This document shows positions 1-64,000 of a DNA stretch of 64,000 bases, piece after piece. The notes beneath the pieces were generated by a model. That model was given only the letters and a program-made list of their open reading frames with translations, was not told the origin of the DNA and ran no database searches. Within the stretch, counting starts at the first letter, position 1; every line of letters begins with the position of its first letter. Source of the stretch: an uncultured Bacteroidales bacterium (GTDB lineage Bacteria > Bacteroidota > Bacteroidia > Bacteroidales > F082); contig ONFF01000020.1 in assembly GCA_900317055.1 (NCBI GenBank), forward strand, positions 99,079 to 163,078, read 5' to 3'. The translations under genes were made by a program, and so were the position numbers.

Positions 1-1
1 C

Positions 2-388
2 GTTGGCCTCTGTGCCATTGGCCTTTGCAGTTGGGAAGCGAAAGCCGTAAACACAACCTCTTTACCTATTAATAAAACTGAAATAGCAGACCCTCCACAG
101 GGGTATGAAAAAATCGATTTACAAGGTTCTTTGATGTATGGCATAGGTCCCAATTCTATCGTAGCTGGTGCCAGCGAAGATGCCGTCTACATCGGCTTCA
201 ACCAAAGCTTCGGCAATGTGAATATCTCTATCTACAATGGTATGGGTGGCCTTGTCTACAGTACTGTGGTGAACACCGATGTGCAGCAGGTAATCATTAT
301 CCCCTTCACTTCTGCCGCAAGCGGCTCTTACATCGTTGAACTCAGCAACGCCAGCGGCTACGCCGATGGCGATTTCGATAAAAATTAA
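2..388 (+). CDS. Secreted DUF3244-like small protein, 5' end outside window
   Basis: The frame is open from the left edge to the TAA at 386-388, so the N-terminus lies outside the window. The first visible residues are hydrophobic and end in a small-residue stretch (AIGLCSWEAKA), which looks like the tail of a signal peptide. The mature part (about 100 residues) has the beta-rich pattern GNVNISIYNGMGGLVY followed by SGSYIVELSN, which resembles short Bacteroidales secreted proteins of the DUF3244 type and also the core of a T9SS sorting domain. The family assignment is inference; the exported nature is better supported. The 43-bp gap to the next lipoprotein gene suggests co-transcription. No catalytic motif is visible. 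Confidence 0.65.
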   Translation, partial: VGLCAIGLCSWEAKAVNTTSLPINKTEIADPPQGYEKIDLQGSLMYGIGPNSIVAGASEDAVYIGFNQSFGNVNISIYNGMGGLVYSTVVNTDVQQVIIIPFTSAASGSYIVELSNASGYADGDFDKN

Positions 389-431
389 TCTTTAATTCAC
401 TTAATTACTAACAAATTAAATTCAAATCATC

Positions 432-1433
432 ATGAAAAGATTTAATTCAATTATTGCCATCATCGGTTTGGCAATCGTGGCCACTGCCGTGGCCTTCGTG
501 TCTTGCAAGAAAGAGAAGCAGGAACAGAAATCGTATAACGTGGAACAGAGTGTACAAAACCCTGACAACATGGACGAATACCTGATGTCGTTCAAGAAAA
601 GACTGCTTTCCGCCCAAAAAGGCGAGGAAACCATCGGCCTCGAACAAGCACAACGTGACTTGGGCAACTTGCTCAATTTCGACTTCGGAGATATTTATCA
701 TGTCACAAATGCGTTCCATAGCGATACGCTGCATCTCGAACTTGCCCTTTCACAAGGTCAGGTGGAACTTTCGCAACTAGCAAAAACGTACACCCTTGCC
801 TACGAACAAATTGAGGAGGCTTTTAATTTGGTCGAGCTTCCAAACAAAACCGTGTACTCTATCTATTGCGTTTTTAATCAACAGGTCAAAAACGACGATT
901 TGGTGGATGTTGAGTTGGTAGTCACCACCAGGGGTTTTAACGAAACAAACAACCAGCGTGATTTACCCAACCTATACGATTGTTGGAGTGTGTATCACGG
1001 ACGAGGAAATTGTGACGGTTTGTATGTCGGAAAAGACCATGTCTCAGTACTACAAAGCGTGTACTTTCTCAACATGCCTCATTATGGATGCCCCGATGGT
1101 ACGGTGTATTTCACGGATGTGGTAATAACTGAGATTTACGCCATTAACTACCCAGAAACGGGCTCTCAAACGTATAATCAAGGTTTCCGCCTATGGGTCG
1201 GCAATCAATGGGAATACGAAAACGGATACGTTGATGTTGACGAAATGGTTTACTATTATCACAATTTATGCGATATCATTGATGACGAGATAGACGCATT
1301 GAACGACGATGATTTCAAAGTATCGACCATCTCTTGCGCAATTCACCCAAGTCCTATCTTAGCAAATACCTATTGTTTTGCTTTCAAACTTCAATATGGC
1401 AAGATTAATTGTAATCACAACAACAACGATTAA
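432..1433 (+). CDS. Hypothetical lipoprotein
   Basis: A 333-residue protein. Its N-terminus has a basic start (MKRF), a hydrophobic core and a lipobox-like AFVSC at about residues 21-25, followed by KKEKQEQK, so it is predicted to be a lipid-anchored envelope protein. The body is acidic and Tyr/Asn rich with scattered cysteines in the second half (DCWSVYHGRGNC, HYGC, HNLC, ISC, NTYC, INC), which may form disulphides outside the cytoplasm. I recognise no domain. It lies between a small secreted protein and a T9SS protein on the same strand, with only 7 bp to the next start, so the three genes probably form one transcription unit of surface proteins. Confidence 0.7.
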   Translation: MKRFNSIIAIIGLAIVATAVAFVSCKKEKQEQKSYNVEQSVQNPDNMDEYLMSFKKRLLSAQKGEETIGLEQAQRDLGNLLNFDFGDIYHVTNAFHSDTLHLELALSQGQVELSQLAKTYTLAYEQIEEAFNLVELPNKTVYSIYCVFNQQVKNDDLVDVELVVTTRGFNETNNQRDLPNLYDCWSVYHGRGNCDGLYVGKDHVSVLQSVYFLNMPHYGCPDGTVYFTDVVITEIYAINYPETGSQTYNQGFRLWVGNQWEYENGYVDVDEMVYYYHNLCDIIDDEIDALNDDDFKVSTISCAIHPSPILANTYCFAFKLQYGKINCNHNNND

Positions 1434-1440
1434 TAGCTCT

Positions 1441-3081
1441 ATGAAAATCCATAGAATCATTGCCATCGTCACACTATTGCTATGCGCAACCCCCTCTTTC
1501 TCGCAAGAGGGATTTTTCCGCATCTATTCCACCGAAGGGAACAGGATTAGTAGGAACTCATGCATCACCTATGCGGATAAAGGTTGTTACATCGTGGCGT
1601 TCAACTTCACCGACGACCATTACAATGAGACCTGTGCGAAACTGTACAAGTTGTCACCCGAAGGGGATATTGTCGGCAGCACATTTGTCGACGAATCTGA
1701 CAGCGCATTCTCGCTTTACAACATCTTCCGTCATCCAACCCTTCCCGATTCGTATGTAGGCACAGGCCTGTACTATTTCCCCGACTCCATCCCATATTTT
1801 TACGATCTATCGTTGCCCTATTTCATCCAATTCGACGGCCAACTGAACATCACCCGGCGAGATACCCTGGAACACGAACTATTCAACCACAGATGCATTT
1901 TAGGCATGAGGACAATGCTCAATAAAGACCGCAACATCTTCGGCGAATACCTGAATCACGTCCCCACCACCCCGCCAAGCGACTTTCATCGCATCTTCGT
2001 GGAAATGAGCCCAGACGGCGATTTGCTTCGCATTGTGGACGACCCCGACACCATCGACCTTCAACCGTTTGGGAGCATGTCCTCGGCCCTCTTCGAGATC
2101 CCCTTGACCCATGAGACCGTCTCATACCGTTATGGAAAACCGGAACTGACACCTGGCTACCATGGGCAAATACACAAGTTCATCAAGATACACGACGATT
2201 ACAGCACTGAGGTAATCAACGAATTCTCCCGCTTCGGCGACGACACCTTGTCATACAACGTTCACTACATAAGCACCCGATTTGATCAGCTGAGAGGAGA
2301 CAGCCCAGCCACCGTCCTCCCCTTGAACGACTCCACGCTGTTGTTCTCCATTCAAGCCTGGGAGGAATGGTACCAAGGATGGCCGACCCTCGACTCCAAC
2401 CTGTTCATCTCCGACGTTGCATCCGTCTTGTACAAGACCGACCTTGAGGGCAACATGAAAGACTTCCACATCTTCAACAGCTACAACGACACCATCGATG
2501 TCGTTCCGTTCACATCCATCGCCCTCACGAAAGAGGACGCGACAGGCCACAAGATGATTTTCCATTGCCGCTACAGCCAATACAATGAGTCGTGGGAAAA
2601 CCCCAACACGCTCACCATCACCAAACTGACAGACGATTTCGAAATCCTGTGGCAAAGGTCGTACACCGTCCCCGACATCTACCTTGAAGCTCACCATCTG
2701 CTGCCCACTATCGACGACGGCTGCCTCGTGACAGGTTCGGTCACGCGAGGGTGCAACTTGCCCTATTCCTTCGGTGTGCGCGAGGAATGGTTCGCCCTCA
2801 AGCTCAACGCCGACGGCACGGTGGGCACAGACGAGGATGGCTTGGTGGTGCGCCCCTACGCCTGTTATCCCAACCCCACGCATGATATGCTCCACCTGCA
2901 ATACTCCCCCGATGTTCAGCCCGCACGAATCGAAATTTTCGACCTGCAAGGCCACCTGGTGCGCACGCAAAGCAAAGCCTTTGAGAGCATCGACATGAGC
3001 CAGTTGCCCGCTGGAACCTACACGATGCGCGTCACTATGGAGGACGGGAAGACTTATACGGACAAAGTGGTGAAGGAGTGA
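1441..3081 (+). CDS. T9SS type A sorting domain protein
   Basis: A 546-residue secreted protein. I chose the ATG at 1441 because it gives a classical signal peptide (MKIHRIIAIVTLLLCATPSFSQ) and begins 7 bp after the upstream lipoprotein stop; the frame is open further upstream but would overlap that gene. The last 70 residues form a T9SS sorting domain: YPNPTHDMLHL, then IEIFDLQGHLV, then LPAGTYTMRV and a basic end TDKVVKE. The domain directs outer-membrane translocation and surface attachment in Porphyromonas-type systems. The 450-residue centre looks beta-rich with repeated aspartates and aromatics, but I recognise no catalytic fold. Function of the passenger is unknown. Confidence 0.8.
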   Translation: MKIHRIIAIVTLLLCATPSFSQEGFFRIYSTEGNRISRNSCITYADKGCYIVAFNFTDDHYNETCAKLYKLSPEGDIVGSTFVDESDSAFSLYNIFRHPTLPDSYVGTGLYYFPDSIPYFYDLSLPYFIQFDGQLNITRRDTLEHELFNHRCILGMRTMLNKDRNIFGEYLNHVPTTPPSDFHRIFVEMSPDGDLLRIVDDPDTIDLQPFGSMSSALFEIPLTHETVSYRYGKPELTPGYHGQIHKFIKIHDDYSTEVINEFSRFGDDTLSYNVHYISTRFDQLRGDSPATVLPLNDSTLLFSIQAWEEWYQGWPTLDSNLFISDVASVLYKTDLEGNMKDFHIFNSYNDTIDVVPFTSIALTKEDATGHKMIFHCRYSQYNESWENPNTLTITKLTDDFEILWQRSYTVPDIYLEAHHLLPTIDDGCLVTGSVTRGCNLPYSFGVREEWFALKLNADGTVGTDEDGLVVRPYACYPNPTHDMLHLQYSPDVQPARIEIFDLQGHLVRTQSKAFESIDMSQLPAGTYTMRVTMEDGKTYTDKVVKE

Positions 3082-3093
3082 TGACGAGAGAGA

Positions 3094-3188
3094 CAATGAC
3101 TTGTGCCAATGACTATGACCGCTTTAACGAAGCCAAGAATCTTCTATATTTAATAAAAGCGGTCATTGTCATAGTCTATAGTCATAGT
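3094..3188. repeat. Imperfect palindrome built of near-repeat words (locus A)
   Basis: Arms of about 34 bp (3094-3127 and 3154-3188) are inverted copies made of degenerate words such as CAATGAC, CTATGAC and GACCGC. The loop is AT rich. It sits between the convergent ends of the T9SS protein gene and the beta-lactamase-like gene, so a role as a two-way terminator is possible. The same words recur at 49288-49367, including the AATGACCGC / GCGGTCAT core. Confidence 0.7.
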
Positions 3189-3200
3189 AGAAAAAGGTCT

Positions 3201-4394
3201 TTATTCCGGCAACACCTCCGCCTCAGGCAGCTGTATCGTGGTGTCGCAAAGGAATTCCCAAAGCGGATCGGGTGGGAAGTTGAAGGTGGTGTTGGTCAAC
3301 AAGGCGAGGAAACGGTTTTTGTTCGTGTCACGGATGATGGCGCTGCGGTAGCCTTTCCACCAACCGAAATGGAAATACATGCCAGGGCGTTCCTTGCTCA
3401 TGCGCCAGCCGAAACCGTAGTTTTCGCCGTTTTTCCACTCGGGCGAGCCGGGTTTGAAGGCCTCGGCCTGCAAGCTGTCGGGCAAAAGCACATGCTTGTC
3501 CAAGGCTTGGTTGAACTTCCAAAGGTCTTCCACGGTGGAGAACATGATCTTGTCGCCCATCACGCCGTTGAGGTAGTCGTTTTGTGTCTTCAGCGGCCCG
3601 TTCTTGAAGAGGTCGTGGCCATGCGCATCAACGGGCATATACAACGAAACAAGAGTGTCGTTCCGCATCGAATAGATATAGGAATGCGACATGTCGAGCG
3701 GCTCGAAGATGCGCTCGCGCATGAATTCCTCGAAGTGCTGCCCGCTGGCCCGTTCCACCACCGTTGCCAAAAGGGCATAGTTGATGTTGTTGTAGAAATA
3801 GGAGCCATCGGGCGTGCCGTATGGCTCGGGTTTCTTTTCGGCCAACATCTTGATCATCGCCTCATTTGAGAAGGGCTTCTTGCGGTCAGGCCAGTGTTTG
3901 TCGGCCAAAGCATCGTAGCGCGGCAAGCCAGAGCGATGGTTGAGCAAATGTCGAATCGTCACGCCTTCATAAGGCAATTGGGGTATGTATTTCCTCACAT
4001 CATCGTCGTAGTCGAGTTTGCCTTCGGCTTTCAAGAGCATGATGGCTTCGGCGGTGAACATCTTCGAATCGGAAGAGAGCTGGAAGGCATCGTCAATGCG
4101 CAAGGAGTCCTTTTGGCGTTTGCTTAGGTCGCGCCAACCGAAGGCTTTTTCATAAACTACTTGTCCCTGTTCGGCATAAAGCACTACGCCATTGAGTCCT
4201 GCCTTATTCAAACCGGTGAACACCTTGTCGGCCTGCTTGGCACGTTTGGCCGCAATCTCATCGTTCAAGTTGATGAAAAGGCTGTCAACATTAATGTCAG
4301 GCACGACACGATTGCACCGTTTTCCGAAGAAGAAAACCGAGGCAACCACTACGATGAACAGCAGTAAAAGGACTAAAAAGGATCTCCGTCTCAT
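3201..4394 (-). CDS. Serine beta-lactamase-fold hydrolase (class C / penicillin-binding-protein-like)
   Basis: A 397-residue protein with an N-terminal membrane anchor or uncleaved signal (residues 6-24, hydrophobic, after MRRR). The three motifs of the beta-lactamase family (AmpC / PBP4* / D-aminopeptidase-like) are visible: SxxK as SDSK at 108-111, a tyrosine motif as YNNINY where the family has YxN, and HFGWWKGYRS as the HxG equivalent near the C-terminus. These support an active serine hydrolase facing the periplasm. Substrate cannot be told: family members range from peptidoglycan D,D-peptidases to esterases. It stands alone on the minus strand between convergent and divergent neighbours. 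Confidence 0.85.
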   Translation of the reverse strand: MRRRSFLVLLLLFIVVVASVFFFGKRCNRVVPDINVDSLFINLNDEIAAKRAKQADKVFTGLNKAGLNGVVLYAEQGQVVYEKAFGWRDLSKRQKDSLRIDDAFQLSSDSKMFTAEAIMLLKAEGKLDYDDDVRKYIPQLPYEGVTIRHLLNHRSGLPRYDALADKHWPDRKKPFSNEAMIKMLAEKKPEPYGTPDGSYFYNNINYALLATVVERASGQHFEEFMRERIFEPLDMSHSYIYSMRNDTLVSLYMPVDAHGHDLFKNGPLKTQNDYLNGVMGDKIMFSTVEDLWKFNQALDKHVLLPDSLQAEAFKPGSPEWKNGENYGFGWRMSKERPGMYFHFGWWKGYRSAIIRDTNKNRFLALLTNTTFNFPPDPLWEFLCDTTIQLPEAEVLPE

Positions 4395-4485
4395 TTTCGA
4401 GGGGCAAATGTACGCAAAAATGGCATAAAACCGCTTTTTTTCGGCAAAATTGTAGTCGGATACGGCTTAATTCGTTAATAATTAC

Positions 4486-4493
4486 TACTTTTG
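4486..4493 (+). promoter_or_regulatory. Bacteroidota -7 promoter element for the DEAD-box helicase
   Basis: TACTTTTG matches the TAnnTTTG -7 consensus, 31 bp before the helicase ATG. No clear -33 TTTG sits at the usual spacing. Confidence 0.6.
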
Positions 4494-4524
4494 CAGCCTC
4501 ATTTAAACACCTTAATCATATTTC

Positions 4525-6660
4525 ATGTCACAATTTACAGATTTTGGATTGAATCCCGCTCTGCTGAGGGCTATTAAGGAGCTGGGGTTCGAGAATCCTA
4601 TGCCCATCCAGGAAAAGACCATTCCTGTGCTCCTGGAGAAAGATGTTGACTTCGTGGGCCTTGCACAGACGGGAACGGGTAAGACTGCCGCATTCGGCTT
4701 GCCTTTGTTGAACAAAATCGACGCCGAGCAGCGTTGTGTCCAAGCGTTGATTCTTTGTCCGACACGTGAGCTTTGTATGCAGATTACCAGAGACTTGCGC
4801 AACTATGCCAAGTACATTCCAGAAATCCTGATTGTGCCCGTCTATGGCGGCGCCAGTATCGAACTCCAGTTCAAAGACTTAGCCAAGAAACCACAGATTA
4901 TCGTGGCCACGCCTGGCCGTCTGCGCGATATGATCCGCCGCAACCGCGTCGACTTCAGCAACGTGAAGACGATGATCCTCGACGAGGCCGATGAGATGCT
5001 TAACATGGGCTTCCAAGAGGAAGTCGATGACATCCTCGAGTATATGCCCAAGGAAGGTCGCCACACCATGCTGTTCTCGGCCACCATGCCGAAGGAGGTG
5101 GAAGCCATCCTCAACAAGTACATGACCGACCCCGTGAAGGTGGCCGTGGGCGAACGCAACAGCGGCACCGCCAATGTCGACCATATCTACTACATGATGG
5201 CTGCCAAGGACCGTTACTCGGTGCTGAAACGCATCATCGATTACACACCTTCCATCTACGGCATCATCTTCTGCCGCACCAAGTTGGAGACCCAGGAGAT
5301 TGCCGACAACCTCATCCAAGACGGCTACAACGCCGCCGCATTGCATGGCGACCTCTCGCAAGGCATGCGCGACAATGTGATGGACCACTTCCGTAAGCGT
5401 AGCCTGCAACTGCTGGTGGCTACTGATGTGGCCGCCCGTGGCATCGATGTGAAGGAACTGACCCACATCATCAACTACAACCTGCCCGACGACATCGAGA
5501 CCTATGTACACCGCAGTGGCCGTACAGGTCGTGCTGACAAACGTGGTATCTGCCTCAGCCTCATCAACTTGCGCGAGAAGAGCAAGATCAAGAGAATTGA
5601 GAAGATTGTGGGCAGACCTTTCGAAAAGGCCATGATTCCTACGGGTAAGGAAGTGTGCGAGAAGCAGCTCTTCAACCACATCGACCGCATCGAGCATGTC
5701 AACATCAACAGCGAGGAGATTGACGACTACTTGCCAGTGGTTTTCCGCAAGCTGGACTGGATGAGCCGTGAGGAACTCATCACCCGCATGGTGGCACTCA
5801 ACTTCAACCGTTTCCTTGAATACTACAAGGATGCCGTCGACCTCAATGTCAATGAAAAAGACGAGAAGAAAGACCGCAAGGAGCTCAAGAAAGAGCGCGA
5901 GCATCGCGATGAGACCATGATGCGCCTCTACTTCGGCATGGGCAAGAACGACCACATCCTGCCGCAGAAGATTATTGGCAAGATTAATGACGTCACCCAT
6001 AGCAAGAACATCCCGATTGGCCGTATCGACCTTTATGGCGACTATTCCTATGTGGATGTCGAAGAGAGCTTCGTCCCGATGATTCTCGACTGCTTTGCCG
6101 ACCCGCACAACAACCCGCGCGGCATCGTGGTGGAGGTGGCCAAAGACCAGCCTGAGCGCAAGAAGAGCAGCGAGAAGAAAGACTTCGGCGAGAAAAAGGA
6201 ACGCAAGGAACGCCGTGACCGCGATGACTTCCGTGATGACCGTCGCGAGAAACGCGACCGTCATGATGACGACTTCTTTGAGAAGAAATCGAAGAAGAAA
6301 AAGAAGGACTTCGACGACGACAGGACTTACTATAAGTCGGAGCGTTCGCGCGATGGCCGCGAGTGGCTCGATCCTGACTGGAGAGAACACTTGGACGACA
6401 TTGAGGTTTTCATCGACGATGACGACCGTCCGAGCCGCAAGCAGCGCAACGCCGAGCGTGGCTTTGGGGCTAAGAAGAGCAGCGGTAGTTCTTCAAAGAG
6501 CAGCTCATCGAGAGGTGGTAGCTCAAGAGGAGGTTCATCGAGAGGCGGTTCATCAAGGTCTTCATCGAGAGACTCAGGCCGTGGTCGCCGTGGCGCCAGC
6601 CGTTATGACGATGGCGATTACTATTCGCCTCGCCGCCGCGGTGGAGGCAGAAGGAGATAG
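4525..6660 (+). CDS. DEAD-box ATP-dependent RNA helicase with basic RGG/RS-like tail
   Basis: A 711-residue ATP-dependent RNA helicase. The Q motif (FENPMPIQEKTIP), motif I (AQTGTGKT), Ia (PTRELCMQ), DEAD box (LDEADEML), SAT (FSATMP) and motif VI (YVHRSGRTGR) appear in order within the first 350 residues. A DbpA-type RNA-binding domain follows at about 480-560 (RLYFGMGKNDHILP ... IPIGRIDLYGDYSYVDV). The last 150 residues are a low-complexity charged tail, first Lys/Asp/Arg rich, then RGGSS repeats ending RRRGGGRRR. This is the DeaD/CsdA architecture, implying roles in ribosome assembly, RNA decay or cold adaptation. The ATG at 4525 places the Q motif at the usual distance. It is preceded by a TAnnTTTG promoter. 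Confidence 0.95.
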   Translation: MSQFTDFGLNPALLRAIKELGFENPMPIQEKTIPVLLEKDVDFVGLAQTGTGKTAAFGLPLLNKIDAEQRCVQALILCPTRELCMQITRDLRNYAKYIPEILIVPVYGGASIELQFKDLAKKPQIIVATPGRLRDMIRRNRVDFSNVKTMILDEADEMLNMGFQEEVDDILEYMPKEGRHTMLFSATMPKEVEAILNKYMTDPVKVAVGERNSGTANVDHIYYMMAAKDRYSVLKRIIDYTPSIYGIIFCRTKLETQEIADNLIQDGYNAAALHGDLSQGMRDNVMDHFRKRSLQLLVATDVAARGIDVKELTHIINYNLPDDIETYVHRSGRTGRADKRGICLSLINLREKSKIKRIEKIVGRPFEKAMIPTGKEVCEKQLFNHIDRIEHVNINSEEIDDYLPVVFRKLDWMSREELITRMVALNFNRFLEYYKDAVDLNVNEKDEKKDRKELKKEREHRDETMMRLYFGMGKNDHILPQKIIGKINDVTHSKNIPIGRIDLYGDYSYVDVEESFVPMILDCFADPHNNPRGIVVEVAKDQPERKKSSEKKDFGEKKERKERRDRDDFRDDRREKRDRHDDDFFEKKSKKKKKDFDDDRTYYKSERSRDGREWLDPDWREHLDDIEVFIDDDDRPSRKQRNAERGFGAKKSSGSSSKSSSSRGGSSRGGSSRGGSSRSSSRDSGRGRRGASRYDDGDYYSPRRRGGGRRR

Positions 6661-6670
6661 TTTTCTTTGT

Positions 6671-6697
6671 CACAAAACCGACAAAACCATCAAAACA
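6671..6697. repeat. Left arm of an inverted repeat flanking the GxxExxY gene
   Basis: This 27-bp arm pairs with 7287-7313 in inverted orientation with 23 of 27 positions matching. Both are built of CACAAAAC-like words. Hairpins between the arm and the gene include GCAACGGC / GCCGTTGC (6714-6742) and CCCGACTAAAGTCGGG (6752-6767). Confidence 0.65.
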
Positions 6698-6780
6698 ATA
6701 GTTGTGGGAACAAGCAACGGCACCCAACCGGGAAGCCGTTGCCACACCCGACTAAAGTCGGGTATTAAAACTCAATTGAT

Positions 6781-7215
6781 ATGATTGATGTTGAGGCTCT
6801 AAAGGCTTATGCTTACGTTACAATAGGTGCTATTCACGAAGTCCATAAAGAATTAGGGCCTGGACTGAATGAAAAAGTCTATCAAGAAGGACTTCAATTG
6901 GAGTTGTCGGAAAGAAATATCCCTTTTCAGAAAGAGTTGACGTTTCATCCCTTGTATCACGGAAAGGAAATGGAAGCTACTTATAGGCTTGATTTCTTGG
7001 TAAACGATGACATTATTATTGAGTTAAAGTCTGTTGAGAGTTTAACGAGTGAACATAAAGCCCAACTATTCAACTATATGAGACTAATGAAAGCTTCTGT
7101 AGGTATTTTAGTGAACTTTTACCCAAGGTTTGCTGAAATCGAACGTTATTTCTTTGATTCAGAAAGCAATGAAGTATACGCCTCCGATGGTTTTCCCATC
7201 AGAAAATACAGTTAA
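6781..7215 (+). CDS. GxxExxY family protein (PD-(D/E)xK nuclease-like)
   Basis: A 144-residue protein with the hallmark GPGLNEKVYQEGL near residue 27, which contains the GxxExxY signature. The conserved pairs further on (RLDFLVNDDIIIELKS) fit the D...ExK core of PD-(D/E)xK nucleases: D in RLDF and E-L-K. Function is not established for this family, though it is very widespread, often in many copies per genome. The gene is set between inverted repeats (6671-6697 and 7287-7313) and small hairpins, and its codon use looks more AT-rich than the helicase and menA on either side, which hints at a mobile origin. The start at 6781 follows a hairpin that could terminate helicase transcription. Confidence 0.85.
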   Translation: MIDVEALKAYAYVTIGAIHEVHKELGPGLNEKVYQEGLQLELSERNIPFQKELTFHPLYHGKEMEATYRLDFLVNDDIIIELKSVESLTSEHKAQLFNYMRLMKASVGILVNFYPRFAEIERYFFDSESNEVYASDGFPIRKYS

Positions 7216-7286
7216 AGTTCAAAGTGCATCCGAAGGATGCGTAGGAAAGCATGCCGGTTGGCTGCTTTCCTTGTTTAACAAAAAGA

Positions 7287-7313
7287 TGTTTTGTGAGTTT
7301 TGTAGGTTTTGTG
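7287..7313. repeat. Right arm of an inverted repeat flanking the GxxExxY gene
   Basis: Inverted counterpart of 6671-6697. It ends 12 bp before the menA start codon, so the element occupies nearly the whole space between the helicase and menA. A further hairpin GGAAAGCA...TGCTTTCC lies just inside it at about 7244-7270. Confidence 0.65.
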
Positions 7314-7325
7314 AAATAAAAAAGA

Positions 7326-8258
7326 ATGGCAAAGTTTAAGACATGGATAAAAGCAGCCCGTCCGAGGACGGTGCTGCTCTCTTTTTCAGGGGTGCTGTTG
7401 GGAGGTTTTTTGGCTTATAAAACCGGCCCTTCGACCCTTCGAGAGGCCTCAGGGACCGCAGGCTCAGGGACCTTGCTTTGTGTGCTTTTTGCTGCCCTCA
7501 CCGCCATTCTGCTCCAAATCCTTTCCAACCTCGCCAACGACTACGGCGACTTCAAGAAAGGCACCGACAGCGAGAAACGCGTTGGCCCTCAGCGCGAGAT
7601 GCAGAGCGGCGCCATCACCGAAAAGGAGATGAAACGCGGCTTGGCTTTCACTGCAGGTTTATGCCTGATTTTTGGTGCTTTGTTAATCTTCGTCTTCGCT
7701 GGCTTGACATGGCAAGAACTGGCCGTTTTCGCGGCTTTGGGCATTGGTGCGGTATTGGCGGCCTTGCTTTATACCTTGGGCAAACGGCCATACGGCTATC
7801 GTGGCTTGGGCGATTTGTACTGCTTCCTCTTCTTCGGCTTGGCAGCCGTGGCAGGCACTTTTTATTTGGCCACCAAATCGCTTGATTTCAGTGTTTTGCT
7901 ACCAGCCTCGGCCATGGGTTTCCTTTCCAATGCCGTGCTCAACATCAACAACATGCGCGATTATGAGAACGACAAAGCCTCGGGCAAAAACAGCCTTGTG
8001 GTGAAGTTGGGGTTAAAGAAGGCTTTCGTCTACTATTGCCTGCTCATCATTGGGGCTTTCGTCTGCCTCGCTGTTTATCTCGTTTTGCACCATGCCGCCT
8101 GGTATTCCTATCTGTTTGTGGTGCTGTTTCTTCTCTTTTTGAAGGACCTTATTGCCATCAAAAAGACAAACCCCGAGTTGCTTGACCCGTTTCTGGGGCG
8201 GCAAGTGAAGCATAGTTTCTTGCTTGTGGTAGTTTATGGAATCCTGATGTTAGTTTGA
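7326..8258 (+). CDS. menA: 1,4-dihydroxy-2-naphthoate polyprenyltransferase
   Basis: A 310-residue UbiA-superfamily membrane enzyme that attaches a polyprenyl chain to 1,4-dihydroxy-2-naphthoate in menaquinone synthesis. The N-terminus KTWIKAARPRTVLLS is the usual MenA start. The first Asp-rich motif is NDYGDFKKGTD (residues 71-81) and the second is NINNMRDYENDKASGK; both bind prenyl diphosphate through Mg. About eight hydrophobic helices are visible. An odd stretch at residues 33-49 (TGPSTLREASGTAGSG) is encoded by a dispersed repeat (7425-7472) and lies in the first loop between helices 1 and 2. The insertion keeps the frame. Menaquinone production fits an anaerobic respirer. Confidence 0.93.
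   Translation: MAKFKTWIKAARPRTVLLSFSGVLLGGFLAYKTGPSTLREASGTAGSGTLLCVLFAALTAILLQILSNLANDYGDFKKGTDSEKRVGPQREMQSGAITEKEMKRGLAFTAGLCLIFGALLIFVFAGLTWQELAVFAALGIGAVLAALLYTLGKRPYGYRGLGDLYCFLFFGLAAVAGTFYLATKSLDFSVLLPASAMGFLSNAVLNINNMRDYENDKASGKNSLVVKLGLKKAFVYYCLLIIGAFVCLAVYLVLHHAAWYSYLFVVLFLLFLKDLIAIKKTNPELLDPFLGRQVKHSFLLVVVYGILMLV
7425..7472. repeat. Dispersed GGCCCTTCGA...CTCAGGGACC repeat inside menA
   Basis: The copy starts GGCCCTTCGAC and ends twice in CTCAGGGACC, so it looks internally expanded. A shorter, cleaner copy lies at 17659-17682 inside the LysM protein gene. Read on the other strand it is the GGTCCCTGAGCCTGTCGAAGG type of repeat known from many bacterial genomes. It keeps the reading frame of menA and adds about 16 loop residues. 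Confidence 0.7.
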
Positions 8259-8305
8259 TTAGGTATTTTTCACCTAATTAATGGGATATTATCCAAAATA
8301 GTTCT

Positions 8306-8313
8306 TATTTTTG
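8306..8313 (+). promoter_or_regulatory. -7 promoter element for the Omp28-like T9SS protein
   Basis: TATTTTTG fits the TAnnTTTG consensus and lies 47 bp before the ATG at 8361. Confidence 0.55.
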
Positions 8314-8360
8314 CATCGAAAAGAATAATCAAATCAACACAACATTCAATTTTTATCACT

Positions 8361-10715
8361 ATGAAGAAAACCTTACTTTTCGCATTCGCCTTGCTGTTTG
8401 CAACGGCAATGATGGCACAAAACCGCGCTGTTTTGCTGCAAGAATCTTTTGACGGCTCAACCATGCCTGCTGGATGGTCCATCAACGGACAACCGAACAA
8501 CTGGTCAGTGTCGGCCACTGCCAATGCAGGCGGCACTCCCAATGAAATGCACCTTACCTGGAGTCCCCAATTCAATGGCATGACGCGACTCGTCTCTCCT
8601 GCCATCGATTTGACCGGTATAAGCAGTGTCGTGTTCTCATTTAAGCATGCACTTGACAATTACTCGGGCAGTAACACCATCGGTGTGGCTACGTCATCTG
8701 ATGGTGGTACCACTTGGAACCAAGGTTGGAGCCAAGGCTACAGCGCCAGCAATAGCTATTCTGTTTCACAGGAAATCAACACTCCCGATATGGGTCAAGC
8801 CAGTGTGCAGTTCTGCATCTTCTTCAACGGCAGCAGCTACAACATTAACGACTGGTTCTTCGACGACATCGTGATCTTCACGCTTGAAAATCTTGACCTC
8901 GGCGTTTCAGCTGCTACGCTTCCTAGCTTCATCAGTAGCGGCGAGACTTCTTTCGGCATGACGGTCTTTAGTTATGGTGTTACCACCGTAACCTCCGTTG
9001 AAGCCACCTACGAAGTGGAAGGCATGGAGCCTGTCACCGAGACCTTTACAGTCAATGTTGCCTCACTCGGCACCGCGACCTTGAACTTCACGACCCCGAC
9101 TCTGTTGACTCCCGGAAGCTACAATGTCAACTACAGCATCAACTTGGTCAATGGCCAAGCCGATGATGACCCAAGCAACAATATGCTCTCGAAAACCGTT
9201 AGCGTGGCCGTTAGCTCTGCCGAACGCAAGCCTATGATTGAACACTTCTCGTCATCGACCTGCGGTCCATGCGTGCAACCCAACACTCTGATGCACAACT
9301 TCTGCAACAACAACGATGGTCGTTACACCTACACCAAATACCAGATGAACTGGCCTCAGCCAGGGGATCCTTATTATACTGCAGAAGGCGGCGTGCGTCG
9401 TGACTACTATGGCGTGAATGCTGTTCCTATGGCTTTCCTTGATTCAGAGTCGTTGAACTTCAACAATGTGCAGAACCAATTCAACCAACATGCAGAAATC
9501 ACAGCCTTTATGGATATCAAAGGCTCGTTCTCGGTTGAAGGCAACACCATTACGGTATTGGCCGACATTATGCCTTACATTGACGCCAATGCTCGTGTCT
9601 ACGTCTCTGTGAACGAGAAGGAAACCCACGGCAATGTGGGAAGCAACGGCGAAACGGTGTTCCACCACATTTTCATGAAGATGTTGCCTAATGCGGAAGG
9701 CACAACGCTTGACTTCGTTTCTGGCGAACTTCAACATCTGGAATTCACGCAAGACATGTCGGGAACACACGTCGAGGAAATGAGCGACCTTGAAGTCTCC
9801 ATCTGGGTGCAGGACTACAGCACACAAGAGATCTTCAACAGCCGCTATGCCTACGAGTACACCGATATGCACCCTTATCCTGTTGAGAATTTGGCATTGA
9901 CTGAAGCCGCTGCTCCTAGAGGTATGTTTGAGGCTACTTGGAATGCCCCTGCCAATGGCAATCCTATCGGATATGATGTTTATGTCAACAATGAATTGGT
10001 GGCCGAAAGCATCACTGAAACCGAGTATGCGTTTGAAGGCGATCCCGACATGTTCTATGTGGTTGGTGTGGTCGCTTTGTATCCCGAAGAAAAATCTTCT
10101 GTCAAAGTTGTGGCCGTTGTTACGGAAAACCTGCAAGACATGGGATTGTATATTCCCGGCTCACCTTATGTTGAGTTGACCGTCGATGAACCTGAAGCCG
10201 ATGTCTTTGTGACCAATGGCAATTATGCCTCGCATAATCGTATTGAGATTACGGCCATCACCGAATCCAATCCTACGGACGAACAATATTTGATCATTGA
10301 ACCTGCAACCGAGCTTCCTGTAGTTATTGAGGAAGGAGAAGAGTTCCACTTCAACATCAGCCCCAATGCGGCTGTTGGCAGAAGTGTGGCAGAAACTGCC
10401 GTTAAGGTTGAATCCAATGATGGAGAAGTAGTCTACTATGTGACCGTTGACGGTGAACTGTTGAGCATCTCCGAGATATCGTCGACAGCCAAGGTTTATC
10501 CTAACCCCGCCAACGACCAAGTGCGCATCGAATCGGCCAAAGGCATCGAGAGCGTGATGGTTTACAACATGATGGGTGTATTGGTGGAGACTATCCCTGC
10601 TAACAGCATGATGCTCAATGTGAACTTGAGCCAATACAGCGAAGGCACCTATTTCTTCAACATCCGCCAAAGCGACGGCACGGTCAGCAACCAACGCGTG
10701 GTCGTGAATCATTGA
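8361..10715 (+). CDS. Choice-of-anchor/Omp28-related T9SS type A sorting domain protein
   Basis: A 784-residue surface protein. Signal peptide MKKTLLFAFALLFATAMMAQ. Residues about 25-175 form a cleaved-adhesin / choice-of-anchor J lectin-like module (ESFDGSTMPAGW ... NDWFFDDIVIF). A thioredoxin-fold, Omp28-like region starts near 290 with a CxxC site, STCGPCVQP at 298-306, and the typical EHFSSSTCGPC approach. A fibronectin-like module follows near 505-600 (PVENLALTEAAAP ... YDVYVN). The last 75 residues are a T9SS sorting domain (VYPNPANDQVRI ... YFFNIRQSDG ... NQRVVVNH). The CxxC may allow redox or disulphide chemistry at the surface; the substrate is unknown. A strong terminator follows. 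Confidence 0.88.
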   Translation: MKKTLLFAFALLFATAMMAQNRAVLLQESFDGSTMPAGWSINGQPNNWSVSATANAGGTPNEMHLTWSPQFNGMTRLVSPAIDLTGISSVVFSFKHALDNYSGSNTIGVATSSDGGTTWNQGWSQGYSASNSYSVSQEINTPDMGQASVQFCIFFNGSSYNINDWFFDDIVIFTLENLDLGVSAATLPSFISSGETSFGMTVFSYGVTTVTSVEATYEVEGMEPVTETFTVNVASLGTATLNFTTPTLLTPGSYNVNYSINLVNGQADDDPSNNMLSKTVSVAVSSAERKPMIEHFSSSTCGPCVQPNTLMHNFCNNNDGRYTYTKYQMNWPQPGDPYYTAEGGVRRDYYGVNAVPMAFLDSESLNFNNVQNQFNQHAEITAFMDIKGSFSVEGNTITVLADIMPYIDANARVYVSVNEKETHGNVGSNGETVFHHIFMKMLPNAEGTTLDFVSGELQHLEFTQDMSGTHVEEMSDLEVSIWVQDYSTQEIFNSRYAYEYTDMHPYPVENLALTEAAAPRGMFEATWNAPANGNPIGYDVYVNNELVAESITETEYAFEGDPDMFYVVGVVALYPEEKSSVKVVAVVTENLQDMGLYIPGSPYVELTVDEPEADVFVTNGNYASHNRIEITAITESNPTDEQYLIIEPATELPVVIEEGEEFHFNISPNAAVGRSVAETAVKVESNDGEVVYYVTVDGELLSISEISSTAKVYPNPANDQVRIESAKGIESVMVYNMMGVLVETIPANSMMLNVNLSQYSEGTYFFNIRQSDGTVSNQRVVVNH

Positions 10716-10735
10716 TGATGTTGAAGTCATTCAAC

Positions 10736-10765
10736 AAAAAAGGGAACCCGCGGGTTCCCTTTTTT
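10736..10765. terminator. Bidirectional intrinsic terminator
   Basis: A perfect 30-bp palindrome: six A, GGGAACCCG, its complement, six T. It lies between the convergent ends of the Omp28-like gene and argF, so it can stop transcription from both sides. Confidence 0.9.
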
Positions 10766-10788
10766 GGTTTGATGCACTTGGACTGTGA

Positions 10789-11787
10789 TTAGTCACCCAA
10801 CGTGGCCACCATAACGGCCTTGATGGTGTGCATGCGGTTCTCGGCCTCGTCGAAGACGATGCTGTTCTCGCTTTCGAATACGTCCTCGGTGACCTCGATG
10901 CCGTTCAAGCCGAACTTCTCATAAACGTCGCGGCCGGCCTTGGTCTCCAGATTGTGATACGAAGGAAGGCAGTGCATAAACTTGCACTTGGGGTTGCCTG
11001 TCTTTTTCATCAGGTCTGCATTGACCTGATACGGCATCAGCATATCGATGCGCTCTTTCCACACGTTGTCGGGTTCGCCCATCGATACCCAGATGTCAGT
11101 GTAGATGAAGTCAAGACCCTTCACGCCCTTCTCCACATCGTCGGTAACGGTAAGCTTGGCACCGGTTTCCTTGGCGATTTCCTGGCACTTCTTGACCAGA
11201 TCTTTGGCCGGCTGCAGTTTCTTGGGGGCGATAATGCGGATGTCCATACCCATCTTCACACCACCGACCATCAAGCTGTTGCCCATATTGTAACGGGCAT
11301 CGCCGATATAAGCGAACTTCACCTGGTTGAGGGGCTTGTCGGTATGCTCCTGAATGGTGAGGAAGTCAGCAAGAATCTGAGTGGGGTGAGCTTCGGCGGT
11401 AAGACCGTTCCATACGGGAACACCGGCATATTTGGCCAGTTCCTCGACAGTGGCCTGGTCGAAGCCACGGTACTCGATGCCGTCGAACATACGACCCAGC
11501 ACGCGGGCGGTGTCAGCCATCGATTCCTTGATGCCGATCTGTGAGCCAGTAGGGCCGAGATAGGTGACATGAGCACCTTGGTCCTTGGCGCCAACCTCGA
11601 AGGCGCAGCGGGTGCGGGTCGAGGTCTTTTCAAAGATGAGGGCAATGTTCTTGCCCGTCAGTTTGGGTTGTTCGGTGCCTGCATACTTGGCGGCCTTGAG
11701 GTCGGCAGCAAGTTTCAGTAAGAACTTAATCTCTTCCGGAGTGAAGTCCAACAACTTCAGGAAGTTTCTGTTTCTGAGGTTAAACAT
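10789..11787 (-). CDS. argF: Ornithine carbamoyltransferase
   Basis: A 332-residue enzyme joining carbamoyl phosphate and ornithine to give citrulline in arginine synthesis or, in reverse, in the arginine deiminase route. The carbamoyl-phosphate motif STRTR is at 56-60, HPTQILAD follows near 133, and HCLPSYH near 270 carries the catalytic Cys in the ornithine-specific HCLP motif. These features separate it from the N-acetylornithine/succinylornithine transcarbamylase found in Bacteroides. The C-terminus ([17 protein letters not shown]) closely matches E. coli ArgF/ArgI. No arginine gene neighbours it, so the direction of use cannot be told. Its upstream region contains a near-repeat palindrome. 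Confidence 0.95.
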
Positions 11788-11840
11788 GTTGTCTTTAATT
11801 TAAGATTTGATATTTAAAGATTTAAGATTCAAGAATTTGC

Positions 11841-11940
11841 AGCTGGCTTCTGGCTCTTGGCTTCTGGCAGCTTGTTGACAAAATGTAAACTTTCCTTTAT
11901 CATAGAGCTGCCAGTAGCCAGAAGCTAATGGCCAGTAGCC
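11841..11940. repeat. Near-repeat palindrome (locus B)
   Basis: Arms 11841-11873 and 11906-11940 are inverted copies built of words such as GGCTTCTGGC and GCCAGAAGC. It lies between the divergent argF and DUF3109 genes. The same words make up the repeat at 52358-52436. Next to it (11803-11835) is an AT-rich tract of TTTAAGATT-type words just upstream of argF. Confidence 0.7.
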
Positions 11941-11995
11941 TAAAATCGCTGCAAAATTAGTCTTTTTTCCTTTACCTTTCAATTAATTAAACAAC

Positions 11996-12003
11996 TATCT
12001 TTG
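11996..12003 (+). promoter_or_regulatory. -7 promoter element abutting the DUF3109 start codon
   Basis: TATCTTTG ends only four bases before the ATG at 12008. Since transcription normally starts about 5-7 bases after this element, the message may be leaderless or nearly so. Confidence 0.6.
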
Positions 12004-12007
12004 CGCC

Positions 12008-12568
12008 ATGATTATCCTCGACAATGTAGTCGTCACTGACGAATTCCTGAACGCCCAGTTCTGTTGCTGCCTTCCGCGTTGCAAAGGCTGGTGCTGTGTG
12101 GCTGGCGATGCTGGCGCACCTCTCGAAGCCTCTGAAATAGAGCAGATTGAAGACAACCTTGAAGCCATCAAGCCGTATATGCGTCCTGAAGGTATCAAAG
12201 TCATCGAAGAAAACGATGTCTATGATTATGATGAAACAGGTGAGCTCGTCACACCCTTGGTGAATGGCGAGGAATGTGCTTTCGTCTATTTCCACGAGAA
12301 CGGCACGGCACTCTGCGCCATCGAAAAGGCCTACTTGGAAGGCAAATGCGACTTTTGGAAACCCATCTCATGCCATCTTTATCCCATTCGCTTAGTCGAG
12401 AAAGACGGCTTTACGCACATCCTCTACCACGAATGGAGCGTCTGTGTACCTGCTAAGCGCAAAGGCGAGCACGAGGGCATTCCGCTGTGGAAGTTCCTCA
12501 AAGCCCCGATGGTGCGGAAGTTTGGGGAGGATTGGTATAGTAGACTTGAAAGAATGATGCAGAAATAG
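12008..12568 (+). CDS. DUF3109 family Cys-rich protein
   Basis: A 186-residue protein. The N-terminal cysteines (FCCCLPRCKGWCCVAGD at 18-34) and later Cys residues (GEECAF, ALCAIEKAYLEGKCDFWKPISCHLYP, WSVCVP) match DUF3109, a Bacteroidota family related to the YkgJ-type putative Fe-S/zinc cluster proteins. The motif KPISCHLYPIR is especially characteristic. It is likely a metal-binding cytoplasmic protein with no signal peptide; the biochemical role is unknown. The promoter -7 element lies four bases from the start codon. It diverges from argF. Confidence 0.88.
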   Translation: MIILDNVVVTDEFLNAQFCCCLPRCKGWCCVAGDAGAPLEASEIEQIEDNLEAIKPYMRPEGIKVIEENDVYDYDETGELVTPLVNGEECAFVYFHENGTALCAIEKAYLEGKCDFWKPISCHLYPIRLVEKDGFTHILYHEWSVCVPAKRKGEHEGIPLWKFLKAPMVRKFGEDWYSRLERMMQK

Positions 12569-12657
12569 TTAGACACGCTTTGCGTCATTGACTCCATCGA
12601 AATGCTTTGCATTAACTTCGTTGAATCTGCGATTTCAGCGTAGCTAATCTTCGATTT

Positions 12658-12743
12658 GCGAGGAGGAACGACGAAGCAATCTAGACATGAAGCAACACTT
12701 CTGGATTGCTTCTTCCGTTTTCACGGAATGAGGCCTCGCCATG
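12658..12743. repeat. Dispersed palindromic repeat of the GAAGCAATC type
   Basis: GCGAGG (12658-12663) pairs with CCTCGC (12734-12739), and GAAGCAATC pairs with GATTGCTTC inside it. The words GCGAGGAG...CGAAGCAATC...GATTGCTTC are those of a dispersed repeat seen in many bacterial genomes. It fills most of the 193-bp gap between the convergent DUF3109 and MBOAT genes. The preceding stretch 12569-12657 holds GCTTTGC-type words and no gene. Confidence 0.65.
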
Positions 12744-12761
12744 ACGGGTACCACACCAAAA

Positions 12762-14627
12762 CTAGAACTGGAAATAAATAAACGCCTGTAAGTCAGCGGT
12801 GATGAACTGGTAGATGACGAACACGATGGCGGCACACACCACAATCATCAGCAGGATGGGCATCTTGGCAAACCAAATGCGGTAGCGACGCTTGAAGTTC
12901 TCAGGCAGCCAATGGATGACCATACCGATCAAAATGAGGGAGAACACCACGCGATAGTGGACAATGATGTTAGGTACGATGCTCCAGTCCCAACGGCTGC
13001 CCATCTGGTTGACCATGTTCTTGGCCGTGCTCCAAGCGGTTTCATTGGCCACGGCAGGGTCGAGGTTGGAGCCGCTGCGGAAGAAGAGTCGGGTGAAGGT
13101 GATGAAGGTGAAGGTCTGGAAGACCGCCCAAGCATCTTGCAACCACTGCAAGGGCTTCTTGAAGCCAAAGAGGTTGTAAAGCATCCGTAACACATTGCCG
13201 CCCAGCACAATCATACACCATACGAATAGCAGCGTGAACACGGGCTGTGGCACATAGACGCACAGCACGCGCAGCAGGAAGGTGACCGCCATAATAAATA
13301 AGGTGCGGCCGTAGATGCTCCAGTCTTTCCAGAAATGGTAGAAGATCATGCCGATGCCGTTCAGTCCGCCCCAAATCACGAAGTTCCATGAGGCACCGTG
13401 CCACAGACCGCCGAGCAACATGGTGTCCATGCGGTTGATTTCGGTGGTGATGGTCTTGCGTTTTTCAGGCTTGAAGATGGCCACCAGGGTGAGAATGACT
13501 GCCAATACGCCCACGCCAAGGCCAATCCACCAACTGCCCGACAGGAATACGGCAATGGCGGCCAGCATAATGATGATGCAGAAGGTGCCGAAGGTAGCGT
13601 TGCGGTTGCCACCCAAGGGGATGTAAAGGTAGTCCTTCAGCCAACGCGAAAGCGACATGTGCCAACGGTTCCAAAACTCACCGGGGTCTTTGGCTTTGTA
13701 GGGCGAGTTGAAGTTCTTGGGCAGGTAGAAGCCCATCAGCATGGCCACGCCGATGGCGATGTCGGTGTAGCCCGAGAAGTCGGCGTAGACTTGTAGCGAA
13801 TATCCGAACAGGGCCATCAGGTTCTCGAAGCCGGTGTAGAGTAGGGGTCGGTCAAACACGCGGTCGATGAAGTTGACGGCGATGTAGTCGCTCAGCACGA
13901 TTTTCTTCACCAAACCGTTCATGATCCAGAACACGGCGATGCCGAACTGGCGGCGGCTGAGGAAGTATTTCTTGTGCAGTTGCGGGATGAATTCGTTGGC
14001 CCTCACGATGGGACCTGCCACCAACTGCGGGAAGAAGCTGACATAGAAACCGAAGTCGAAGATGTTGCGGACAGGCTCGATGCGCTTGCGGTACACATCC
14101 ATGATGTAGCTGATGGCCTGGAAGGTATAGAATGAGATACCCACTGGAAGCACGATGACATCGACGCTAAATCGGGTGTCGCCCGTGATTTGGTTTCCTG
14201 CCCATGAGAAAATATCGAACACGCGAAACTCCAAACCCGTCAGGTTGTTGACGACATCGGTGAGGAAATAGGCGTATTTGAAATAGCAGAGGATGGACAG
14301 GTTGACAATAACGCTAAGCCCCAAAATGACATTGCGGCTTCCGTTTTTCTTCCTCGTATTGAGCCATTTGGCCGCGAAGAAGTTATATAAGGTGATGAAA
14401 ATCAGGATTAAAACAAAGAGTCCGCTGGTCTTGAAGTAGAAGAACAAGCTGACGAAAAATAGGAAGATATTGCGCAACAGGCACTTGTTCTTGATCAAGC
14501 AGAACACGGCGAACACCAAAGCGAAAAACGCCCAGAAATAGAACTGGGTGAACAGCAAGGGGTGTGCCTTGTCGAACGAGAACAGGTTTTTCAGGAAATC
14601 CAATGCTATGTCGGCGAAACTTATCAT
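12762..14627 (-). CDS. MBOAT family O-acyltransferase (AlgI/DltB/PatA-like)
   Basis: A 621-residue polytopic membrane protein, last gene of the four-gene operon starting at 18398. The family signature QLVAGPIVRANEFIPQL, the segment DFSGYTDIAIGVAMLMGF, GEFWNRWHMSLSRWLKDYLYIPLGGNR and the catalytic-histidine motif LGGLWHGASWNFVIWGGLNG are all present. Relatives such as AlgI, PatA and DltB pass acyl groups across the membrane to a periplasmic SGNH partner. It is longer than AlgI (about 520 residues) because of an inserted hydrophobic segment near 350-385 and a C-terminal extension. The start is 5 bp after the stop of the SGNH gene, showing tight coupling. The acyl acceptor is not known. Confidence 0.93.
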   Translation of the reverse strand: MISFADIALDFLKNLFSFDKAHPLLFTQFYFWAFFALVFAVFCLIKNKCLLRNIFLFFVSLFFYFKTSGLFVLILIFITLYNFFAAKWLNTRKKNGSRNVILGLSVIVNLSILCYFKYAYFLTDVVNNLTGLEFRVFDIFSWAGNQITGDTRFSVDVIVLPVGISFYTFQAISYIMDVYRKRIEPVRNIFDFGFYVSFFPQLVAGPIVRANEFIPQLHKKYFLSRRQFGIAVFWIMNGLVKKIVLSDYIAVNFIDRVFDRPLLYTGFENLMALFGYSLQVYADFSGYTDIAIGVAMLMGFYLPKNFNSPYKAKDPGEFWNRWHMSLSRWLKDYLYIPLGGNRNATFGTFCIIIMLAAIAVFLSGSWWIGLGVGVLAVILTLVAIFKPEKRKTITTEINRMDTMLLGGLWHGASWNFVIWGGLNGIGMIFYHFWKDWSIYGRTLFIMAVTFLLRVLCVYVPQPVFTLLFVWCMIVLGGNVLRMLYNLFGFKKPLQWLQDAWAVFQTFTFITFTRLFFRSGSNLDPAVANETAWSTAKNMVNQMGSRWDWSIVPNIIVHYRVVFSLILIGMVIHWLPENFKRRYRIWFAKMPILLMIVVCAAIVFVIYQFITADLQAFIYFQF

Positions 14628-14632
14628 TTCAA

Positions 14633-15907
14633 TTATTGCTTTGCATTGGCTTTTACATGTTCTATATAGCGGCTGATCAAGGCGTTATAAAGCAGGTCGC
14701 CGATGAGCCGGTATCCGCTGCTGGTGAAGTGCACCTTGTCTTTTTGCGCCAGTTCGGCGTTTTCCCAGTTTTGCATCGAGCGCAACCCGCCCATGATGTC
14801 GAACTGGTCCCAAACGGCGGCATTATGTTGTTTGCCCAACTCCATGAAAGCCTCCTCAACGACTTTGCCATTGGGATTGACCTCGTAACGCACTTTTTTC
14901 CTCCTGCCTTTCACCTTAGTGTAGCTGTCGTTGTTGGTCACGAAGAGTATGGCACAGTCGGGGTTGACGCGCTTGATGACTTGGATGAGTTCGTTGTAGT
15001 TCCTCTTGAAATACTTCACCTCAAAGTCCTTGTCCGCCGCGTCGTTGATGCCGATGCCGAAGATGATGAGGTCGGGGCGGATGAGGTTGAGGTCGCGCTC
15101 GAAGTCGTCGCAGCGCAGGTAAGAGGACACTCGGGCACCGTTCACGCCCACGCCATGCACGCTGATGCCCGGCATGCCGTTTTCAAGCAGCACGCCTGTG
15201 AGGGTGAACTCGCCCGGCATTTTTTCAAAGAAGATGCAGATGGAGTCGGTATATGTTGGTAATTGGAAAGTGTAAGTGGATAGGCGCTCATCGTATTGTC
15301 CTTTAAGGGTGTCGCCTTGTACGCCAAGGACGGGCACTACATTTTCAGTCTCCGAAAAGCCAATCAAGGTCACCTTGTTGAATTTGAAATCGGGACTGAG
15401 TTCGGTGATACGGCGCTCGCGGCTGACAATGCTCACTGAGGCCAAGGAATCAGAGGTGGTGATGGCGGCGCCGGCCAGACCCATTCGTTTGTCGGTCTCT
15501 TTGCGCACGGCGTTGCGGCAATACTCCCAAAAACCAGTGGAACTGACGCGGAAGTGGGAGGGGTTGTTGGTACCGCCTGCCGAGAAGGGGAAGATGAAGT
15601 TTTGTCCGCCAATCAAGTCGGTGCCGATGCTCAGCAGGTTGTCGCGAAACTGCTGGGTGAACACGCCGGCCTGCACATGTGAGCCACCGATGTGCATGAT
15701 GCTGACATTGCCTTCGCCGAGGAAAACCACTGAATCCATCTTGGTGAAGAAACGCTCCATGGCGAGGCTGTCGCCAGGGAAAATGAGACGGTTGCGCTCA
15801 AAGTGGGCGAAGCTCAGGTCCTCGATAGGCCTCAGCAAGGGCTCGGTTTGGGCGAAAACAGGGCACAAAGCCAGCAATAATCCTATGGCTACCAGCAGTT
15901 TTTTCAT
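14633..15907 (-). CDS. Exported SGNH/GDSL-family acyltransferase or esterase-like protein
   Basis: A 424-residue protein with signal peptide [24 protein letters not shown] block I is IMHIGGSHVQAG near residue 67, with Ser in GGSH replacing the usual GDS; block III is FGIGINDAADKD with the Asn; block V is DKVHFTSSGY, giving the DxxH dyad. The catalytic triad residues are therefore in place. A beta-sandwich-like insert lies between blocks I and III. Its start overlaps the stop of the preceding SGNH gene by four bases (ATGA), so the two are translationally coupled, and the MBOAT gene follows 5 bp on. By analogy with PatB, AlgJ/AlgX and DltD it may transfer acyl groups supplied by the MBOAT protein to an envelope glycan; this is inference. 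Confidence 0.85.
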   Translation of the reverse strand: MKKLLVAIGLLLALCPVFAQTEPLLRPIEDLSFAHFERNRLIFPGDSLAMERFFTKMDSVVFLGEGNVSIMHIGGSHVQAGVFTQQFRDNLLSIGTDLIGGQNFIFPFSAGGTNNPSHFRVSSTGFWEYCRNAVRKETDKRMGLAGAAITTSDSLASVSIVSRERRITELSPDFKFNKVTLIGFSETENVVPVLGVQGDTLKGQYDERLSTYTFQLPTYTDSICIFFEKMPGEFTLTGVLLENGMPGISVHGVGVNGARVSSYLRCDDFERDLNLIRPDLIIFGIGINDAADKDFEVKYFKRNYNELIQVIKRVNPDCAILFVTNNDSYTKVKGRRKKVRYEVNPNGKVVEEAFMELGKQHNAAVWDQFDIMGGLRSMQNWENAELAQKDKVHFTSSGYRLIGDLLYNALISRYIEHVKANAKQ

Positions 15908-17424
15908 CTGTTCTTGATTCCGTAGGGGTTATAAGTCGGCAACTTGATGCGGCCTGCCGTGCGGATGGAGTCTTCTTTGCGGTCGAGGTTGACAAACTCG
16001 ATGACTTTTTCGCTCGGCACATGTTGGCGCAACTTGTAGAAGTCGTAGTAAGTGGTGAACGAACGGGCGAGGTCGGCACCGATTTCCTGGGCACCGTTGA
16101 AGGTGAAGTGGATGTAGTCGGGACCGGCCAAGGCGGGTTTGTGTTTCACCCATTGGGCCATCGAGCCCTCGCCGCCCATCACATTGAACATGTCCCAATA
16201 GGCTACCTTGTTGCGCAGTGCCATGGCGCGGAGCGAGTCGTTCAGCTCGGGCAGGCCTTTCCAGGTGCCCATCTTGCCGTTGTATCTGCGACCCATGTCG
16301 GCGGGGCCGATGAAGAGCAGCGTGGCTTTCGGGGCGACGCGCCTCATATAGTGGATTTGTTTCTCGAGTTCGGCCAGATAGGGTGTGATGCTCTTTGGCG
16401 AATTAATGTCGGGCATGCGGTTGCCTCCAAATTGCAGGATGATGAGTCGGGTGTTCAAGAGGTCGAACGACTGGCGGGAGACTGATTCGTTCATGCGGGT
16501 GAAGATGGTGCCTGAGCAACCACGCAAGGCTACATTGTCGATAGCCACGCCCGGGTCGCCATCCAGCAGGATGGCGTATATTTCGGCATTGCCAGTGAAG
16601 GAGATAGTGCCTTTCTTGACATCTTCTGGCAGGATCCAGGTGATGAGCGATACGCTGTCGCGGGCAGGCAGCACCTTAGGTTCTGTGGTGAGGCCGTCAC
16701 ATTTCAGTGTGGCTTTGAAGCCTTTGCTGTTTTTGCCCAACAGGACGGAGACAGTCGATATTTCTTTGGCTTTATTTAAGGCCTGCGAGTGGCTGGTTTG
16801 GCGGAAGGTGATGGTGCCACCGCCGACCACTTGGCTGAACTGTGCCATCACGCCATAACGGTTGTGCGAGGCACGGGCGTTGGTGGCGTCGCCGTAAACG
16901 GCATAACGGCTAAGTCCCGAAGCGTGTTGCGACACCGAGATGGTGGGCACGGGTTGCACGGCGGGAACCATATTGGGGCCCGAGCCGCCAAAGAGCTCTT
17001 GCAGGTTTTGGCGCAGCACAGACGAGATGCGGTCCATCTCAATCTGCGAGTCGCCATAGTGCATCACGCGGTAGGTCTTGCCTTGGCTTTGGGCTTGCTC
17101 CAGTTGATGGAACAGCGGGTCGAAATAGGTGTAGTCGTCGTTAGGCAGGTAGATGCGGTTGGGGTTTTCCTTGAGGTAGCTGCGGAAGAAGCGCATGCTG
17201 TCCAACATATTGTCGGAACAGGTCATCTCGAAGCTCTTTGTCACCTTGTTCAGCACATCATCGACATCGACTTCCTTTTCGGCGGGTTTGCTGTCTTCGG
17301 CATACGATGGGAAGCGGAGGTTTTGGTTGCCAATGGTGATGCCCTCGGCGGGGAAGAAGAACCAGCCCGCGCCCAAAACCAGGATGATGGTCAGGATAAA
17401 TGCAAGTGTGCGTATGGATTTCAT
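15904..17424 (-). CDS. Membrane-anchored SGNH/GDSL-family protein
   Basis: A 506-residue protein with an N-terminal signal anchor (residues 5-24) and then a periplasmic domain. Block I is [15 protein letters not shown] near 145, with the GDS serine; the Asn/Gly region is [11 protein letters not shown]; block V is [15 protein letters not shown] with DxxH. The region from 150 to 430 is a paralogue of the downstream SGNH protein: both have an insert that carries a beta domain between block I and block III. It overlaps the upstream LysM gene and the downstream SGNH gene by four bases each, so three proteins are translationally coupled. Two SGNH enzymes in one MBOAT operon suggests two acylation steps, or transfer plus removal. 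Confidence 0.85.
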
Positions 17425-18398
17425 TTCTTTATGATCAATGTTTGGCCTTCAAAGATTTTATCGTTTTTCAAGTTGTTCCATTTCATCAAGTCGGAGATTG
17501 TGACATGGTGCTTGGCGGCGATTCTGGTCAGGTTGTCGCCTTTTTTAACGGTGTATTTCTTCCCAGTGCTTTTTGAAGGATCAGTTGCTTTTTTATTGTT
17601 GGTTTGTTTATTAATGGTCGTGGTGTCTTTTATTGTCGAGTCTTTCATTGTTGGGGTCGGCCCTTCGACAGGCTCAGGGACCTTAGCAGTATCTTTGGTC
17701 TTGGTGTCTGGACCTCCGATGGTGTCAGGGACCTTGGCGATGACAGGGTCGGCAACCTCACCGAACTTGAGCTGACCTTCGTCGCCCAAATAGACGCAGG
17801 CGATGAAGTTGGGAATGACTTCGGTGTTGGGCAAGAGGTTTTGATCCTTGAAGTCCCATAATTCGGGGGTCTCGCCGTGACGGATTAATGCATGTTGCAG
17901 CGCAACGGGACTGTTGGTATAAGCCAAGATGCTATGCCACCAGTCACCATATTTCTGATAGAGTTCATTGAGGCAATCCAAGGCGGCGTTGGTGGAGGCT
18001 TCCACATCCGTGCGCTCGTCTCGGGTTCCGTCAACGGTCAGTCCGTAGTGCAATGCGGTCAAGGTGGGTAGCTGCCAAAAGCCGCAGCGGTCGCCTTGAC
18101 AATAGTTGCGACGCATCCCGCTGAGTGCCAAAGGCAAATACCGCAGCTCTGAAGGCATGTTGCGTTGCGACAAGGCGGTGTCGATGAATGCGGAATAGGT
18201 CAGGAATTGGTTGGAAAAGGGTGTGGAAGTGTAGTTGAGCACTGTCTTTTCCAAGCCTTCATGATAGGGTAGGGGGATGCTTTTCTCCGTTTTTTTCAGC
18301 CCTTGGGTCAGCTTGTCGCTATCCGACGACACACAACAATTGTGTGCCGCAAGGCAGAAAAGGCAGGTCCATATTATGAATAACATCCTGAATCTCAT
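17421..18398 (-). CDS. LysM protein with degenerate lytic-transglycosylase (MltD-like) domain
   Basis: A 325-residue exported protein, first gene of the operon. Residues 75-165 resemble the MltD/Slt lysozyme-like fold: [15 protein letters not shown] (81-95), [10 protein letters not shown] (106-115), then [12 protein letters not shown] (153-164). In active enzymes the first motif reads LPxVES with the catalytic Glu; here that position is Leu92, and the AYNAG motif is reduced to AYTNS. It is therefore probably catalytically dead. A linker (215-280) carries an in-frame dispersed repeat. One LysM domain closes the protein ([27 protein letters not shown], shown here as two parts: [15 protein letters not shown] at 282-296 and the rest to 325) and should bind peptidoglycan. 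It may target the operon's SGNH enzymes to the wall. Confidence 0.85.
17659..17733. repeat. Dispersed GGCCCTTCGACAGGCTCAGGGACC repeat inside the LysM protein gene
   Basis: A clean 24-bp copy at 17659-17682 is followed by a decayed copy at 17710-17733 that still ends TCAGGGACC. Together they encode part of the proline-rich linker (VPDTIGGPD and VPEPVEGPT). The other copy in this window is in menA (7425-7472). Confidence 0.75.
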
Positions 18399-18478
18399 AA
18401 GATTATACCGCTAAAATGCCTCGCTCGACATCGCTATCCGAGCCTTGAGGCTAAGGAGCGGCAAAAATACACAAAATG

Positions 18479-18512
18479 TTTGAATCTGACACCCGCTTTT
18501 TTACTACTTTTG
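18479..18512 (+). promoter_or_regulatory. Promoter for the MATE exporter
   Basis: -33 TTTG at 18479-18482 and -7 TACTTTTG at 18505-18512, with a 22-bp spacer; the start codon is 41 bp downstream. Confidence 0.6.
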
Positions 18513-18552
18513 CACCCTCAATTCCGCATCAAGTGCGGAATGAGGTTTGGGA

Positions 18553-19971
18553 ATGGAGCAAATCGACAGGACAAGGGAATTAGAGACACGAAAAATCAGT
18601 CAGCTGTTGTGGATGTATGCGTTGCCCAGCATTGTCAGCCATATCATCGCCTCGATTTATAACATCGTTGACCGTGTGTTTTTGGGACAGTATGTGGGGG
18701 CTTTGGCCATTGCAGGCTTGGCCATCACCATGCCCATCATGAACATCATCCATGCCTTCGGCTCACTCGTGGGCGCAGGCTCGGCGGCGCGCATGTCCAT
18801 CATCTTGGGCAAGAAGGACTACAAATGGGCCGAGGACATCTTGGGTAACAGCTTGCTGCTGACCTTTTTCTTCGGCTTCCTCTTCGTCACCGGCGGCTAT
18901 CTTTTCATGGACCGCATCCTGACGGCTTTCGGTGCTTCCGACGATACCATCGCCTATGCCCGCGAGTATATGGACATTGTGCTTCCCGGCATGTTTATGA
19001 CCACTTTGTCGTTCAACCTCACCGGCTTGATGCGTGCTACGGGCTATCCCAAGAAGTCGATGTGGATCATGGCGGGTGGTGCCATTGTCAACATCTTTTT
19101 GGACGCTCTCTTCATCTATGTCTTGGACTGGGGCATCGCAGGCGCGGCTTGGGCGACCACCATCTCCATGACGGGCACGGGTATCCTCGCAGTGATCCAT
19201 TTTCTACAAAAGAGTTCGTTCATTCGCTTTCGCCGTCATGCTTGGAAACCAAAACTTTACATCTTCCGCAACATCCTGCTTATCGGTATGAGTCCGTTCC
19301 TGATGAATTTGGCGGCCTCGGCTGTGGTGGCCTTGCTCAACAACCAGCTCATCCGTTACGGCGGCGACTTGGCCGTGGGTGCCTACGGCTTGGTCAACAC
19401 CTTCTGTAGCCTCAGTGTGATGCTGATGTTAGGCCTGTGTCAAGGCATGCAACCTATCGCGGGTTATAATTATGGTGCGGGTCATCCCTTGCGGTTGAAG
19501 GAGGTCTACACCCTGACCATGAAAATCAACATACTGATTGGTGCGGTGGGTGCCTTGCTTGCCTTGATATTGCCTCATGCCATGTTGCGGCTGTTCACCA
19601 AAGAGGAGGAGTTGATTCAAATCGGCATCCCTGCCATGCGTTTCATCATGGTGATGTTCCCCTTGGTGGGCTTCACCATCACCAACTCCAACTTCTTCCA
19701 GAGCATTGACAAGCCTTGGATTGCCATTGTCACCAGTCTCTCGCGTCAGGTGTTGTTCCTTGCCCCGATGATCTACCTCATCCCGCCGATTTTTGTCAAC
19801 GCAGGTGGTCAAGGTCTGACGGGTGTCTGGGCCTCGATGACCATCTCCGATGTGTTGGGTGCCGTGTTGGCCTTCCTGCTGATGCTGACGCAACGCTATG
19901 TGTTTAACACTGTCGAACAACCGAAACCCTGGAAGCACCTGATCAAGGCCAAAGGGCCGAAAACGAATTGA
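18553..19971 (+). CDS. MATE family multidrug/Na+ antiporter
   Basis: A 472-residue inner-membrane exporter with about twelve hydrophobic helices. The N-terminal half starts ISQLLWMYALPSIVSHIIASIYNIVDRVFLGQ (given here in family terms: two MatE repeats, the first with VDRVFLGQYVGALAIAG), and the second half has the equivalent GLCQGMQPIAGYNYGAG. These are MATE hallmarks of the DinF/NorM type found in Bacteroidota. I use the ATG at 18553 rather than a TTG six bases upstream. The stop overlaps the region of the next small gene, so both may be co-transcribed. Substrate cannot be predicted. Confidence 0.92.
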   Translation: MEQIDRTRELETRKISQLLWMYALPSIVSHIIASIYNIVDRVFLGQYVGALAIAGLAITMPIMNIIHAFGSLVGAGSAARMSIILGKKDYKWAEDILGNSLLLTFFFGFLFVTGGYLFMDRILTAFGASDDTIAYAREYMDIVLPGMFMTTLSFNLTGLMRATGYPKKSMWIMAGGAIVNIFLDALFIYVLDWGIAGAAWATTISMTGTGILAVIHFLQKSSFIRFRRHAWKPKLYIFRNILLIGMSPFLMNLAASAVVALLNNQLIRYGGDLAVGAYGLVNTFCSLSVMLMLGLCQGMQPIAGYNYGAGHPLRLKEVYTLTMKINILIGAVGALLALILPHAMLRLFTKEEELIQIGIPAMRFIMVMFPLVGFTITNSNFFQSIDKPWIAIVTSLSRQVLFLAPMIYLIPPIFVNAGGQGLTGVWASMTISDVLGAVLAFLLMLTQRYVFNTVEQPKPWKHLIKAKGPKTN

Positions 19972-19973
19972 AC

Positions 19974-20273
19974 ATGAACCTCTCCAACGCATTAACAGCC
20001 AAAGACGGCACACATATCATCGATTCCTGCCTTGTCAAGAGCAAGCAGGCCATGCGTGACTATCTGGAACAGGTGCGCGAGATGTCCGATCCTGAAATGG
20101 CGATTTGTAAGCGCGACATCGAGTCGCAGGTGCATGAATGGCGGGCGCACAACTTTTTCTACAACCTTCATGTGTTTCGCAGCCGCACTTGCGATGTCGA
20201 CCTTGAGCTGAAGCAACCCTGGTACCGCGAACTGTTTTGCCGTGTGGTAAGTTTCTTTTATTTTTGGGATTAA
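19974..20273 (+). CDS. Small hypothetical protein
   Basis: A 99-residue cytoplasmic protein starting two bases after the MATE stop codon. It is charged and helical in the first 60 residues (KSKQAMRDYLEQVREMSDPEMAICKRDIESQ) with an aromatic end (FFYNLHVFRSR, WYRELFCRVVSFFYFWD). No family recognised. The very close spacing and the uninterrupted frame with ordinary codon use support it being real and co-expressed with the exporter. Confidence 0.55.
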   Translation: MNLSNALTAKDGTHIIDSCLVKSKQAMRDYLEQVREMSDPEMAICKRDIESQVHEWRAHNFFYNLHVFRSRTCDVDLELKQPWYRELFCRVVSFFYFWD

Positions 20274-20341
20274 GCAGGCTTCGGAAAGCATGTTATTTCC
20301 ACGCTCACTATCACTCTTCAACGGACTACTACTGTTCTTCT

Positions 20342-20466
20342 TGCCCTCATGGCGGAGAGGCATCCGCCATCCCTCACGCTATTGGGAGACAATCGAAAAT
20401 CGTCTTTTTCATGCAGTCGTTTCGTGTCAGGGATAGCGGATCGTGGCCGTCCGCTATGAGGGCCTC
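20342..20466. repeat. Long REP-like inverted repeat between genes
   Basis: Two arms (20343-20380 and about 20421-20465) are inverted near-copies reading GCCCTCATxGCGGA...ATCCGCxATCCCTxAC. Each arm contains its own hairpin (GGCGGA/TCCGCC and AGCGGA/TCCGCT), so the whole can fold as a paired doublet. It occupies most of the 386-bp space 20274-20659, in which I see no gene other than this repeat and the downstream promoter. Confidence 0.7.
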
Positions 20467-20567
20467 GGGGAAAGGATTGTCGTTGAAGGAGTTTCTTTGT
20501 TGTTATTGCTTACAGGAATGACCTAACATGTAACCGGCCATCATTAAAACTCAAACTCCATTTTGTT

Positions 20568-20598
20568 TTTGTTTTTCCCAAAAATGTCATTACTTTTG
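20568..20598 (+). promoter_or_regulatory. Promoter for the exported hypothetical gene
   Basis: -33 TTTG at 20568-20571 and -7 TACTTTTG at 20591-20598 with the ideal 19-bp spacer. The start codon is at 20660. Confidence 0.75.
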
Positions 20599-20659
20599 CA
20601 GGGTTAAACCTTTGTTTTGTAATGGCACCTTGAATGATTCATAACCAAACCTTACACCA

Positions 20660-21319
20660 ATGAAAAAGACAATATTATCCACTTTGGCTTTGCTCATCAT
20701 CATGATGGTGGGAGCCACTTCAGTCAACGCACAAAACGACAAAACCATGAACAATTCAACCACTAAAATTCAAGACGGCAAAGTAAGTATCGAGTCCATT
20801 CCGGCCACCCTCGATGAGTTCAAGGCCCTGCAAGCCGAGTTGGGTACTACTCCCGAAGGCTGCATCATGCTGCAACTCGTGGCCATGGAAATGTATCGCC
20901 GCGACAAGAACATTGGCCAAGAATGCCTGAGCCTCAACAACACGAGCACCAACCTCTCATCGGTGACACGCCGTTTGAACGAACTGTATCGCCCGAACGA
21001 CTCTTATGCCAGACCCTATCTGGTGTCAGCGTGCTTCAAAGGGGCAACGCCCGCTAACGGCTACAATCCTACCAAACCTTTCACCATCGAATTGCGTAGA
21101 GACCCTGTCCGTCCCAATGACGAACGCTCACAGATGCTGAGAGGCTATGTGAAATACTTCCAGCTCTACAGCGACGGCTGGGATACCCATTGGCGCAACG
21201 TCGAAGTGGTGCAGCAGCAAGGCGACCCATACTATCGCGTCTCCAACTGCCCCGCCATCCTCACCCAGTGCAAGGAAATCGACTTCGACGCCACGGACGA
21301 ATGGCATGGATTGGAATAA
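20660..21319 (+). CDS. Exported hypothetical protein
   Basis: A 219-residue protein with signal peptide MKKTILSTLALLIIMMVGATSVNAQ. The mature part has a helical segment typical of a small secreted Bacteroidales family: SIPATLDEFKALQAEL, GCIMLQLVAMEMYRRDKNIG, then a beta-rich half (RPYLVSACFKGATPANGY, FTIELRRDPVRP, YVKYFQLYSDGWDTHW). I recall similar domains in Prevotella-like genomes but cannot name the family with confidence. There is no lipobox and no sorting domain, so it should be periplasmic or released. Confidence 0.7.
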   Translation: MKKTILSTLALLIIMMVGATSVNAQNDKTMNNSTTKIQDGKVSIESIPATLDEFKALQAELGTTPEGCIMLQLVAMEMYRRDKNIGQECLSLNNTSTNLSSVTRRLNELYRPNDSYARPYLVSACFKGATPANGYNPTKPFTIELRRDPVRPNDERSQMLRGYVKYFQLYSDGWDTHWRNVEVVQQQGDPYYRVSNCPAILTQCKEIDFDATDEWHGLE

Positions 21320-21337
21320 TAATATGCACTCAACGAT

Positions 21338-21432
21338 GGCCTATGGCTAATGACTATGGCAACTTCACCCAAGGCATAAAAGTTTCCCATTTTGTTGAAG
21401 TAGCCATAGTCATAGGCCATTAGCCATAGTCC
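21338..21432. repeat. Near-repeat palindrome (locus C)
   Basis: Arms 21338-21367 and 21396-21432 are inverted copies of words such as GGCCTATGGCTAATGAC. Directly after it (21435-21476) is a tract of CAATTCAAC / CGATTCAAC words running up to the peptidase start codon. Confidence 0.7.
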
Positions 21433-21483
21433 AAACAATTCAACAATTCAACGATTCAACAACCAACGATTCAACAACACCCA

Positions 21484-23622
21484 ATGAAACGCATCACATT
21501 ATTAATCACCTTCATCCTCACGCTCTCCATCGGCATTGCCAAGGCCGGCGAAGGCATGTGGATTCCCATGCTGCTGCAATACAACGAGAAAGAAATGCAG
21601 GAGATGGGCATGAAAATCACCGCTGACGACATCTATTCCATTAATCACAGTAGCTTGAAAGACGCCATCGTGCTCTTCGGCGGCGGCTGCACGGGCGAAA
21701 TCGTCAGCGACTACGGTCTGCTGCTCACCAACCACCACTGCGGTTTCGACTACATCCAGAAACACAGCTCTGTGGAGCACGACTACCTCACCAACGGCTT
21801 CTGGGCCATGAATAGGGGAGAGGAGTTGCCCTGCCCGGGCCTCAGCGTCATCTTCCTCCGCGAGATGCGCGACGTGACCGAAAAGGTGCTGCATGGCATC
21901 ACCCCCGACATGCCTGAAGACGAACGTCAGGCCAAAATCGACGAGAACATGAAGAAAATCATCTCCACCGTCGAGAAGGAGACCCCATATAAGGTCAGCA
22001 TCAAGCCGTTCTTCTTGGGCAATGAGTACTACCTGTTGCTCAACGAGGTCTACACAGATGTGCGACTCGTGGGTTGCCCGCCGAGCAACATCGGCAAGTT
22101 TGGCGGCGACACCGACAACTGGGTCTGGCCCCGCCACACGGGCGACTTCAGCATCTTCCGCGTCTATGCCGACAAGGACGGTCACCCGGCTGTGTACGAT
22201 AAGGACAATGTGCCCTATAAGCCCGCCAAGCACCTCGACATCTCGCTGAAAGGCGCCGAAGAGGGCGACTTCGCCTTCGTGTTCGGCTATCCTGCCCGCA
22301 CCAACGAATACCTGCCCGCCGTGGCTGTCGACCAAGAGGCCAACCTCATCGACCCCATCACCGTTGACCTGCGTGGTAAGGTGCTCGACATCTACAACAA
22401 ATACCAAGAGCAAGACCCCAAGGTGCGCATCCAGTATGCCTCCAAGCACGCCGGACTCGGCAATGGCTGGAAGAAGTGGATGGGCGTGACCGAAGGCATT
22501 AATCACTTCCACGGCGTGGAGAAGAAACAGGCTTTCGAGAAGGACTTCCAGGAATGGGCCTTGGGCGCACGCAACCGCTATATGTACATCGACCTGCTGA
22601 AGGACTTCGAGAAAAACTATAAGGAACTTGAGCCTTACCAGTTGGCTTACACCTACATGGCCGAAGCAGGACTACGAATCGAGTTGGTCACTTTCGCAGG
22701 TCGTTTTGCCAAGCTTTCCGAGGTGACCAAGGACACCCCTCAGGACGACATCGACCGCATGATCCACCAACTGAAAGCCACCTCTGCCAGCTTCTTCAAG
22801 GACTATTATGAGCCCATCGACCGCGAGGTGGCCGTCATGGCACTCAACGAATACCTGAAAGCCCAGCCCGCCGACTTCCGCCCTGCCTTCCTCAACGACA
22901 TCAAGGATGTGAATGAATTTGTCGACAAACTCTTCGCCAAGTCGATGTTTAGGGATGAGGAAAAGGTGAACGAGCTGCTGAATGACTTCAAGCCCAGCAA
23001 AGCCAAGAAACTGGCCAAAGACCCTGCTTTGCAGGTTTACCAGAGCTTGCTTGACTTCTACCGCAATAATGTCTACGAGCACATCTCAAGCATCAATAAG
23101 GCTAACGACCGTCTGCGCCGCATCTACATGAAAGGTCAGATGGACATGCAGCCTGAGAAGCGCCTCTTCCCCGACGCCAACTTCACGCTGCGCGTCACCT
23201 ACGGCAAGATCGAAGGCTTCAAGCCGCAGGACGGCAAGACCTACCGCCACTTCACCACCCTCGAGGGCATCATACAGAAGGAGAACCCCGACATTTATGA
23301 CTATGTGGTGGAGCCGCGCCTGAAGCAGCTGTATATTAATAAGGATTACGGCCGCTATGCCGACAAGGATGGCACCATGCATGTGGCCTTCACCGCCAGC
23401 GTGCACACCACGGGCGGCAACTCAGGTAGCCCCATCTTGAACGCCGAAGGACAGCTCCTCGGCCTCAACTTCGACCGTTGCTGGGAAGGCACGATGAGCG
23501 ACCTCATCTACGACCCCGACATCTGCCGCAACATCAGCGTCGATATCCGTTATGTGCTCTTCATCATCGACAAGTTTGCCGGTGCAGGGCATCTCATTGA
23601 CGAGATGACGATTGTAGAATAA
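21484..23622 (+). CDS. dpp11: S46 family dipeptidyl peptidase, DPP11-like (Asp/Glu-specific)
   Basis: A 712-residue periplasmic serine exopeptidase releasing dipeptides from oligopeptides. A signal peptide ends near residue 20-21. The chymotrypsin-fold triad is visible: His85 in LLTNHHCGFDYIQ, Asp in FGGDTDNWVWPRHTGD, and Ser647 in GGNSGSP. Specificity in S46 enzymes depends on a residue 18 after the serine: Arg in DPP11 (Arg673 of the P. gingivalis enzyme, with Ser655) and Gly in DPP7. Here it is Arg665, in NFDRCWEG, at the same spacing, so cleavage after Asp/Glu is predicted. Length fits the family. Such enzymes feed amino-acid fermentation. Confidence 0.9.
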   Translation: MKRITLLITFILTLSIGIAKAGEGMWIPMLLQYNEKEMQEMGMKITADDIYSINHSSLKDAIVLFGGGCTGEIVSDYGLLLTNHHCGFDYIQKHSSVEHDYLTNGFWAMNRGEELPCPGLSVIFLREMRDVTEKVLHGITPDMPEDERQAKIDENMKKIISTVEKETPYKVSIKPFFLGNEYYLLLNEVYTDVRLVGCPPSNIGKFGGDTDNWVWPRHTGDFSIFRVYADKDGHPAVYDKDNVPYKPAKHLDISLKGAEEGDFAFVFGYPARTNEYLPAVAVDQEANLIDPITVDLRGKVLDIYNKYQEQDPKVRIQYASKHAGLGNGWKKWMGVTEGINHFHGVEKKQAFEKDFQEWALGARNRYMYIDLLKDFEKNYKELEPYQLAYTYMAEAGLRIELVTFAGRFAKLSEVTKDTPQDDIDRMIHQLKATSASFFKDYYEPIDREVAVMALNEYLKAQPADFRPAFLNDIKDVNEFVDKLFAKSMFRDEEKVNELLNDFKPSKAKKLAKDPALQVYQSLLDFYRNNVYEHISSINKANDRLRRIYMKGQMDMQPEKRLFPDANFTLRVTYGKIEGFKPQDGKTYRHFTTLEGIIQKENPDIYDYVVEPRLKQLYINKDYGRYADKDGTMHVAFTASVHTTGGNSGSPILNAEGQLLGLNFDRCWEGTMSDLIYDPDICRNISVDIRYVLFIIDKFAGAGHLIDEMTIVE

Positions 23623-23627
23623 GTGAT

Positions 23628-23788
23628 CTCTAACCGAACAGATCCGAATTAATCCGATGGTTTTCTGGTGTTTTCGGGTTGGTTCGGTTAGAGGAATAAA
23701 AGAAAGGCAATTGTCGGAAAATCTCTAACCGAATTAATCCGAATAAATCCGATGGTTTTCTGATGTTTTCGGGTTGGTTCGGTTAGAG
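23628..23788. repeat. Two tandem copies of a palindrome-bordered unit
   Basis: Each unit begins CTCTAACCGAA and ends TTCGGTTAGAG (first 23628-23693, second 23723-23788). The inside is nearly identical in both (AATCCGATGGTTTTCTG...TTTTCGGGTTGG). It fills the gap between the convergent peptidase and LRR genes, so each copy may form a terminator hairpin. Confidence 0.75.
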
Positions 23789-23803
23789 AAATAGAATCGG
23801 TCT

Positions 23804-24994
23804 TTAGTCTATAACTATAACTCGTTTGGTCACAATACCCTTTTCTGTTTGGATGCCGACGAAATAAAGTCCCGCTTCATGAGGACTGAAATCGTACTCA
23901 AAGCTGTTGCCGCTCGCTGATGCTTCAAACAGTTTTTCTCCCAAAAGGTTGTAAATGCTGACGGCTACGATGTTTTCGGCCTCGATTCTGATTGTCCCAC
24001 AGGTCGGGTTGGGATAAACGGTAGCCATCTCCTCGTCCAGTTCGGGCACATCGTTGCAGTCTTCGACGATCGTGGGGAAATATCCATGCCAGTCCGAGTT
24101 TTGGTAGGCAGGAATGCAGTGGCACGACACGGTGAGCGTTGTGCAGTTGCATCCCTCAAACACCTCTTCGTATGAAAACACGGGCGGCACGGTAGCCAAG
24201 GAAGCGATTTCCGTAAACCCGCTGCAATGGTAGAAAGCCATACCTCCAATGCTTTCCAAGGCGTTTCCAAGGGTTAGTTTGCCCGTAAATCCGCAGTTTT
24301 TGAAGGCGCTGGGTTCGATGCATTTCACAGAATTCGGGATGGTCAGGTCGCCGGTGAAGCCCGTGCAACCCCAGAAGGCGGAAGTGCCGATGGAAGTCAC
24401 GCCACTGCCGATGGTCAAGCTGGTGAATTTGTTACACTTATAGAACGCCGCCACCTCGATGCGATTCAATGCATTGCCGATAGTCAGTGCGCCGTCGAAA
24501 CCCGTGCAACCATAGAATGCGGCAATCCCTAAAAACCTCACGGAATTAGGGATGGTCAGCGAACCGGTCATGCCTTTGCAACCATAGAATGCAGCGGGTC
24601 CGATGGTGTCCACGGAGCTGCCCAGGTCCACTGAAGTCAGTCCGCTGCAGGCCAAGAAAGCGTTTTCGCCGATATAGGTCACCGTGTTGGGAATGGTCAA
24701 ATGACCACTCAGTTTTCCGCACGAGATGAAAGCGTTCTTTTGGATCCGGGTCACGGTATAGTTGTTTCCGTTGTAGCTGATGCTGGTCGGGAGGTTTAAC
24801 TCACCGCTTACCCCAGAGGCGTCAACATGACATACCAGCGTGGCCGAAACGCCGTCGCCATTGAGTTGGTACAGGAAATCCCCTACGGCGAAGATCTCTT
24901 GTGCGTGCAGATGCGTCGTTCCCATAACTCCCAAAAAAAGAACGGATAAGACAGCGCGTGCCGCTATTCTGAATAAGGAAGAAATGCTTTTCAT
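23804..24994 (-). CDS. BspA-type leucine-rich-repeat T9SS surface protein
   Basis: A 396-residue protein. Signal peptide ends near HLHAQ (residue 32). About eight LRR_5 (BspA/Treponema pallidum type) repeats occupy residues 70-290, recognised by the recurring LTIPNSVxxIGxxAFxGCxG pattern. A Cys-containing cap follows (GCNCTTLTVSCHCIPAYQNS). The last 70 residues are a T9SS sorting domain (VYPNPTCGTIRIEAENIV ... LYFVGIQTEKG ... KRVIVID). BspA-like proteins mediate adhesion to host matrix or other bacteria. The 5' region carries an 18-bp perfect palindrome. Confidence 0.9.
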   Translation of the reverse strand: MKSISSLFRIAARAVLSVLFLGVMGTTHLHAQEIFAVGDFLYQLNGDGVSATLVCHVDASGVSGELNLPTSISYNGNNYTVTRIQKNAFISCGKLSGHLTIPNTVTYIGENAFLACSGLTSVDLGSSVDTIGPAAFYGCKGMTGSLTIPNSVRFLGIAAFYGCTGFDGALTIGNALNRIEVAAFYKCNKFTSLTIGSGVTSIGTSAFWGCTGFTGDLTIPNSVKCIEPSAFKNCGFTGKLTLGNALESIGGMAFYHCSGFTEIASLATVPPVFSYEEVFEGCNCTTLTVSCHCIPAYQNSDWHGYFPTIVEDCNDVPELDEEMATVYPNPTCGTIRIEAENIVAVSIYNLLGEKLFEASASGNSFEYDFSPHEAGLYFVGIQTEKGIVTKRVIVID

Positions 24995-25020
24995 AATGGT
25001 ACGGTTTTATTCAAGTTTCG

Positions 25021-25038
25021 TACATCTCTAGAGATGTA
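25021..25038. promoter_or_regulatory. 18-bp perfect palindrome upstream of the LRR gene
   Basis: TACATCTCTAGAGATGTA reads the same on both strands and ends 27 bp before the LRR start codon (24994). It may be an operator for a dimeric regulator or a short stem in the 5' leader. Confidence 0.5.
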
Positions 25039-25066
25039 AGATATTGATTATTAGGTGTTTTTTAAG

Positions 25067-25154
25067 CACGCAGAATTCGCAGAATTATAGGAAATGCAAA
25101 GCGCCGTCAACTAAATGTCTGATAGGCTTCTGCGATTTCTGCGATTTCTGCGTG
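25067..25154. repeat. Near-repeat palindrome (locus G)
   Basis: CACGCAGAATTCGCAGAATTA (first 20 bases shown by words CACGCAGAAT and TCGCAGAATT) pairs with 25125-25154, made of TTCTGCGATTTCTGCG words. It separates the DUF937 gene from the LRR gene. Confidence 0.65.
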
Positions 25155-25177
25155 AAATAGATTCTCAGCGAGAAACT

Positions 25178-25714
25178 TTACTTCCCGAAGATACTCCCCA
25201 GGCCGCCCAGGATGCTGCCCAAACCGCCTGTGTTGCTCTTGCCGCTCGACGACATGCCGCCCAGAATCATGCCTAGCATGCTCTCCAGTCCAGCTGCGTT
25301 GGTGCCGCTGCTTTGCTGTCCTTTACCCAGCAAGGCGAGCAGGCTTGGGGCAATAGAGGCGAGGATGCTACCCACTGCGTTGGAGCCCACGCCCGTGTTC
25401 TTGGAGATGCCGCCCAGTATGGAAGAGAGGTTGCCGCCAAAGATATGGCTCAGGATCTTGTTGCCATCGGTGAGGTCGGCGGCCTTCAGGTTGTTGACGA
25501 TGTTGCCCGCGTTGCCGGCATGGTAGCCGAGGGCATCGGCCAGGGAGGCAGCGCCAGCTTGCGAGGAAGCGTTCTTTTGCATCGCGCCTAACAGATAAGG
25601 CAGGGCTGCGGTGACGACCGAAGACACTTGCTTCTGGTCGATTTTGAGGTTTTGCGAGATGGCGTCGATGGCATCATTGCCCGTCAAAGCGCCTAAGATG
25701 TTCGTTATGTCCAT
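25178..25714 (-). CDS. DUF937 domain protein
   Basis: A 178-residue protein with no signal peptide. It has the DUF937 pattern: VSSVVTAALPYLLGAMQKNA, then repeated helices with GNIVNNL, HIFGGNLSSILGGISKNTGVGSNAVGSILASIAPSLLALLGK in sequence (motif positions 90-130), and a Gly/Ser-rich low-complexity tail GGLGSILGGLGSIFGK. The family is often called YidB-like or bacterial DUF937; function unknown. The helices are amphipathic and Ala/Leu/Gly rich, which fits an oligomerising cytoplasmic protein. Confidence 0.88.
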   Translation of the reverse strand: MDITNILGALTGNDAIDAISQNLKIDQKQVSSVVTAALPYLLGAMQKNASSQAGAASLADALGYHAGNAGNIVNNLKAADLTDGNKILSHIFGGNLSSILGGISKNTGVGSNAVGSILASIAPSLLALLGKGQQSSGTNAAGLESMLGMILGGMSSSGKSNTGGLGSILGGLGSIFGK

Positions 25715-25753
25715 ATTTGATCAGTTTATAGTTTATAGTTTATAGTTGTTCAG

Positions 25754-25780
25754 TTGTAGGGCTGTCACACCGTGGCAGCC
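25754..25780. repeat. 27-bp dispersed hairpin repeat, copy 1
   Basis: Identical over 27 bp to 45608-45634. The core GGCTGTCAC...GTGGCAGCC folds as a hairpin with one G-U-type mismatch. It lies upstream of the DUF937 gene, next to a run of TTTATAG words (25730-25748), and is followed by a second small hairpin ATTCCCTTTCGGGAAT. The 25781-26001 stretch holds no convincing gene before the flavodoxin. Confidence 0.75.
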
Positions 25781-25967
25781 GATGTATCCAATTGAGATTC
25801 CCTTTCGGGAATGGAATTTAAGACTGCGTGTCATGCGGCGTTGGAAACAGTTATTGTTTATGTACCGACTCTACCGCCGCAGGAAACAAAAGAAAAACCG
25901 CCATTCCCCGCAGGGGAAACTCCTTGCAAAAATAGCAAAGGAAATCGAAATACCGAAAAAAAAAGTG

Positions 25968-25975
25968 TATTTTTG
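25968..25975 (+). promoter_or_regulatory. -7 promoter element for the exported flavodoxin
   Basis: TATTTTTG, 26 bp before the start codon at 26002. Confidence 0.55.
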
Positions 25976-26001
25976 CGGACGAAATTCAAATCCTACGACG
26001 A

Positions 26002-26616
26002 ATGAAAAAGATAGCATTATTGATTGTCCTTGCAGCGATGACGCTTGGCGCCACGGCGCAAGACTGCTGCTCGAAGGCAAAGAACGAAACGAAAAAAGAC
26101 TGCTGTTCAAAGTCAAACGAAACCAAACAATGTAAAACCATGAAAGCATTAGTGACCTATTTCTCGGCTTCGGGCGTGACCCGCAATGCCGCCAACGAAC
26201 TGGCGGGCATCATTGGTGCCGACCTCTTCGAAATCACCCCTGAAAAGCTCTACACCGACGCCGACCTCAACTGGCGCGACAAGAAATCGCGTTCGACTAT
26301 CGAGATGAACGACAAGGCCTCGCGTCCGGCCATCAAGGACGGCGGCAAGGTGAAGAACCTCGCCCAGTATGATGTGGTGTATGTCGGCTTCCCCATCTGG
26401 TGGTATACCGCCCCGACCATCATCAACACCTTCCTCGAGGCCAACGACTTCACGGGCAAGACCATCGTGCCTTTCGCCACCTCGGGTGGTAGCAGCATCG
26501 ACCAGGCCTGCAAGGACCTCAAGGCTGCCTATCCGAAGTACAAGTTCGGTGACGGCAAGCTCTTGAACCGCATCAACAAGGCCGACATCGAGAAGTGGGC
26601 TGCAGCGGTGAAATAA
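26002..26616 (+). CDS. Exported flavodoxin-fold protein with Cys-rich N-terminus
   Basis: A 204-residue protein. Residues 1-20 form a signal peptide (MKKIALLIVLAAMTLGATAQ). Next come repeated Cys pairs, DCCSKAKNETKKDCCSKSN, before a flavodoxin domain from residue 47. The FMN-phosphate loop is YFSASGVTRNAA (TxSxT-like with Ser/Thr), followed by VGFPIWWYTAPTIINTFLE and FATSGGSSIDQA, all typical of the flavodoxin_4 family. A Met at residue 47 (26140) starts exactly at the domain and could be an alternative cytoplasmic start. If the longer form is made, FMN would have to be loaded outside the cytoplasm and the Cys pairs could bind metal or form disulphides. Confidence 0.85.
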   Translation: MKKIALLIVLAAMTLGATAQDCCSKAKNETKKDCCSKSNETKQCKTMKALVTYFSASGVTRNAANELAGIIGADLFEITPEKLYTDADLNWRDKKSRSTIEMNDKASRPAIKDGGKVKNLAQYDVVYVGFPIWWYTAPTIINTFLEANDFTGKTIVPFATSGGSSIDQACKDLKAAYPKYKFGDGKLLNRINKADIEKWAAAVK

Positions 26617-27043
26617 ACCCCAGGCACAAGCCCGCGATGAGATTCCCTTAGGGGAAAAGAACAATTAATCTGTAATAAGCGGCGGCTTGTAACGTTTACC
26701 ATCTGTAAGCGTTACCTGCCGCCGCTGGTTGATTAATGACAACATGCCGTTCCCGCCGGGAACCTCTTTCCTCACTCCCCTCACTATTAATTAATTAGGT
26801 GCCCCCCTCGGGACATTTTCCTTTTCCACAACGAAAATCCCGAAAGACCCCAAAATCTTTTCCGATTCTTCCGTTTCTTACGATGTTTCTTGAACACCCA
26901 ATTAACGGATCAATTAATGGTCGATTAACGGACATTAATGTTGTTTTTCACATTAATTCCCCATGTAATTTGACACTAATTTATCATTAATCCCTTTTCG
27001 ATTCTTCCGTTTCTTCCGATGTTAAATGCAAACCACTCTCCAC

Positions 27044-27147
27044 TTCCCCCTTTAAGGGGGGCAGGGGGGATTAACTCTAAACTCTAAACTCTCCACTGCC
27101 TCTAAACTCTAAACTTTAAACTCTAAACTAATCTAAACTCTAAACTT
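27044..27147. repeat. CCCCCTTTAAGGGGG hairpin followed by a CTCTAAACT tract
   Basis: The hairpin at 27044-27070 matches copies inside polA (38936-38980) and a glycosyltransferase gene (45261-45281). The tract after it has about eight imperfect CTCTAAACT words, like 31845-32049. The same pair of repeat types is adjacent at 45191-45281, in the opposite orientation. Confidence 0.75.
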
Positions 27148-27194
27148 TTTTCACTTCATTCCCCACAAAATCCCATTAATATAAAAAAAAACAC

Positions 27195-27202
27195 TATCTT
27201 TG
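27195..27202 (+). promoter_or_regulatory. -7 promoter element for the large adhesin
   Basis: TATCTTTG, 73 bp before the ATG at 27276, in a very A-rich leader. Confidence 0.6.
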
Positions 27203-27275
27203 CAACCCAAAAAATACATAAAAATCCAATAGAAATCAATTAAAGTATCTAATAATTAACAAATTACAAAAACAA

Positions 27276-30200
27276 ATGAAAAGAAAATCTTTACTCTTCC
27301 TCATGCTGATGACCATGCTCGCGCCGTTGGCGATGAATGGACAACAAACAGCGGTATTAAACGATGGCACAACAACAACGAGTTATGTACCATTCTATGG
27401 CTTATACGCTGACTATGGCGCAAAAGGCCAATTCATCATTCCCGCTACGGATTTGGCCAACAAAGGTATCACTTCGGGCAGTCAAATTTCCAAGCTTAAA
27501 TTCTTTAGTAGCGCGACAAGCACAGGAACTTTTTTTGGAACATCGGTCAAAGTTGAAGTTGGCGAAGTGTCATATACATCTTTCAGCTCAAATGCATTCG
27601 TCACATCTGGTTTAACTACTGTGCTTTCAGGAACTTCGTTGTCACGGAGCTCTGACGGCACCATGGTAGTGTCTTTCAGCTCAAACTACACTTACACTGG
27701 TGGCAACCTGCTGATCAGTATCGGTGGTTATGGATCTGGCTGCCCGAGTACTTCATGGTATGGTGTTAGTAGCACTAATGCAGGAGTATATGGATATAAT
27801 AGTAGTAATAGTCAAACTATTCCGTCTTCCGCAAGTGGCAGAACATCCTATGCTCCTAAGACCGAAATCACTTATCTTCCCGGCAACACCCCCTATATTT
27901 CACTCACTCCCTCATCCGCAACCGTAATCACCGGCTCCACCGAGACCCTTACGGCCACCTATGGCAACGTGAGCGGCACCCCTACCATCACCTATAGCTC
28001 AAACAATACCAGCGTGGCCACGGTGAGCGGCAGCGGCACCACTGCCACGGTGACAGCCGTTGCCCCTGGCACAGCCACTATTACGGCAACGATGAACGGT
28101 TCTTACACCGCCACTTGTGCTATCACTGTTGAAGACCCGAGCTATTGCACACCTACCCCATCTTCAGTGGACGGCAAAGGCATCACCGCTGTGACATTTG
28201 GTACAGATGATGTGGTGAACAACAGCAATTCAAACGGTTTGCCGGCCAGCTCACCTTATTATGGCGATTACACTTCCATGGTGGGCAGCTCTGAGGCAGG
28301 TGAGACTGTTACAGTGGCCATCACTTATTCCACTGGAAGCAGTACCGTTTATAGCTATGGTACCCTCATTTGGGTTGACTGGAACAAGAACTATACCTTT
28401 GAAGATAGCGAGATTGTATATACTGGAACAAGTGCTCAAGGTTCCAACGGCACTCCACAAGTGCTTACTGCCACCTTTACTGTTCCTGCGACGCAAGCAG
28501 CTGACGACTACCGCATGCGTATCGCCGGTGCCGACAGCTATTTCGACAGCTATATTGGTGGCAGCACTTCTGCAAACCACAGCCCGTGCTTCTCAAGCAC
28601 TTATGCCGTTTGCCACGACTACACCCTGCGTGTAAATTCCGCTTCCAACTGCCCCGCCCCCACCGACCTTGCTGTGAACAATATCACCCCAAACTCAGCC
28701 ACCGTGAGCTGGAGCGGCGAGGCTGAAAGCTATAATGTGAGGTATAAGGAACTCTCAACGGAAACCTTGTACGACTTTGAGGCTGGCATGCCCTATGGTT
28801 GGACAACCATTGACGCAGACGGCGATGGATTCAACTGGGTGTTAGGCTCAGCTAGTGATGGGGTCTATACATATGGCGGTAACCTCTCAGGATACGGTTA
28901 TAATTCATCCAACGACTTGATTGTTTCAGGCTCATATAGAAATATTAGTGATGAAAGTGGCACAGCACTCACTCCCGACAATTTTCTTGTTTCACAAGAG
29001 ATCGTGTTGGGAGGTACGATTTCATTTTATGCACATGGCTCTAATTCAAGCTATGTATCTGAACATTTTGGCGTTTTTGTTTCCATAAGTTCTAACAACA
29101 ATCCCAACGATTTCGTATTGGTGAATGAATGGACTGCTACAACTACATCATACATCCAATACTCTGCTAGTTTAAGTGCTTATGCTGGACAAAGAGGTTA
29201 TGTTGCTATCCGTCACTTCAATTGTACCGACCAGTTTCTATTATCAATTGACAACATCACAATCACCGAACCAGGTGGAGACTGGATCATTGATGAAAAT
29301 GTTATCTCTCCCTACACTATCACTGGACTTAATATTGAAACCAACTATGAAGTACAAGTGCAAGCCGACTGCGGCACTGAAGGCGAAAGCAACTGGTCAG
29401 CCAGCGCCACCTTCACCACACCTGACGGTTGCGCTGTTCCTACCGGCCTCACCGCCGAAGTCACGGGTAACGCTGCCGAGCTCAGCTGGACTGGCGCTCA
29501 AGAAAACTACAATGTGCACTATCGTGAAGTCGATCCCACTGTACCTGCCACTATCATTTTGAATGTTCCTACCGACATTTGGAATGATGGCTCAGGCTAT
29601 CAACTCGTCCTTGATGCCGACCACAACACATACGGCACCACTATCCCAACCTCGGGTAACTTCACTGCAGGCACCTTCGCTGATTTCGAGTACACCATTC
29701 CTGAGAATGCTGAATGCAGCACCACCACAAACACCATTGTCGTCAACGGTAATGCTTCCATCACGATTCCTGCTGGTGTCTATGACTATGTATTCTTGAA
29801 TCCCGATCCGAATGGTACTACATACTACATTGCCTCCAGCAATGGATTCTCAGCCCGTGGTGATGATTACGAGTTCGAGGCTGGCCAGACCTATGAATTC
29901 ACTCTTTCTATAGTAGGCAGCAACGATTACATCACTGCCACCATCACCGATAATAATACTTGGACACTCGTCGAAGGTGTCAACAACCCTTACACGCTTG
30001 AGAACCTCAGTGCTCAAACCACATATAAATATCAAGTCCAAGGCGTCGACTGCGACGGCAACGGCAACAACACCGACTGGAGCGCCAGCGCCACCTTCAC
30101 CACGGGTGAGTTCTACGTCAAGCACATCAAGGGCTACGGCACTGGCACCGGTAACTGGTACCTCATCGCCTCGCCCATTGGTACCATCGCCAATAACAAT

Positions 30201-31277
30201 CTTGAGGAGAAGGTGATTAACATTTTCAGCAATAGCTACGACCTCTTCTACTTCGACCAGGCTAAGGAAAATGAATGGGTCAATTACAAGCCCAATGAAA
30301 GTGGCACTTCCACCAATCCTCACTTCGGTCTTGAAAAAGGCAAGGGCTACCTCTACGCCAACAGTAATGATGTCGACTTGGTCTTCACTGGTCAGGCCCA
30401 CAACACCGAAGATATGGAAATCGAGTTGAACCTCACCGAGACTGCCAGTGGATATACTATTGACCTGCCGGGCTGGAACCTCGTGGGTAATCCCTATGCC
30501 GAGCTTGCTTACATCGACATCGTTTCAGAAGAACGCCCCTTCTACACTATGAATGGTGGAGGTACCGCGTTTGAGGCTGTCACAGGCGGGAGTATCGAGC
30601 CGATGGAAGGTATCTTCGTTGTTGCTGAAGAAGATGGAGAAACCATGACATTCACCACCACCGAGCCCACCAGTAAAGGCAAGGGCCTCGCCTTGAACCT
30701 CAGCGATAGTCACAACAGAATTGACCGCGCCATCGTCCGCTTCAACAAGGGCCGTACACTGCCCAAACTTATGCTCTTCGAGAACAGTTCGAAGATCTAC
30801 ATCCCTGTAGACGGTAAAGACTATGCCGTGGTGCGTAGCGAAGAGGTGGGCGAGATGCCCGTTAACTTCAAGGCCGAGAACAACGGCTCCTACACCCTGA
30901 GCCTCAGCGTTGATAACGTTGAGTTCGGCTACCTGCACCTCATCGACAACAAGACCGGCATGGACATCGACCTGCTCCAGACCCCGAGCTACACCTTTGA
31001 GGCCAAGACGACCGACTACGAGAGCCGCTTCAAACTCGTGTTCGCCACAGGTAACAACAGCAACGACGACGACTTCGCCTTCTTCAGCAACGGTAGCTTC
31101 GTCATCAACAACGAAGGCAACGCCGAGCTGCAGGTGATCGACCTCATGGGTCGCATCGTGAAGAGCGAGAGCATCAATGGCTGCGCCAATGTCAGCGTCA
31201 ATGGCGCCGCTGGTGTCTACATGCTCCGCCTCATCAACGGCGACAACGTGAAGGTCCAGAAAGTGGTTGTGAAGTAA
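27276..31277 (+). CDS. Large T9SS surface adhesin with gingipain/haemagglutinin-type modules
   Basis: A 1333-residue protein. Signal peptide 1-22. Residues 25-200 form a beta domain shared with the protein at 32149. Then: Big2 Ig-like domain (206-290, VATVSGSGTTATVTAV), GEVED domain (293-455, WVDWNKNYTFEDSE), fibronectin III (458-490), cleaved-adhesin module (497-665, DFEAGMPYGWTTIDADGDG), fibronectin III, a DUF2436-like module (757-893, GYQLVLDADHNTYGTTIP and IPAGVYDYVFLNPDP) as in P. gingivalis RgpA/Kgp/HagA, fibronectin III, a second beta region shared with 32149 (950-1260), and a T9SS sorting domain (1262-1333). Adhesion or haem/host-protein binding is likely. No protease domain is present. 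Confidence 0.9.
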   Translation: MKRKSLLFLMLMTMLAPLAMNGQQTAVLNDGTTTTSYVPFYGLYADYGAKGQFIIPATDLANKGITSGSQISKLKFFSSATSTGTFFGTSVKVEVGEVSYTSFSSNAFVTSGLTTVLSGTSLSRSSDGTMVVSFSSNYTYTGGNLLISIGGYGSGCPSTSWYGVSSTNAGVYGYNSSNSQTIPSSASGRTSYAPKTEITYLPGNTPYISLTPSSATVITGSTETLTATYGNVSGTPTITYSSNNTSVATVSGSGTTATVTAVAPGTATITATMNGSYTATCAITVEDPSYCTPTPSSVDGKGITAVTFGTDDVVNNSNSNGLPASSPYYGDYTSMVGSSEAGETVTVAITYSTGSSTVYSYGTLIWVDWNKNYTFEDSEIVYTGTSAQGSNGTPQVLTATFTVPATQAADDYRMRIAGADSYFDSYIGGSTSANHSPCFSSTYAVCHDYTLRVNSASNCPAPTDLAVNNITPNSATVSWSGEAESYNVRYKELSTETLYDFEAGMPYGWTTIDADGDGFNWVLGSASDGVYTYGGNLSGYGYNSSNDLIVSGSYRNISDESGTALTPDNFLVSQEIVLGGTISFYAHGSNSSYVSEHFGVFVSISSNNNPNDFVLVNEWTATTTSYIQYSASLSAYAGQRGYVAIRHFNCTDQFLLSIDNITITEPGGDWIIDENVISPYTITGLNIETNYEVQVQADCGTEGESNWSASATFTTPDGCAVPTGLTAEVTGNAAELSWTGAQENYNVHYREVDPTVPATIILNVPTDIWNDGSGYQLVLDADHNTYGTTIPTSGNFTAGTFADFEYTIPENAECSTTTNTIVVNGNASITIPAGVYDYVFLNPDPNGTTYYIASSNGFSARGDDYEFEAGQTYEFTLSIVGSNDYITATITDNNTWTLVEGVNNPYTLENLSAQTTYKYQVQGVDCDGNGNNTDWSASATFTTGEFYVKHIKGYGTGTGNWYLIASPIGTIANNNLEEKVINIFSNSYDLFYFDQAKENEWVNYKPNESGTSTNPHFGLEKGKGYLYANSNDVDLVFTGQAHNTEDMEIELNLTETASGYTIDLPGWNLVGNPYAELAYIDIVSEERPFYTMNGGGTAFEAVTGGSIEPMEGIFVVAEEDGETMTFTTTEPTSKGKGLALNLSDSHNRIDRAIVRFNKGRTLPKLMLFENSSKIYIPVDGKDYAVVRSEEVGEMPVNFKAENNGSYTLSLSVDNVEFGYLHLIDNKTGMDIDLLQTPSYTFEAKTTDYESRFKLVFATGNNSNDDDFAFFSNGSFVINNEGNAELQVIDLMGRIVKSESINGCANVSVNGAAGVYMLRLINGDNVKVQKVVVK

Positions 31278-31281
31278 AAGA

Positions 31282-31357
31282 GCCATTAGCCATTAGCTGT
31301 TAGCTATTAGCAGGGCAACAACCAAGCTAATAGCTAACAGCTAAAAGCTAACGGCCA
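31282..31357. repeat. Near-repeat palindrome (locus D)
   Basis: Arms 31282-31311 and 31324-31357 are inverted copies made of GCCATTAGC and TAGCTAATAG words. It directly follows the adhesin stop codon. Confidence 0.7.
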
Positions 31358-31411
31358 AGCGAAAAAACAGTAAAATATTCCAAAAAAAATACATCGTATC
31401 GAATTAATTAC

Positions 31412-31419
31412 TATTTTTG
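31412..31419 (+). promoter_or_regulatory. -7 promoter element for the 84-residue exported protein
   Basis: TATTTTTG, 51 bp before the start at 31471. Confidence 0.6.
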
Positions 31420-31470
31420 CAGCTTGAAACTAGATAAAACAAACAACTTATCAATACTGATTATCTGAAA

Positions 31471-31725
31471 ATGAAAAAGTTAGCATTAACAGTGGCAATC
31501 GTTCTCGCGATGGGATTGAGCTCATTTGCCCAAGACGGTGGTCTGTTGAACAGAGGTGTCACCTTCGATAAGCAGGAAAAAGAGGGTGGAATGATGAAGG
31601 ATGGTCCTAACTTGCCTGGCCATGGCGATCAAGGTGACCAGAATGGCCCTTTGGGCAGCGGTGTTGCCGTATTGCTTGGTCTTGGCGCAGCCTACCTCAT
31701 CGGTAAGAAGCGCAACGAGAAATAA
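31471..31725 (+). CDS. Small exported protein with C-terminal sorting-like tail
   Basis: An 84-residue protein with three parts. A signal peptide MKKLALTVAIVLAMGLSSFAQ (1-21) is followed by a short acidic, Gly/Asp/Gln-rich body (GGMMKDGPNLPGHGDQGDQ) and then a C-terminal tail of PLGSG, a hydrophobic stretch VAVLLGLGAAYLIG and a basic end KKRNEK. That order of short motif, membrane helix and basic cluster is the layout of exosortase or PEP-CTERM-type signals; Bacteroidota have such short tails (the PID-CTERM type). No exosortase gene is in this window. It sits alone between two large T9SS proteins with its own promoter and terminator. Confidence 0.8.
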   Translation: MKKLALTVAIVLAMGLSSFAQDGGLLNRGVTFDKQEKEGGMMKDGPNLPGHGDQGDQNGPLGSGVAVLLGLGAAYLIGKKRNEK

Positions 31726-31772
31726 TCGGCTTCCTCCTCACGAGGGAAAGATACCACTCATAAGATTATATT

Positions 31773-31817
31773 ACGACAGCTTGTGGTGTTTACTCATGTA
31801 AACACTACATGTTGTCG
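31773..31817 (+). terminator. Intrinsic terminator of the small exported protein gene
   Basis: An interrupted stem (ACGACA...GTGTTTAC, TCAT loop, GTAAACAC...TGTCGT) is followed by seven T. Confidence 0.8.
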
Positions 31818-31844
31818 TTTTTTTATTTCCCAACTTCCAACACC

Positions 31845-32049
31845 CTCTAAACCCTCAACTTTCTACTGCCTCTAATCCCTCAAATTTAAACTCTCAACTC
31901 TAAACTTTCAACTGCCTCTAAACTCTAAACTTTAAACTCTCAACTTTCTACCGACTCTAAACTCTAAACTTTAAACTCTCAACTTTCTACCGACTCTAAA
32001 CTCTCAACTTTCAACTGACTCTAAACTCTCAACTCTAAACCCTAAACTA
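31845..32049. repeat. 200-bp tract of CTCTAAACT / CTCAACTTT words
   Basis: About twenty imperfect repeats of 8-10 bp words (CTCTAAACT, CTCAACTTT, TACCGACT). Unit length varies, so it is not a clean microsatellite. It precedes the promoter of the 32149 gene. No coding frame of note. Confidence 0.8.
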
Positions 32050-32067
32050 AAAAAATCCCCCAAAAAC

Positions 32068-32097
32068 TTGTCATGTAAATATTTATCCTTATATTTG
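32068..32097 (+). promoter_or_regulatory. Promoter for the second large T9SS protein
   Basis: -33 TTG at 32068-32070 and -7 TATATTTG at 32090-32097, spacer 19 bp; start codon 51 bp downstream. Confidence 0.7.
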
Positions 32098-32148
32098 CGC
32101 GCCATTTTTTATTAAACAACTGAACAACTGTTATTAAATTTATACATT

Positions 32149-34749
32149 ATGAAGATAAATCATGTACTTCTTGTGCTATTATTGGCGTTTTGTGCGCCGT
32201 GGTCAGCAAAAGGACAAGGCCTTATTTATCAAGATCCTCTTACGGTAAACAACGGAACCTCAGTGAGTTCCACTATACCTTTTTATGGTAGTTCTGTCGC
32301 TTACGGCACGGGTAGCCAATTCATTATTCCCTCAGCAGATTTGGTTGATATGCGAGGGGGTACGGTGACAAAGCTATCGTTTTACAGCCGTAACAGGCAG
32401 TCCCAAAGTTGGGGTTCGGCTCAGTTCTCCGTCTATATGGCCGAAGTGACCAATAATGGATTTAACACCCCGGTTTTTGCCGATTGGGGCTCAATGACCC
32501 AAGTCTATACCGGGAGCCTTTCCTTGAATAACTATGTCATGGAGATTGCACTCGACAGTGCTTTCACCTACTACGGTGGCAATCTCATGATCGGCTTTAT
32601 GGAGATTGAACCGGGTACAAATTCTTATGGTTATATCAATTGGAATGGTGTAACTACAGCGACGACGGGTGCAATGTATTCATTTAGCAATATGTACAGT
32701 ATACCGACCTCCAGGATTGTCGCATTCCTTCCCAAAACGACTTTCGAATACTATGTTCTTGACCTTCCTGCGGTAGAGGTCGCTCTAGACGATCTCACGC
32801 CCAACTCGGCTTCGTTTTCATGGGTGGCGCCGAGTAGCGATGTCACGGGATACAAATACCAGTACAACAAAGCGTTTGAAAGCTATGTCGACAACTGGGT
32901 AGAGCTGCCTTCAACGGCAACTTCGATGACCCTTGAGGGATTGGATCCCATTACTGACTATACCATACGCTTCAAAACCTGCTACGGTGAGCATGAAAGT
33001 GCCATGACCGTACTGGACTTTAAAACTTCTTGTCCTGAATATACTTCGATACCCTACTTTGAAAACTTCGACTCATTCGTGGTTAATGACAATTTGTTCC
33101 CTAATAGTCGCGTTTTGCCTGATTGCTGGGACTACATCAACACCTCCATGAACCCTGCCGATAGTGTGTTTCCATCCGTGCAATCTATGAGTGTCGGTAG
33201 TGGCTTTCCTTTTGCACACAGTTTGATAAATGAATTGTATTTCTACATTGACAATCGTTCAGTGGTTTACGAAGCGCAACCAGAATATGTTATTTTGCCC
33301 AAGATGCAGAACATTAGAGGGTTACGCCTGACGCTCTATGCAAGATCATATAGTACTTCCAATTGGTTCAGCTCCAGCTTCACGGTGGGTGTGATGGAAG
33401 AAACGGAAACAGGTCGTGATTTCATTCCAATTCAAGTGATTACCCCGACGATGGCATACCAATCTTATTCGGTTGATTTCAATAGCTATGGAGGCGTTGG
33501 CGAGCGTATTGCCATTTGGATGGAAGTGCCCAGTACTGATTATGGAAATGTTTTTATTGATGATGTCGCTGTGGAGGAATTGCCCCAGTTCTCCGTTCCT
33601 ATCGTTTCGCACGGCGGAACCCGAGGTGGCTGGTATATGATTTCTTCACCGTTGGCGGATGCAGTCAATGCTCTGGATGTGCCACAACTTATTAATGAGG
33701 ATGTCCTTTCGCCCGACTTCGACCTCTTCCGCTTCAACCCGAATCCGGAAACCCCGGGCTTGATTTGGGAGAACTGGAAGCAAGTAGGCAACCACTACCA
33801 CTTCAACCTTGAACCTGGCAGAGGCTACCTCTATGCCAATGCCGGCAATGTCAACCTGAACTTTGTGGGCACGCCATACAACGGCAATGGTGAAGTCACC
33901 CTGCATTATGACGAGGATGAAGAATATGGAGGCTGGAACCTTATTGGTAACCCATACCCCATCCCAGCCTATATCGGTGATAGGGAATACCTTACGATGA
34001 ACGACGATGGTTCAGGCTTTGTGCCGGCCACAGCGGGTTCGCCCATTGGGGTCATGCAAGGCATCTTTGTATATACCGAAACCGAGGGAGAAATAGTGAC
34101 ATTCGACACCATACAAACTCAAAATCGTGGCGAACAGTTGTCGCTCACCGTTAGCAAGACAACGCGAAGCGGCATTACCACTGCCATCGACCGTGCGATA
34201 CTCAGTTTTAATAATGGCCACAAATTGCCCAAGTTCCAATTCAACGAAGAGAGCGCCAAGGTTTACATCCCGCAAAACGGTAGGGACTATGCAGTGGTCT
34301 CCGCCGAAGGCCAAGGCGAGATGCCTGTCAACTTCAGCGCCGACGAGAACGGCACCTATACTTTGAGTTTCAGCTGCGAAAGTGTCGAGTTCAGCTACCT
34401 GCACCTCTTCGACAACAAGACGGGCACCGATGTCGACCTACTCAGAACGCCAAGTTACACCTTCAACGCCGCGACGATGGACTATGAGAGCCGCTTCAAG
34501 CTGGTATATGCCACGGGCAGCAGCATCGACGACAACAGCTTCACATTCCTCAACAGCAACGGCAACTTCAGCATTTTCGGCATCGAAGGCGAAGCCACCC
34601 TGCAGGTGCTCGATGTGATGGGTCGCGTGCTCAGCACCGAAACCTTCAATGGCAGCATCGAGAAACGCCTCGATGTCGCGCCTGGTGTTTACTTCATCCG
34701 CCTCGTGAGTGGCAATGACGTGAAGACACAAAAGATTGTGGTGAGATAA
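32149..34749 (+). CDS. T9SS surface protein related to the upstream adhesin
   Basis: An 866-residue protein. Signal peptide 1-22. The N-terminal beta domain (IPFYGSSVAYGTGSQFIIPSADL) is homologous to that of the 27276 protein. A fibronectin III domain lies near 205-300 (LPAVEVALDDLTPNSASFSW), then a cleaved-adhesin/choice-of-anchor module near 300-480 (PYFENFDSF ... GNVFIDDVAVEEL). The C-terminal 380 residues are clearly homologous to the 27276 protein (GRGYLYANAGNVNLNFVG, GWNLIGNPYPIPAY, SYLHLFDNKTGTDVDLLRTP in order) and end in a T9SS sorting domain (LQVLDVMGRVLST ... VYFIRLVSG ... KTQKIVVR). It lacks the Big2, GEVED and DUF2436 parts. Probably a sister adhesin. Confidence 0.88.
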   Translation: MKINHVLLVLLLAFCAPWSAKGQGLIYQDPLTVNNGTSVSSTIPFYGSSVAYGTGSQFIIPSADLVDMRGGTVTKLSFYSRNRQSQSWGSAQFSVYMAEVTNNGFNTPVFADWGSMTQVYTGSLSLNNYVMEIALDSAFTYYGGNLMIGFMEIEPGTNSYGYINWNGVTTATTGAMYSFSNMYSIPTSRIVAFLPKTTFEYYVLDLPAVEVALDDLTPNSASFSWVAPSSDVTGYKYQYNKAFESYVDNWVELPSTATSMTLEGLDPITDYTIRFKTCYGEHESAMTVLDFKTSCPEYTSIPYFENFDSFVVNDNLFPNSRVLPDCWDYINTSMNPADSVFPSVQSMSVGSGFPFAHSLINELYFYIDNRSVVYEAQPEYVILPKMQNIRGLRLTLYARSYSTSNWFSSSFTVGVMEETETGRDFIPIQVITPTMAYQSYSVDFNSYGGVGERIAIWMEVPSTDYGNVFIDDVAVEELPQFSVPIVSHGGTRGGWYMISSPLADAVNALDVPQLINEDVLSPDFDLFRFNPNPETPGLIWENWKQVGNHYHFNLEPGRGYLYANAGNVNLNFVGTPYNGNGEVTLHYDEDEEYGGWNLIGNPYPIPAYIGDREYLTMNDDGSGFVPATAGSPIGVMQGIFVYTETEGEIVTFDTIQTQNRGEQLSLTVSKTTRSGITTAIDRAILSFNNGHKLPKFQFNEESAKVYIPQNGRDYAVVSAEGQGEMPVNFSADENGTYTLSFSCESVEFSYLHLFDNKTGTDVDLLRTPSYTFNAATMDYESRFKLVYATGSSIDDNSFTFLNSNGNFSIFGIEGEATLQVLDVMGRVLSTETFNGSIEKRLDVAPGVYFIRLVSGNDVKTQKIVVR

Positions 34750-34773
34750 GGAGGTTACCTAATAGTAATAACG

Positions 34774-34811
34774 AAAAAATAAGCCGCGAAGACTTTCGCG
34801 GCTTATTTTTT
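34774..34811. terminator. Strong intrinsic terminator
   Basis: A perfect 17-bp stem (six A, TAAGCCGCGAA; loop GACT; complement ending in six T). It ends the adhesin gene and is immediately followed by the metG promoter. Confidence 0.92.
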
Positions 34812-34814
34812 GCC

Positions 34815-34822
34815 TATCTTTG
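34815..34822 (+). promoter_or_regulatory. -7 promoter element for metG
   Basis: TATCTTTG begins four bases after the terminator and lies 26 bp before the start codon at 34849; the -33 region falls within the terminator stem. Confidence 0.6.
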
Positions 34823-34848
34823 CACCCGTTTTTAAAAATAACTACATC

Positions 34849-36909
34849 ATGGAATCAACGAACAAACCCTTCAAGCGTTACACCGTAACCACGGCCTTGC
34901 CTTATGCCAATGGCCCCGTCCACATCGGTCACCTTGCCGGCGTCTACATCCCCGCCGACACCTATGTCCGCTATCTGCGAATGCGTGGTGAGGATGTCCT
35001 GTTTGTCGGTGGTTCCGACGAACACGGCGTGCCGATTACCATCAAAGCCGAAAAGGAAGGCTGCACGCCGCAGGACATCGTGGACCGCTACCACGCCATC
35101 ATCAAGAAGTCGTTCGAGGAGCTTGGCATCAGCTACGACATCTACTCGCGCACATCTTCGAAGATGCACCGTGCCACGGCCCAAGAGTTCTTCAAGAAGC
35201 TCTACGACGAAGGGAAGTTCATCGAGAAGGAGACGGAGCAATACTTCGACCCCGAACGCCAGAAGTTCCTTTCCGATAGATATATCGTGGGTACCTGCCC
35301 GAAATGCGGCGCTGATGGCGCCTACGGCGACCAATGCGAGAAATGTGGCAGCTCCCTCAGCCCTGATGAGCTGATTAATCCGCACTCGCAACTTAGTGGT
35401 GCGGCCTTGGTGAAGAAACCGACCAAACACTGGTACCTGCCTCTCGACCAATACGAGCCTTGGCTCCGCGAATGGATCCTCGAAGGCCATAAAGAATGGA
35501 AGAGCAATGTCTATGGCCAGGTAAAGAGCTGGCTCGATGGCGGCTTGCAGCCTCGTGCCGTCACCCGCGACCTTGACTGGGGCGTTCCCGTCCCGATTGA
35601 GGGTGCCGACGGCAAGGTGCTGTATGTTTGGTTCGATGCCCCCATCGGCTATATTTCCAACACCAAGGAGATCTGCGAACAACGCGGCGACAACTGGGAG
35701 AAGTGGTGGAAAGACCCCGAGACCAAGCTGGTACATTTCATCGGCAAGGACAATATCGTGTTCCACTGCATCATCTTCCCCTGCATGATGAAAGCCTACG
35801 GCGACTATATTATGCCTGACAATGTTCCCGCCAACGAGTTCCTCAACCTCGAGAACGACAAGATCTCAACCTCGCGCAACTGGGCCGTGTGGCTGCACGA
35901 ATACCTGCAGGAGTTTCCTGGCAAGCAAGATGTGTTGCGTTATGTGCTTACTGCCAACGCGCCCGAGACCAAGGACAACAACTTCACTTGGAAAGACTAT
36001 CAAGACCGCAACAACAACGAGCTGCTGGCCATCTTCGGCAACTTCGTCAACCGTACCTTAGTGCTGACGCATAAGTATTATGAAGGTGCCGTGCCTGCCA
36101 TGGGCGACCTTAACGACACCGACAAGGCCGTTATCGAAGAGATGAACGCCTATCCCGCCAAAATCGGTCATCTGATTGACACATATAAGTTCCGCGAGGC
36201 CCTCTCCGAATTGATGAACCTGGCCCGTTTGGGTAACAAATACCTCACCGACAACGAGCCTTGGAAGCAAATCAAGACCGACCCTGAGCGTGTGAAGACT
36301 GTGATGGCTTTGTCGTTGCAGATTGTGGCGCACTTGGCCATCCTCAGCGAGCCTTTCCTGCCGTTCAGCGCAAAGAAGCTCCAGCAGATGATTGGTCTGG
36401 AAGTGAAGGGTTGGAACGATGCCGAGAACACCGTTCTGCTGCCTGAAGGTCATGTTATCGGTCAGCCCGAGTTGTTGTTCGAGAAGGTGGAAGACAGTGT
36501 GGTGGCTGCCCAGCTGCAGAAGCTGGAGGACACCAAGAAGGCCAACCAGCTGAACGCTTGGAAGCCTGCCGAGGTGAAGCCTGTGGTCAGCTTCGACGAC
36601 TACATGAAGGTGGATGTCCGCGTGGGTACCATCCTCGAGTGTCAGAAGGTGCCGAAGGCCGACAAGTTGCTACAGTTCCTCATCGACGACGGCATGCAGA
36701 AGCGCACCATCGTGAGCGGTATCGCCAAATATTACACCGAACCCGAGAAGTTGGTGGGTAAGCAGGTCTGCTTCGTCGCCAACTTCGAGCCGCGCAAGCT
36801 GAAGGGCGTGGTCAGCGAGGGCATGATCCTCTCCGCTGAGGACAAGGACGGACGCCTCGTGCTGCTGACGCCTAGCGACTTGGTTGCGCCAGGATGCAGC
36901 GTCGGCTAA
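34849..36909 (+). CDS. metG: Methionyl-tRNA synthetase
   Basis: A 686-residue class I aminoacyl-tRNA synthetase that charges tRNA-Met. HIGH motif as HIGHLAG in [16 protein letters not shown]; zinc knuckle [25 protein letters not shown] loop as [12 protein letters not shown], the KISTS variant; and a C-terminal tRNA-binding EMAP/Trbp111-like domain ([16 protein letters not shown] ... [13 protein letters not shown]), which also dimerises the enzyme. The ATG at 34849 gives the usual [22 protein letters not shown] start; the frame is open 39 bases further up but would begin at the promoter. Length and domain order are normal. Confidence 0.97.
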
Positions 36910-36927
36910 GGGAACGGCTGTTTTTTT

Positions 36928-37005
36928 CAACGGCGAATTATTCGAATTAAACGAATTGCATTCACTGCAGAATCGAATTCGCAAAATTTGTCTAATTCGC
37001 CGTTG
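36928..37005. repeat. Near-repeat palindrome between metG and polA (locus I)
   Basis: CAACGGCGAATTA (36928-36940) pairs perfectly with 36993-37005. Inside it lie more GAATT-containing words (ATTCGAATTAAACGAATT and AATCGAATTCGC). It separates two convergent genes and may stop both transcripts. Confidence 0.7.
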
Positions 37006-37018
37006 TATATCTTCGCCG

Positions 37019-39874
37019 CTAATGCGCCTCCAGCCAGTTCGCCCCCGTGTTCATCTCCACCACCACCGGCACCGACAGCGGCAAGGCATTCACCATCTTA
37101 TCCTGAACGATAGCCTTCAGCGTGTCGAGTTCATCGAGATGCGCGTCGAAGACCAATTCGTCGTGTACCTGAAGGATCATCTTCGACTGCATCTTCAAGC
37201 GTTCCAGCTCCTGATGTATGCCGATCATGGCAATCTTGATCATGTCGGCCGAGCTGCCTTGGATGGGCGCGTTGATGGCGTTGCGTTCGGCGAAGCCGCG
37301 CACCACGCTGTTCGCGCCGTTGATGTCGCGCAGGTAACGGCGGCGACCTAGGATAGTCTCGGCATAGCCGCGTTCACGCGCCAAGGCGATGCTGCGGTTC
37401 ATGTATTCCTTGATGCCGGCATACTCCTCGAAGTATTTCTTGATGATGTCGGCCGCCTCGCTACGCGAGAGCTCCATGCGTTCCGCCAGACCAAAGGCCG
37501 ACATGCCATAAATAATGCCGAAGTTGACTGCCTTGGCACGGCTGCGTTGCTCTTTGGTGACTTGGTCCATCGGCACATGGAACACCTTGGCTGCCGTGGC
37601 GGCATGGATGTCGTGGCCGAGGTTGAAGTCATTGACCATGGCAGGGTCTTGACTCAAATGGGCAATGATGCGCAACTCGATTTGGCTATAATCGGCGGCC
37701 AGAAGGGTATAGGCTTCGCTGCGTGGCACAAAGGCACGACGGATTTCGCGGCCTTTTTCGGTGCGCACGGGGATGTTCTGCAGGTTGGGATTGTTGGAGC
37801 TCAAGCGCCCCGTGGCCGTCACGGCTTGGTTGTAGGAAGTGTGAATCAGTCCGTCCTTCGGGTTGACCAAAGCTGGCAGCGCATCGAGGTAGGTTGACTT
37901 CAGTTTGGTGAATGAGCGGTAGTCCAAAATCATCTGGATGATAGGATGCTTGTGGGATAGTTTCTGTAGGACATCCTCACCTGTGGCATACTGTCCCGTC
38001 TTGGTTTTCTTAGCCTTCTCGTCGATGCGTAAGCGCTCGAACAGGACTTCGCCCAATTGTTTCGGTGAGGCGATATTGAAAGGCATACCCGCGGCTTTGT
38101 AGATCTCTTCCTCAATCTTATGAATCTCGACGCCAAAGGCCTCGCTGATTTGCTGGAGGTTGTCCGTGTCGATGCGCACGCCGTTAGCCTCCATGCGACT
38201 CAAAACAGGCACGAGCGGCATCTCAATCTCATAAAACAGTTTCTCCACACCGTTTTCCTTGAGCAGGGGTAGCAGCTTCTCGTAGAGTTGCAGCGTGATG
38301 TCGGCATCTTCGGCGGCATATTCCTTCACCAGTTCCACCGGCACCTCGCGCATGGTCTTCTGTTGTCGGCCTTTGCCAATTAAGTCCTCGATGGGGATGG
38401 TGAGGTAGTTGAGGTAGACCTCGGCGAGGTAGTCCATGTTGTGGCGTTGCTCAGGTTCGAGGAGATAATGCGCCAGCATCGTGTCGAACATCGGGCCTTT
38501 CACGCTGATGCCGTATTGCGCCAGCATCGAGATGTCGTATTTCAGGTTTTGCCCGATTTTGAGGATGCTTTCATCCTCGAACAAGGGGCGTAACAGCTCA
38601 AGCTTCTTCTGACACTCTTGTTGGTCTGCGGGCATGGACAGATACCACGCCTCGTGCGCCTTGATGGCGAAGGAAAGCCCCACCAATTCGGCGGAGTACA
38701 CATCGATGTTGGTGGTCTCGCTGTCGAAGACGAATTGTTTCTGCTTTGAAAGCAAATCCACCAAAGCCTTGATGTCAGCTTCAGTTTCCACAAGTTTGTA
38801 GTCGTGTGCCACCGTCTTGGCTGAGTCCTTCTCGGAGAACTCCAGCAGACCGCTATTGTTGCCTTGGTTGAAGAGGTCTAAGGTCTCGTTAGAGGAGAAC
38901 AGGTCGGATTGTTGACTCTCTCCCGAAGGCCCCGTGGGTTGATTCCCCCTCTGAGAGGGGGGCAGGGGGGAGTCAACCCCATGCTTACCCTTATAATCCT
39001 CCAAAAATCGTTTAGCAAAGGTCCTGAACTCCAACTCCTCAAACAAAGCCATCAAGGTAGGCACATCGGGATCCTTGGCTTTCAGTTCTTCCTCATCGAA
39101 GTCGACGGGCACCTCTAAATTAATGGTTGCCAACGCTTTCGACATCAGTCCTTGTTCAGCGAAATTGATGACGTTTTCCTTTTGTTTGCCTTTCAGCTCG
39201 TCGGCATGGGCGATGAGGTTCTCCACGCTGCCGTATTTTCCCACCAGAATTTCAGCCGTCTTCTCGCCGATGCCTGGGATGCCGGGGATATTGTCGGCAG
39301 CATCACCCCAGAGGCCGAGGATATCGATGAGTTGTTTAGGCTCTTGGATGCCATAGCGTTCGCAGACCTCCTTGGGTCCCCACACCTGTGCTGGCTCACC
39401 GAATTTGGCGGGCTTGTAGAGCAGGATTTTGTCTGTCACCAACTGACCGAAGTCCTTGTCTGGGGTCATCATATAGGTGGTGAAGCCTTGTTTCTCAGCT
39501 TTTTTCGACAGAGTGCCAATGACATCGTCGGCCTCGTAGCCTTCCACGCCGTAGACGGGGATGTTGAAGGCTTCAATAAGTCTGATGATATAAGGTATCG
39601 AGTCGCGGAGGTCGTCGGGCATCTTCTCGCGGTTGGCCTTGTATTCGCTGTATTCGGCCTGCCGTTGTGCAGTGCCGGCCACGTCGAAGGCCACGCCGAT
39701 ATGGGTGGGCTTCTCTTTCTGAAGGATTTCGTAGAGCGAGTTCAAAAAGCCCATCACCGCCGAGGTGTTGACCCCTTTCGAATTCATTCGTGGGTTCTTG
39801 CTCATGGCGAAGAAGGCCCTGTATATCAATGCGTAGGCATCCAAAAGGAATAGTTTTTTCTCTGTAGTTTCCAT
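37019..39874 (-). CDS. polA: DNA polymerase I
   Basis: A 951-residue polymerase for repair and Okazaki fragment processing. The 5'-3' exonuclease/FEN domain fills about residues 1-290 (LFLLDAYALIYRAFFAM, MTPDKDFGQLV). The 3'-5' proofreading domain keeps all motifs: FDSETTNID, NLKYDISML and YAAEDADITLQ. The polymerase domain carries LLAADYSQIELRIIAHLS (motif A), RSRAKAVNFGIIYGMSAFG (O helix region) and QVHDELVFDA (motif C). I use the ATG at 39874; a Met ten residues upstream gives a poor N-terminus. In the linker between the two nuclease domains (about 299-312, DSPLPPSQRGNQPTGPS) a dispersed GC hairpin repeat is read in frame. Confidence 0.97.
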   Translation of the reverse strand: METTEKKLFLLDAYALIYRAFFAMSKNPRMNSKGVNTSAVMGFLNSLYEILQKEKPTHIGVAFDVAGTAQRQAEYSEYKANREKMPDDLRDSIPYIIRLIEAFNIPVYGVEGYEADDVIGTLSKKAEKQGFTTYMMTPDKDFGQLVTDKILLYKPAKFGEPAQVWGPKEVCERYGIQEPKQLIDILGLWGDAADNIPGIPGIGEKTAEILVGKYGSVENLIAHADELKGKQKENVINFAEQGLMSKALATINLEVPVDFDEEELKAKDPDVPTLMALFEELEFRTFAKRFLEDYKGKHGVDSPLPPSQRGNQPTGPSGESQQSDLFSSNETLDLFNQGNNSGLLEFSEKDSAKTVAHDYKLVETEADIKALVDLLSKQKQFVFDSETTNIDVYSAELVGLSFAIKAHEAWYLSMPADQQECQKKLELLRPLFEDESILKIGQNLKYDISMLAQYGISVKGPMFDTMLAHYLLEPEQRHNMDYLAEVYLNYLTIPIEDLIGKGRQQKTMREVPVELVKEYAAEDADITLQLYEKLLPLLKENGVEKLFYEIEMPLVPVLSRMEANGVRIDTDNLQQISEAFGVEIHKIEEEIYKAAGMPFNIASPKQLGEVLFERLRIDEKAKKTKTGQYATGEDVLQKLSHKHPIIQMILDYRSFTKLKSTYLDALPALVNPKDGLIHTSYNQAVTATGRLSSNNPNLQNIPVRTEKGREIRRAFVPRSEAYTLLAADYSQIELRIIAHLSQDPAMVNDFNLGHDIHAATAAKVFHVPMDQVTKEQRSRAKAVNFGIIYGMSAFGLAERMELSRSEAADIIKKYFEEYAGIKEYMNRSIALARERGYAETILGRRRYLRDINGANSVVRGFAERNAINAPIQGSSADMIKIAMIGIHQELERLKMQSKMILQVHDELVFDAHLDELDTLKAIVQDKMVNALPLSVPVVVEMNTGANWLEAH
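38936..38980. repeat. CCCCCTCTGAGAGGGGGGCAGGGGGG hairpin repeat inside polA
   Basis: Outer arms GGGTTGATTCCCCC and GGGGGGAGTCAACCC enclose CCCCCTCTGAGAGGGGG. It matches intergenic 27044-27070. It lies in the linker between 5' nuclease and proofreading domains and preserves the frame. Confidence 0.8.
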
Positions 39875-39935
39875 AGTGCTCCGTTTGAAAATGTAAAAAT
39901 ACAAAGTTTCGGTATAATATGGATGAGTTTTTTGC

Positions 39936-39943
39936 TATTTTTG
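39936..39943 (+). promoter_or_regulatory. -7 promoter element for the HEPN/MNT pair
   Basis: TATTTTTG, 18 bp before the ATG at 39962, in the 87-bp space shared with the divergent polA. Confidence 0.6.
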
Positions 39944-39961
39944 CAGGTAAATAAATCAATT

Positions 39962-40408
39962 ATGGAGAACAATATCCCACGATGGGAACAGAAGTTGCAA
40001 AGTTATCATAAGGCCTTGAATCGTGTTGCGGAGGTTGTTAATGTGATGGACAAGCGGCAATTGAATGATTTTGAAGCCGATGGACTGATTCAAAGGTTTG
40101 AGTTCACTTTTGAATTGGCTTGGAAGTTGATGAAAAGTTATGCAGAGTTTCAAGGTACAGACAAAGAAATTATGGGCTCAAGAGATGCCATTCGTTGGGC
40201 GTTTGAAAACAAGATTATAAACGACAGCGGTATATGGATGGAGATGGTGAAAAGGAGAAATGACACTTCACATACTTATGATGAGGAGACTGCTGCTGAG
40301 GTGGTAATACGTATTAAAGACTCATATTACCAAGCTTTTATGGCATTGTATGATAGAATGAAGGGTCTTGCTTCTAAAGGCCAGCAAGATTTGTTTTTCC
40401 AAACCTAA
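39962..40408 (+). CDS. HEPN-fold nucleotidyltransferase substrate-binding protein (HI0074 family), putative toxin
   Basis: A 148-residue helical protein of the HI0074 type. The signature RFEFTFELAWKLMKSY lies at 45-60 and GSRDAIRWAFENKII at 72-86. R99-N-D-T-S-H104 gives the Rx4H motif of HEPN ribonucleases. It starts at the ATG at 39962. Two bases after its stop comes the partner nucleotidyltransferase gene. HEPN/MNT pairs often act as type VII toxin-antitoxin modules in which the MNT partner modifies the HEPN protein; the older name for this subfamily is substrate-binding subunit. Toxicity is inferred only. Confidence 0.85.
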   Translation: MENNIPRWEQKLQSYHKALNRVAEVVNVMDKRQLNDFEADGLIQRFEFTFELAWKLMKSYAEFQGTDKEIMGSRDAIRWAFENKIINDSGIWMEMVKRRNDTSHTYDEETAAEVVIRIKDSYYQAFMALYDRMKGLASKGQQDLFFQT

Positions 40409-40410
40409 AC

Positions 40411-40728
40411 ATGATGACTTTTGGACTTGCAGACATAGAATTACAAGCTTTGCGTGATGCTTTGGCATCGGTACCGGAGGTCGAAGAAGCCATTATTTAT
40501 GGATCTAGGGCAAGAGGTACAAACCGTATAGCATCCGACATCGATTTGACATTGAAAGGCAATAGTCTTACTTATTTGCAATTGGCTCTTCTTGATGAGA
40601 GGATAGATGAATTGTATTTGCCGTATTTTGTGGATTTGAGCTTGTATTCCATGTTGAAAGACCCTGATTTACTTGACAGTATTCATCGTGAAGGGAAAGT
40701 GTTTTATAATCGAGATGAAATGGAATAA
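40411..40728 (+). CDS. Minimal nucleotidyltransferase (MNT, HI0073 family), putative antitoxin
   Basis: A 105-residue protein of the DNA polymerase beta superfamily. The active-site pattern is intact: GSRARGTNRIASDIDL with Gly31-Ser32 and Asp43/Asp45, and a third acidic site likely in YFVDLSLYS. It begins two bases after the HEPN stop (ATG at 40411 or 40414) so the two are certainly co-transcribed. In characterised pairs such enzymes add nucleotides to the HEPN partner and silence it. Confidence 0.88.
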   Translation: MMTFGLADIELQALRDALASVPEVEEAIIYGSRARGTNRIASDIDLTLKGNSLTYLQLALLDERIDELYLPYFVDLSLYSMLKDPDLLDSIHREGKVFYNRDEME

Positions 40729-40782
40729 TAGATATTGAATTGCCAAAAAACCGAAAAAAAACATCATTTTCAAAAAAAGTTG

Positions 40783-40790
40783 TACCTTTG
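40783..40790 (+). promoter_or_regulatory. Distal -7 promoter element upstream of acpP
   Basis: TACCTTTG in an A-rich stretch, 149 bp before acpP. The long leader or an undetected short RNA could start here. Confidence 0.5.
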
Positions 40791-40899
40791 CAATCGAAAA
40801 CGAGTAATTATTGGTCACAAGCAAGACCGACATTCTTTTATAAACAACTGATTATCAATTTATTGGTAAGATGGTTGGGTTTGAAATGGAAATAAGTCT

Positions 40900-40907
40900 T
40901 ACTTTTG
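40900..40907 (+). promoter_or_regulatory. Proximal -7 promoter element for acpP-fabF-rnc
   Basis: TACTTTTG, 32 bp before the acpP start; TTG at 40875-40877 or TTTG at 40880-40883 may serve as -33. Confidence 0.65.
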
Positions 40908-40938
40908 CGGCCTATTTATCAACTAAAAAAAGAGAACT

Positions 40939-41184
40939 ATGCAAGAAATTTTGAATGAAATCGTTCCGATCATTGCTGAGAAACTCGGCGTGGATCCTTC
41001 GGAAGTCACTATGGAAGCCAGCTTTACCAACGACCTGGGTGCCGATTCACTGGACACCGTCGAACTGATGATGGAATTTGAAAAGAGCTTCAATCTCTCC
41101 ATCCCGGACGATCAACAGGAAAACATCCAGACTGTGGGTGATGTTGTGAAGCTCATCGAAAAGATGCGTGCTGAAAACAATTGA
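40939..41184 (+). CDS. acpP: Acyl carrier protein
   Basis: An 81-residue acidic carrier protein. Ser37 in GADSLDTVE is the phosphopantetheine attachment site, and the four-helix pattern and length match AcpP. It carries growing acyl chains in fatty-acid synthesis. It is followed 32 bp later by fabF and then rnc, a conserved Bacteroidota cluster. Two -7 elements lie upstream, fitting high expression. Confidence 0.97.
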
Positions 41185-41216
41185 TTTTTCACTAATTTAG
41201 AAAAATAAACTTTTTC

Positions 41217-42467
41217 ATGGAATCGAAACGCGTAGTCGTCACTGGCCTCGGTGCCATCACGCCCATAGGGAAAACCCTTCCTGAATATTGGGAAGGATTG
41301 GTGAATGGTAGAAACGGTGCTGGGGAGATTACCCGTTTCGATTCTACTTTATACAAGACGCATTTCGCCTGCGAGGTGAAGGACTACAATCCCGAGGATT
41401 ATTTCGAGAAGAAAAATGTGCGCAAGTACGACCATTTCGCCCAATTTGGCCTCATCGCTGCCGACGAAGCCATTGCCGACTCGGGCATCTCCGCCGAAAA
41501 CTGCGACTTGGATGAGGTGGGCGTCATGATGACCTCGGGCATCGGCGGCGTCAACCACCTTTATCATGAGACGATGGAATATGCTCAAGGCGACGGCACG
41601 CCGCGTTTTGGTCCTTTCCTCATCACCAAGATGATCGTCAACATGATTGGTGGTGTCATCTCCATCAAATACGGCTTCCGTGGTCCCAATTACGCCACGG
41701 TGTCGGCCTGCGCCTCTTCGACGCACTCCATCATCGAAGCTTTCGACAAAATCCGTGTTGGCAAATGCATCGCCGTGGTTGCCGGAGGAGGTGGAGCGGC
41801 TATCGGCCAACTCGGCATCGGCGGCTTCAATGCCATGAAAGCCCTCTCGACGCGCAACGATGACCCGATGACGGCATCCCGTCCCTTCGACCTCAACCGC
41901 GATGGTTTCGTCATGGGCGAAGGTGCCGGAAGCCTCGTGCTTGAGGAATATGAGCATGCAATCGCCCGTGGTGCCAAGATTTATGCCGAAGTCGTGGGTG
42001 GCGGCTCATCAGCCGATGCTTACCACATCACCGCTCCTCACCCCGAAGGCGCTGGCGGTGTCCTCAGCATGCAACGCGCCCTCAACGACGCAGGTTTAAC
42101 CCCCGAAGCCATCGACCATATCAATGCGCACGGCACCTCGACGCCGATGGGCGATATGGCCGAGTGCATGGCTATTCAAAAGGTGTTTGGCGAACATGCC
42201 TACAACATCAGCATCAACTCCACCAAGTCGATGACGGGTCACCTCCTCGGAGGAGCCGGCGCCGTTGAAGCCATCGCCACCATCCTCGCCCTCAAGAACG
42301 GCATCATTCCCCCAACCATCAACCATTTTGACGACGACCCGCAAATCGACTCTAAACTTGATATCGTCTTCAACAAAGCCCGCCAGCGCGACATCCATTA
42401 CGGACTTTCCAACTCATTCGGATTCGGCGGACAAAACGCCACCGTAATCTTCAAAAAGTTTGAGTGA
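41217..42467 (+). CDS. fabF: 3-oxoacyl-[acyl-carrier-protein] synthase II
   Basis: A 416-residue condensing enzyme for fatty-acid elongation. Catalytic Cys165 sits in VSACASSTHSI; the two histidines sit in NAHGTSTPMGD and KSMTGHLLGGAGAVEA. N-terminus RVVVTGLGAITPIG and C-terminus NSFGFGGQNATVIFKKF are typical. It acts on AcpP from the gene before. The stop overlaps the possible GTG start of rnc. Confidence 0.97.
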   Translation: MESKRVVVTGLGAITPIGKTLPEYWEGLVNGRNGAGEITRFDSTLYKTHFACEVKDYNPEDYFEKKNVRKYDHFAQFGLIAADEAIADSGISAENCDLDEVGVMMTSGIGGVNHLYHETMEYAQGDGTPRFGPFLITKMIVNMIGGVISIKYGFRGPNYATVSACASSTHSIIEAFDKIRVGKCIAVVAGGGGAAIGQLGIGGFNAMKALSTRNDDPMTASRPFDLNRDGFVMGEGAGSLVLEEYEHAIARGAKIYAEVVGGGSSADAYHITAPHPEGAGGVLSMQRALNDAGLTPEAIDHINAHGTSTPMGDMAECMAIQKVFGEHAYNISINSTKSMTGHLLGGAGAVEAIATILALKNGIIPPTINHFDDDPQIDSKLDIVFNKARQRDIHYGLSNSFGFGGQNATVIFKKFE

Positions 42468-42469
42468 TC

Positions 42470-43192
42470 ATGCCACTCTTTCACGCTTCCCCCAAAGACC
42501 CGGCTGATAAAGCGCTTTTCGACTATATCCACAACATCTTTGGCTTCTATCCCAAAAACATCGCTTTGTATCGCGTTGCCTTCACTCATAAGTCGGTGGC
42601 TGCTGAGACTGTGGGCAACTACCATGTCAGCAACGAACGCATGGAATACCTCGGCGATGCCGTGCTGAGCACTGCCGTTGCCGATTACCTCTTCCGCACC
42701 TATCCCACCCAGCCCGAAGGCTTTCTTACCGAGATGCGCTCGCGCATCGTCAGCCGTGCCTCCCTCAACAAGTTGTCGGAGAAGCTCGGCTTCGGCGAAT
42801 ACATTCGCCATACCCCCGATGTGGGTAGCAACGCCCATTCGATGGGCGGCAACGCTTTCGAAGCCCTCATGGGTGCCATCTACCTCGACCGTGGCTTCGA
42901 CTTCGCCAAACACATCATCATCGACCGCATCGTTCGCATCCACATCGACTTGGAGCAGCTGCAGACCACCGATGTCAACTTCAAGAGCAAGCTCCTCGAA
43001 TGGTCACAGAAAAACAAGAAAAGCACCGTGTTCAAGATGCTGGAGGAAATTGGGGAGGGGCACAAGAAACAATTCCATGTGCAGATTGTCATCGACGAGC
43101 AACCCTACGCCGATGCCATCGACCGATCCATCCGTGGCGCCGAGCAGCTGGCAGCCGAAAAAACATGGAAACAATTGTTTGGCGAAAACTAG
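42470..43192 (+). CDS. rnc: Ribonuclease III
   Basis: A 240-residue double-strand RNA endonuclease. The catalytic signature is ERMEYLGDAVLSTAVADYLF, with the second acidic cluster in GNAFEALMGAIYLDRG. A dsRNA-binding domain closes the protein (FKSKLLEWSQKNKKSTVF ... IRGAEQLAAEKTWKQLF). I prefer the ATG at 42470; a GTG six bases upstream at 42464 overlaps the fabF stop and is also possible. It processes rRNA precursors and dsRNA. Coupling to fabF follows the conserved cluster. Confidence 0.95.
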   Translation: MPLFHASPKDPADKALFDYIHNIFGFYPKNIALYRVAFTHKSVAAETVGNYHVSNERMEYLGDAVLSTAVADYLFRTYPTQPEGFLTEMRSRIVSRASLNKLSEKLGFGEYIRHTPDVGSNAHSMGGNAFEALMGAIYLDRGFDFAKHIIIDRIVRIHIDLEQLQTTDVNFKSKLLEWSQKNKKSTVFKMLEEIGEGHKKQFHVQIVIDEQPYADAIDRSIRGAEQLAAEKTWKQLFGEN

Positions 43193-43223
43193 TTTTCTCC
43201 GGACAATTGTATATCTTTGCGGC

Positions 43224-43745
43224 ATGAAACCCAAAAGCAACAAGATACAGATTGCCTCGTTCGACGACACCACCGTCGTCGGCATCAACTCCGCCTTGGT
43301 CGACTACAAGTTGGCTTGTAGCATCAACAACAAGCTCTCCCTCGATCTTGCCCGCCATGACGACCTTATCTTCGAAGGTGCGCCATTTTCCTTCTTCTAC
43401 TACACGGCGGGTGAGAACTACAATGTCTACAATCTCGTTTCTCTCGTGTGCAAGGACAAGGTGCTGTTTCCCTTCAAGCCGCGTTTGGATTACCTATTCC
43501 TCATCCAAAACACCCTCAGCCCTGAGCGGCAAATCAATATCATGCGCAACCTTCGCGAAATCGAGGGCATCGTTCACGCCTTTGTGTTGGAGAAAGACAA
43601 GAATTTGCGTCAGGTACTGGAGACCATCGCCGATTGCGAGCAGCAGATGATTAATAAGAAGAAGAAACAGGCTGACATCAACGCTGTACGCGAATTAATG
43701 CGCGAACAGGAGGCACAATTAGCTGCACTTAGGGTTCAATCTTGA
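43224..43745 (+). CDS. IPExxxVDY family protein
   Basis: A 173-residue protein of a Bacteroidota-specific family of unknown function named for a conserved motif; here it reads INSALVDYKLACSINNKL near residue 20-37. The place just after rnc is the family's usual position. The middle has FYYTAGENYNVYNLVSLVC and KPRLDYLFLIQNTLSPERQ, and the C-terminus is a Lys/Glu/Gln-rich coiled coil that is longer than usual. A -7 element TATCTTTG (43212-43219) ends four bases before the ATG, so it may be made from a leaderless message. Its last 17 bases overlap the convergent glycosyltransferase gene. Confidence 0.8.
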   Translation: MKPKSNKIQIASFDDTTVVGINSALVDYKLACSINNKLSLDLARHDDLIFEGAPFSFFYYTAGENYNVYNLVSLVCKDKVLFPFKPRLDYLFLIQNTLSPERQINIMRNLREIEGIVHAFVLEKDKNLRQVLETIADCEQQMINKKKKQADINAVRELMREQEAQLAALRVQS

Positions 43746-45597
43746 TTTTTACACTACTTTCTTCGGTGGCAAAAGCCGATACGCGGTCGCCGATGCCGAG
43801 GTTGAAAAGATGCTCACCAAGGGGAATTTCTTCATTCACGATGGTGTAGAATTGCCCATGGTATGAGGTCTGACTTTCTATTATTCCAATGTCCTTATAG
43901 AAACAATAGCTAAACGCATTGCCAGGCAGATAATGCGCCTTGATGACCATGCCAAAGTCCTTGTGGTGGAAATCGATGGGTGCTTCGCAAGGATTGTAGA
44001 TGGAGAAGTCGACATGGATGGTGTCGCCATGATGAAAGACAGGAGTTTTATCACTGCCCGCATTGGTGATTTCGAAGGTGATCACCAAACGGTTGGCGGA
44101 GGAGAAGTCGTCGGTGAGGAAACCCTCGATTTCCACATCGCCCACTTGGTAGGTCTCCGAGCGTCCGTCGACATGGCCGCAGATGAACACAGGTTTTCCA
44201 ATCCATGCTTTGTCGAACTGCCAGAGGTCGTACTGCGTCATGCGGTCGTAATAGCTTTGTAGCGGCGAACTCTCCTTGCCCGAGAAATAATGATAGAGCG
44301 CGGCTTGTTGGAAAGAGCCTTGATACACCATGGGACGGTCGCCCGCCACTTGCTCAATGGCACGGTAATAGGGTTCCTTGCCATGATAGCCGTAGCGGTC
44401 AGCCAAGGGGGTCAACAAAAGGATTCTCAAAGTCAAAACCAATAGGAGAGAAGGTAGGATAACGAACTTGGTGTATTTCCTTAACTTCTCGTCAACCAAT
44501 GCTTTTCGATAAAGCAAAACTACCATTGGGATGACGCAAACGATAGTCCAATGCGGTTCCACATGCCCGCGAAAGGCCATCAGCCAGAAGAAGAAAAAGA
44601 ACCCGATAAGGATAAATTTCAGTCCTCGCTCAAAGACCGGCTTGCCGTACATGTCATTCCAACTGGGGCTTGTGAGATGGTGGGAATCTATGGGCGGCAA
44701 GCTGGTCTTGTCTTGAGGATCATTAGGATTATTCCTTTTTATCAGCACATACACCACCGCCCCAAATGTAAACGGATTGAAAATGAGCAACTGATTGGGT
44801 AGATACTCTAAGAAATAACTCCATCTGAAAGGCTCACTGCGTCCAGAGAGATGATACCTGAAACTCGGAAAACCATTGTTGACTTGCCAAAGAATATGTG
44901 GCGTCAACAAGGTCAAAGCCAAGAGGCAGGCCACCCAGAACTTACCGTCTTTCAGCAGTTTGAGGTTGGAAAGCACAATCAAGCCAAAAAGCAGGAAAGC
45001 GTGGTATTTACTGTAAACCATCAAGGCCATCGTAAGACCCATCAACAATGCGTTTTTCCATGTGTTATCTTGCAAATAGTGCTGATACACAAGTAAAAAT
45101 AGGGCAGAAAACAGAATCAAACTCGCATCGGGCGTTGTGACAAAACCGTAGATGTTGAACATCACGATGGAGAAGGCGATGATGAGAAAGAGTTTAGAGT
45201 TTAGAGTTGAGAGTTGAGAGTCAGTTGGAAGTTTAGAGTTGTTCAGTTGATGCTTTGCATCTCCCCCTTTTAGGGGGGGGGATTCAAACAAACCCAATTT
45301 GAAGTACTCTGGATTTGCAATCATCCAAATTACCCACAGCGATAAACAAGACGCAATGATGGTAAAGAACCTTACACCCAAAGTGCCCGAAAAGAAAATG
45401 CTGCTCAAAAAGGTCATCAGTCCTACCATGGGTGGGTGGTCGTAATACCCCCAGGCGAGGTGTTCACCATAAAGGGCATAGTACGCCTCATCTTCCTGGA
45501 TTTCGGTGAAGATGCCCTGTAGGAGGTTGAGGACAAACCAAATGAAAATGCCACAACAAAGGCAAAATCTCCAATTGAATATTTTGTCCTTTGTCAT
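43729..45597 (-). CDS. ArnT/PMT-like glycosyltransferase (GT39/GT83 type), polytopic
   Basis: A 622-residue membrane protein with about ten helices. The N-terminal loop EDEAYYALYGEHLAWGYYDHPPMVG carries the Asp/Glu and DHPP motifs of PMT_2/ArnT lipid-linked sugar transferases. The C-terminal 170 residues form a soluble beta domain. It probably moves a sugar from a polyprenyl phosphate carrier to an envelope acceptor. Residues about 103-136 (FESPPLKGGDAKHQLNNSKL then PTDSQLSTLNSKL) are encoded by two repeat families (45191-45281) read in frame, and lie in a loop between helices. The 3' end overlaps the IPExxxVDY gene by 17 bp, tail to tail. Confidence 0.85.
   Translation of the reverse strand: MTKDKIFNWRFCLCCGIFIWFVLNLLQGIFTEIQEDEAYYALYGEHLAWGYYDHPPMVGLMTFLSSIFFSGTLGVRFFTIIASCLSLWVIWMIANPEYFKLGLFESPPLKGGDAKHQLNNSKLPTDSQLSTLNSKLFLIIAFSIVMFNIYGFVTTPDASLILFSALFLLVYQHYLQDNTWKNALLMGLTMALMVYSKYHAFLLFGLIVLSNLKLLKDGKFWVACLLALTLLTPHILWQVNNGFPSFRYHLSGRSEPFRWSYFLEYLPNQLLIFNPFTFGAVVYVLIKRNNPNDPQDKTSLPPIDSHHLTSPSWNDMYGKPVFERGLKFILIGFFFFFWLMAFRGHVEPHWTIVCVIPMVVLLYRKALVDEKLRKYTKFVILPSLLLVLTLRILLLTPLADRYGYHGKEPYYRAIEQVAGDRPMVYQGSFQQAALYHYFSGKESSPLQSYYDRMTQYDLWQFDKAWIGKPVFICGHVDGRSETYQVGDVEIEGFLTDDFSSANRLVITFEITNAGSDKTPVFHHGDTIHVDFSIYNPCEAPIDFHHKDFGMVIKAHYLPGNAFSYCFYKDIGIIESQTSYHGQFYTIVNEEIPLGEHLFNLGIGDRVSAFATEESSVKIKIEP
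45191..45282. repeat. CTCTAAACT tract plus CCCCCTTTTAGGGGG hairpin inside the glycosyltransferase gene
   Basis: 45191-45245 is a tract of GTTTAGAGT / GAGAGTTGA words, the reverse of CTCTAAACT; 45261-45281 is the hairpin family of 27044-27070. The two lie together in both places. Here the block is translated as a loop. Confidence 0.8.
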
Positions 45598-45607
45598 GGC
45601 ATTTGGT

Positions 45608-45634
45608 TTGTAGGGCTGTCACACCGTGGCAGCC
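45608..45634. repeat. 27-bp dispersed hairpin repeat, copy 2
   Basis: Identical to 25754-25780. It lies in the 46-bp gap between glnA and the glycosyltransferase gene, both on the minus strand, so it is in the leader of the glycosyltransferase gene or the trailer of glnA. Confidence 0.8.
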
Positions 45635-45643
45635 ACGATATTT

Positions 45644-47155
45644 TTAACCGACATGAATATTATCCTTCACCAGTTTCAGGATCTTCTTCGTGTCGTTGCC
45701 CAAATCTTTGCGCAAATGGGCATCGTTGAAGTCGGTGAGGAATTTGATCATGTAGTCGATGATGGCATCGGAGAACACGCCCTTGGCGGTGTAGATCTCG
45801 CGGTCTTTCTCCAATTCCTTGGCGGCGGCCACGCAGCTGTCGGGCAGTTGTTCAAGGCTCTCCTGCAGTTGCTTGTTCTTGTCGTCGTGGATGTTCACGC
45901 CGAGGCCGACATAGGTCTTCTCGGCCACTTCGAGGGCGTTGGGCATCTCGAAGCCGTGACGGGCAGCAGCGCAGAGGGCGGCCATCAGCAGATACATGTC
46001 GGCGCAGCCGTCGGAGGCACGCCATTCGAAGGTCTGCTTGTTGCTGAAGTCCTTGTTCGACTTCTTCTCAAGCGGGTTGGCGCTAGCAGCCATGTCCTTA
46101 CCGTTGTTGATCCAGCCCAACGGCACGCGCACCAAGGCGCTGCGGTTGGAGTAGGACCAGCACAGCGAAGTCGGAGCCTCCTGATGGGGCACTAAGCGCA
46201 GGAACGACAGCGGGTTGGGGTTGCCGAAGGCAGGCAGTGAGGTACCAGCATCCATGTAACCGGCGATGGCTTTCTTGCCGAAGTCGCTGAGTTCGCCTTT
46301 GGTGACCATGACGCTCTTGCCGTCCTTGGTGAACTTGCAGTGCACGTGCATGCCCGAACCAGCTTTGCCCACGGTGATCTTCGGGGCGAAGGTCAGGGTG
46401 ACGCCATATTCGTAGGCCAGCTGGCGCATAATCCACTTGGCGACCACGAGTTGGTCGGCTGCATCTTCGATGTTGGTGGGCAGGAACTCGATTTCGTTCT
46501 GCTCGTAGATCTTGCCGTCGAGGGTGAAGTTACCCACTTCGGAGTGACCGTACTTGATCAAGCCGCCAGCCTGCGCGATGAGGCGCATGGCCTCCACACG
46601 GTACTCGGTGAACTTGTTGAACGGGGCGCTCTCGTGGTAGCCACGTTGGTCGGGCACTTCGTAGATTTCCTCATCATCGGCGATGATATAATATTCCAAC
46701 TCGCCCATGGTCTCCATCTGCAAGCCAGTGGTCTTTTTGAACACTTCGTGGGCTTTGTGGAGGATGTGCTCGGGTGAGCTTTCGAAAGGTTCGCCGTCAC
46801 GGTTGTAGAACGAACAGAGGATGTCCAAGGTCGGGATCTCTGAGAAGGGGTTGAGGAAGGCGGTCTTGTACTTCGGCACCACATAGAGGTCGCTCTTACC
46901 GGCTTCGATGAAGGGGAAGAGGCTCGAACCGTCGACACGCTCACCGGCGGTGAGGATGTTCTCGAGGTGTTCGAGGCTGTGGATCACGAAGTTCAAGGTC
47001 TTCAGCTTGCCGTCCCAGCCACAATAGTGGAAGTTGACGAATTCGATTTGGTTTTCCTCGCAATAACGGATGATGTCGGCGCGAGTGAATTCTGCTGCAG
47101 GCTTCTGAAGGTACTGCACCAGACGATTGGGGTTCATGGCAATTCTTTGGTCCAT
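45644..47155 (-). CDS. glnA: Glutamine synthetase (type I-like)
   Basis: A 503-residue enzyme making glutamine from glutamate, ammonia and ATP. Signature stretches: ERVDGSSLFPFIEAGKSD, the metal/ATP segment GELEYYIIADD, ITVGKAGSGMHVHCKF, and the Arg-containing YSNRSALVRVPLGW. The N-terminus MDQRIAMNPNRLVQYLQKP matches the form common in Bacteroidota, so I keep the 47155 start rather than the internal Met at 47137. An adenylylation-type Tyr loop is not obvious. The upstream region (47160-47200) is an AT-rich word tract (GATTTAAAAATTCAAAATTC). Confidence 0.93.
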   Translation of the reverse strand: MDQRIAMNPNRLVQYLQKPAAEFTRADIIRYCEENQIEFVNFHYCGWDGKLKTLNFVIHSLEHLENILTAGERVDGSSLFPFIEAGKSDLYVVPKYKTAFLNPFSEIPTLDILCSFYNRDGEPFESSPEHILHKAHEVFKKTTGLQMETMGELEYYIIADDEEIYEVPDQRGYHESAPFNKFTEYRVEAMRLIAQAGGLIKYGHSEVGNFTLDGKIYEQNEIEFLPTNIEDAADQLVVAKWIMRQLAYEYGVTLTFAPKITVGKAGSGMHVHCKFTKDGKSVMVTKGELSDFGKKAIAGYMDAGTSLPAFGNPNPLSFLRLVPHQEAPTSLCWSYSNRSALVRVPLGWINNGKDMAASANPLEKKSNKDFSNKQTFEWRASDGCADMYLLMAALCAAARHGFEMPNALEVAEKTYVGLGVNIHDDKNKQLQESLEQLPDSCVAAAKELEKDREIYTAKGVFSDAIIDYMIKFLTDFNDAHLRKDLGNDTKKILKLVKDNIHVG

Positions 47156-47285
47156 TACGATTATTGATTTAAAGATTTAAAAATTCAAAATTCATAGATT
47201 TTGTGCAAAGATAAGAATTATTCCATCATCCCTATCCAAAAGAAGAATAAATGCTGTTTTTTCCTTTGATTACGCTGTTTTTTCC

Positions 47286-47293
47286 TACTTTTG
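47286..47293 (+). promoter_or_regulatory. -7 promoter element for the 77-residue protein gene
   Basis: TACTTTTG, 21 bp before the ATG at 47314. Confidence 0.6.
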
Positions 47294-47313
47294 CGCTAAC
47301 AAAAGCAAGAATT

Positions 47314-47547
47314 ATGGCACTAAGAGACTGGATGATTGCCTTCAACAACGCCAAGACGATGGAAGCCAACGGCGAGGAAGGTCCTGAATTGATAGCGGAA
47401 TACGAGCGCGTGCTCGAAAAATTGGGCGAAGGCCCGCTCACCGAGGCGGAGCAACACGTCCGCGAGGAGGTTTGCCGCAATTTGAAAGAATTGTATCTGA
47501 TAAATGGCGAAGAAGAGAAGTCTGCTATTTACTCAGATTTAGGATGA
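47314..47547 (+). CDS. Small hypothetical cytoplasmic protein
   Basis: A 77-residue acidic helical protein starting MALRDWMIAFNNAKTMEAN, with ELIAEYERVLEKLGEGPLTEAEQHVREEV following. A further in-frame start upstream would cross the promoter, so I use 47314. No family recognised; the TAnnTTTG promoter and regular codon use support it as a real gene. Confidence 0.65.
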   Translation: MALRDWMIAFNNAKTMEANGEEGPELIAEYERVLEKLGEGPLTEAEQHVREEVCRNLKELYLINGEEEKSAIYSDLG

Positions 47548-47569
47548 ATGCCCCCTTAGAATACTTGAA

Positions 47570-48058
47570 TTAGTTGTGAACGTCAAGGACTAAAGGATGA
47601 GTATCGTCAAAAGATAATGTGTTAGTTTGAAGATTAAGATATTCTTCGCACCAGACGTATACTGAATTAAGGCGTTTGTTGACATCTTTTAAGGATATAG
47701 ACTCAAACCTTATTAAATCACTTTTTTCCCATTCATCGGCAAAAGCTAGTACGAACTTATCAAGATTTAAGGCATCGACAAAGCTAAAGAACGATGGATA
47801 CGGATTGCCCTTTATGCAATAATTCGTGATTTCGTCAATGAGTGTGTATGCGACACCACTATTATAGTCAGATGCATTGACAATTAAACCTATTTTATAC
47901 AATTTGAGATAGTCTTTCAAAGAAAACAACCCTTCTTCTTCATCAATGTGCAAATCTTTATAATCCCATAGTATTCTCAAAGTCGGTAGATTTGAGATGA
48001 AATTATCAACCTTGTTTTTATCGGATTCAGAATATACTCCAAAAGCAATAACGACCAT
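47570..48058 (-). CDS. Hypothetical protein, AT-rich
   Basis: A 162-residue cytoplasmic protein without a recognised domain. It is acidic and aromatic (FISNLPTLRILWDYKDLHID, GVAYTLIDEITNYCIKGN, FVLAFADEWEKSD). The DNA is clearly more AT-rich than glnA and meaB on either side, which suggests transfer. Size, acidity and isolation would fit an orphan immunity protein, but that is a guess. It lies 28 bp downstream of meaB on the same strand. Confidence 0.6.
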   Translation of the reverse strand: MVVIAFGVYSESDKNKVDNFISNLPTLRILWDYKDLHIDEEEGLFSLKDYLKLYKIGLIVNASDYNSGVAYTLIDEITNYCIKGNPYPSFFSFVDALNLDKFVLAFADEWEKSDLIRFESISLKDVNKRLNSVYVWCEEYLNLQTNTLSFDDTHPLVLDVHN

Positions 48059-48086
48059 AATATGTTTCCCTTCTTTTAGTTTAATC

Positions 48087-49202
48087 CTATCGTTTTAGCA
48101 TATTAAAATAAGCATCCAGCAACTTCTGTGCCCCGATATAAGCGCTCATGCGCTGGCCGCGCACGTCGCTTTCGACCAAAGGAAGTAGGTCGGCGACGAG
48201 TTGGTTTTGGTAGAAGTCGTTCTTTAAGGCGCTGTCCATCGAATCGTACATCATCTGCACGTCTTGTTGGGCGCGTTTCTTATAAAGATAGCCGTTGTCG
48301 CGGATGGCCTGCACATGGTCGGCGACCATCTGCCACACCTCGTCGATTTGGAAGCCCGTCAAGGCGGAGCAGGTCAGCACCTTGGTCTCCTGTCCCGACT
48401 CGGGTAGGGGGAAAAGGTGTAGCGCGTTACGACATTCGGCGGCGGCACGGTTGGCGCGCATCACGTTGTCGCCGTCAGCCTTGTTCACTGCGATGCCGTC
48501 AGCCATCTCCATGATGCCGCGCTTGATGCCTTGCAGCTCATCGCCAGCGCCGCTGATTAATATGAGCAAGAAGAAATCGACCATGGAATGCACCGCCGTC
48601 TCGGATTGGCCTACGCCCACGGTCTCCACAAAAATGGTATCGTATCCCGCTGCTTCACAAAGGATTATCGTTTCTCTTGTCTTGCGAGCCACTCCGCCCA
48701 AAGTGCCTGCTGAGGCCGAAGGACGGATATAGGCATTGGGATGCACCGAAAGCGTCTCCATGCGGGTCTTGTCGCCCAAGATACTGCCTTTGGAGCGTTG
48801 GCTCGATGGGTCGATGGCCAAGACGGCCAGCTTCTGCCCTTTGTTGCACAAATGCACGCCCAAAGCCTCGATGAAAGTACTTTTGCCCGCGCCCGGAACA
48901 CCAGTGATGCCCAAACGAAGAGCCTTTCCCGCATGGGGCAGACAGGCCGCTATGATTTGTTGCGCCAAGTCCTGATGTTTGGGCAGGGCGCTTTCCACCA
49001 AGGTGATGGCTTTGCTGAGCGCCACGCGGTCGCCTTTGAGGATGCCGTCGACATACCATTCCAGGGGCATCAGCTGCTGCTGGTTGCGCTTCATGCGCTC
49101 CAAAGCGTTCGGGTTGACTTGGATGGGACCTTCCACGCCTTCGGTGACCTTGAGGTTCGATTCCCATTCATGTTCCTGGTTTTCAAAGTGTTCGTATTCC
49201 AT
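48087..49202 (-). CDS. meaB: Methylmalonyl-CoA mutase-associated GTPase MeaB
   Basis: A 371-residue G3E-family GTPase that protects methylmalonyl-CoA mutase and gates adenosylcobalamin loading. Walker A GVPGAGKSTFIEALG near residue 100; LAIDPSSQRSKGSILGDKTRM as switch/Walker B region; FVETVGVGQSE; and the base-specificity NKADGDN. The C-terminal dimerisation arm is present. The mutase genes are not in this window. Propionate formation through succinate, common in Bacteroidales, would need it. Confidence 0.95.
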   Translation of the reverse strand: MEYEHFENQEHEWESNLKVTEGVEGPIQVNPNALERMKRNQQQLMPLEWYVDGILKGDRVALSKAITLVESALPKHQDLAQQIIAACLPHAGKALRLGITGVPGAGKSTFIEALGVHLCNKGQKLAVLAIDPSSQRSKGSILGDKTRMETLSVHPNAYIRPSASAGTLGGVARKTRETIILCEAAGYDTIFVETVGVGQSETAVHSMVDFFLLILISGAGDELQGIKRGIMEMADGIAVNKADGDNVMRANRAAAECRNALHLFPLPESGQETKVLTCSALTGFQIDEVWQMVADHVQAIRDNGYLYKKRAQQDVQMMYDSMDSALKNDFYQNQLVADLLPLVESDVRGQRMSAYIGAQKLLDAYFNMLKR

Positions 49203-49287
49203 AGCGGGCTGAGGTGTTATGCGATTTGATTTTGCAAAGGTAATGATTATTGTTGATTGTTGAAGTGTTGAAGTGTTGAATTGTTGG

Positions 49288-49367
49288 GACTATGACTAAT
49301 GACTATGACAATGACCGCATTCTTATTGAGATAGAGCGGTCATAGTCATTGTCAAAAGTCATAGTCA
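49288..49367. repeat. Near-repeat palindrome (locus E)
   Basis: Arms 49288-49318 and 49335-49367 are inverted copies of GACTATGAC / AATGACCGC words, the same as locus A (3094-3188). Just before it (49250-49285) is a tract of TGTTGAAG words. It lies between the divergent meaB and glycogen synthase-like genes. Confidence 0.75.
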
Positions 49368-49424
49368 AGAAATTGTAAATCAATAAATTTGATTTTTTTG
49401 TTGCGTTATTCCAAAAAAAATGCG

Positions 49425-49432
49425 TAATTTTG
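49425..49432 (+). promoter_or_regulatory. -7 promoter element for the glycogen synthase-like gene
   Basis: TAATTTTG, 25 bp before the ATG at 49457. Confidence 0.6.
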
Positions 49433-49456
49433 TAGTTTCTAAGCAAACTAACGCCC

Positions 49457-50281
49457 ATGACTAGCAAGACAAGAGTACTGTTCGTCCATCAGGAAATCGC
49501 ACCCTATCTGCCGGAGACCCCGATGAGCCTCATCGGTCGCTACCTGCCACAGGCAACGCAAGAGAGCGGTAAGGAAATCCGTATCTTCATGCCACGCTAC
49601 GGTGTCATCAACGAGCGCCGCAACCAGCTCCACGAGGTGATTCGCCTCTCGGGTATGAACCTCATCATCAATGACACGGACCATCCCCTTATCATCAAGG
49701 TGGCTTCCATCCAAAAGGCAAGGATGCAGATTTATTTCATCGACAACGACGACTTCTTTACGAAGAAAAAGTACCTCATGTATGACGAAAAGGGCGTGTT
49801 TAGCGACGACAATGACTACCGCTGCGTGTTCTTCACGCGTGGCGTTATCGAGACGGTGAAGAAACTCAACTGGTCGCCCGACATCATCCACTGCCATGGT
49901 TGGATTTCGGCCTTGATGCCAGTCTACATCAAGCGCGCCATGAATGTCAAGGACAACCCGCTCTTCAATGAGACGAAAATTGTTTACTCCATCTACGACG
50001 ACGGTTTCAAGGAAGACTTCAAGCCTGGGTTCGACAAGATGATGAAGCTGCCGGGAATGACGGCCAAAGACCTCAAGTATTTCAAGGAAGGCAATTATGT
50101 CAACCTGACCAAGGCCGCCATCGACTATTCCGACGGCGTCGTGGTCTGCACCGACAACCTGCATCCCGAGATAGCCGCCTATCTGCAAACCGTTAAGAAG
50201 CCCGTGCTCACCTATCCGGAGCAGGTGCACTACGCTCAGGCTTGCAACGAGTTTTACGACCTCCTCCTTCAAAAACAATAA
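49457..50281 (+). CDS. Glycogen/starch synthase-like GT5 catalytic-domain protein, single domain
   Basis: A 274-residue protein equivalent to the N-terminal Rossmann half of glycogen synthase (GT5). Seen: VLFVHQEIAPYLPETPMSLIGRYLP, RIFMPRYGVINER, and DIIHCHGWISALMPVYIK. The C-terminal half with the nucleotide-sugar KTGGL/E-x7-E region is absent, so it probably cannot act as a full transferase. Such half-size forms are common in Bacteroidota and are kept beside a DUF4270 gene, as here (54 bp). Role unknown. Confidence 0.85.
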   Translation: MTSKTRVLFVHQEIAPYLPETPMSLIGRYLPQATQESGKEIRIFMPRYGVINERRNQLHEVIRLSGMNLIINDTDHPLIIKVASIQKARMQIYFIDNDDFFTKKKYLMYDEKGVFSDDNDYRCVFFTRGVIETVKKLNWSPDIIHCHGWISALMPVYIKRAMNVKDNPLFNETKIVYSIYDDGFKEDFKPGFDKMMKLPGMTAKDLKYFKEGNYVNLTKAAIDYSDGVVVCTDNLHPEIAAYLQTVKKPVLTYPEQVHYAQACNEFYDLLLQKQ

Positions 50282-50334
50282 GGACAGCGTTTTTGAGTTA
50301 TCTCACAAGAATACCTCAACAAATTTTCGACCTG

Positions 50335-51678
50335 ATGAAAACACATCATTCAACTGCTCTGATTGGCTTGGCGTTAATGATTGGCATTTTGGCTTTTGCC
50401 TCGTGCAAGAAGTCGCCTGAGACTATCGGCAACAACCTTATCTCCGACGACAACTATATCGCCATTTATCATACCGACACCGCCGAAATCATCTGTCATT
50501 CATTTCTAGACTCTGTGGCGACAGACAATGCAATCAATGCCTTGTTTGGGGCCATGCGCGATCCTGTCTTCGGCAATACCGAGGCTGGCTTCTATACTCA
50601 GTTCCGTCCTTCGGTGGCTGGACAGAGTTTCGGCAGCAACCCCGTGGTCGACTCGTTGGTGCTGCAACTCTGCCTCATTGGCTATTATGGCGACACCACG
50701 GTGATGCAGACAGCACATGCATACGAACTGACCGACACGCTTTCGTTTGAGACCACTTATTACAACCATTCGTCAGTGGCTACAGACAATGTCGACCATG
50801 CCAACGGATACCAATTCAGACCCCATCCGAGAACCAAGGTGCATCACATCGGTACCGATACCTTATCCCAACCCATCATCCGCATTCCGCTGAGCCAGGA
50901 TTTGGGAAATTATCTCGTGAACCTCGATACCACAGCTTACTCGCGTCCCGACCTCTTCAAGCAATACTTCAAAGGCCTTTACGTGACTTGTGCTCCCGTG
51001 GGTATGAATGGCGCCATTAGCTCCATCAATCTGACTAACAACACTTATACGCTGTTGCAGCTCTACTATCACAACGCGGCCACACCCGAAAAGCCCATGC
51101 GCTATAATTTCTATGTGACCTCGTCCGATGCCTATTTCAACCATTTCGACCATGACTATTCACAAGGTAGTCCTGAGTTTGTGAGCCAGCTGTTAGACGA
51201 CCAGACTGCATTGGGACAGTCGACCCTGTACTTGCAGTCCATGGGTGGTGTGAAAGCCAAGGTGTTATTCCCCAATATCTGTCATTGGGCCGATACATTG
51301 GAGGGCTGCCGTCTCGTGGTCAACGAGGCCAAGCTCGTTCTGCCCGCTTCGATGACTTTGATGGACTCGGTGTATAAAGCTCCGAGCAACCTGATTCTTT
51401 TAGGCTTCAATAGCGACACTACCACCTATGTCTTGCCCGATTACTTCGAAGGCAGCGGTTTCTATGACGGTACTTACAGCTCAAGCAAGCATTCGGTGAG
51501 TTTCCGCATCACGGAGTATTTGCAAAACATGATCATGAACAAGAAAGAAAATCTGGGTCTCAGTTTGGGTATCAATGGTGCTGCCTACAACGCGACGCGT
51601 TATGTCATCAACGGTCCCGAAGCCACAAATGGTGAGAAGATGAGGCTCGAAGTTACTTATTCCATCGTGAATGAATGA
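50335..51678 (+). CDS. DUF4270 family lipoprotein
   Basis: A 447-residue outer-membrane lipoprotein. From the ATG at 50335, the signal (MKTHHSTALIGLALMIGILA) ends in the lipobox FASC followed by KK. The mature part starts with the DUF4270 pattern TIGNNLISDDNYIAIYHTD and goes on with GAMRDPVFGNTEAGFYTQFRPS and VDSLVLQLCL. The frame is open 93 bases upstream into the preceding gene but that would bury the signal peptide. Function is unknown; its place next to the half-size glycogen synthase-like gene is conserved. Confidence 0.9.
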   Translation: MKTHHSTALIGLALMIGILAFASCKKSPETIGNNLISDDNYIAIYHTDTAEIICHSFLDSVATDNAINALFGAMRDPVFGNTEAGFYTQFRPSVAGQSFGSNPVVDSLVLQLCLIGYYGDTTVMQTAHAYELTDTLSFETTYYNHSSVATDNVDHANGYQFRPHPRTKVHHIGTDTLSQPIIRIPLSQDLGNYLVNLDTTAYSRPDLFKQYFKGLYVTCAPVGMNGAISSINLTNNTYTLLQLYYHNAATPEKPMRYNFYVTSSDAYFNHFDHDYSQGSPEFVSQLLDDQTALGQSTLYLQSMGGVKAKVLFPNICHWADTLEGCRLVVNEAKLVLPASMTLMDSVYKAPSNLILLGFNSDTTTYVLPDYFEGSGFYDGTYSSSKHSVSFRITEYLQNMIMNKKENLGLSLGINGAAYNATRYVINGPEATNGEKMRLEVTYSIVNE

Positions 51679-51721
51679 GGAATTTTGAATCTTAAATTTT
51701 GAATTTTAAATACTTAGAAAT

Positions 51722-52357
51722 ATGAAAAAACTGATTATCGCTGCTTTGGTTTTGGTTGGATTGACCTGCCAAGCACAGAAAGCAAATGAGAAGGAAACCG
51801 TCGTCGTCATTAAGACCACTATGGGAACCATAAAGGCCAAATTGTATAACGACACACCGCAGCACCGCGACAACTTCATTAAGTTGGTGAACGAAGGCTG
51901 GTACAACGGCTCGCCCTTCCACCGCGTCATCAACCAGTTCATGATTCAAGGCGGACAGAATGCTGATGGTCGCCTCGACCCAGGTTATAGAGTCCCTGCC
52001 GAGTTCAAGGACAACCACTTCCACAAGAAAGGTGCCCTTTGTGCTGCCCGTCAGCCTGACCAGGTGAATCCTCAGAAGGCCTCCAGCGGCTCGCAGTTCT
52101 ATATCGTGCAAGGTAGAGTATACGACGACAAGACTTTGGACATGTTCGAGAGTCGCATGGGCAAGGTGTTTAGCGCCCGTCAGCGTCAGGCCTACAAGAC
52201 AGTGGGTGGCACTCCGCATCTCGATGGCGACTACACCGTCTTTGGCGAAGTTACCGAAGGTTTGGACATTGTTGACAAGATTGCTGTCGTCAAGACCGGC
52301 CCCATGGATGTTCCCGTTGAGCCTGTGACTATTGTTTCCATTACGATTGAAAAATAA
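51722..52357 (+). CDS. Exported cyclophilin-type peptidyl-prolyl isomerase
   Basis: A 211-residue protein with signal peptide MKKLIIAALVLVGLTCQAQ. The cyclophilin fold starts at VVVIKTTMGTIKAKLYNDTP, with the active-site FHRVINQFMIQGG, then GALCAARQP and SGSQFYIVQG, and FGEVTEGLDIVDKI. Active-site Arg and Phe are present. It has an insertion after SQFYIVQG (VYDDKTLDMFESRMG ... FSARQRQAYKTVGG) usual in Bacteroidota forms. It should help fold envelope proteins. Confidence 0.93.
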   Translation: MKKLIIAALVLVGLTCQAQKANEKETVVVIKTTMGTIKAKLYNDTPQHRDNFIKLVNEGWYNGSPFHRVINQFMIQGGQNADGRLDPGYRVPAEFKDNHFHKKGALCAARQPDQVNPQKASSGSQFYIVQGRVYDDKTLDMFESRMGKVFSARQRQAYKTVGGTPHLDGDYTVFGEVTEGLDIVDKIAVVKTGPMDVPVEPVTIVSITIEK

Positions 52358-52436
52358 GGCTACTAGCTTTTGGCCTTTGGCTACTGGCATCTCAACCGGC
52401 CAGAAGCCAGAAGCCAGAAGCCAGAAGCCAAAAGCT
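52358..52436. repeat. Near-repeat palindrome (locus F)
   Basis: Arm 52358-52388 (GGCTACTAGC, TTTTGGCC, TTTGGCTAC) pairs with 52397-52436, a run of four CCAGAAG words. It fills the space from the isomerase stop to the pheS start and resembles locus B. Confidence 0.75.
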
Positions 52437-52443
52437 TAAAACG

Positions 52444-53475
52444 ATGAAAGAAAAAATCGAAGAAATATTATCCCAAGTGCGTGACTTCCAGGCCGACAGC
52501 AAAGAGGCTTTGGAGAACTTCCGCATCACTTATTTGAGCAAGAAAGGCATCATTCCCGCTTTGTTTGCCGACTTCAAAAATGTAGCCCCTGAGCTCCGCA
52601 AGGAGATGGGCATGAAGCTCAACGAGTTGAAGAATGTTGTGCAGGACAAGGTGGAAGAACAATTGCAAAAGTTTGAGAGCCAGCACAGCAACGATGCCGG
52701 CTTCGACATGAGCATGCCTGCCGCCGACATGAAGGGTGCCCGTCACCCGCTGTCCATCGTGCGTCGCGACATCAACGAGATCTTCTCGCACCTCGGCTTC
52801 ACCATTGCCGAAGGCCCTGAGATTGAGGACGATTACCATGTGTTCTCGGCCTTGAACTTTCCGCTCGACCATCCTGCGCGCGACATGCAGGACACTTTCT
52901 TCATCAGCAAGGAGCCCAATGTCAACAAGGCCTCGGATGTGTTGCTGCGTACCCACACCTCGAGCGTGCAGGTCCGCGTGATGGAGACTCACCAGCCGCC
53001 CATCCGCATCATCGCCCCTGGTCGCGTTTTCCGTAACGAGGCCATCTCGGCCCGTGCCCACTGCATCTTCCACCAAATTGAGGGATTGTATATCGACGAG
53101 AATGTGTCGTTTGCCGACCTGAAACAGACCTTGTATCACTTCGTGCAGGAGTTCTTCGGTGAGGGCACCAAGGTGCGTTTCCGCCCGTCCTATTTTCCCT
53201 TCACTGAGACCTCGGCGGAGATGGACATCTCGTGTAACATCTGTGGCGGCAAGGGCTGCAACATCTGCAAGCACACGGGTTGGGTTGAGATCTTGGGCTG
53301 CGGCATGTGCGACCCCAACATCCTTATCGCCAGCGGCATCGACCCGGAGAAATACACCGGCTTTGCCTTCGGCATGGGCGTGGAACGCATTGCCATGCTG
53401 AAATACGGCATCAATGACCTGAGGCTGTTCTTCGAGAACGACCTGAAGTTCTTGGAGCAGTTTGAGCTGGCGTAA
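52444..53475 (+). CDS. pheS: Phenylalanyl-tRNA synthetase alpha subunit
   Basis: A 343-residue class II aminoacyl-tRNA synthetase subunit. N-terminal coiled coil (1-85), then the catalytic core: HPLSIVRRDINEIFSHLGF, the motif 2 region RVFRNEAISARAHCIFHQIEGLYI, and motif 3 GFAFGMGVERIAMLKYGI near the end. The Cys-rich CNICGGKGCNICKHTGW near 260 is a known variant in this lineage. The beta subunit gene is not adjacent. A palindrome fills the leader. Confidence 0.96.
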   Translation: MKEKIEEILSQVRDFQADSKEALENFRITYLSKKGIIPALFADFKNVAPELRKEMGMKLNELKNVVQDKVEEQLQKFESQHSNDAGFDMSMPAADMKGARHPLSIVRRDINEIFSHLGFTIAEGPEIEDDYHVFSALNFPLDHPARDMQDTFFISKEPNVNKASDVLLRTHTSSVQVRVMETHQPPIRIIAPGRVFRNEAISARAHCIFHQIEGLYIDENVSFADLKQTLYHFVQEFFGEGTKVRFRPSYFPFTETSAEMDISCNICGGKGCNICKHTGWVEILGCGMCDPNILIASGIDPEKYTGFAFGMGVERIAMLKYGINDLRLFFENDLKFLEQFELA

Positions 53476-53520
53476 GTTCTTTGAACACGGATTTACCGGA
53501 TTTTCACGGATAAAACTATA

Positions 53521-53546
53521 AGTAGAGCCACAATTGTGGCTCTACT
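53521..53546. terminator. 26-bp perfect palindrome after pheS
   Basis: AGTAGAGCCACAA and its exact complement, followed by a short T-rich run. It probably terminates pheS and marks the border of the defence island. The rest of 53476-53697 contains no gene. Confidence 0.75.
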
Positions 53547-53697
53547 TTCTGTATGGGAATTGATTGCAGCGATGGCAAAAAAGAGCATAAACGAGCTGAA
53601 AAACCATCATAAATAGTTCAAGTGTTATCGCTTCATAATCTTTATTAGAGGAGTGAGGATCTTCGGGGACCGATTGGGTTGTTTCATCCTTTTCCTA

Positions 53698-54354
53698 TCA
53701 CTGTAATTCACTCATAATTGTCTTAGCAATATCAGAGTAATCCAAATCTTTAAGCATATCAGGTGTGATTCTTATTGAATATGCAGGTTTATGATACGCA
53801 TAGTGAAGTGGACTATAAATTGCATTGGTTTCTTTGGCGAAGTTGAGCAATAGGTATTTTTTATCACTAGTGGACACGCCAAGGAATAATGATTTTTCAT
53901 TTTGAAGTTTGAGGAATTTATCATCACGAAGGTCCATCTTTTTATATCTATTCCAGTAGCCTTTGTAATCATTCATCAATTCCAGGTGACGACTTTTTCC
54001 ATCATATTCAACAAGACAGTCACTATTTGAAGAAACATTTTTGTCTGGAAGAATAATCCTTTCTTTGTCTTCACCTGCTTTCAACACAATTAAACCATTG
54101 TTTTTCAATTGTTCGATAATATAGTCTTCCATTACCCATGAAGCAGCCAAATCCATAGCATATTGCATAGGGGTACGGGCATCTCTATTATGACGACAAG
54201 ATTGGATGTTGTTATAAATTACGGGATATTTGGTCTTTACAGCAACCTCGCTGCCAGACAAAACGCAAATTGTAGAATTAGGATATCCTAATTCTTTAGC
54301 AATTTCTTGCAGAGGCTTTGAAAATAGTTGCTGAATTTCTCTAAATATACTCAT
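53698..54354 (-). CDS. Putative type II restriction endonuclease
   Basis: A 218-residue protein placed as expected for the nuclease of the system: it follows the controller gene on the same strand and faces away from the C5-methyltransferase. The family is not recognised. The likely catalytic region is SDCLVEYDGKSRHLEL then NDYKGYWNRYKK (residues 107-138): an Asp, a Glu in LEL and a Lys, though not spaced as a canonical D-x-ExK site. The DNA is AT-rich compared with pheS. The recognition sequence cannot be predicted. The assignment rests mainly on context. Confidence 0.65.
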   Translation of the reverse strand: MSIFREIQQLFSKPLQEIAKELGYPNSTICVLSGSEVAVKTKYPVIYNNIQSCRHNRDARTPMQYAMDLAASWVMEDYIIEQLKNNGLIVLKAGEDKERIILPDKNVSSNSDCLVEYDGKSRHLELMNDYKGYWNRYKKMDLRDDKFLKLQNEKSLFLGVSTSDKKYLLLNFAKETNAIYSPLHYAYHKPAYSIRITPDMLKDLDYSDIAKTIMSELQ

Positions 54355-54500
54355 TTTTAATCCTTTAAATAATCAATCTGAAGCAAAGAGAGTAAAATAT
54401 ACCTGCCCTCCTAAGTTCTTTGGTATGACTGGATAGTTTGGCATGTTTCCATCCAGAGGCCCTATCTCTTTGTTCCATGGTTTCAAACGCATTAGTCATA

Positions 54501-54728
54501 TTATAAGTCCTTTAAGAAAAACTCAATATCTTTACCATATCGTTTAGCCAATTCATAAAGCAATATGGCAGAAATGTTCATTTCGCCATTTTCAATCTTT
54601 GACAAATGGCTTTGGGAAATGATACCTTCTTGTTGCAATGTGGTTTGCTTAATTTTCAACTCATTACGAGTCTTGTACAAAAGCGCGCCTAGCTTTATTT
54701 TCTTAACGCTAATCTCTTTCTTGTTCAT
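54501..54728 (-). CDS. XRE-family controller (C) protein of the type II system
   Basis: A 75-residue helix-turn-helix protein. GALLYKTRNELKIKQTTLQ is helix 1-2 and GIISQSHLSKIENGEMNIS the recognition part, with a C-terminal AKRYGKDIEFFLKDL. The ATG at 54728 gives the size typical of C proteins; the frame is open to 54818 but that would cross the operator. It lies upstream of the nuclease gene and diverges from the methyltransferase, the classical C-R / M layout in which the C protein delays nuclease synthesis. The stretch between this gene and the nuclease (54355-54500) has no gene. Confidence 0.88.
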   Translation of the reverse strand: MNKKEISVKKIKLGALLYKTRNELKIKQTTLQQEGIISQSHLSKIENGEMNISAILLYELAKRYGKDIEFFLKDL

Positions 54729-54753
54729 AAGTGCAAAATAAAGACAAATTATC

Positions 54754-54796
54754 AAATATTCCAATTGGAATATTTCAGAAAAAAGTGTTACCTTTG
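54754..54796 (+). promoter_or_regulatory. Palindromic operator overlapping the methyltransferase promoter
   Basis: A perfect 22-bp palindrome at 54754-54775 (AAATATT, CCAATTGG, AATATTT). Its TTGG half covers the likely -33 (TTG at 54765-54767) for the -7 TACCTTTG at 54789-54796. It is 26 bp from the controller start and 36 bp from the methyltransferase start, so it is well placed as the C-protein binding site between the divergent genes. Confidence 0.8.
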
Positions 54797-54810
54797 CAGC
54801 CAAATTTTGA

Positions 54811-55983
54811 ATGACCATGTCTTATAAACTGGTTGACCTTTTTGCTGGAGTAGGTGGTTTATCGTATGGTTTTGCCCATGACGATTCTTTTGAAATAGTG
54901 GCAGCTAATGAGATATTGGAGCCGATGGCGAAGGCCTATTCATTGAATCATCCATCCGTGAAAATGTACAATTGCGACATCAAGGACTTTGGTCTAAAGA
55001 ATTTGACAGAAGACTTAGGGATAAAAGAGGGGGATGTCGATGCTGTTGTAGGCGGTCCCCCTTGCCAAGCTTATTCCACAGCAGGCAAAAGGGCTGAAGG
55101 AGACGAGAGGGGTATGCTATTTCAACAGTATTATCGTATTTTGTCGGAATTAAGACCCAAATTGTTCGTTTTTGAGAATGTCAAGGGGCTACTTTCCATG
55201 CAAGGGGGGAAACTGGTCAGAAATATCATCAGTTTGTTTGAATCGCTTGGGTATCATGTGGATATAAAGCTGCTCAATGCCGCTGATTATGGCGCACCTC
55301 AAATAAGGGAAAGGGTGATTATTGTGGGAAACAATTTTGGAGGGGCATTCCCTTATCCACAACCGACGCACTATAACCCGGAGGACCCATCAAGCTTCAA
55401 AAAAGGGTTAAAGCCTTATGTCACATTGGGAGAAGCAATAGGTGATTTAACCGTCATTGGTACTAATGAGGAAGGGTTTGAATATGCGAAAGACCCCGAA
55501 AACGATTACCAAAGACTAATGAGAAAGAATGCTCCTGCCAGGATTATGGACCATAATTCACCAAACAATAATCCCAAACTTGTTGCCCTTATGAAAGCTC
55601 TCCCTGATGGAGGGACGCCTTTGGATGTCCCAATAGAGCTTAGGCCAAGCAGTGGATTTGCCAATTGTTATTGCAGGTTATGGTGGAATCGTCCGAGCAC
55701 AACAATAACCAGAAACTTTGGATGTGTTTCATCAGGACGATGTGTGCATCCAAAATCGCCTAGACCCTTATCCACAAGGGAAGGCGCAAGAATTCAAGGT
55801 TTCCCGGATGATTATTTGTTTTACGGCTCAAGGAGCGACAAAAACCTTCAAATTGGCAATGCAGTACCTACCTTTTTGGCTGCAGCCATAAAAGACTCGG
55901 TTAAGGAATTTCTTGACAACCCGGATAAGCATAAACTATCAGATGCCAACCATGGTGAGCTGCTTTTGCCTTTGGATTTTTGA
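54811..55983 (+). CDS. DNA (cytosine-5-)-methyltransferase, type II system
   Basis: A 390-residue enzyme. Motif I LVDLFAGVGGLSYGF, motif IV GGPPCQAYSTAGKR with catalytic Cys85, motif VI FENVKGLL, motif VIII QIRERVIIVG, motif IX (REGARIQGFPDDY) and motif X (QIGNAVP) all occur in order. The target-recognition region lies between VIII and IX (about 190-320), with GFANCYCRLWWNRPSTTITRNF near its end. It marks self DNA against the nuclease at 53698-54354. Start is 54811 or the in-frame ATG at 54817; with the -7 at 54789-54796 either gives a very short leader. Confidence 0.95.
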   Translation: MTMSYKLVDLFAGVGGLSYGFAHDDSFEIVAANEILEPMAKAYSLNHPSVKMYNCDIKDFGLKNLTEDLGIKEGDVDAVVGGPPCQAYSTAGKRAEGDERGMLFQQYYRILSELRPKLFVFENVKGLLSMQGGKLVRNIISLFESLGYHVDIKLLNAADYGAPQIRERVIIVGNNFGGAFPYPQPTHYNPEDPSSFKKGLKPYVTLGEAIGDLTVIGTNEEGFEYAKDPENDYQRLMRKNAPARIMDHNSPNNNPKLVALMKALPDGGTPLDVPIELRPSSGFANCYCRLWWNRPSTTITRNFGCVSSGRCVHPKSPRPLSTREGARIQGFPDDYLFYGSRSDKNLQIGNAVPTFLAAAIKDSVKEFLDNPDKHKLSDANHGELLLPLDF

Positions 55984-56208
55984 GTATAATGTACCCCAGA
56001 CTTGAGGGCAAGCTCCACTAAGGTAAGAGCACGCCGTATGGTCAAAAAAGGTATGTCGTCAGAAAAACCTATCACAGAATAACGCAGAAGAAGTAATCTA
56101 GACTACATGATGGACAAGGCATCGTTCCACAATAACTAGAAGTTAAACCCGCCAATACCTTGCATATAACAGGAGGGAAAGCCTTCAGGTTTGATGCCTT
56201 GTTTCTTT
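55984..56208. other. Gene-free spacer between the two restriction systems
   Basis: 225 bp between the convergent methyltransferase and res genes. I see no gene, no clear terminator palindrome and none of the repeats found elsewhere in the window. Confidence 0.5.
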
Positions 56209-59200
56209 TTAACAATCCATCGATTTCATTACCTCTAACAAAGCTTGGTAACTATCAACTTCGTGGTAACGGACATTGGATGTGGATAAGTTGTTGAACA
56301 ACTTCTTGGCACAGTCAATCTTTGCCTTTTCCACGCTTTTCAGTTGCATGGAATCCATCGAGCCTTTGGTTTCGGCAATGAAGAACACATGCTTGATGCC
56401 CATGTTGTCGTTGAAGGCAATGGCCCAGTCGGGGGCGTAGTTGCCTACAGGTGTTGGGATGTGGAATGACCTCGGTAATTTGGCATAGACGCACACTTCA
56501 TCCGCTTTGTCCAAGTCTTCGGCAAAAGTGCGCTCGCCTTGGCTGTCGGGGAAGACATAATCGAGAATGTGCTTCTTGGCCTCGTAGGCTTTGTCCACCG
56601 TTTGGCGGCTCTTCTCCTTGGTGAAGATGTCGGAATCGTATTGGTTTTCCGTTCGATTGTAGCTGATGTGCTCCACAATCATCGTGGCTTTCTGCTCACG
56701 GATGATATGGCTTACCTTGCGGATGAACTCTTCGGGGTTGTTCTTGAACATGTACAGCTTCGACCGCTGAATGCCCTTCAGAATGCGAGTGACCGTGCGG
56801 CGGGTTAGCGTGGCTGCTTTGGCGATGTCGCCCACCAAGTCATAGGGCACATTGCTGGTTGATACATCACGCATTTCTTTTGTACGGGTGCTTTGTTCAC
56901 CAGTGAAATCCAACTCGTCATCGCCTTGCGTGCCTGTGGTCACTACATACTTCAACTGCGTGACATTCAACTCGCTGTTGATGGCGGCTATGGCCTTCTG
57001 AATTAGTTCCTCACTGTCGTAATGCACCGTATAGACATAGCGATGGTTGATTTCATTCCACAAGGCTTTGAATTCCTTCTTATCTGCATTGTCGTTCAAA
57101 CGCTCGTTCACCACTTCTGCCTTGCTGTTGGCATCTTCCACCATGTCTTCCAAAGCGGCGGGATCAAAGATACTCTGAATCAGTTTATGCACCTGCTCTT
57201 CAATGGGTTGCAGTTTTTTACTCATCGGAGCCAAAGTACCCTTCTCCATATCGGTATGATAGTCTTGCAGGATATTACCCTTCTCATCGATATAGTCATT
57301 ATCGAACAGATAACTTACGATACTGGCAGCCTCCTGCTCCGAAATGGTGTGTTTCTCCTCACCCACTTTGACGGTAACCCCTTTGAAGTAATCGACCGTG
57401 GCCTGTGTCGGACGTTCACGCAAAGTGTCTTTGGTTTCCTTCTGCAAAGCATCAACAAAAGAACTGTAGTTCTCGTTGGCGATGACGGTCAGTTTGTTGG
57501 TATCGTGTACGGCATCCCCCAAGCGTTCCTTGTCCATGCGGTTGCCGTCGTTATCCACACAGATGCGTAAACCACGACCCACTTCCTGACGTTTGGCGGT
57601 GCTGGAGTTGGCGTGGCGCAACGTACAGATTTGGAACACATTGGGATTGTCCCAACCTTCGCGCAAAGCAGAATGGGAAAAGATGAATCGTGTTGGCTCA
57701 TCGAAACTCAACAGGCGTTCCTTGTTTTTCAGAATCAAGTCGTAAGCAGAAATGTCGTCCGATGTGTCCTTCCCGCGTTTCACCTCACTATCAATTGAAT
57801 GGCCTTTCTTGTCGATGGAGAAATAGCCGTTATGTACTTGTGCAGCGGTAAAACGGCGCAGGTATTTTTGATAATCGTCCTCAAACAGCGTCAAGTTTTC
57901 GTTCAGATAGCGATTGTATTCGTCCTCAAACATCTTCCACAGCGGACCTTGCACCTCGTTCCCGTCCGCGTCATAGCTCTTGTAGTTGGCCACCTCGTCA
58001 ATGAAGAAAAGCGAAAGGGTCTTGATGCCTTGCTGAAACAAGGCTCTCTCCTTCTCGAAATGCGACTTGATGGTTTCCCGAATCTGAATCTGTTGAATGG
58101 CTTTTTCGCTGACATCGCCCATCACCTCGCCCTGACGCAGTTGCTTGCCGTTTTGGAAATAGACCGTGTTGGTTAGCGGGTTGATTTCCGTGATGACAAA
58201 ATCTTTGTAGGCAGGAAGTTGCGAAATGGCAAACAGCGAATCGCCTTGCTCGAACTTGCAGAGTTGTCGGCGGGTGGCAGCGGCACCTTTCACCTCGATT
58301 TCCAACCTGACCACCGGTGCGTGGTTCCTCGAAAGGATGATGCTGTCAAAATAGATGTAGCTCTGAGTGCCTAACAAGTTCTGCACCGTGATGCCTTTCA
58401 CCTGGATTTTCTTCACCAAGCGTTGTTTGTAGGCATCGTAGGCATCCAACGCATAGATGCAGTTGTGTGAGGTCTTGTGGGTGGCGGAATAGTTCAGCAC
58501 AAATAACGGCTTGAAGTTCTTCAAGGCTCTTTGGGTGGCTTCGCCTTCCATCTTCTGAGGCTCGTCCATAATAATGATGGGACGGTTGGCGGCAATCACA
58601 TCGATGGGACGACGGCTTTGGAAATCGTCGCGCTTGGAGTAGATGATACGTGCCTCCTTGTTGGCCGCGCCTTCCTTAAACGAGGTGTTGAACGCCTGCA
58701 CGTTAATAATCATCACATTGATGCTGGCATCGCTGCTGAACGAGTCGATTTGGGTGAGGTTGGCGCTGTTGTAGATGAAATAGCGGGCTTTCTTGCCGTA
58801 GAGTTCCATGAAATGCTCTTCCAGCATGGTGAAGCTCTTATAGACTCCTTCGCGGATGGCGATGCTGGGCACCACCACGATGAACTTCGACCAGCCGAAG
58901 CGTTTGTTCATCTCGAACATGGTCTTGATATAAACGTAGGTCTTGCCCGTGCCCGTCTCCATCTCCACATCCAACGAGCAGGCACCGAGCCCATTGGTGG
59001 CCGCTAAAGACTTACTCTGCGGAATGTCGTTCTGCACCTGCTGATGATGGATGTTCTCCAACAGCTGACTGGCGTTGAGCTCCACATCGGCATTGCGGTA
59101 GCCCACATATTCCTCCTCAAACTCAGCCTTCAGCTGCTGTTTCTGCTTGCCCAAGTCGCGGCGATACTGCGCGTTGGTCTTCGAGGGTTGTCCCGCGAAC

Positions 59201-59262
59201 ACGCTCACTGTGCTTTCCACCGCATCGGTCTGGTATTGTTGTATTTTGAATTTGAATTTCAT
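56209..59262 (-). CDS. res: Type III restriction enzyme, Res subunit
   Basis: A 1017-residue helicase-nuclease. Walker A is METGTGKT at 101-108; motif Ia FIVVVPSIAIREGV; Walker B IIIMDEPQKMEG; motif VI region QEVGRGLRI. The C-terminal endonuclease domain holds YAPDWAIAF and AETKGSMDS, the PD...ExK site. With Mod it translocates and cuts at unmethylated inverted sites. It begins 3 bp after the stop of the AlbA-like gene. Its first 64 bases are repeated at 61110-61175, upstream of that gene. Gene order mod - AbiJ-like - AlbA-like - res differs from the usual adjacent mod-res. Confidence 0.95.
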   Translation of the reverse strand: MKFKFKIQQYQTDAVESTVSVFAGQPSKTNAQYRRDLGKQKQQLKAEFEEEYVGYRNADVELNASQLLENIHHQQVQNDIPQSKSLAATNGLGACSLDVEMETGTGKTYVYIKTMFEMNKRFGWSKFIVVVPSIAIREGVYKSFTMLEEHFMELYGKKARYFIYNSANLTQIDSFSSDASINVMIINVQAFNTSFKEGAANKEARIIYSKRDDFQSRRPIDVIAANRPIIIMDEPQKMEGEATQRALKNFKPLFVLNYSATHKTSHNCIYALDAYDAYKQRLVKKIQVKGITVQNLLGTQSYIYFDSIILSRNHAPVVRLEIEVKGAAATRRQLCKFEQGDSLFAISQLPAYKDFVITEINPLTNTVYFQNGKQLRQGEVMGDVSEKAIQQIQIRETIKSHFEKERALFQQGIKTLSLFFIDEVANYKSYDADGNEVQGPLWKMFEDEYNRYLNENLTLFEDDYQKYLRRFTAAQVHNGYFSIDKKGHSIDSEVKRGKDTSDDISAYDLILKNKERLLSFDEPTRFIFSHSALREGWDNPNVFQICTLRHANSSTAKRQEVGRGLRICVDNDGNRMDKERLGDAVHDTNKLTVIANENYSSFVDALQKETKDTLRERPTQATVDYFKGVTVKVGEEKHTISEQEAASIVSYLFDNDYIDEKGNILQDYHTDMEKGTLAPMSKKLQPIEEQVHKLIQSIFDPAALEDMVEDANSKAEVVNERLNDNADKKEFKALWNEINHRYVYTVHYDSEELIQKAIAAINSELNVTQLKYVVTTGTQGDDELDFTGEQSTRTKEMRDVSTSNVPYDLVGDIAKAATLTRRTVTRILKGIQRSKLYMFKNNPEEFIRKVSHIIREQKATMIVEHISYNRTENQYDSDIFTKEKSRQTVDKAYEAKKHILDYVFPDSQGERTFAEDLDKADEVCVYAKLPRSFHIPTPVGNYAPDWAIAFNDNMGIKHVFFIAETKGSMDSMQLKSVEKAKIDCAKKLFNNLSTSNVRYHEVDSYQALLEVMKSMDC

Positions 59263-59263
59263 A
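59198..59263. repeat. 66-bp direct repeat, copy at the 5' end of res
   Basis: Matches 61110-61175 with four mismatches. Together they bracket the AlbA/Schlafen-type gene. This copy is part of the intact res gene. Confidence 0.92.
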
Positions 59264-59265
59264 CT

Positions 59266-61077
59266 TTACTCTGATATTATTATCCAATGTCCACCTCTCG
59301 TAACAGGCCCCTCTCGTTTTATTTGGTTATTGAATTTGAGCTTATTTATATGTTTTTGAATTGCCGTTATTGAAATCCCCAATATAGAAGATAGCTCTTT
59401 CCTAGTAATATACGGATTCTCTTGTATCAATGTCAATACGGAAATAGTTGTTGATTCCGATTCAGACAACCCATTAGACAACCCATTAGACAACCCATTA
59501 GACAACCCATTAGACAACCCATTAGACAACCCATTAGATAACCCATTAGATAACCCATTAGACAACCCACTTTGATTGTATTCCGAATTAAGTTTATACG
59601 TTGTCCAACGCCCCTTGTTATCGGCTATCAACAAGTCTAAATCCGTTAATAATTTAAGCACTTTTGCCACTTCTAACGAATTCTTTTCCAATAAAGTCTG
59701 CAAGCGTTGATTGGACACTTCCTTTTCCACATAAGCAACAGATAGAGCTGACAGTGCATCACTAGATAGATTTTTGTAACTATCGCCTAATAACTTCTGC
59801 AAAAACTCCTCCACCTCTTTTGGATACATGGACAACATCCATAACTTCATGCGAACTTCTTTAAGTTCTGTTATTTCATCCAAGTCCGGTTTGCGCCATC
59901 TTTCTTGTTTACAGGCATCAAGAATTGTTGGGAAACCAGAGCCAAGGTTTTCACCATATCCTATCATCCGCAGCATGTTTTGGATTCGAGGGTTTCGGGC
60001 TTTTGAACTGCCACCCTCATAGATTTGGGAAACAGGGAGTTTCAATGTCCCGGGATTCCGGAAACAAAAGCAGCTGTCATGTTTCTCGATTCTCAGAATA
60101 CTACCCGACAAGAAGAAATCCGCATGAATGATACTGTTGGTGAGTGCCTCACGAATGGCCTTGTGGGCTGGCGTGTCATCGTTTCTTTGCATACCTTCCA
60201 ATCGGAAAGGACGTTTCAAATCGGATGTCAGTTTTGTCAGAACTTTACGGAAAAAGTTATAGAGATTGTTCTCCCATGTACCATCGTATGTAAGACGGTC
60301 GCTATAGCGCATATCCCCTTGCAGATGAGTCAAATCCACATAATCCATCCTAAAATTCGAGAAACGTTCCCTGACGGGCAATCCTTTCCCGAACATCAGA
60401 AGCCCTGCAAGTGTAAGTCCCTCTTTTCCGTTTGAGCGATCAATTGTGTATGCTCCAAATTGCTTAAGGAACTCTTTATCGTCTAATTGGTTATAGGTAT
60501 GGCCTATGTTTCTGTTTTCAAATTCATTCCTATAGCTTTTCAAAGTGGGCATGTCAATATCGTCCATCGTATAGTAGTCAAGGAGATTGCCATCGTTGCC
60601 GTCTTCGTTGGCATCACGAATCATGGCCTTCACTTCGCTTTCGTCGCAATGATAGTCACCCTCGTGGTTGCGCTTGAATGTACCCTTATACACATTGCCA
60701 TTGATATAGATGGGCTTATTGCGATAGATGGCCTGCGGAACATGAATCACAAGCAAAGTGATGCTATCGTCGTATTGGACAACCTGTACATCTTCATCTT
60801 TGAGCAAACAGCCACTGACCTTTTCACTGTTAATTGTATTCCAAAAATCCTTTCGTTGCTGCTCGGCATTGCGGACTCCATAAATCTTGAACCGCTCTTC
60901 CATTGATTCGGCAAAACGGTTTTCTTCTATACCCAGTATGATATAGCCACCGTTGGTATTGGCAAAAGCGGAATAGGTCTCCCAAACAGACTTTGGAAGT
61001 GTGCTTTCCGCCTTCTTGCATTCCAAGGTTACGCGTTCGCCGTATTGCAACAGGTCGTCTATAATATTCTTGTTCAT
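59266..61077 (-). CDS. AlbA/Schlafen-type ATP-binding protein in the type III operon
   Basis: A 603-residue protein. The N-terminal AlbA_2 (Schlafen-like) domain covers about 10-130: ERVTLECKKAESTLPKSVWE and FANTNGGYIILGIEENRF. A HATPase_c_4-like region lies near 310-410 (ALTNSIIHADFF and RNPRIQNMLRMIGYGENLGSGFP). A winged-helix region follows, and the end (from 560) has another (NPYITRKELSSILGISITAIQKHI). Between them is an eightfold NGLS repeat (about 510-546) encoded by a 12-bp tandem repeat. The ATG at 61077 is preferred to a TTG eight codons up. Proteins of this make-up occur in defence islands; it probably regulates or senses rather than cuts. Confidence 0.85.
   Translation of the reverse strand: MNKNIIDDLLQYGERVTLECKKAESTLPKSVWETYSAFANTNGGYIILGIEENRFAESMEERFKIYGVRNAEQQRKDFWNTINSEKVSGCLLKDEDVQVVQYDDSITLLVIHVPQAIYRNKPIYINGNVYKGTFKRNHEGDYHCDESEVKAMIRDANEDGNDGNLLDYYTMDDIDMPTLKSYRNEFENRNIGHTYNQLDDKEFLKQFGAYTIDRSNGKEGLTLAGLLMFGKGLPVRERFSNFRMDYVDLTHLQGDMRYSDRLTYDGTWENNLYNFFRKVLTKLTSDLKRPFRLEGMQRNDDTPAHKAIREALTNSIIHADFFLSGSILRIEKHDSCFCFRNPGTLKLPVSQIYEGGSSKARNPRIQNMLRMIGYGENLGSGFPTILDACKQERWRKPDLDEITELKEVRMKLWMLSMYPKEVEEFLQKLLGDSYKNLSSDALSALSVAYVEKEVSNQRLQTLLEKNSLEVAKVLKLLTDLDLLIADNKGRWTTYKLNSEYNQSGLSNGLSNGLSNGLSNGLSNGLSNGLSNGLSNGLSESESTTISVLTLIQENPYITRKELSSILGISITAIQKHINKLKFNNQIKREGPVTRGGHWIIISE
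59465..59570. repeat. 12-bp tandem repeat inside the AlbA-like gene
   Basis: Eight full units of GACAACCCATTA (two with GAT for GAC) plus a partial ninth. Since 12 is a multiple of three, unit loss or gain changes the number of NGLS residues without breaking the frame. Confidence 0.95.
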
Positions 61078-61087
61078 AGCATCATAT

Positions 61088-61174
61088 TTAATTGAACTCA
61101 ACTATTGAAAACACGCTCACCATGCTTTCCACCGCATCGGTCTGGTATTGCTGTATCTTGAATTTGAATTTCAT
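61088..61174 (-). pseudogene. Truncated 5' remnant of res
   Basis: An ATG at 61172-61174 starts a 28-codon frame ending TAA at 61088-61090. Its first 22 residues (MKFKFKIQQYQTDAVES...VSVF) equal the start of Res except one Thr-to-Met change; the last six are unrelated. The ATG overlaps the stop of the AbiJ-like gene as ATGA, the expected coupling of an intact operon. It marks where res probably began before the AlbA-like gene entered. Confidence 0.9.
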
Positions 61175-62466
61175 AGGCCTGAATTGTTTAGGTGACTTAC
61201 ACATAAGTTAACCAATGAGGCACATCTATTATAAAAATACTTCTTCATTGCATCAGATGGAAAGGCTTTTTTACTTTTTTCAAAATGTCTAATCTGATAG
61301 TTATTACCTAATTTTGATAAAAAAGCAAACTCGTTTTCCAGACACTGACTCATTTCCATTGAACCACATGAGATCTCTTCTTCCAGTTTCTTTAGAGTAT
61401 TTTGTTTGTCATTACCATAACTTGTTTTTACCCTTTCATACGCATCCCAAATTTTTTCAAGTGCAGACTGTATGCTATCAGAATTATTCTCATAACTGAA
61501 TGATTGAGCGCGTTGCAACAATTCTCTCAAATTATCATCATTTTGCGGTAACACTATTTCGGTTTGAAACAACTCTATTGACTGGATTTTACCTGAAACC
61601 AATTTGTAACCATATTTACCAATTACTTTATTGATTTCACCTTCAAATGCTTGCCCTTCAGTGAACCTATAGTATAACTCAATAACATCAAAAACACACT
61701 GAGGGAAATTGGCCATTATAAAGTCTTCAAAGCTATCGGTGTTTTCGTATTTTTTGTTACTATTAAAAGCCTTGGGGCAATAGTATTCTTTCAAGTTATC
61801 CCATACAGCTTCTTTTGTAGGTTTTGTATAATTCCATCCTGTTTCTGTAGTCAAATAACAGGTTTCTTCATACCTGCTCATTAAATCAAACACTTTCTTT
61901 CGATCAACTTTGGCTATTTTGGGCAACGTAATTTTTTTCGTATTCAAATCATCTTCAAAACGCACTGAAAATGGAAGAAACTTCAGCGATTTAATCTCTT
62001 TTTCCGTTAACAATCTCCATGAATAAATAGGTTTCCCTGAAATATAGTGGGATGCATAAAGCTCATATCCATCCTCGCGTAAAAAACCTTGTATTTGAGA
62101 AAAATACTTTTTCAATAAATCTCCCTCAACACAAATCTCTGGATTAAATACTTCAATAAGAAAACGTAAATAGTCCTCATCAGTTCCATCATGTAATGGG
62201 AAACGTTCATCCTCAAACACCCAACAAAGTTCCCAATCGTCATTATTGATGGTATGTTGAATAATATCACCTTCCGCATTTTGATACCTGCTATCATTAC
62301 TTGGCATTTTATCCAGCTGATACAAACGTTTTAGAAAGGAAAGTTCACTGTCAAATCTGCCCCAATATAAATAGCGTTGAATGTCTGATTCAAAAACACC
62401 TACATCCACACCATTCTGAAACAGTTCTTTGATTTGGCGTTTCGTTACATTCGTTATCCTTTTCAT
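61171..62466 (-). CDS. AbiJ-like abortive-infection protein in the type III operon
   Basis: A 431-residue AT-rich gene. Residues 36-112 match what I know of the AbiJ N-terminal domain 3: GRFDSELSFLKRLYQLDKMPS, then DSRYQNAEGDIIQHTINNDDWE, WVFEDERFPLHDGTDEDYLRFL and IEVFNPEI. The rest is a long helical region with no named domain, perhaps the effector. It starts one base after the mod stop and overlaps the res remnant by four bases, so it was an integral part of the operon. Function in abortive infection is inferred from the family. Confidence 0.7.
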   Translation of the reverse strand: MKRITNVTKRQIKELFQNGVDVGVFESDIQRYLYWGRFDSELSFLKRLYQLDKMPSNDSRYQNAEGDIIQHTINNDDWELCWVFEDERFPLHDGTDEDYLRFLIEVFNPEICVEGDLLKKYFSQIQGFLREDGYELYASHYISGKPIYSWRLLTEKEIKSLKFLPFSVRFEDDLNTKKITLPKIAKVDRKKVFDLMSRYEETCYLTTETGWNYTKPTKEAVWDNLKEYYCPKAFNSNKKYENTDSFEDFIMANFPQCVFDVIELYYRFTEGQAFEGEINKVIGKYGYKLVSGKIQSIELFQTEIVLPQNDDNLRELLQRAQSFSYENNSDSIQSALEKIWDAYERVKTSYGNDKQNTLKKLEEEISCGSMEMSQCLENEFAFLSKLGNNYQIRHFEKSKKAFPSDAMKKYFYNRCASLVNLCVSHLNNSGL

Positions 62467-62467
62467 A

Positions 62468-64000
62468 TTATATAATCTTTCTTACCGTCTCTTTCGAATA
62501 CTCCTCCCAAATCTGCTCGAAGTTGTCCGCTACGTTGTCCGTAGCGAGGCTGCTGTCGCGGAGGACGAAGTAGTAGGGATGCTGGCGGGCGATTTCGGTG
62601 ATGGCGGTCTCGTTCACGTCCTTGTCGAAGCAGGCCATGAGGTTGGCCGAAAGCTCGATGCCGAGCTCTATCATGGCTTGGAAAAGCAGGTCCTCGTCGG
62701 TGCGGTCGGGCTTGATGTTGTCCTCGAAGAGCAGGTTCTCGTTGAACTGCTCGGGCGAGTAATACACATCCTGCATATTGGAGCTGTCGAGCTTCAGCAC
62801 GCGGAAGCCGATGTCTAACGGCTTTTGCTCTCCACTAAACAAATCCGTTTGCTTTGTCTTTTGCTCTTCTATGATTTTCTTTCCAGCCCGACGGATACGC
62901 TCTTTGCCGATTTCGCAAATATTCTTGTAACCAGCCTTATATGCCTCGCTTTTCTCGTCCGTGACTTCAGGCAGTTGCACCATGATGAATTTGCGGTTAC
63001 CGCCATCCTCGGCATTGAGTTCCATCACGGCATGTGCTGTGGAGGCGGAACCAGAGAAGAAATCAAGTGCAATATAATCATCTCCTGACATTAGCTTAAG
63101 CATCCGTTGAATTATCTGAATAGGCTTTGGGTAATCAAAGATATCTTTTCCAAGAATACTATCAACAAGTTTCGTTCCTTCATCAAGAGTTGCAGTATCC
63201 TTATAGTACCAGAGATTTATCGGAACTACACCATCATCCAATTCTGATAAAAACCTTTTTAACCGTGGATATGCATTACCTCCATCTTTTCCCCAATAAA
63301 GTCTATCTTCAGCTTCAAGTTGTTCATATTGCTGTTTACTATATTTCCATGCATTTGTTGGATGTTCTACGATTTTTCCAGTAATTGGATTCTTTATTGC
63401 ATAGGACAGATTTGGCCTTTCTTCCTTTGTTCGTTGGCTTGTGAATAAGACGCTTGTCCAAACTCCACGAGGATCATTATCAGGATTCGAATATGTGGCG
63501 TTTTGTTTTTCAGTTCTAGGCTCTCGTAACATAAAGAGTTTGTCAGACTTTCGATAGCATAAGATATGGTCTATGACTGTGGACATCAACTTTGCATCAT
63601 TGTTTCTCGTATAACGCTTTTCCCAAATAATATCCGTGATAAAATTACTTTGCCCCAATATTTCATTGCATACTTTTGCAAGATTTGCAACCTCGTTATC
63701 ATCAATCGAAATAAAAATCACCCCGTCCTCACTCAGCAAGTCCTTGGCCACTTTCAGGCGAGGGTAAATCATATTGAGCCAGTCGGTGTGGAAGCGGCCG
63801 TTGCTCTCGGTGTTCCGCGTGTAAACATCTGTAAGCAAATTTCCCTCTTCATCATAATTCCCACTCTTAGCTCTAAACTCCAAGCTCTCAGTTCTAAAAC
63901 TGTCGTTATACACGAAGTCGTTGCCCGTGTTGTAGGGCGGGTCAATGTAAATCATCTTCACCTTGCCGAGGTAGTTCTCGCGCAGCAGCTTCAGCACTTC
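62468..64000 (-). CDS. mod: Type III DNA adenine methyltransferase, Mod subunit (5' end outside window)
   Basis: About 510 residues are visible; the N-terminus, including roughly a hundred residues before the catalytic motif, lies beyond the right edge. Motif IV is MIYIDPPYNTGNDF near the visible start and motif I (FFSGSASTAHAVMELN) comes about 300 residues later, the order of beta-class N6-adenine methyltransferases of type III systems. The target-recognition region lies between. Motif CGG... of other types is absent. A part of the gene (63868-63900) encoding SFRTESLEFRAKSG has CTCTAAACT-like words. The next gene starts one base after the stop. Mod recognises the site for both methylation and cutting by Res. 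Confidence 0.93.
   Translation of the reverse strand, partial: EVLKLLRENYLGKVKMIYIDPPYNTGNDFVYNDSFRTESLEFRAKSGNYDEEGNLLTDVYTRNTESNGRFHTDWLNMIYPRLKVAKDLLSEDGVIFISIDDNEVANLAKVCNEILGQSNFITDIIWEKRYTRNNDAKLMSTVIDHILCYRKSDKLFMLREPRTEKQNATYSNPDNDPRGVWTSVLFTSQRTKEERPNLSYAIKNPITGKIVEHPTNAWKYSKQQYEQLEAEDRLYWGKDGGNAYPRLKRFLSELDDGVVPINLWYYKDTATLDEGTKLVDSILGKDIFDYPKPIQIIQRMLKLMSGDDYIALDFFSGSASTAHAVMELNAEDGGNRKFIMVQLPEVTDEKSEAYKAGYKNICEIGKERIRRAGKKIIEEQKTKQTDLFSGEQKPLDIGFRVLKLDSSNMQDVYYSPEQFNENLLFEDNIKPDRTDEDLLFQAMIELGIELSANLMACFDKDVNETAITEIARQHPYYFVLRDSSLATDNVADNFEQIWEEYSKETVRKII

What the first reader, a model, noticed from the sequence alone, without database searches (positions are those of the whole stretch)
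59198..61175. 66-bp direct repeat of the res start flanks the AlbA/Schlafen gene: scar of insertion into a type III operon
59198-59263 and 61110-61175 match at 62 of 66 positions. The upstream copy still has the ATGA overlap with the AbiJ-like stop, as if res once followed it directly. The downstream copy belongs to the intact res. Everything between is the AlbA-like gene. The simplest history is mod-abiJ-res, into which the AlbA gene came with duplication of the res start. The repeats could also let the gene be lost again by recombination, restoring an intact operon.
Basis: seen in the sequence. Interest (0 to 1): 0.75.

Follow-up and report, generated by a model that had tools for sequence, protein, structure and literature searches.

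The report
Stacked cargo genes in restriction operon
A bacterium's DNA-cutting defence operon carries a leftover copy of the start of its cutting-enzyme gene, most likely a scar left when two versions of the operon were fused so that their extra defence genes now sit one behind the other.

Summary
The repeat is real: 62 of 66 bases, at the stated places. The upstream copy starts in an ATGA overlap with the AbiJ_NTD3 stop; the downstream copy is the start of intact res; an AlbA_2/HATPase gene lies between. The predicted empty site exists: L040 has mod-abiJ-res, one res start, no AlbA gene. L036 has the same copy-AlbA joint behind a different gene (TPR). So the scar reading holds, but "duplication on insertion" looks too simple: five of five fresh copies (four joints) are slightly closer to other operons' res starts than to their own, so two alleles were probably joined. 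The pattern recurs: 10 of 82 mod-res loci carry a res-start copy, fresh to decayed, nine before the last cargo gene. Some second cargo genes follow a mod 3' tail, and L047 shows the mirror image in the other slot (mod start fused to a DUF4391 tail). Best reading: mod-res is an exchangeable cargo slot; fusing two alleles stacks their cargo and leaves res 5' ends as scars, possibly reused as short homology for swapping. The window's own AlbA leader shows no mod tail. Old copies decay, so no strong function is implied.

The parts
56209..59262 (-). res: type III restriction subunit (ResIII/DEAD helicase plus RE_endonuc), 1017 aa; its first 65 nt are the downstream copy
59198..59263 (-). downstream copy of the 66-bp repeat: 5' end of intact res (plus one base before the ATG)
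59266..61077 (-). slot-2 cargo gene: SLFN_AlbA_2 + HATPase_c_4 + winged HTH, 603 aa from ATG 61077; 97% aa identity to L036, 83% to L087
61078..61109 (-). AlbA leader between the end of the copy and the ATG; nearly identical in L036; no mod-tail relic found in it
61110..61175 (-). upstream copy of the 66-bp repeat: 5' end of a second res allele, ATG at 61174 in ATGA overlap with the abiJ stop
61088..61174 (-). 28-codon open frame made by the copy (res residues 1-22 with one change, then SIVEFN and stop)
61171..62466 (-). slot-1 cargo gene: AbiJ_NTD3 protein, 431 aa; 97% aa identity to L040, where it directly precedes res
62468..64000 (-). mod: type III DNA methyltransferase, cut by the end of the contig

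Best explanation
The upstream 66-bp copy is the truncated 5' end of a second res allele. The interval between mod and res is an exchangeable cargo slot. Two alleles, one like mod-abiJ-res and one carrying AlbA ahead of res, were fused by one non-homologous joint placed about 65 bp into the first res. Both cargo genes now stand in series, and a short res 5' end is left between them as a scar (structure shown; order and joining step inferred). The joint could arise by homology-facilitated illegitimate recombination, by unequal crossing-over between alleles, or by collapse of a tandem pair of systems; these are not separated here. Once present, the copy and the real res start are short homology arms through which the slot-1 gene or the AlbA block could be swapped by ordinary homologous recombination (inferred from the same joint behind two different slot-1 genes). 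Because the copy keeps the ATGA overlap and its frame ends 10 nt before the AlbA start, translational coupling along the operon is probably preserved (inferred). The copy decays in older cases, so it is mainly a scar.
For: Empty site L040: mod-abiJ-res, single res start; 486 of 500 nt identical upstream of the ATG and 48/50 after it. Same joint in L036 behind a TPR gene: copy, leader and AlbA gene alike, about 96% nt over AlbA. Fresh copies: window, L036, L041, L046, L048 are 49, 49, 48, 49, 49 of 50 to the res starts of L032-L035 and L039, but 48, 48, 47, 47, 46 of 50 to their own res; all five copies read CAG where their own res reads CAA. Recurrence: alignment scores of 52-126 for res-start relics in 10 of 82 loci (63 have an interval of 60 bp or more to scan), next best 37, reversed-sequence control at most 40. 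Reciprocal signature: L041's slot-2 leader is a mod 3' tail plus mod-cargo spacer, 34 of 37 nt to the mod-TPR junction of L036. L074's 331-bp gap holds an AlbA-B 5' relic, a res-start relic, a mod-tail relic, an AlbA2 5' relic and a second mod-tail relic (0 of 200-300 shuffles each). Mirror image in the other slot: in L047 a mod-start copy is fused to a DUF4391 3' tail between two cargo blocks (scores 112 and 109, controls 27 and 34), with GAGC shared at the joint by mod and an L052-type DUF4391 gene (read).
Against: In the window itself no mod-tail relic is found in the AlbA leader (193 of 200 shuffles do as well), so the second half of the signature is missing exactly here; it is missing too in L036, L046, L048 and L051. 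No mod-AlbA1-res single-slot parent was found; the only near relative of this AlbA among 99 genus genomes is L036. The two-allele argument rests on 1-3 bases per case, mainly one shared site; window and L036 share a joint, L032-L035 are near-copies of one allele, and CAA also occurs in single-slot loci. The mod-tail cases L041, L043 and L087 are modest (2, 1 and 4 of 200 shuffles), were picked from 33 leaders, and do not exceed the reversed control (40) when whole intervals are scanned (37, 38, 32; only L074 62, L100 60 and L104 41 do). One leader without a visible story, L120, also reached 0 of 60 shuffles. In slot A only L047, of 12 scored loci in that scan, shows the fused pair. The joining mechanism is not observed.
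Confidence: 0.72

Rival explanations
1. Insertion with long target duplication: the AlbA gene inserted once into the res start of a mod-abiJ-res operon and the target was duplicated, as described for some restriction-modification genes (Kobayashi group).
For: Empty site exists; repeat length is near the reported order of 100 bp (passage in PMC3874152); one insertion suffices for the window taken alone, where no mod tail is seen.
Against: Copies resemble other operons' res starts slightly more than their own; the same joint occurs behind another gene; other loci carry mod tails or a DUF4391 tail at the joint, which target duplication does not give.
Confidence: 0.15
2. The res-start copy is kept because it works: a short leader frame that couples translation of abiJ to AlbA.
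For: ATGA overlap with the upstream stop in the window, and a frame ending near the next start: within about 14 nt in window, L036, L048 and L051, about 33-34 nt before it in L041 and L046 (coordinates). Over the first 48 nt the differences from the own res in window, L036 and L046 are all at third codon positions (2, 2 and 3).
Against: Older copies decay: L051 has 9 differences in 48 nt over all codon positions; L047 and L087 lack the ATG, and L074 has an early stop. A young copy would show third-position differences anyway, since its parent evolved as res.
Confidence: 0.1
3. A site-specific or transposon-like element uses the res start as its attachment or target site.
For: Joints cluster about 50-66 bp into res.
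Confidence: 0.03

Closest known systems
Insertion with long target duplication of restriction-modification genes (Nobusato et al. 2000; Furuta et al. 2010: titles seen in reference lists only; described in passages of PMC3874152 and PMC3031569)
   Same: Restriction-modification locus, empty site in a relative, direct repeat of tens of bp to the order of 100 bp flanking the insert, no transposase seen
   Different: Here the insert is a cargo gene inside a type III operon; copies probably stem from different alleles; joints in some loci carry 3' tails of the preceding core gene; scars are serial and occur in two slots
Abi/HEPN and other genes embedded in restriction-modification operons (PMC3710099, passages read); PrrC in a type I locus as the model there
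   Same: AbiJ-family and other toxin-like genes (that paper also names RhuM and DOC) lie inside or beside restriction operons
   Different: The passages describe associations; the record of how the genes come and go (res, mod and DUF4391 scars) is the new part
Homology-facilitated illegitimate recombination (recalled, not read)
   Same: One homologous anchor plus one joint at little or no homology would give this structure
   Different: Recalled as a mechanism of foreign DNA uptake; here only inferred

Membership tests
Type III restriction-modification operon | mod with N6_N4 methyltransferase domain and res with helicase plus endonuclease domain | tested here: met
   (Pfam and PADLOC); mod is cut by the contig end
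Type III restriction-modification operon (strict two-gene form) | mod and res directly adjacent | tested here: not met
   two cargo genes lie between in the window; 57 of 82 loci have an ORF of at least 80 aa there, 19 have 60 bp or less. Same strand and tight spacing are kept, so this is a cargo-bearing type III operon
Insertion with long target duplication | uninterrupted target in a related genome | tested here: met
   L040
Insertion with long target duplication | the flanking repeats arise from one target, so are each other's closest relatives | tested here: not met
   5 of 5 fresh copies (four joints) closer to other operons' res starts; margins of only 1-3 bases in 50
Transposon or integron cassette | transposase, integrase or fixed ends | tested here: not met
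   none among 17 cargo proteins listed singly nor in the 25 commonest Pfam families of 90 ORFs (capped); joints differ. attC-like structure not tested
Schlafen AlbA_2 proteins with HATPase_c_4 | both domains in one protein | tested here: met
   enzymatic or regulatory function not testable here

The most novel reading that the evidence does not exclude
This type III locus (SNF2 helicase, DUF4391, mod, res) is a capture-and-stacking platform for defence genes: the conserved starts and ends of its core genes act as recombination handles, cassettes flanked by short res-start repeats move between alleles by homologous recombination without any recombinase of their own, and each fusion writes a readable layer (res 5' end, cargo 5' end, mod 3' end) into the operon.
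Probability: 0.35. Interest if true: 0.8.

Novelty: new variant of a known kind. Interest (0 to 1): 0.6.

Why it matters
Defence genes are known to gather in islands and inside restriction operons, but how they enter and leave an operon without breaking it is rarely visible. Here the joints themselves survive, from fresh to decayed, and in one locus also in the second slot of the operon. That makes the order of gain and loss partly readable, predicts where swapped cargo will lie, and gives a cheap search signal (start of the next core gene, tail of the previous one) for recent cargo exchange in other defence loci.

Tried and rejected
Tried: mod-tail relic in the window's AlbA leader (not significant); similarity of that leader to the L087 AlbA leader (356 of 500 shuffles do as well); a block of the window's res shared specially with L036 or L040 that would mark the right-hand crossover (none clear: in 150-bp windows res is a mosaic at about 75-99% to 17 relatives, 87-97% to L036 and 85-97% to L040); plasmid and phage records (one 128-bp match, none); res-start matches elsewhere in the family (26 of 173 genomes, all in the genus) and in the order (10 of 393 genomes, two matches only in the window's own genome); papers on this arrangement (ten searches: none seen that describes it; DUF4391 in one paper, listing only; only open-licence full texts are held). 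Rejected: plain target duplication as the best account; transposon; assembly artefact (same joint in another genome, L036).

The 90 cargo ORFs are mechanical calls of 80 aa or more; they include one second mod gene (L100), two fragments of one broken gene (L087), and truncated or possibly mis-started ORFs. In one search strong upstream mod-start matches in L085, L053/L108 and L119 were set aside because the mod frame there is broken or lacks the usual start, so the start was mis-set; they are not counted as scars. One search's first test of L074 layer 1 used wrong bounds and was repeated with right ones.
Full report
Observation. The repeat is as described. The repeat finder gives 59198-59263 and 61110-61175 with 62 of 66 identical bases. 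All genes concerned lie on the minus strand in the order mod, AbiJ_NTD3 gene, AlbA_2/HATPase gene, res. The upstream copy begins at ATG 61174, overlapping the AbiJ stop as ATGA; the downstream copy is the first 65 nt of res, after which the two sequences part. At E <= 0.001 only these two places match in the held genome. In loci without a relic the best ungapped upstream match of a 50-nt res start is 22-29 of 50, against 48 of 50 here. The contig ends inside mod at window base 64000, so what lies upstream in this operon is not seen in this genome.

Empty site. A search of 99 genomes of the genus with the 66-bp copy found matches in 26; six of these 26 have two matches close together. DNA identity to the window is 486 of 500 upstream of the ATG and 48 of the first 50 after it.

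Same joint, other neighbour. L036 (G069; by the same criterion the record of L058, isolate RUG13648) has mod, a TPR-repeat gene in ATGA overlap with a res-start copy, then the same AlbA gene (97% aa) and res. The sequence from the copy through the leader into AlbA is the same except for scattered changes, among them one indel that breaks the alternative TTG start; over AlbA the DNA identity is about 96%. So the AlbA block, or the gene before it, has been exchanged since the joint formed.

A recurrent pattern. A scan of genome contigs with a res alignment kept 80 loci, its limit; 529 stretches encoded a relative. With the unnamed-genome loci, 95 had a recognisable mod end; after removing 13 duplicates, 82 remained. 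Of these, 19 have at most 60 bp between mod and res, 57 carry at least one ORF of 80 aa or more there, and 26 carry two or more; there are 90 such ORFs in 32 clusters. AbiJ_NTD3/4, SIR2_2 with HerA, Abi_C and GmrSD_N were seen in single scans. PADLOC also gives matches to many of them, mostly candidate families. Local alignment of all res starts to the mod-res intervals gives ten loci with scores of 52-126 (L036, window, L046, L048, L041, L051, L060, L047, L074, L087); the next best is 37, and the reversed-sequence control reaches 40 at most. In nine of the ten the relic precedes the last cargo gene; in L047 it lies directly before res. The joints differ: window/L036, L041, L046, L048/L051/L060/L047 (one AlbA type or its leader), L087 and L074 (grouped by eye).

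Two alleles, not one duplication. In all five fresh cases the copy is closer to the res starts of single-slot loci L032-L035 and L039 (49, 49, 48, 49, 49 of 50) than to its own res (48, 48, 47, 47, 46), and all five copies have CAG where their own res has CAA. The margins are small, rest mainly on that site, and represent four joints rather than five; CAA also occurs in single-slot loci. L051, an older copy, shows no preference (41 and 41 of 50).

The other half of the joint. If two alleles were fused, the slot-2 gene may still carry the 3' end of the mod gene that once preceded it. L041 shows this: after 50 nt of res start its leader is a mod tail plus the mod-cargo spacer, 34 of 37 nt to the corresponding junction in L036. 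With all mod tails as queries, 2 of 200 shuffles reach its score; L043 1 of 200, L104 0 of 200, L087 4 of 200. Over whole intervals only L074 (62), L100 (60) and L104 (41) exceed the highest reversed control of 40; L043 (38), L041 (37) and L087 (32) do not, nor do L090 (38) and L067 (37), for which I have no story. L074 holds a stack of relics in 331 bp: AlbA-B 5' end (0 of 300), res start (0 of 200), mod tail (0 of 300), AlbA2 5' end (0 of 300), second mod tail (0 of 200), then an intact gene and res. L087 has a decayed res start (0 of 200), an AlbA-B 5' relic (0 of 300) and the modest mod-tail relic before its AlbA gene. L100 keeps a whole second mod gene. The window, L036, L046, L048 and L051 show no mod tail in their leaders: in the window itself only the res half of the signature is present.

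The mirror image in the other slot. Between DUF4391 and mod there is a second cargo slot. L047 (G020) carries there a mod-start copy fused to a DUF4391 3' tail between two cargo blocks (scores 112 and 109, reversed controls 27 and 34); mod and an L052-type DUF4391 gene share GAGC at the joint (read). L042 has a decayed mod-start copy (score 56, 0 of 300 shuffles). In the scan of 13 loci with a recognised DUF4391 gene and mod, 12 had an interval to score and only L047 stands out; the other 11 score 29-43 for the DUF4391 tail with controls up to 40.

Mechanism. The simplest account of all cases is fusion of two alleles by one non-homologous joint, keeping both cargo genes and one complete set of core genes. 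Whether the joint comes from uptake of foreign DNA with one homologous anchor, from unequal crossing-over, or from collapse of a tandem pair is not decided. Later exchange through the repeats is inferred from the window/L036 pair, and from L048, whose copy reads ACC where its own res reads TCC. Loss through the repeats is possible but not shown; L047 seems to have lost its slot-2 gene and kept the decayed copy. Older copies decay in all codon positions (L051), so strong selection on the copy is unlikely.

Known or new. Restriction-modification genes that insert with long and variable target duplications, in the order of 100 bp, are described (passages of PMC3874152 and PMC3031569; the original papers were not read). 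Abi and HEPN genes in restriction operons are described (passages of PMC3710099). I saw no paper on serial res and mod scars in type III operons in ten searches of the open-licence library (listings, and passages of four papers). I therefore call it a new variant of a known kind.

Noticed in passing
window 59464-59571: 12-bp in-frame tandem repeat (about nine units, Leu-Ser-Asn-Gly) in the linker of the AlbA gene; L036 differs by 12 nt there. Several AlbA relatives elsewhere show other tandem repeats near the end of the matched part (seen by eye).
   Followed up: partly
82 mod-res loci: The BLAST cluster of AlbA_2/HATPase-type genes is the last gene before res in 16 of 16 loci that have it, fragments included (chance about 2e-6 if position were random). 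Four AlbA_2 proteins without that partner domain (L039, L042, L051, L060) are not last. Either the first kind must sit next to res or it marks the newest layer.
   Followed up: partly
L100, start of the second mod: A run of G near the start of the second mod gene, with the long ORF beginning at the run: possible phase variation.
   Followed up: no
window 53698-55983: A C5-cytosine methylase gene (+), an overlapping divergent HTH gene and a 218-aa protein without Pfam match (both -) lie next to res: possibly a controller-type type II restriction-modification system.
   Followed up: no
L087, mod to AlbA: The AbiJ-like gene is split into two frames, and a short relic resembling the 12-bp AlbA repeats lies before the decayed res start (the repeat relic is by eye).
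   Followed up: partly
L048, L051, L060 leaders: The shared leader of this AlbA type has a TATCTTTG-like box (decayed in L060) just before the ATG, resembling a Bacteroidetes -7 element (recalled motif).
   Followed up: no
L036, L041, L042, L044, L045 TPR genes: TPR cargo genes share a signal-like N-terminus; L041 has two different ones in series, each preceded by mod-type spacer DNA.
   Followed up: partly
L070, L074, L078, L082, L106, L111 cargo: Six loci carry a RhuM-type gene of about 335 aa between mod and res (cluster; six RhuM matches). RhuM linked to restriction genes is mentioned in passages of PMC3710099.
   Followed up: no
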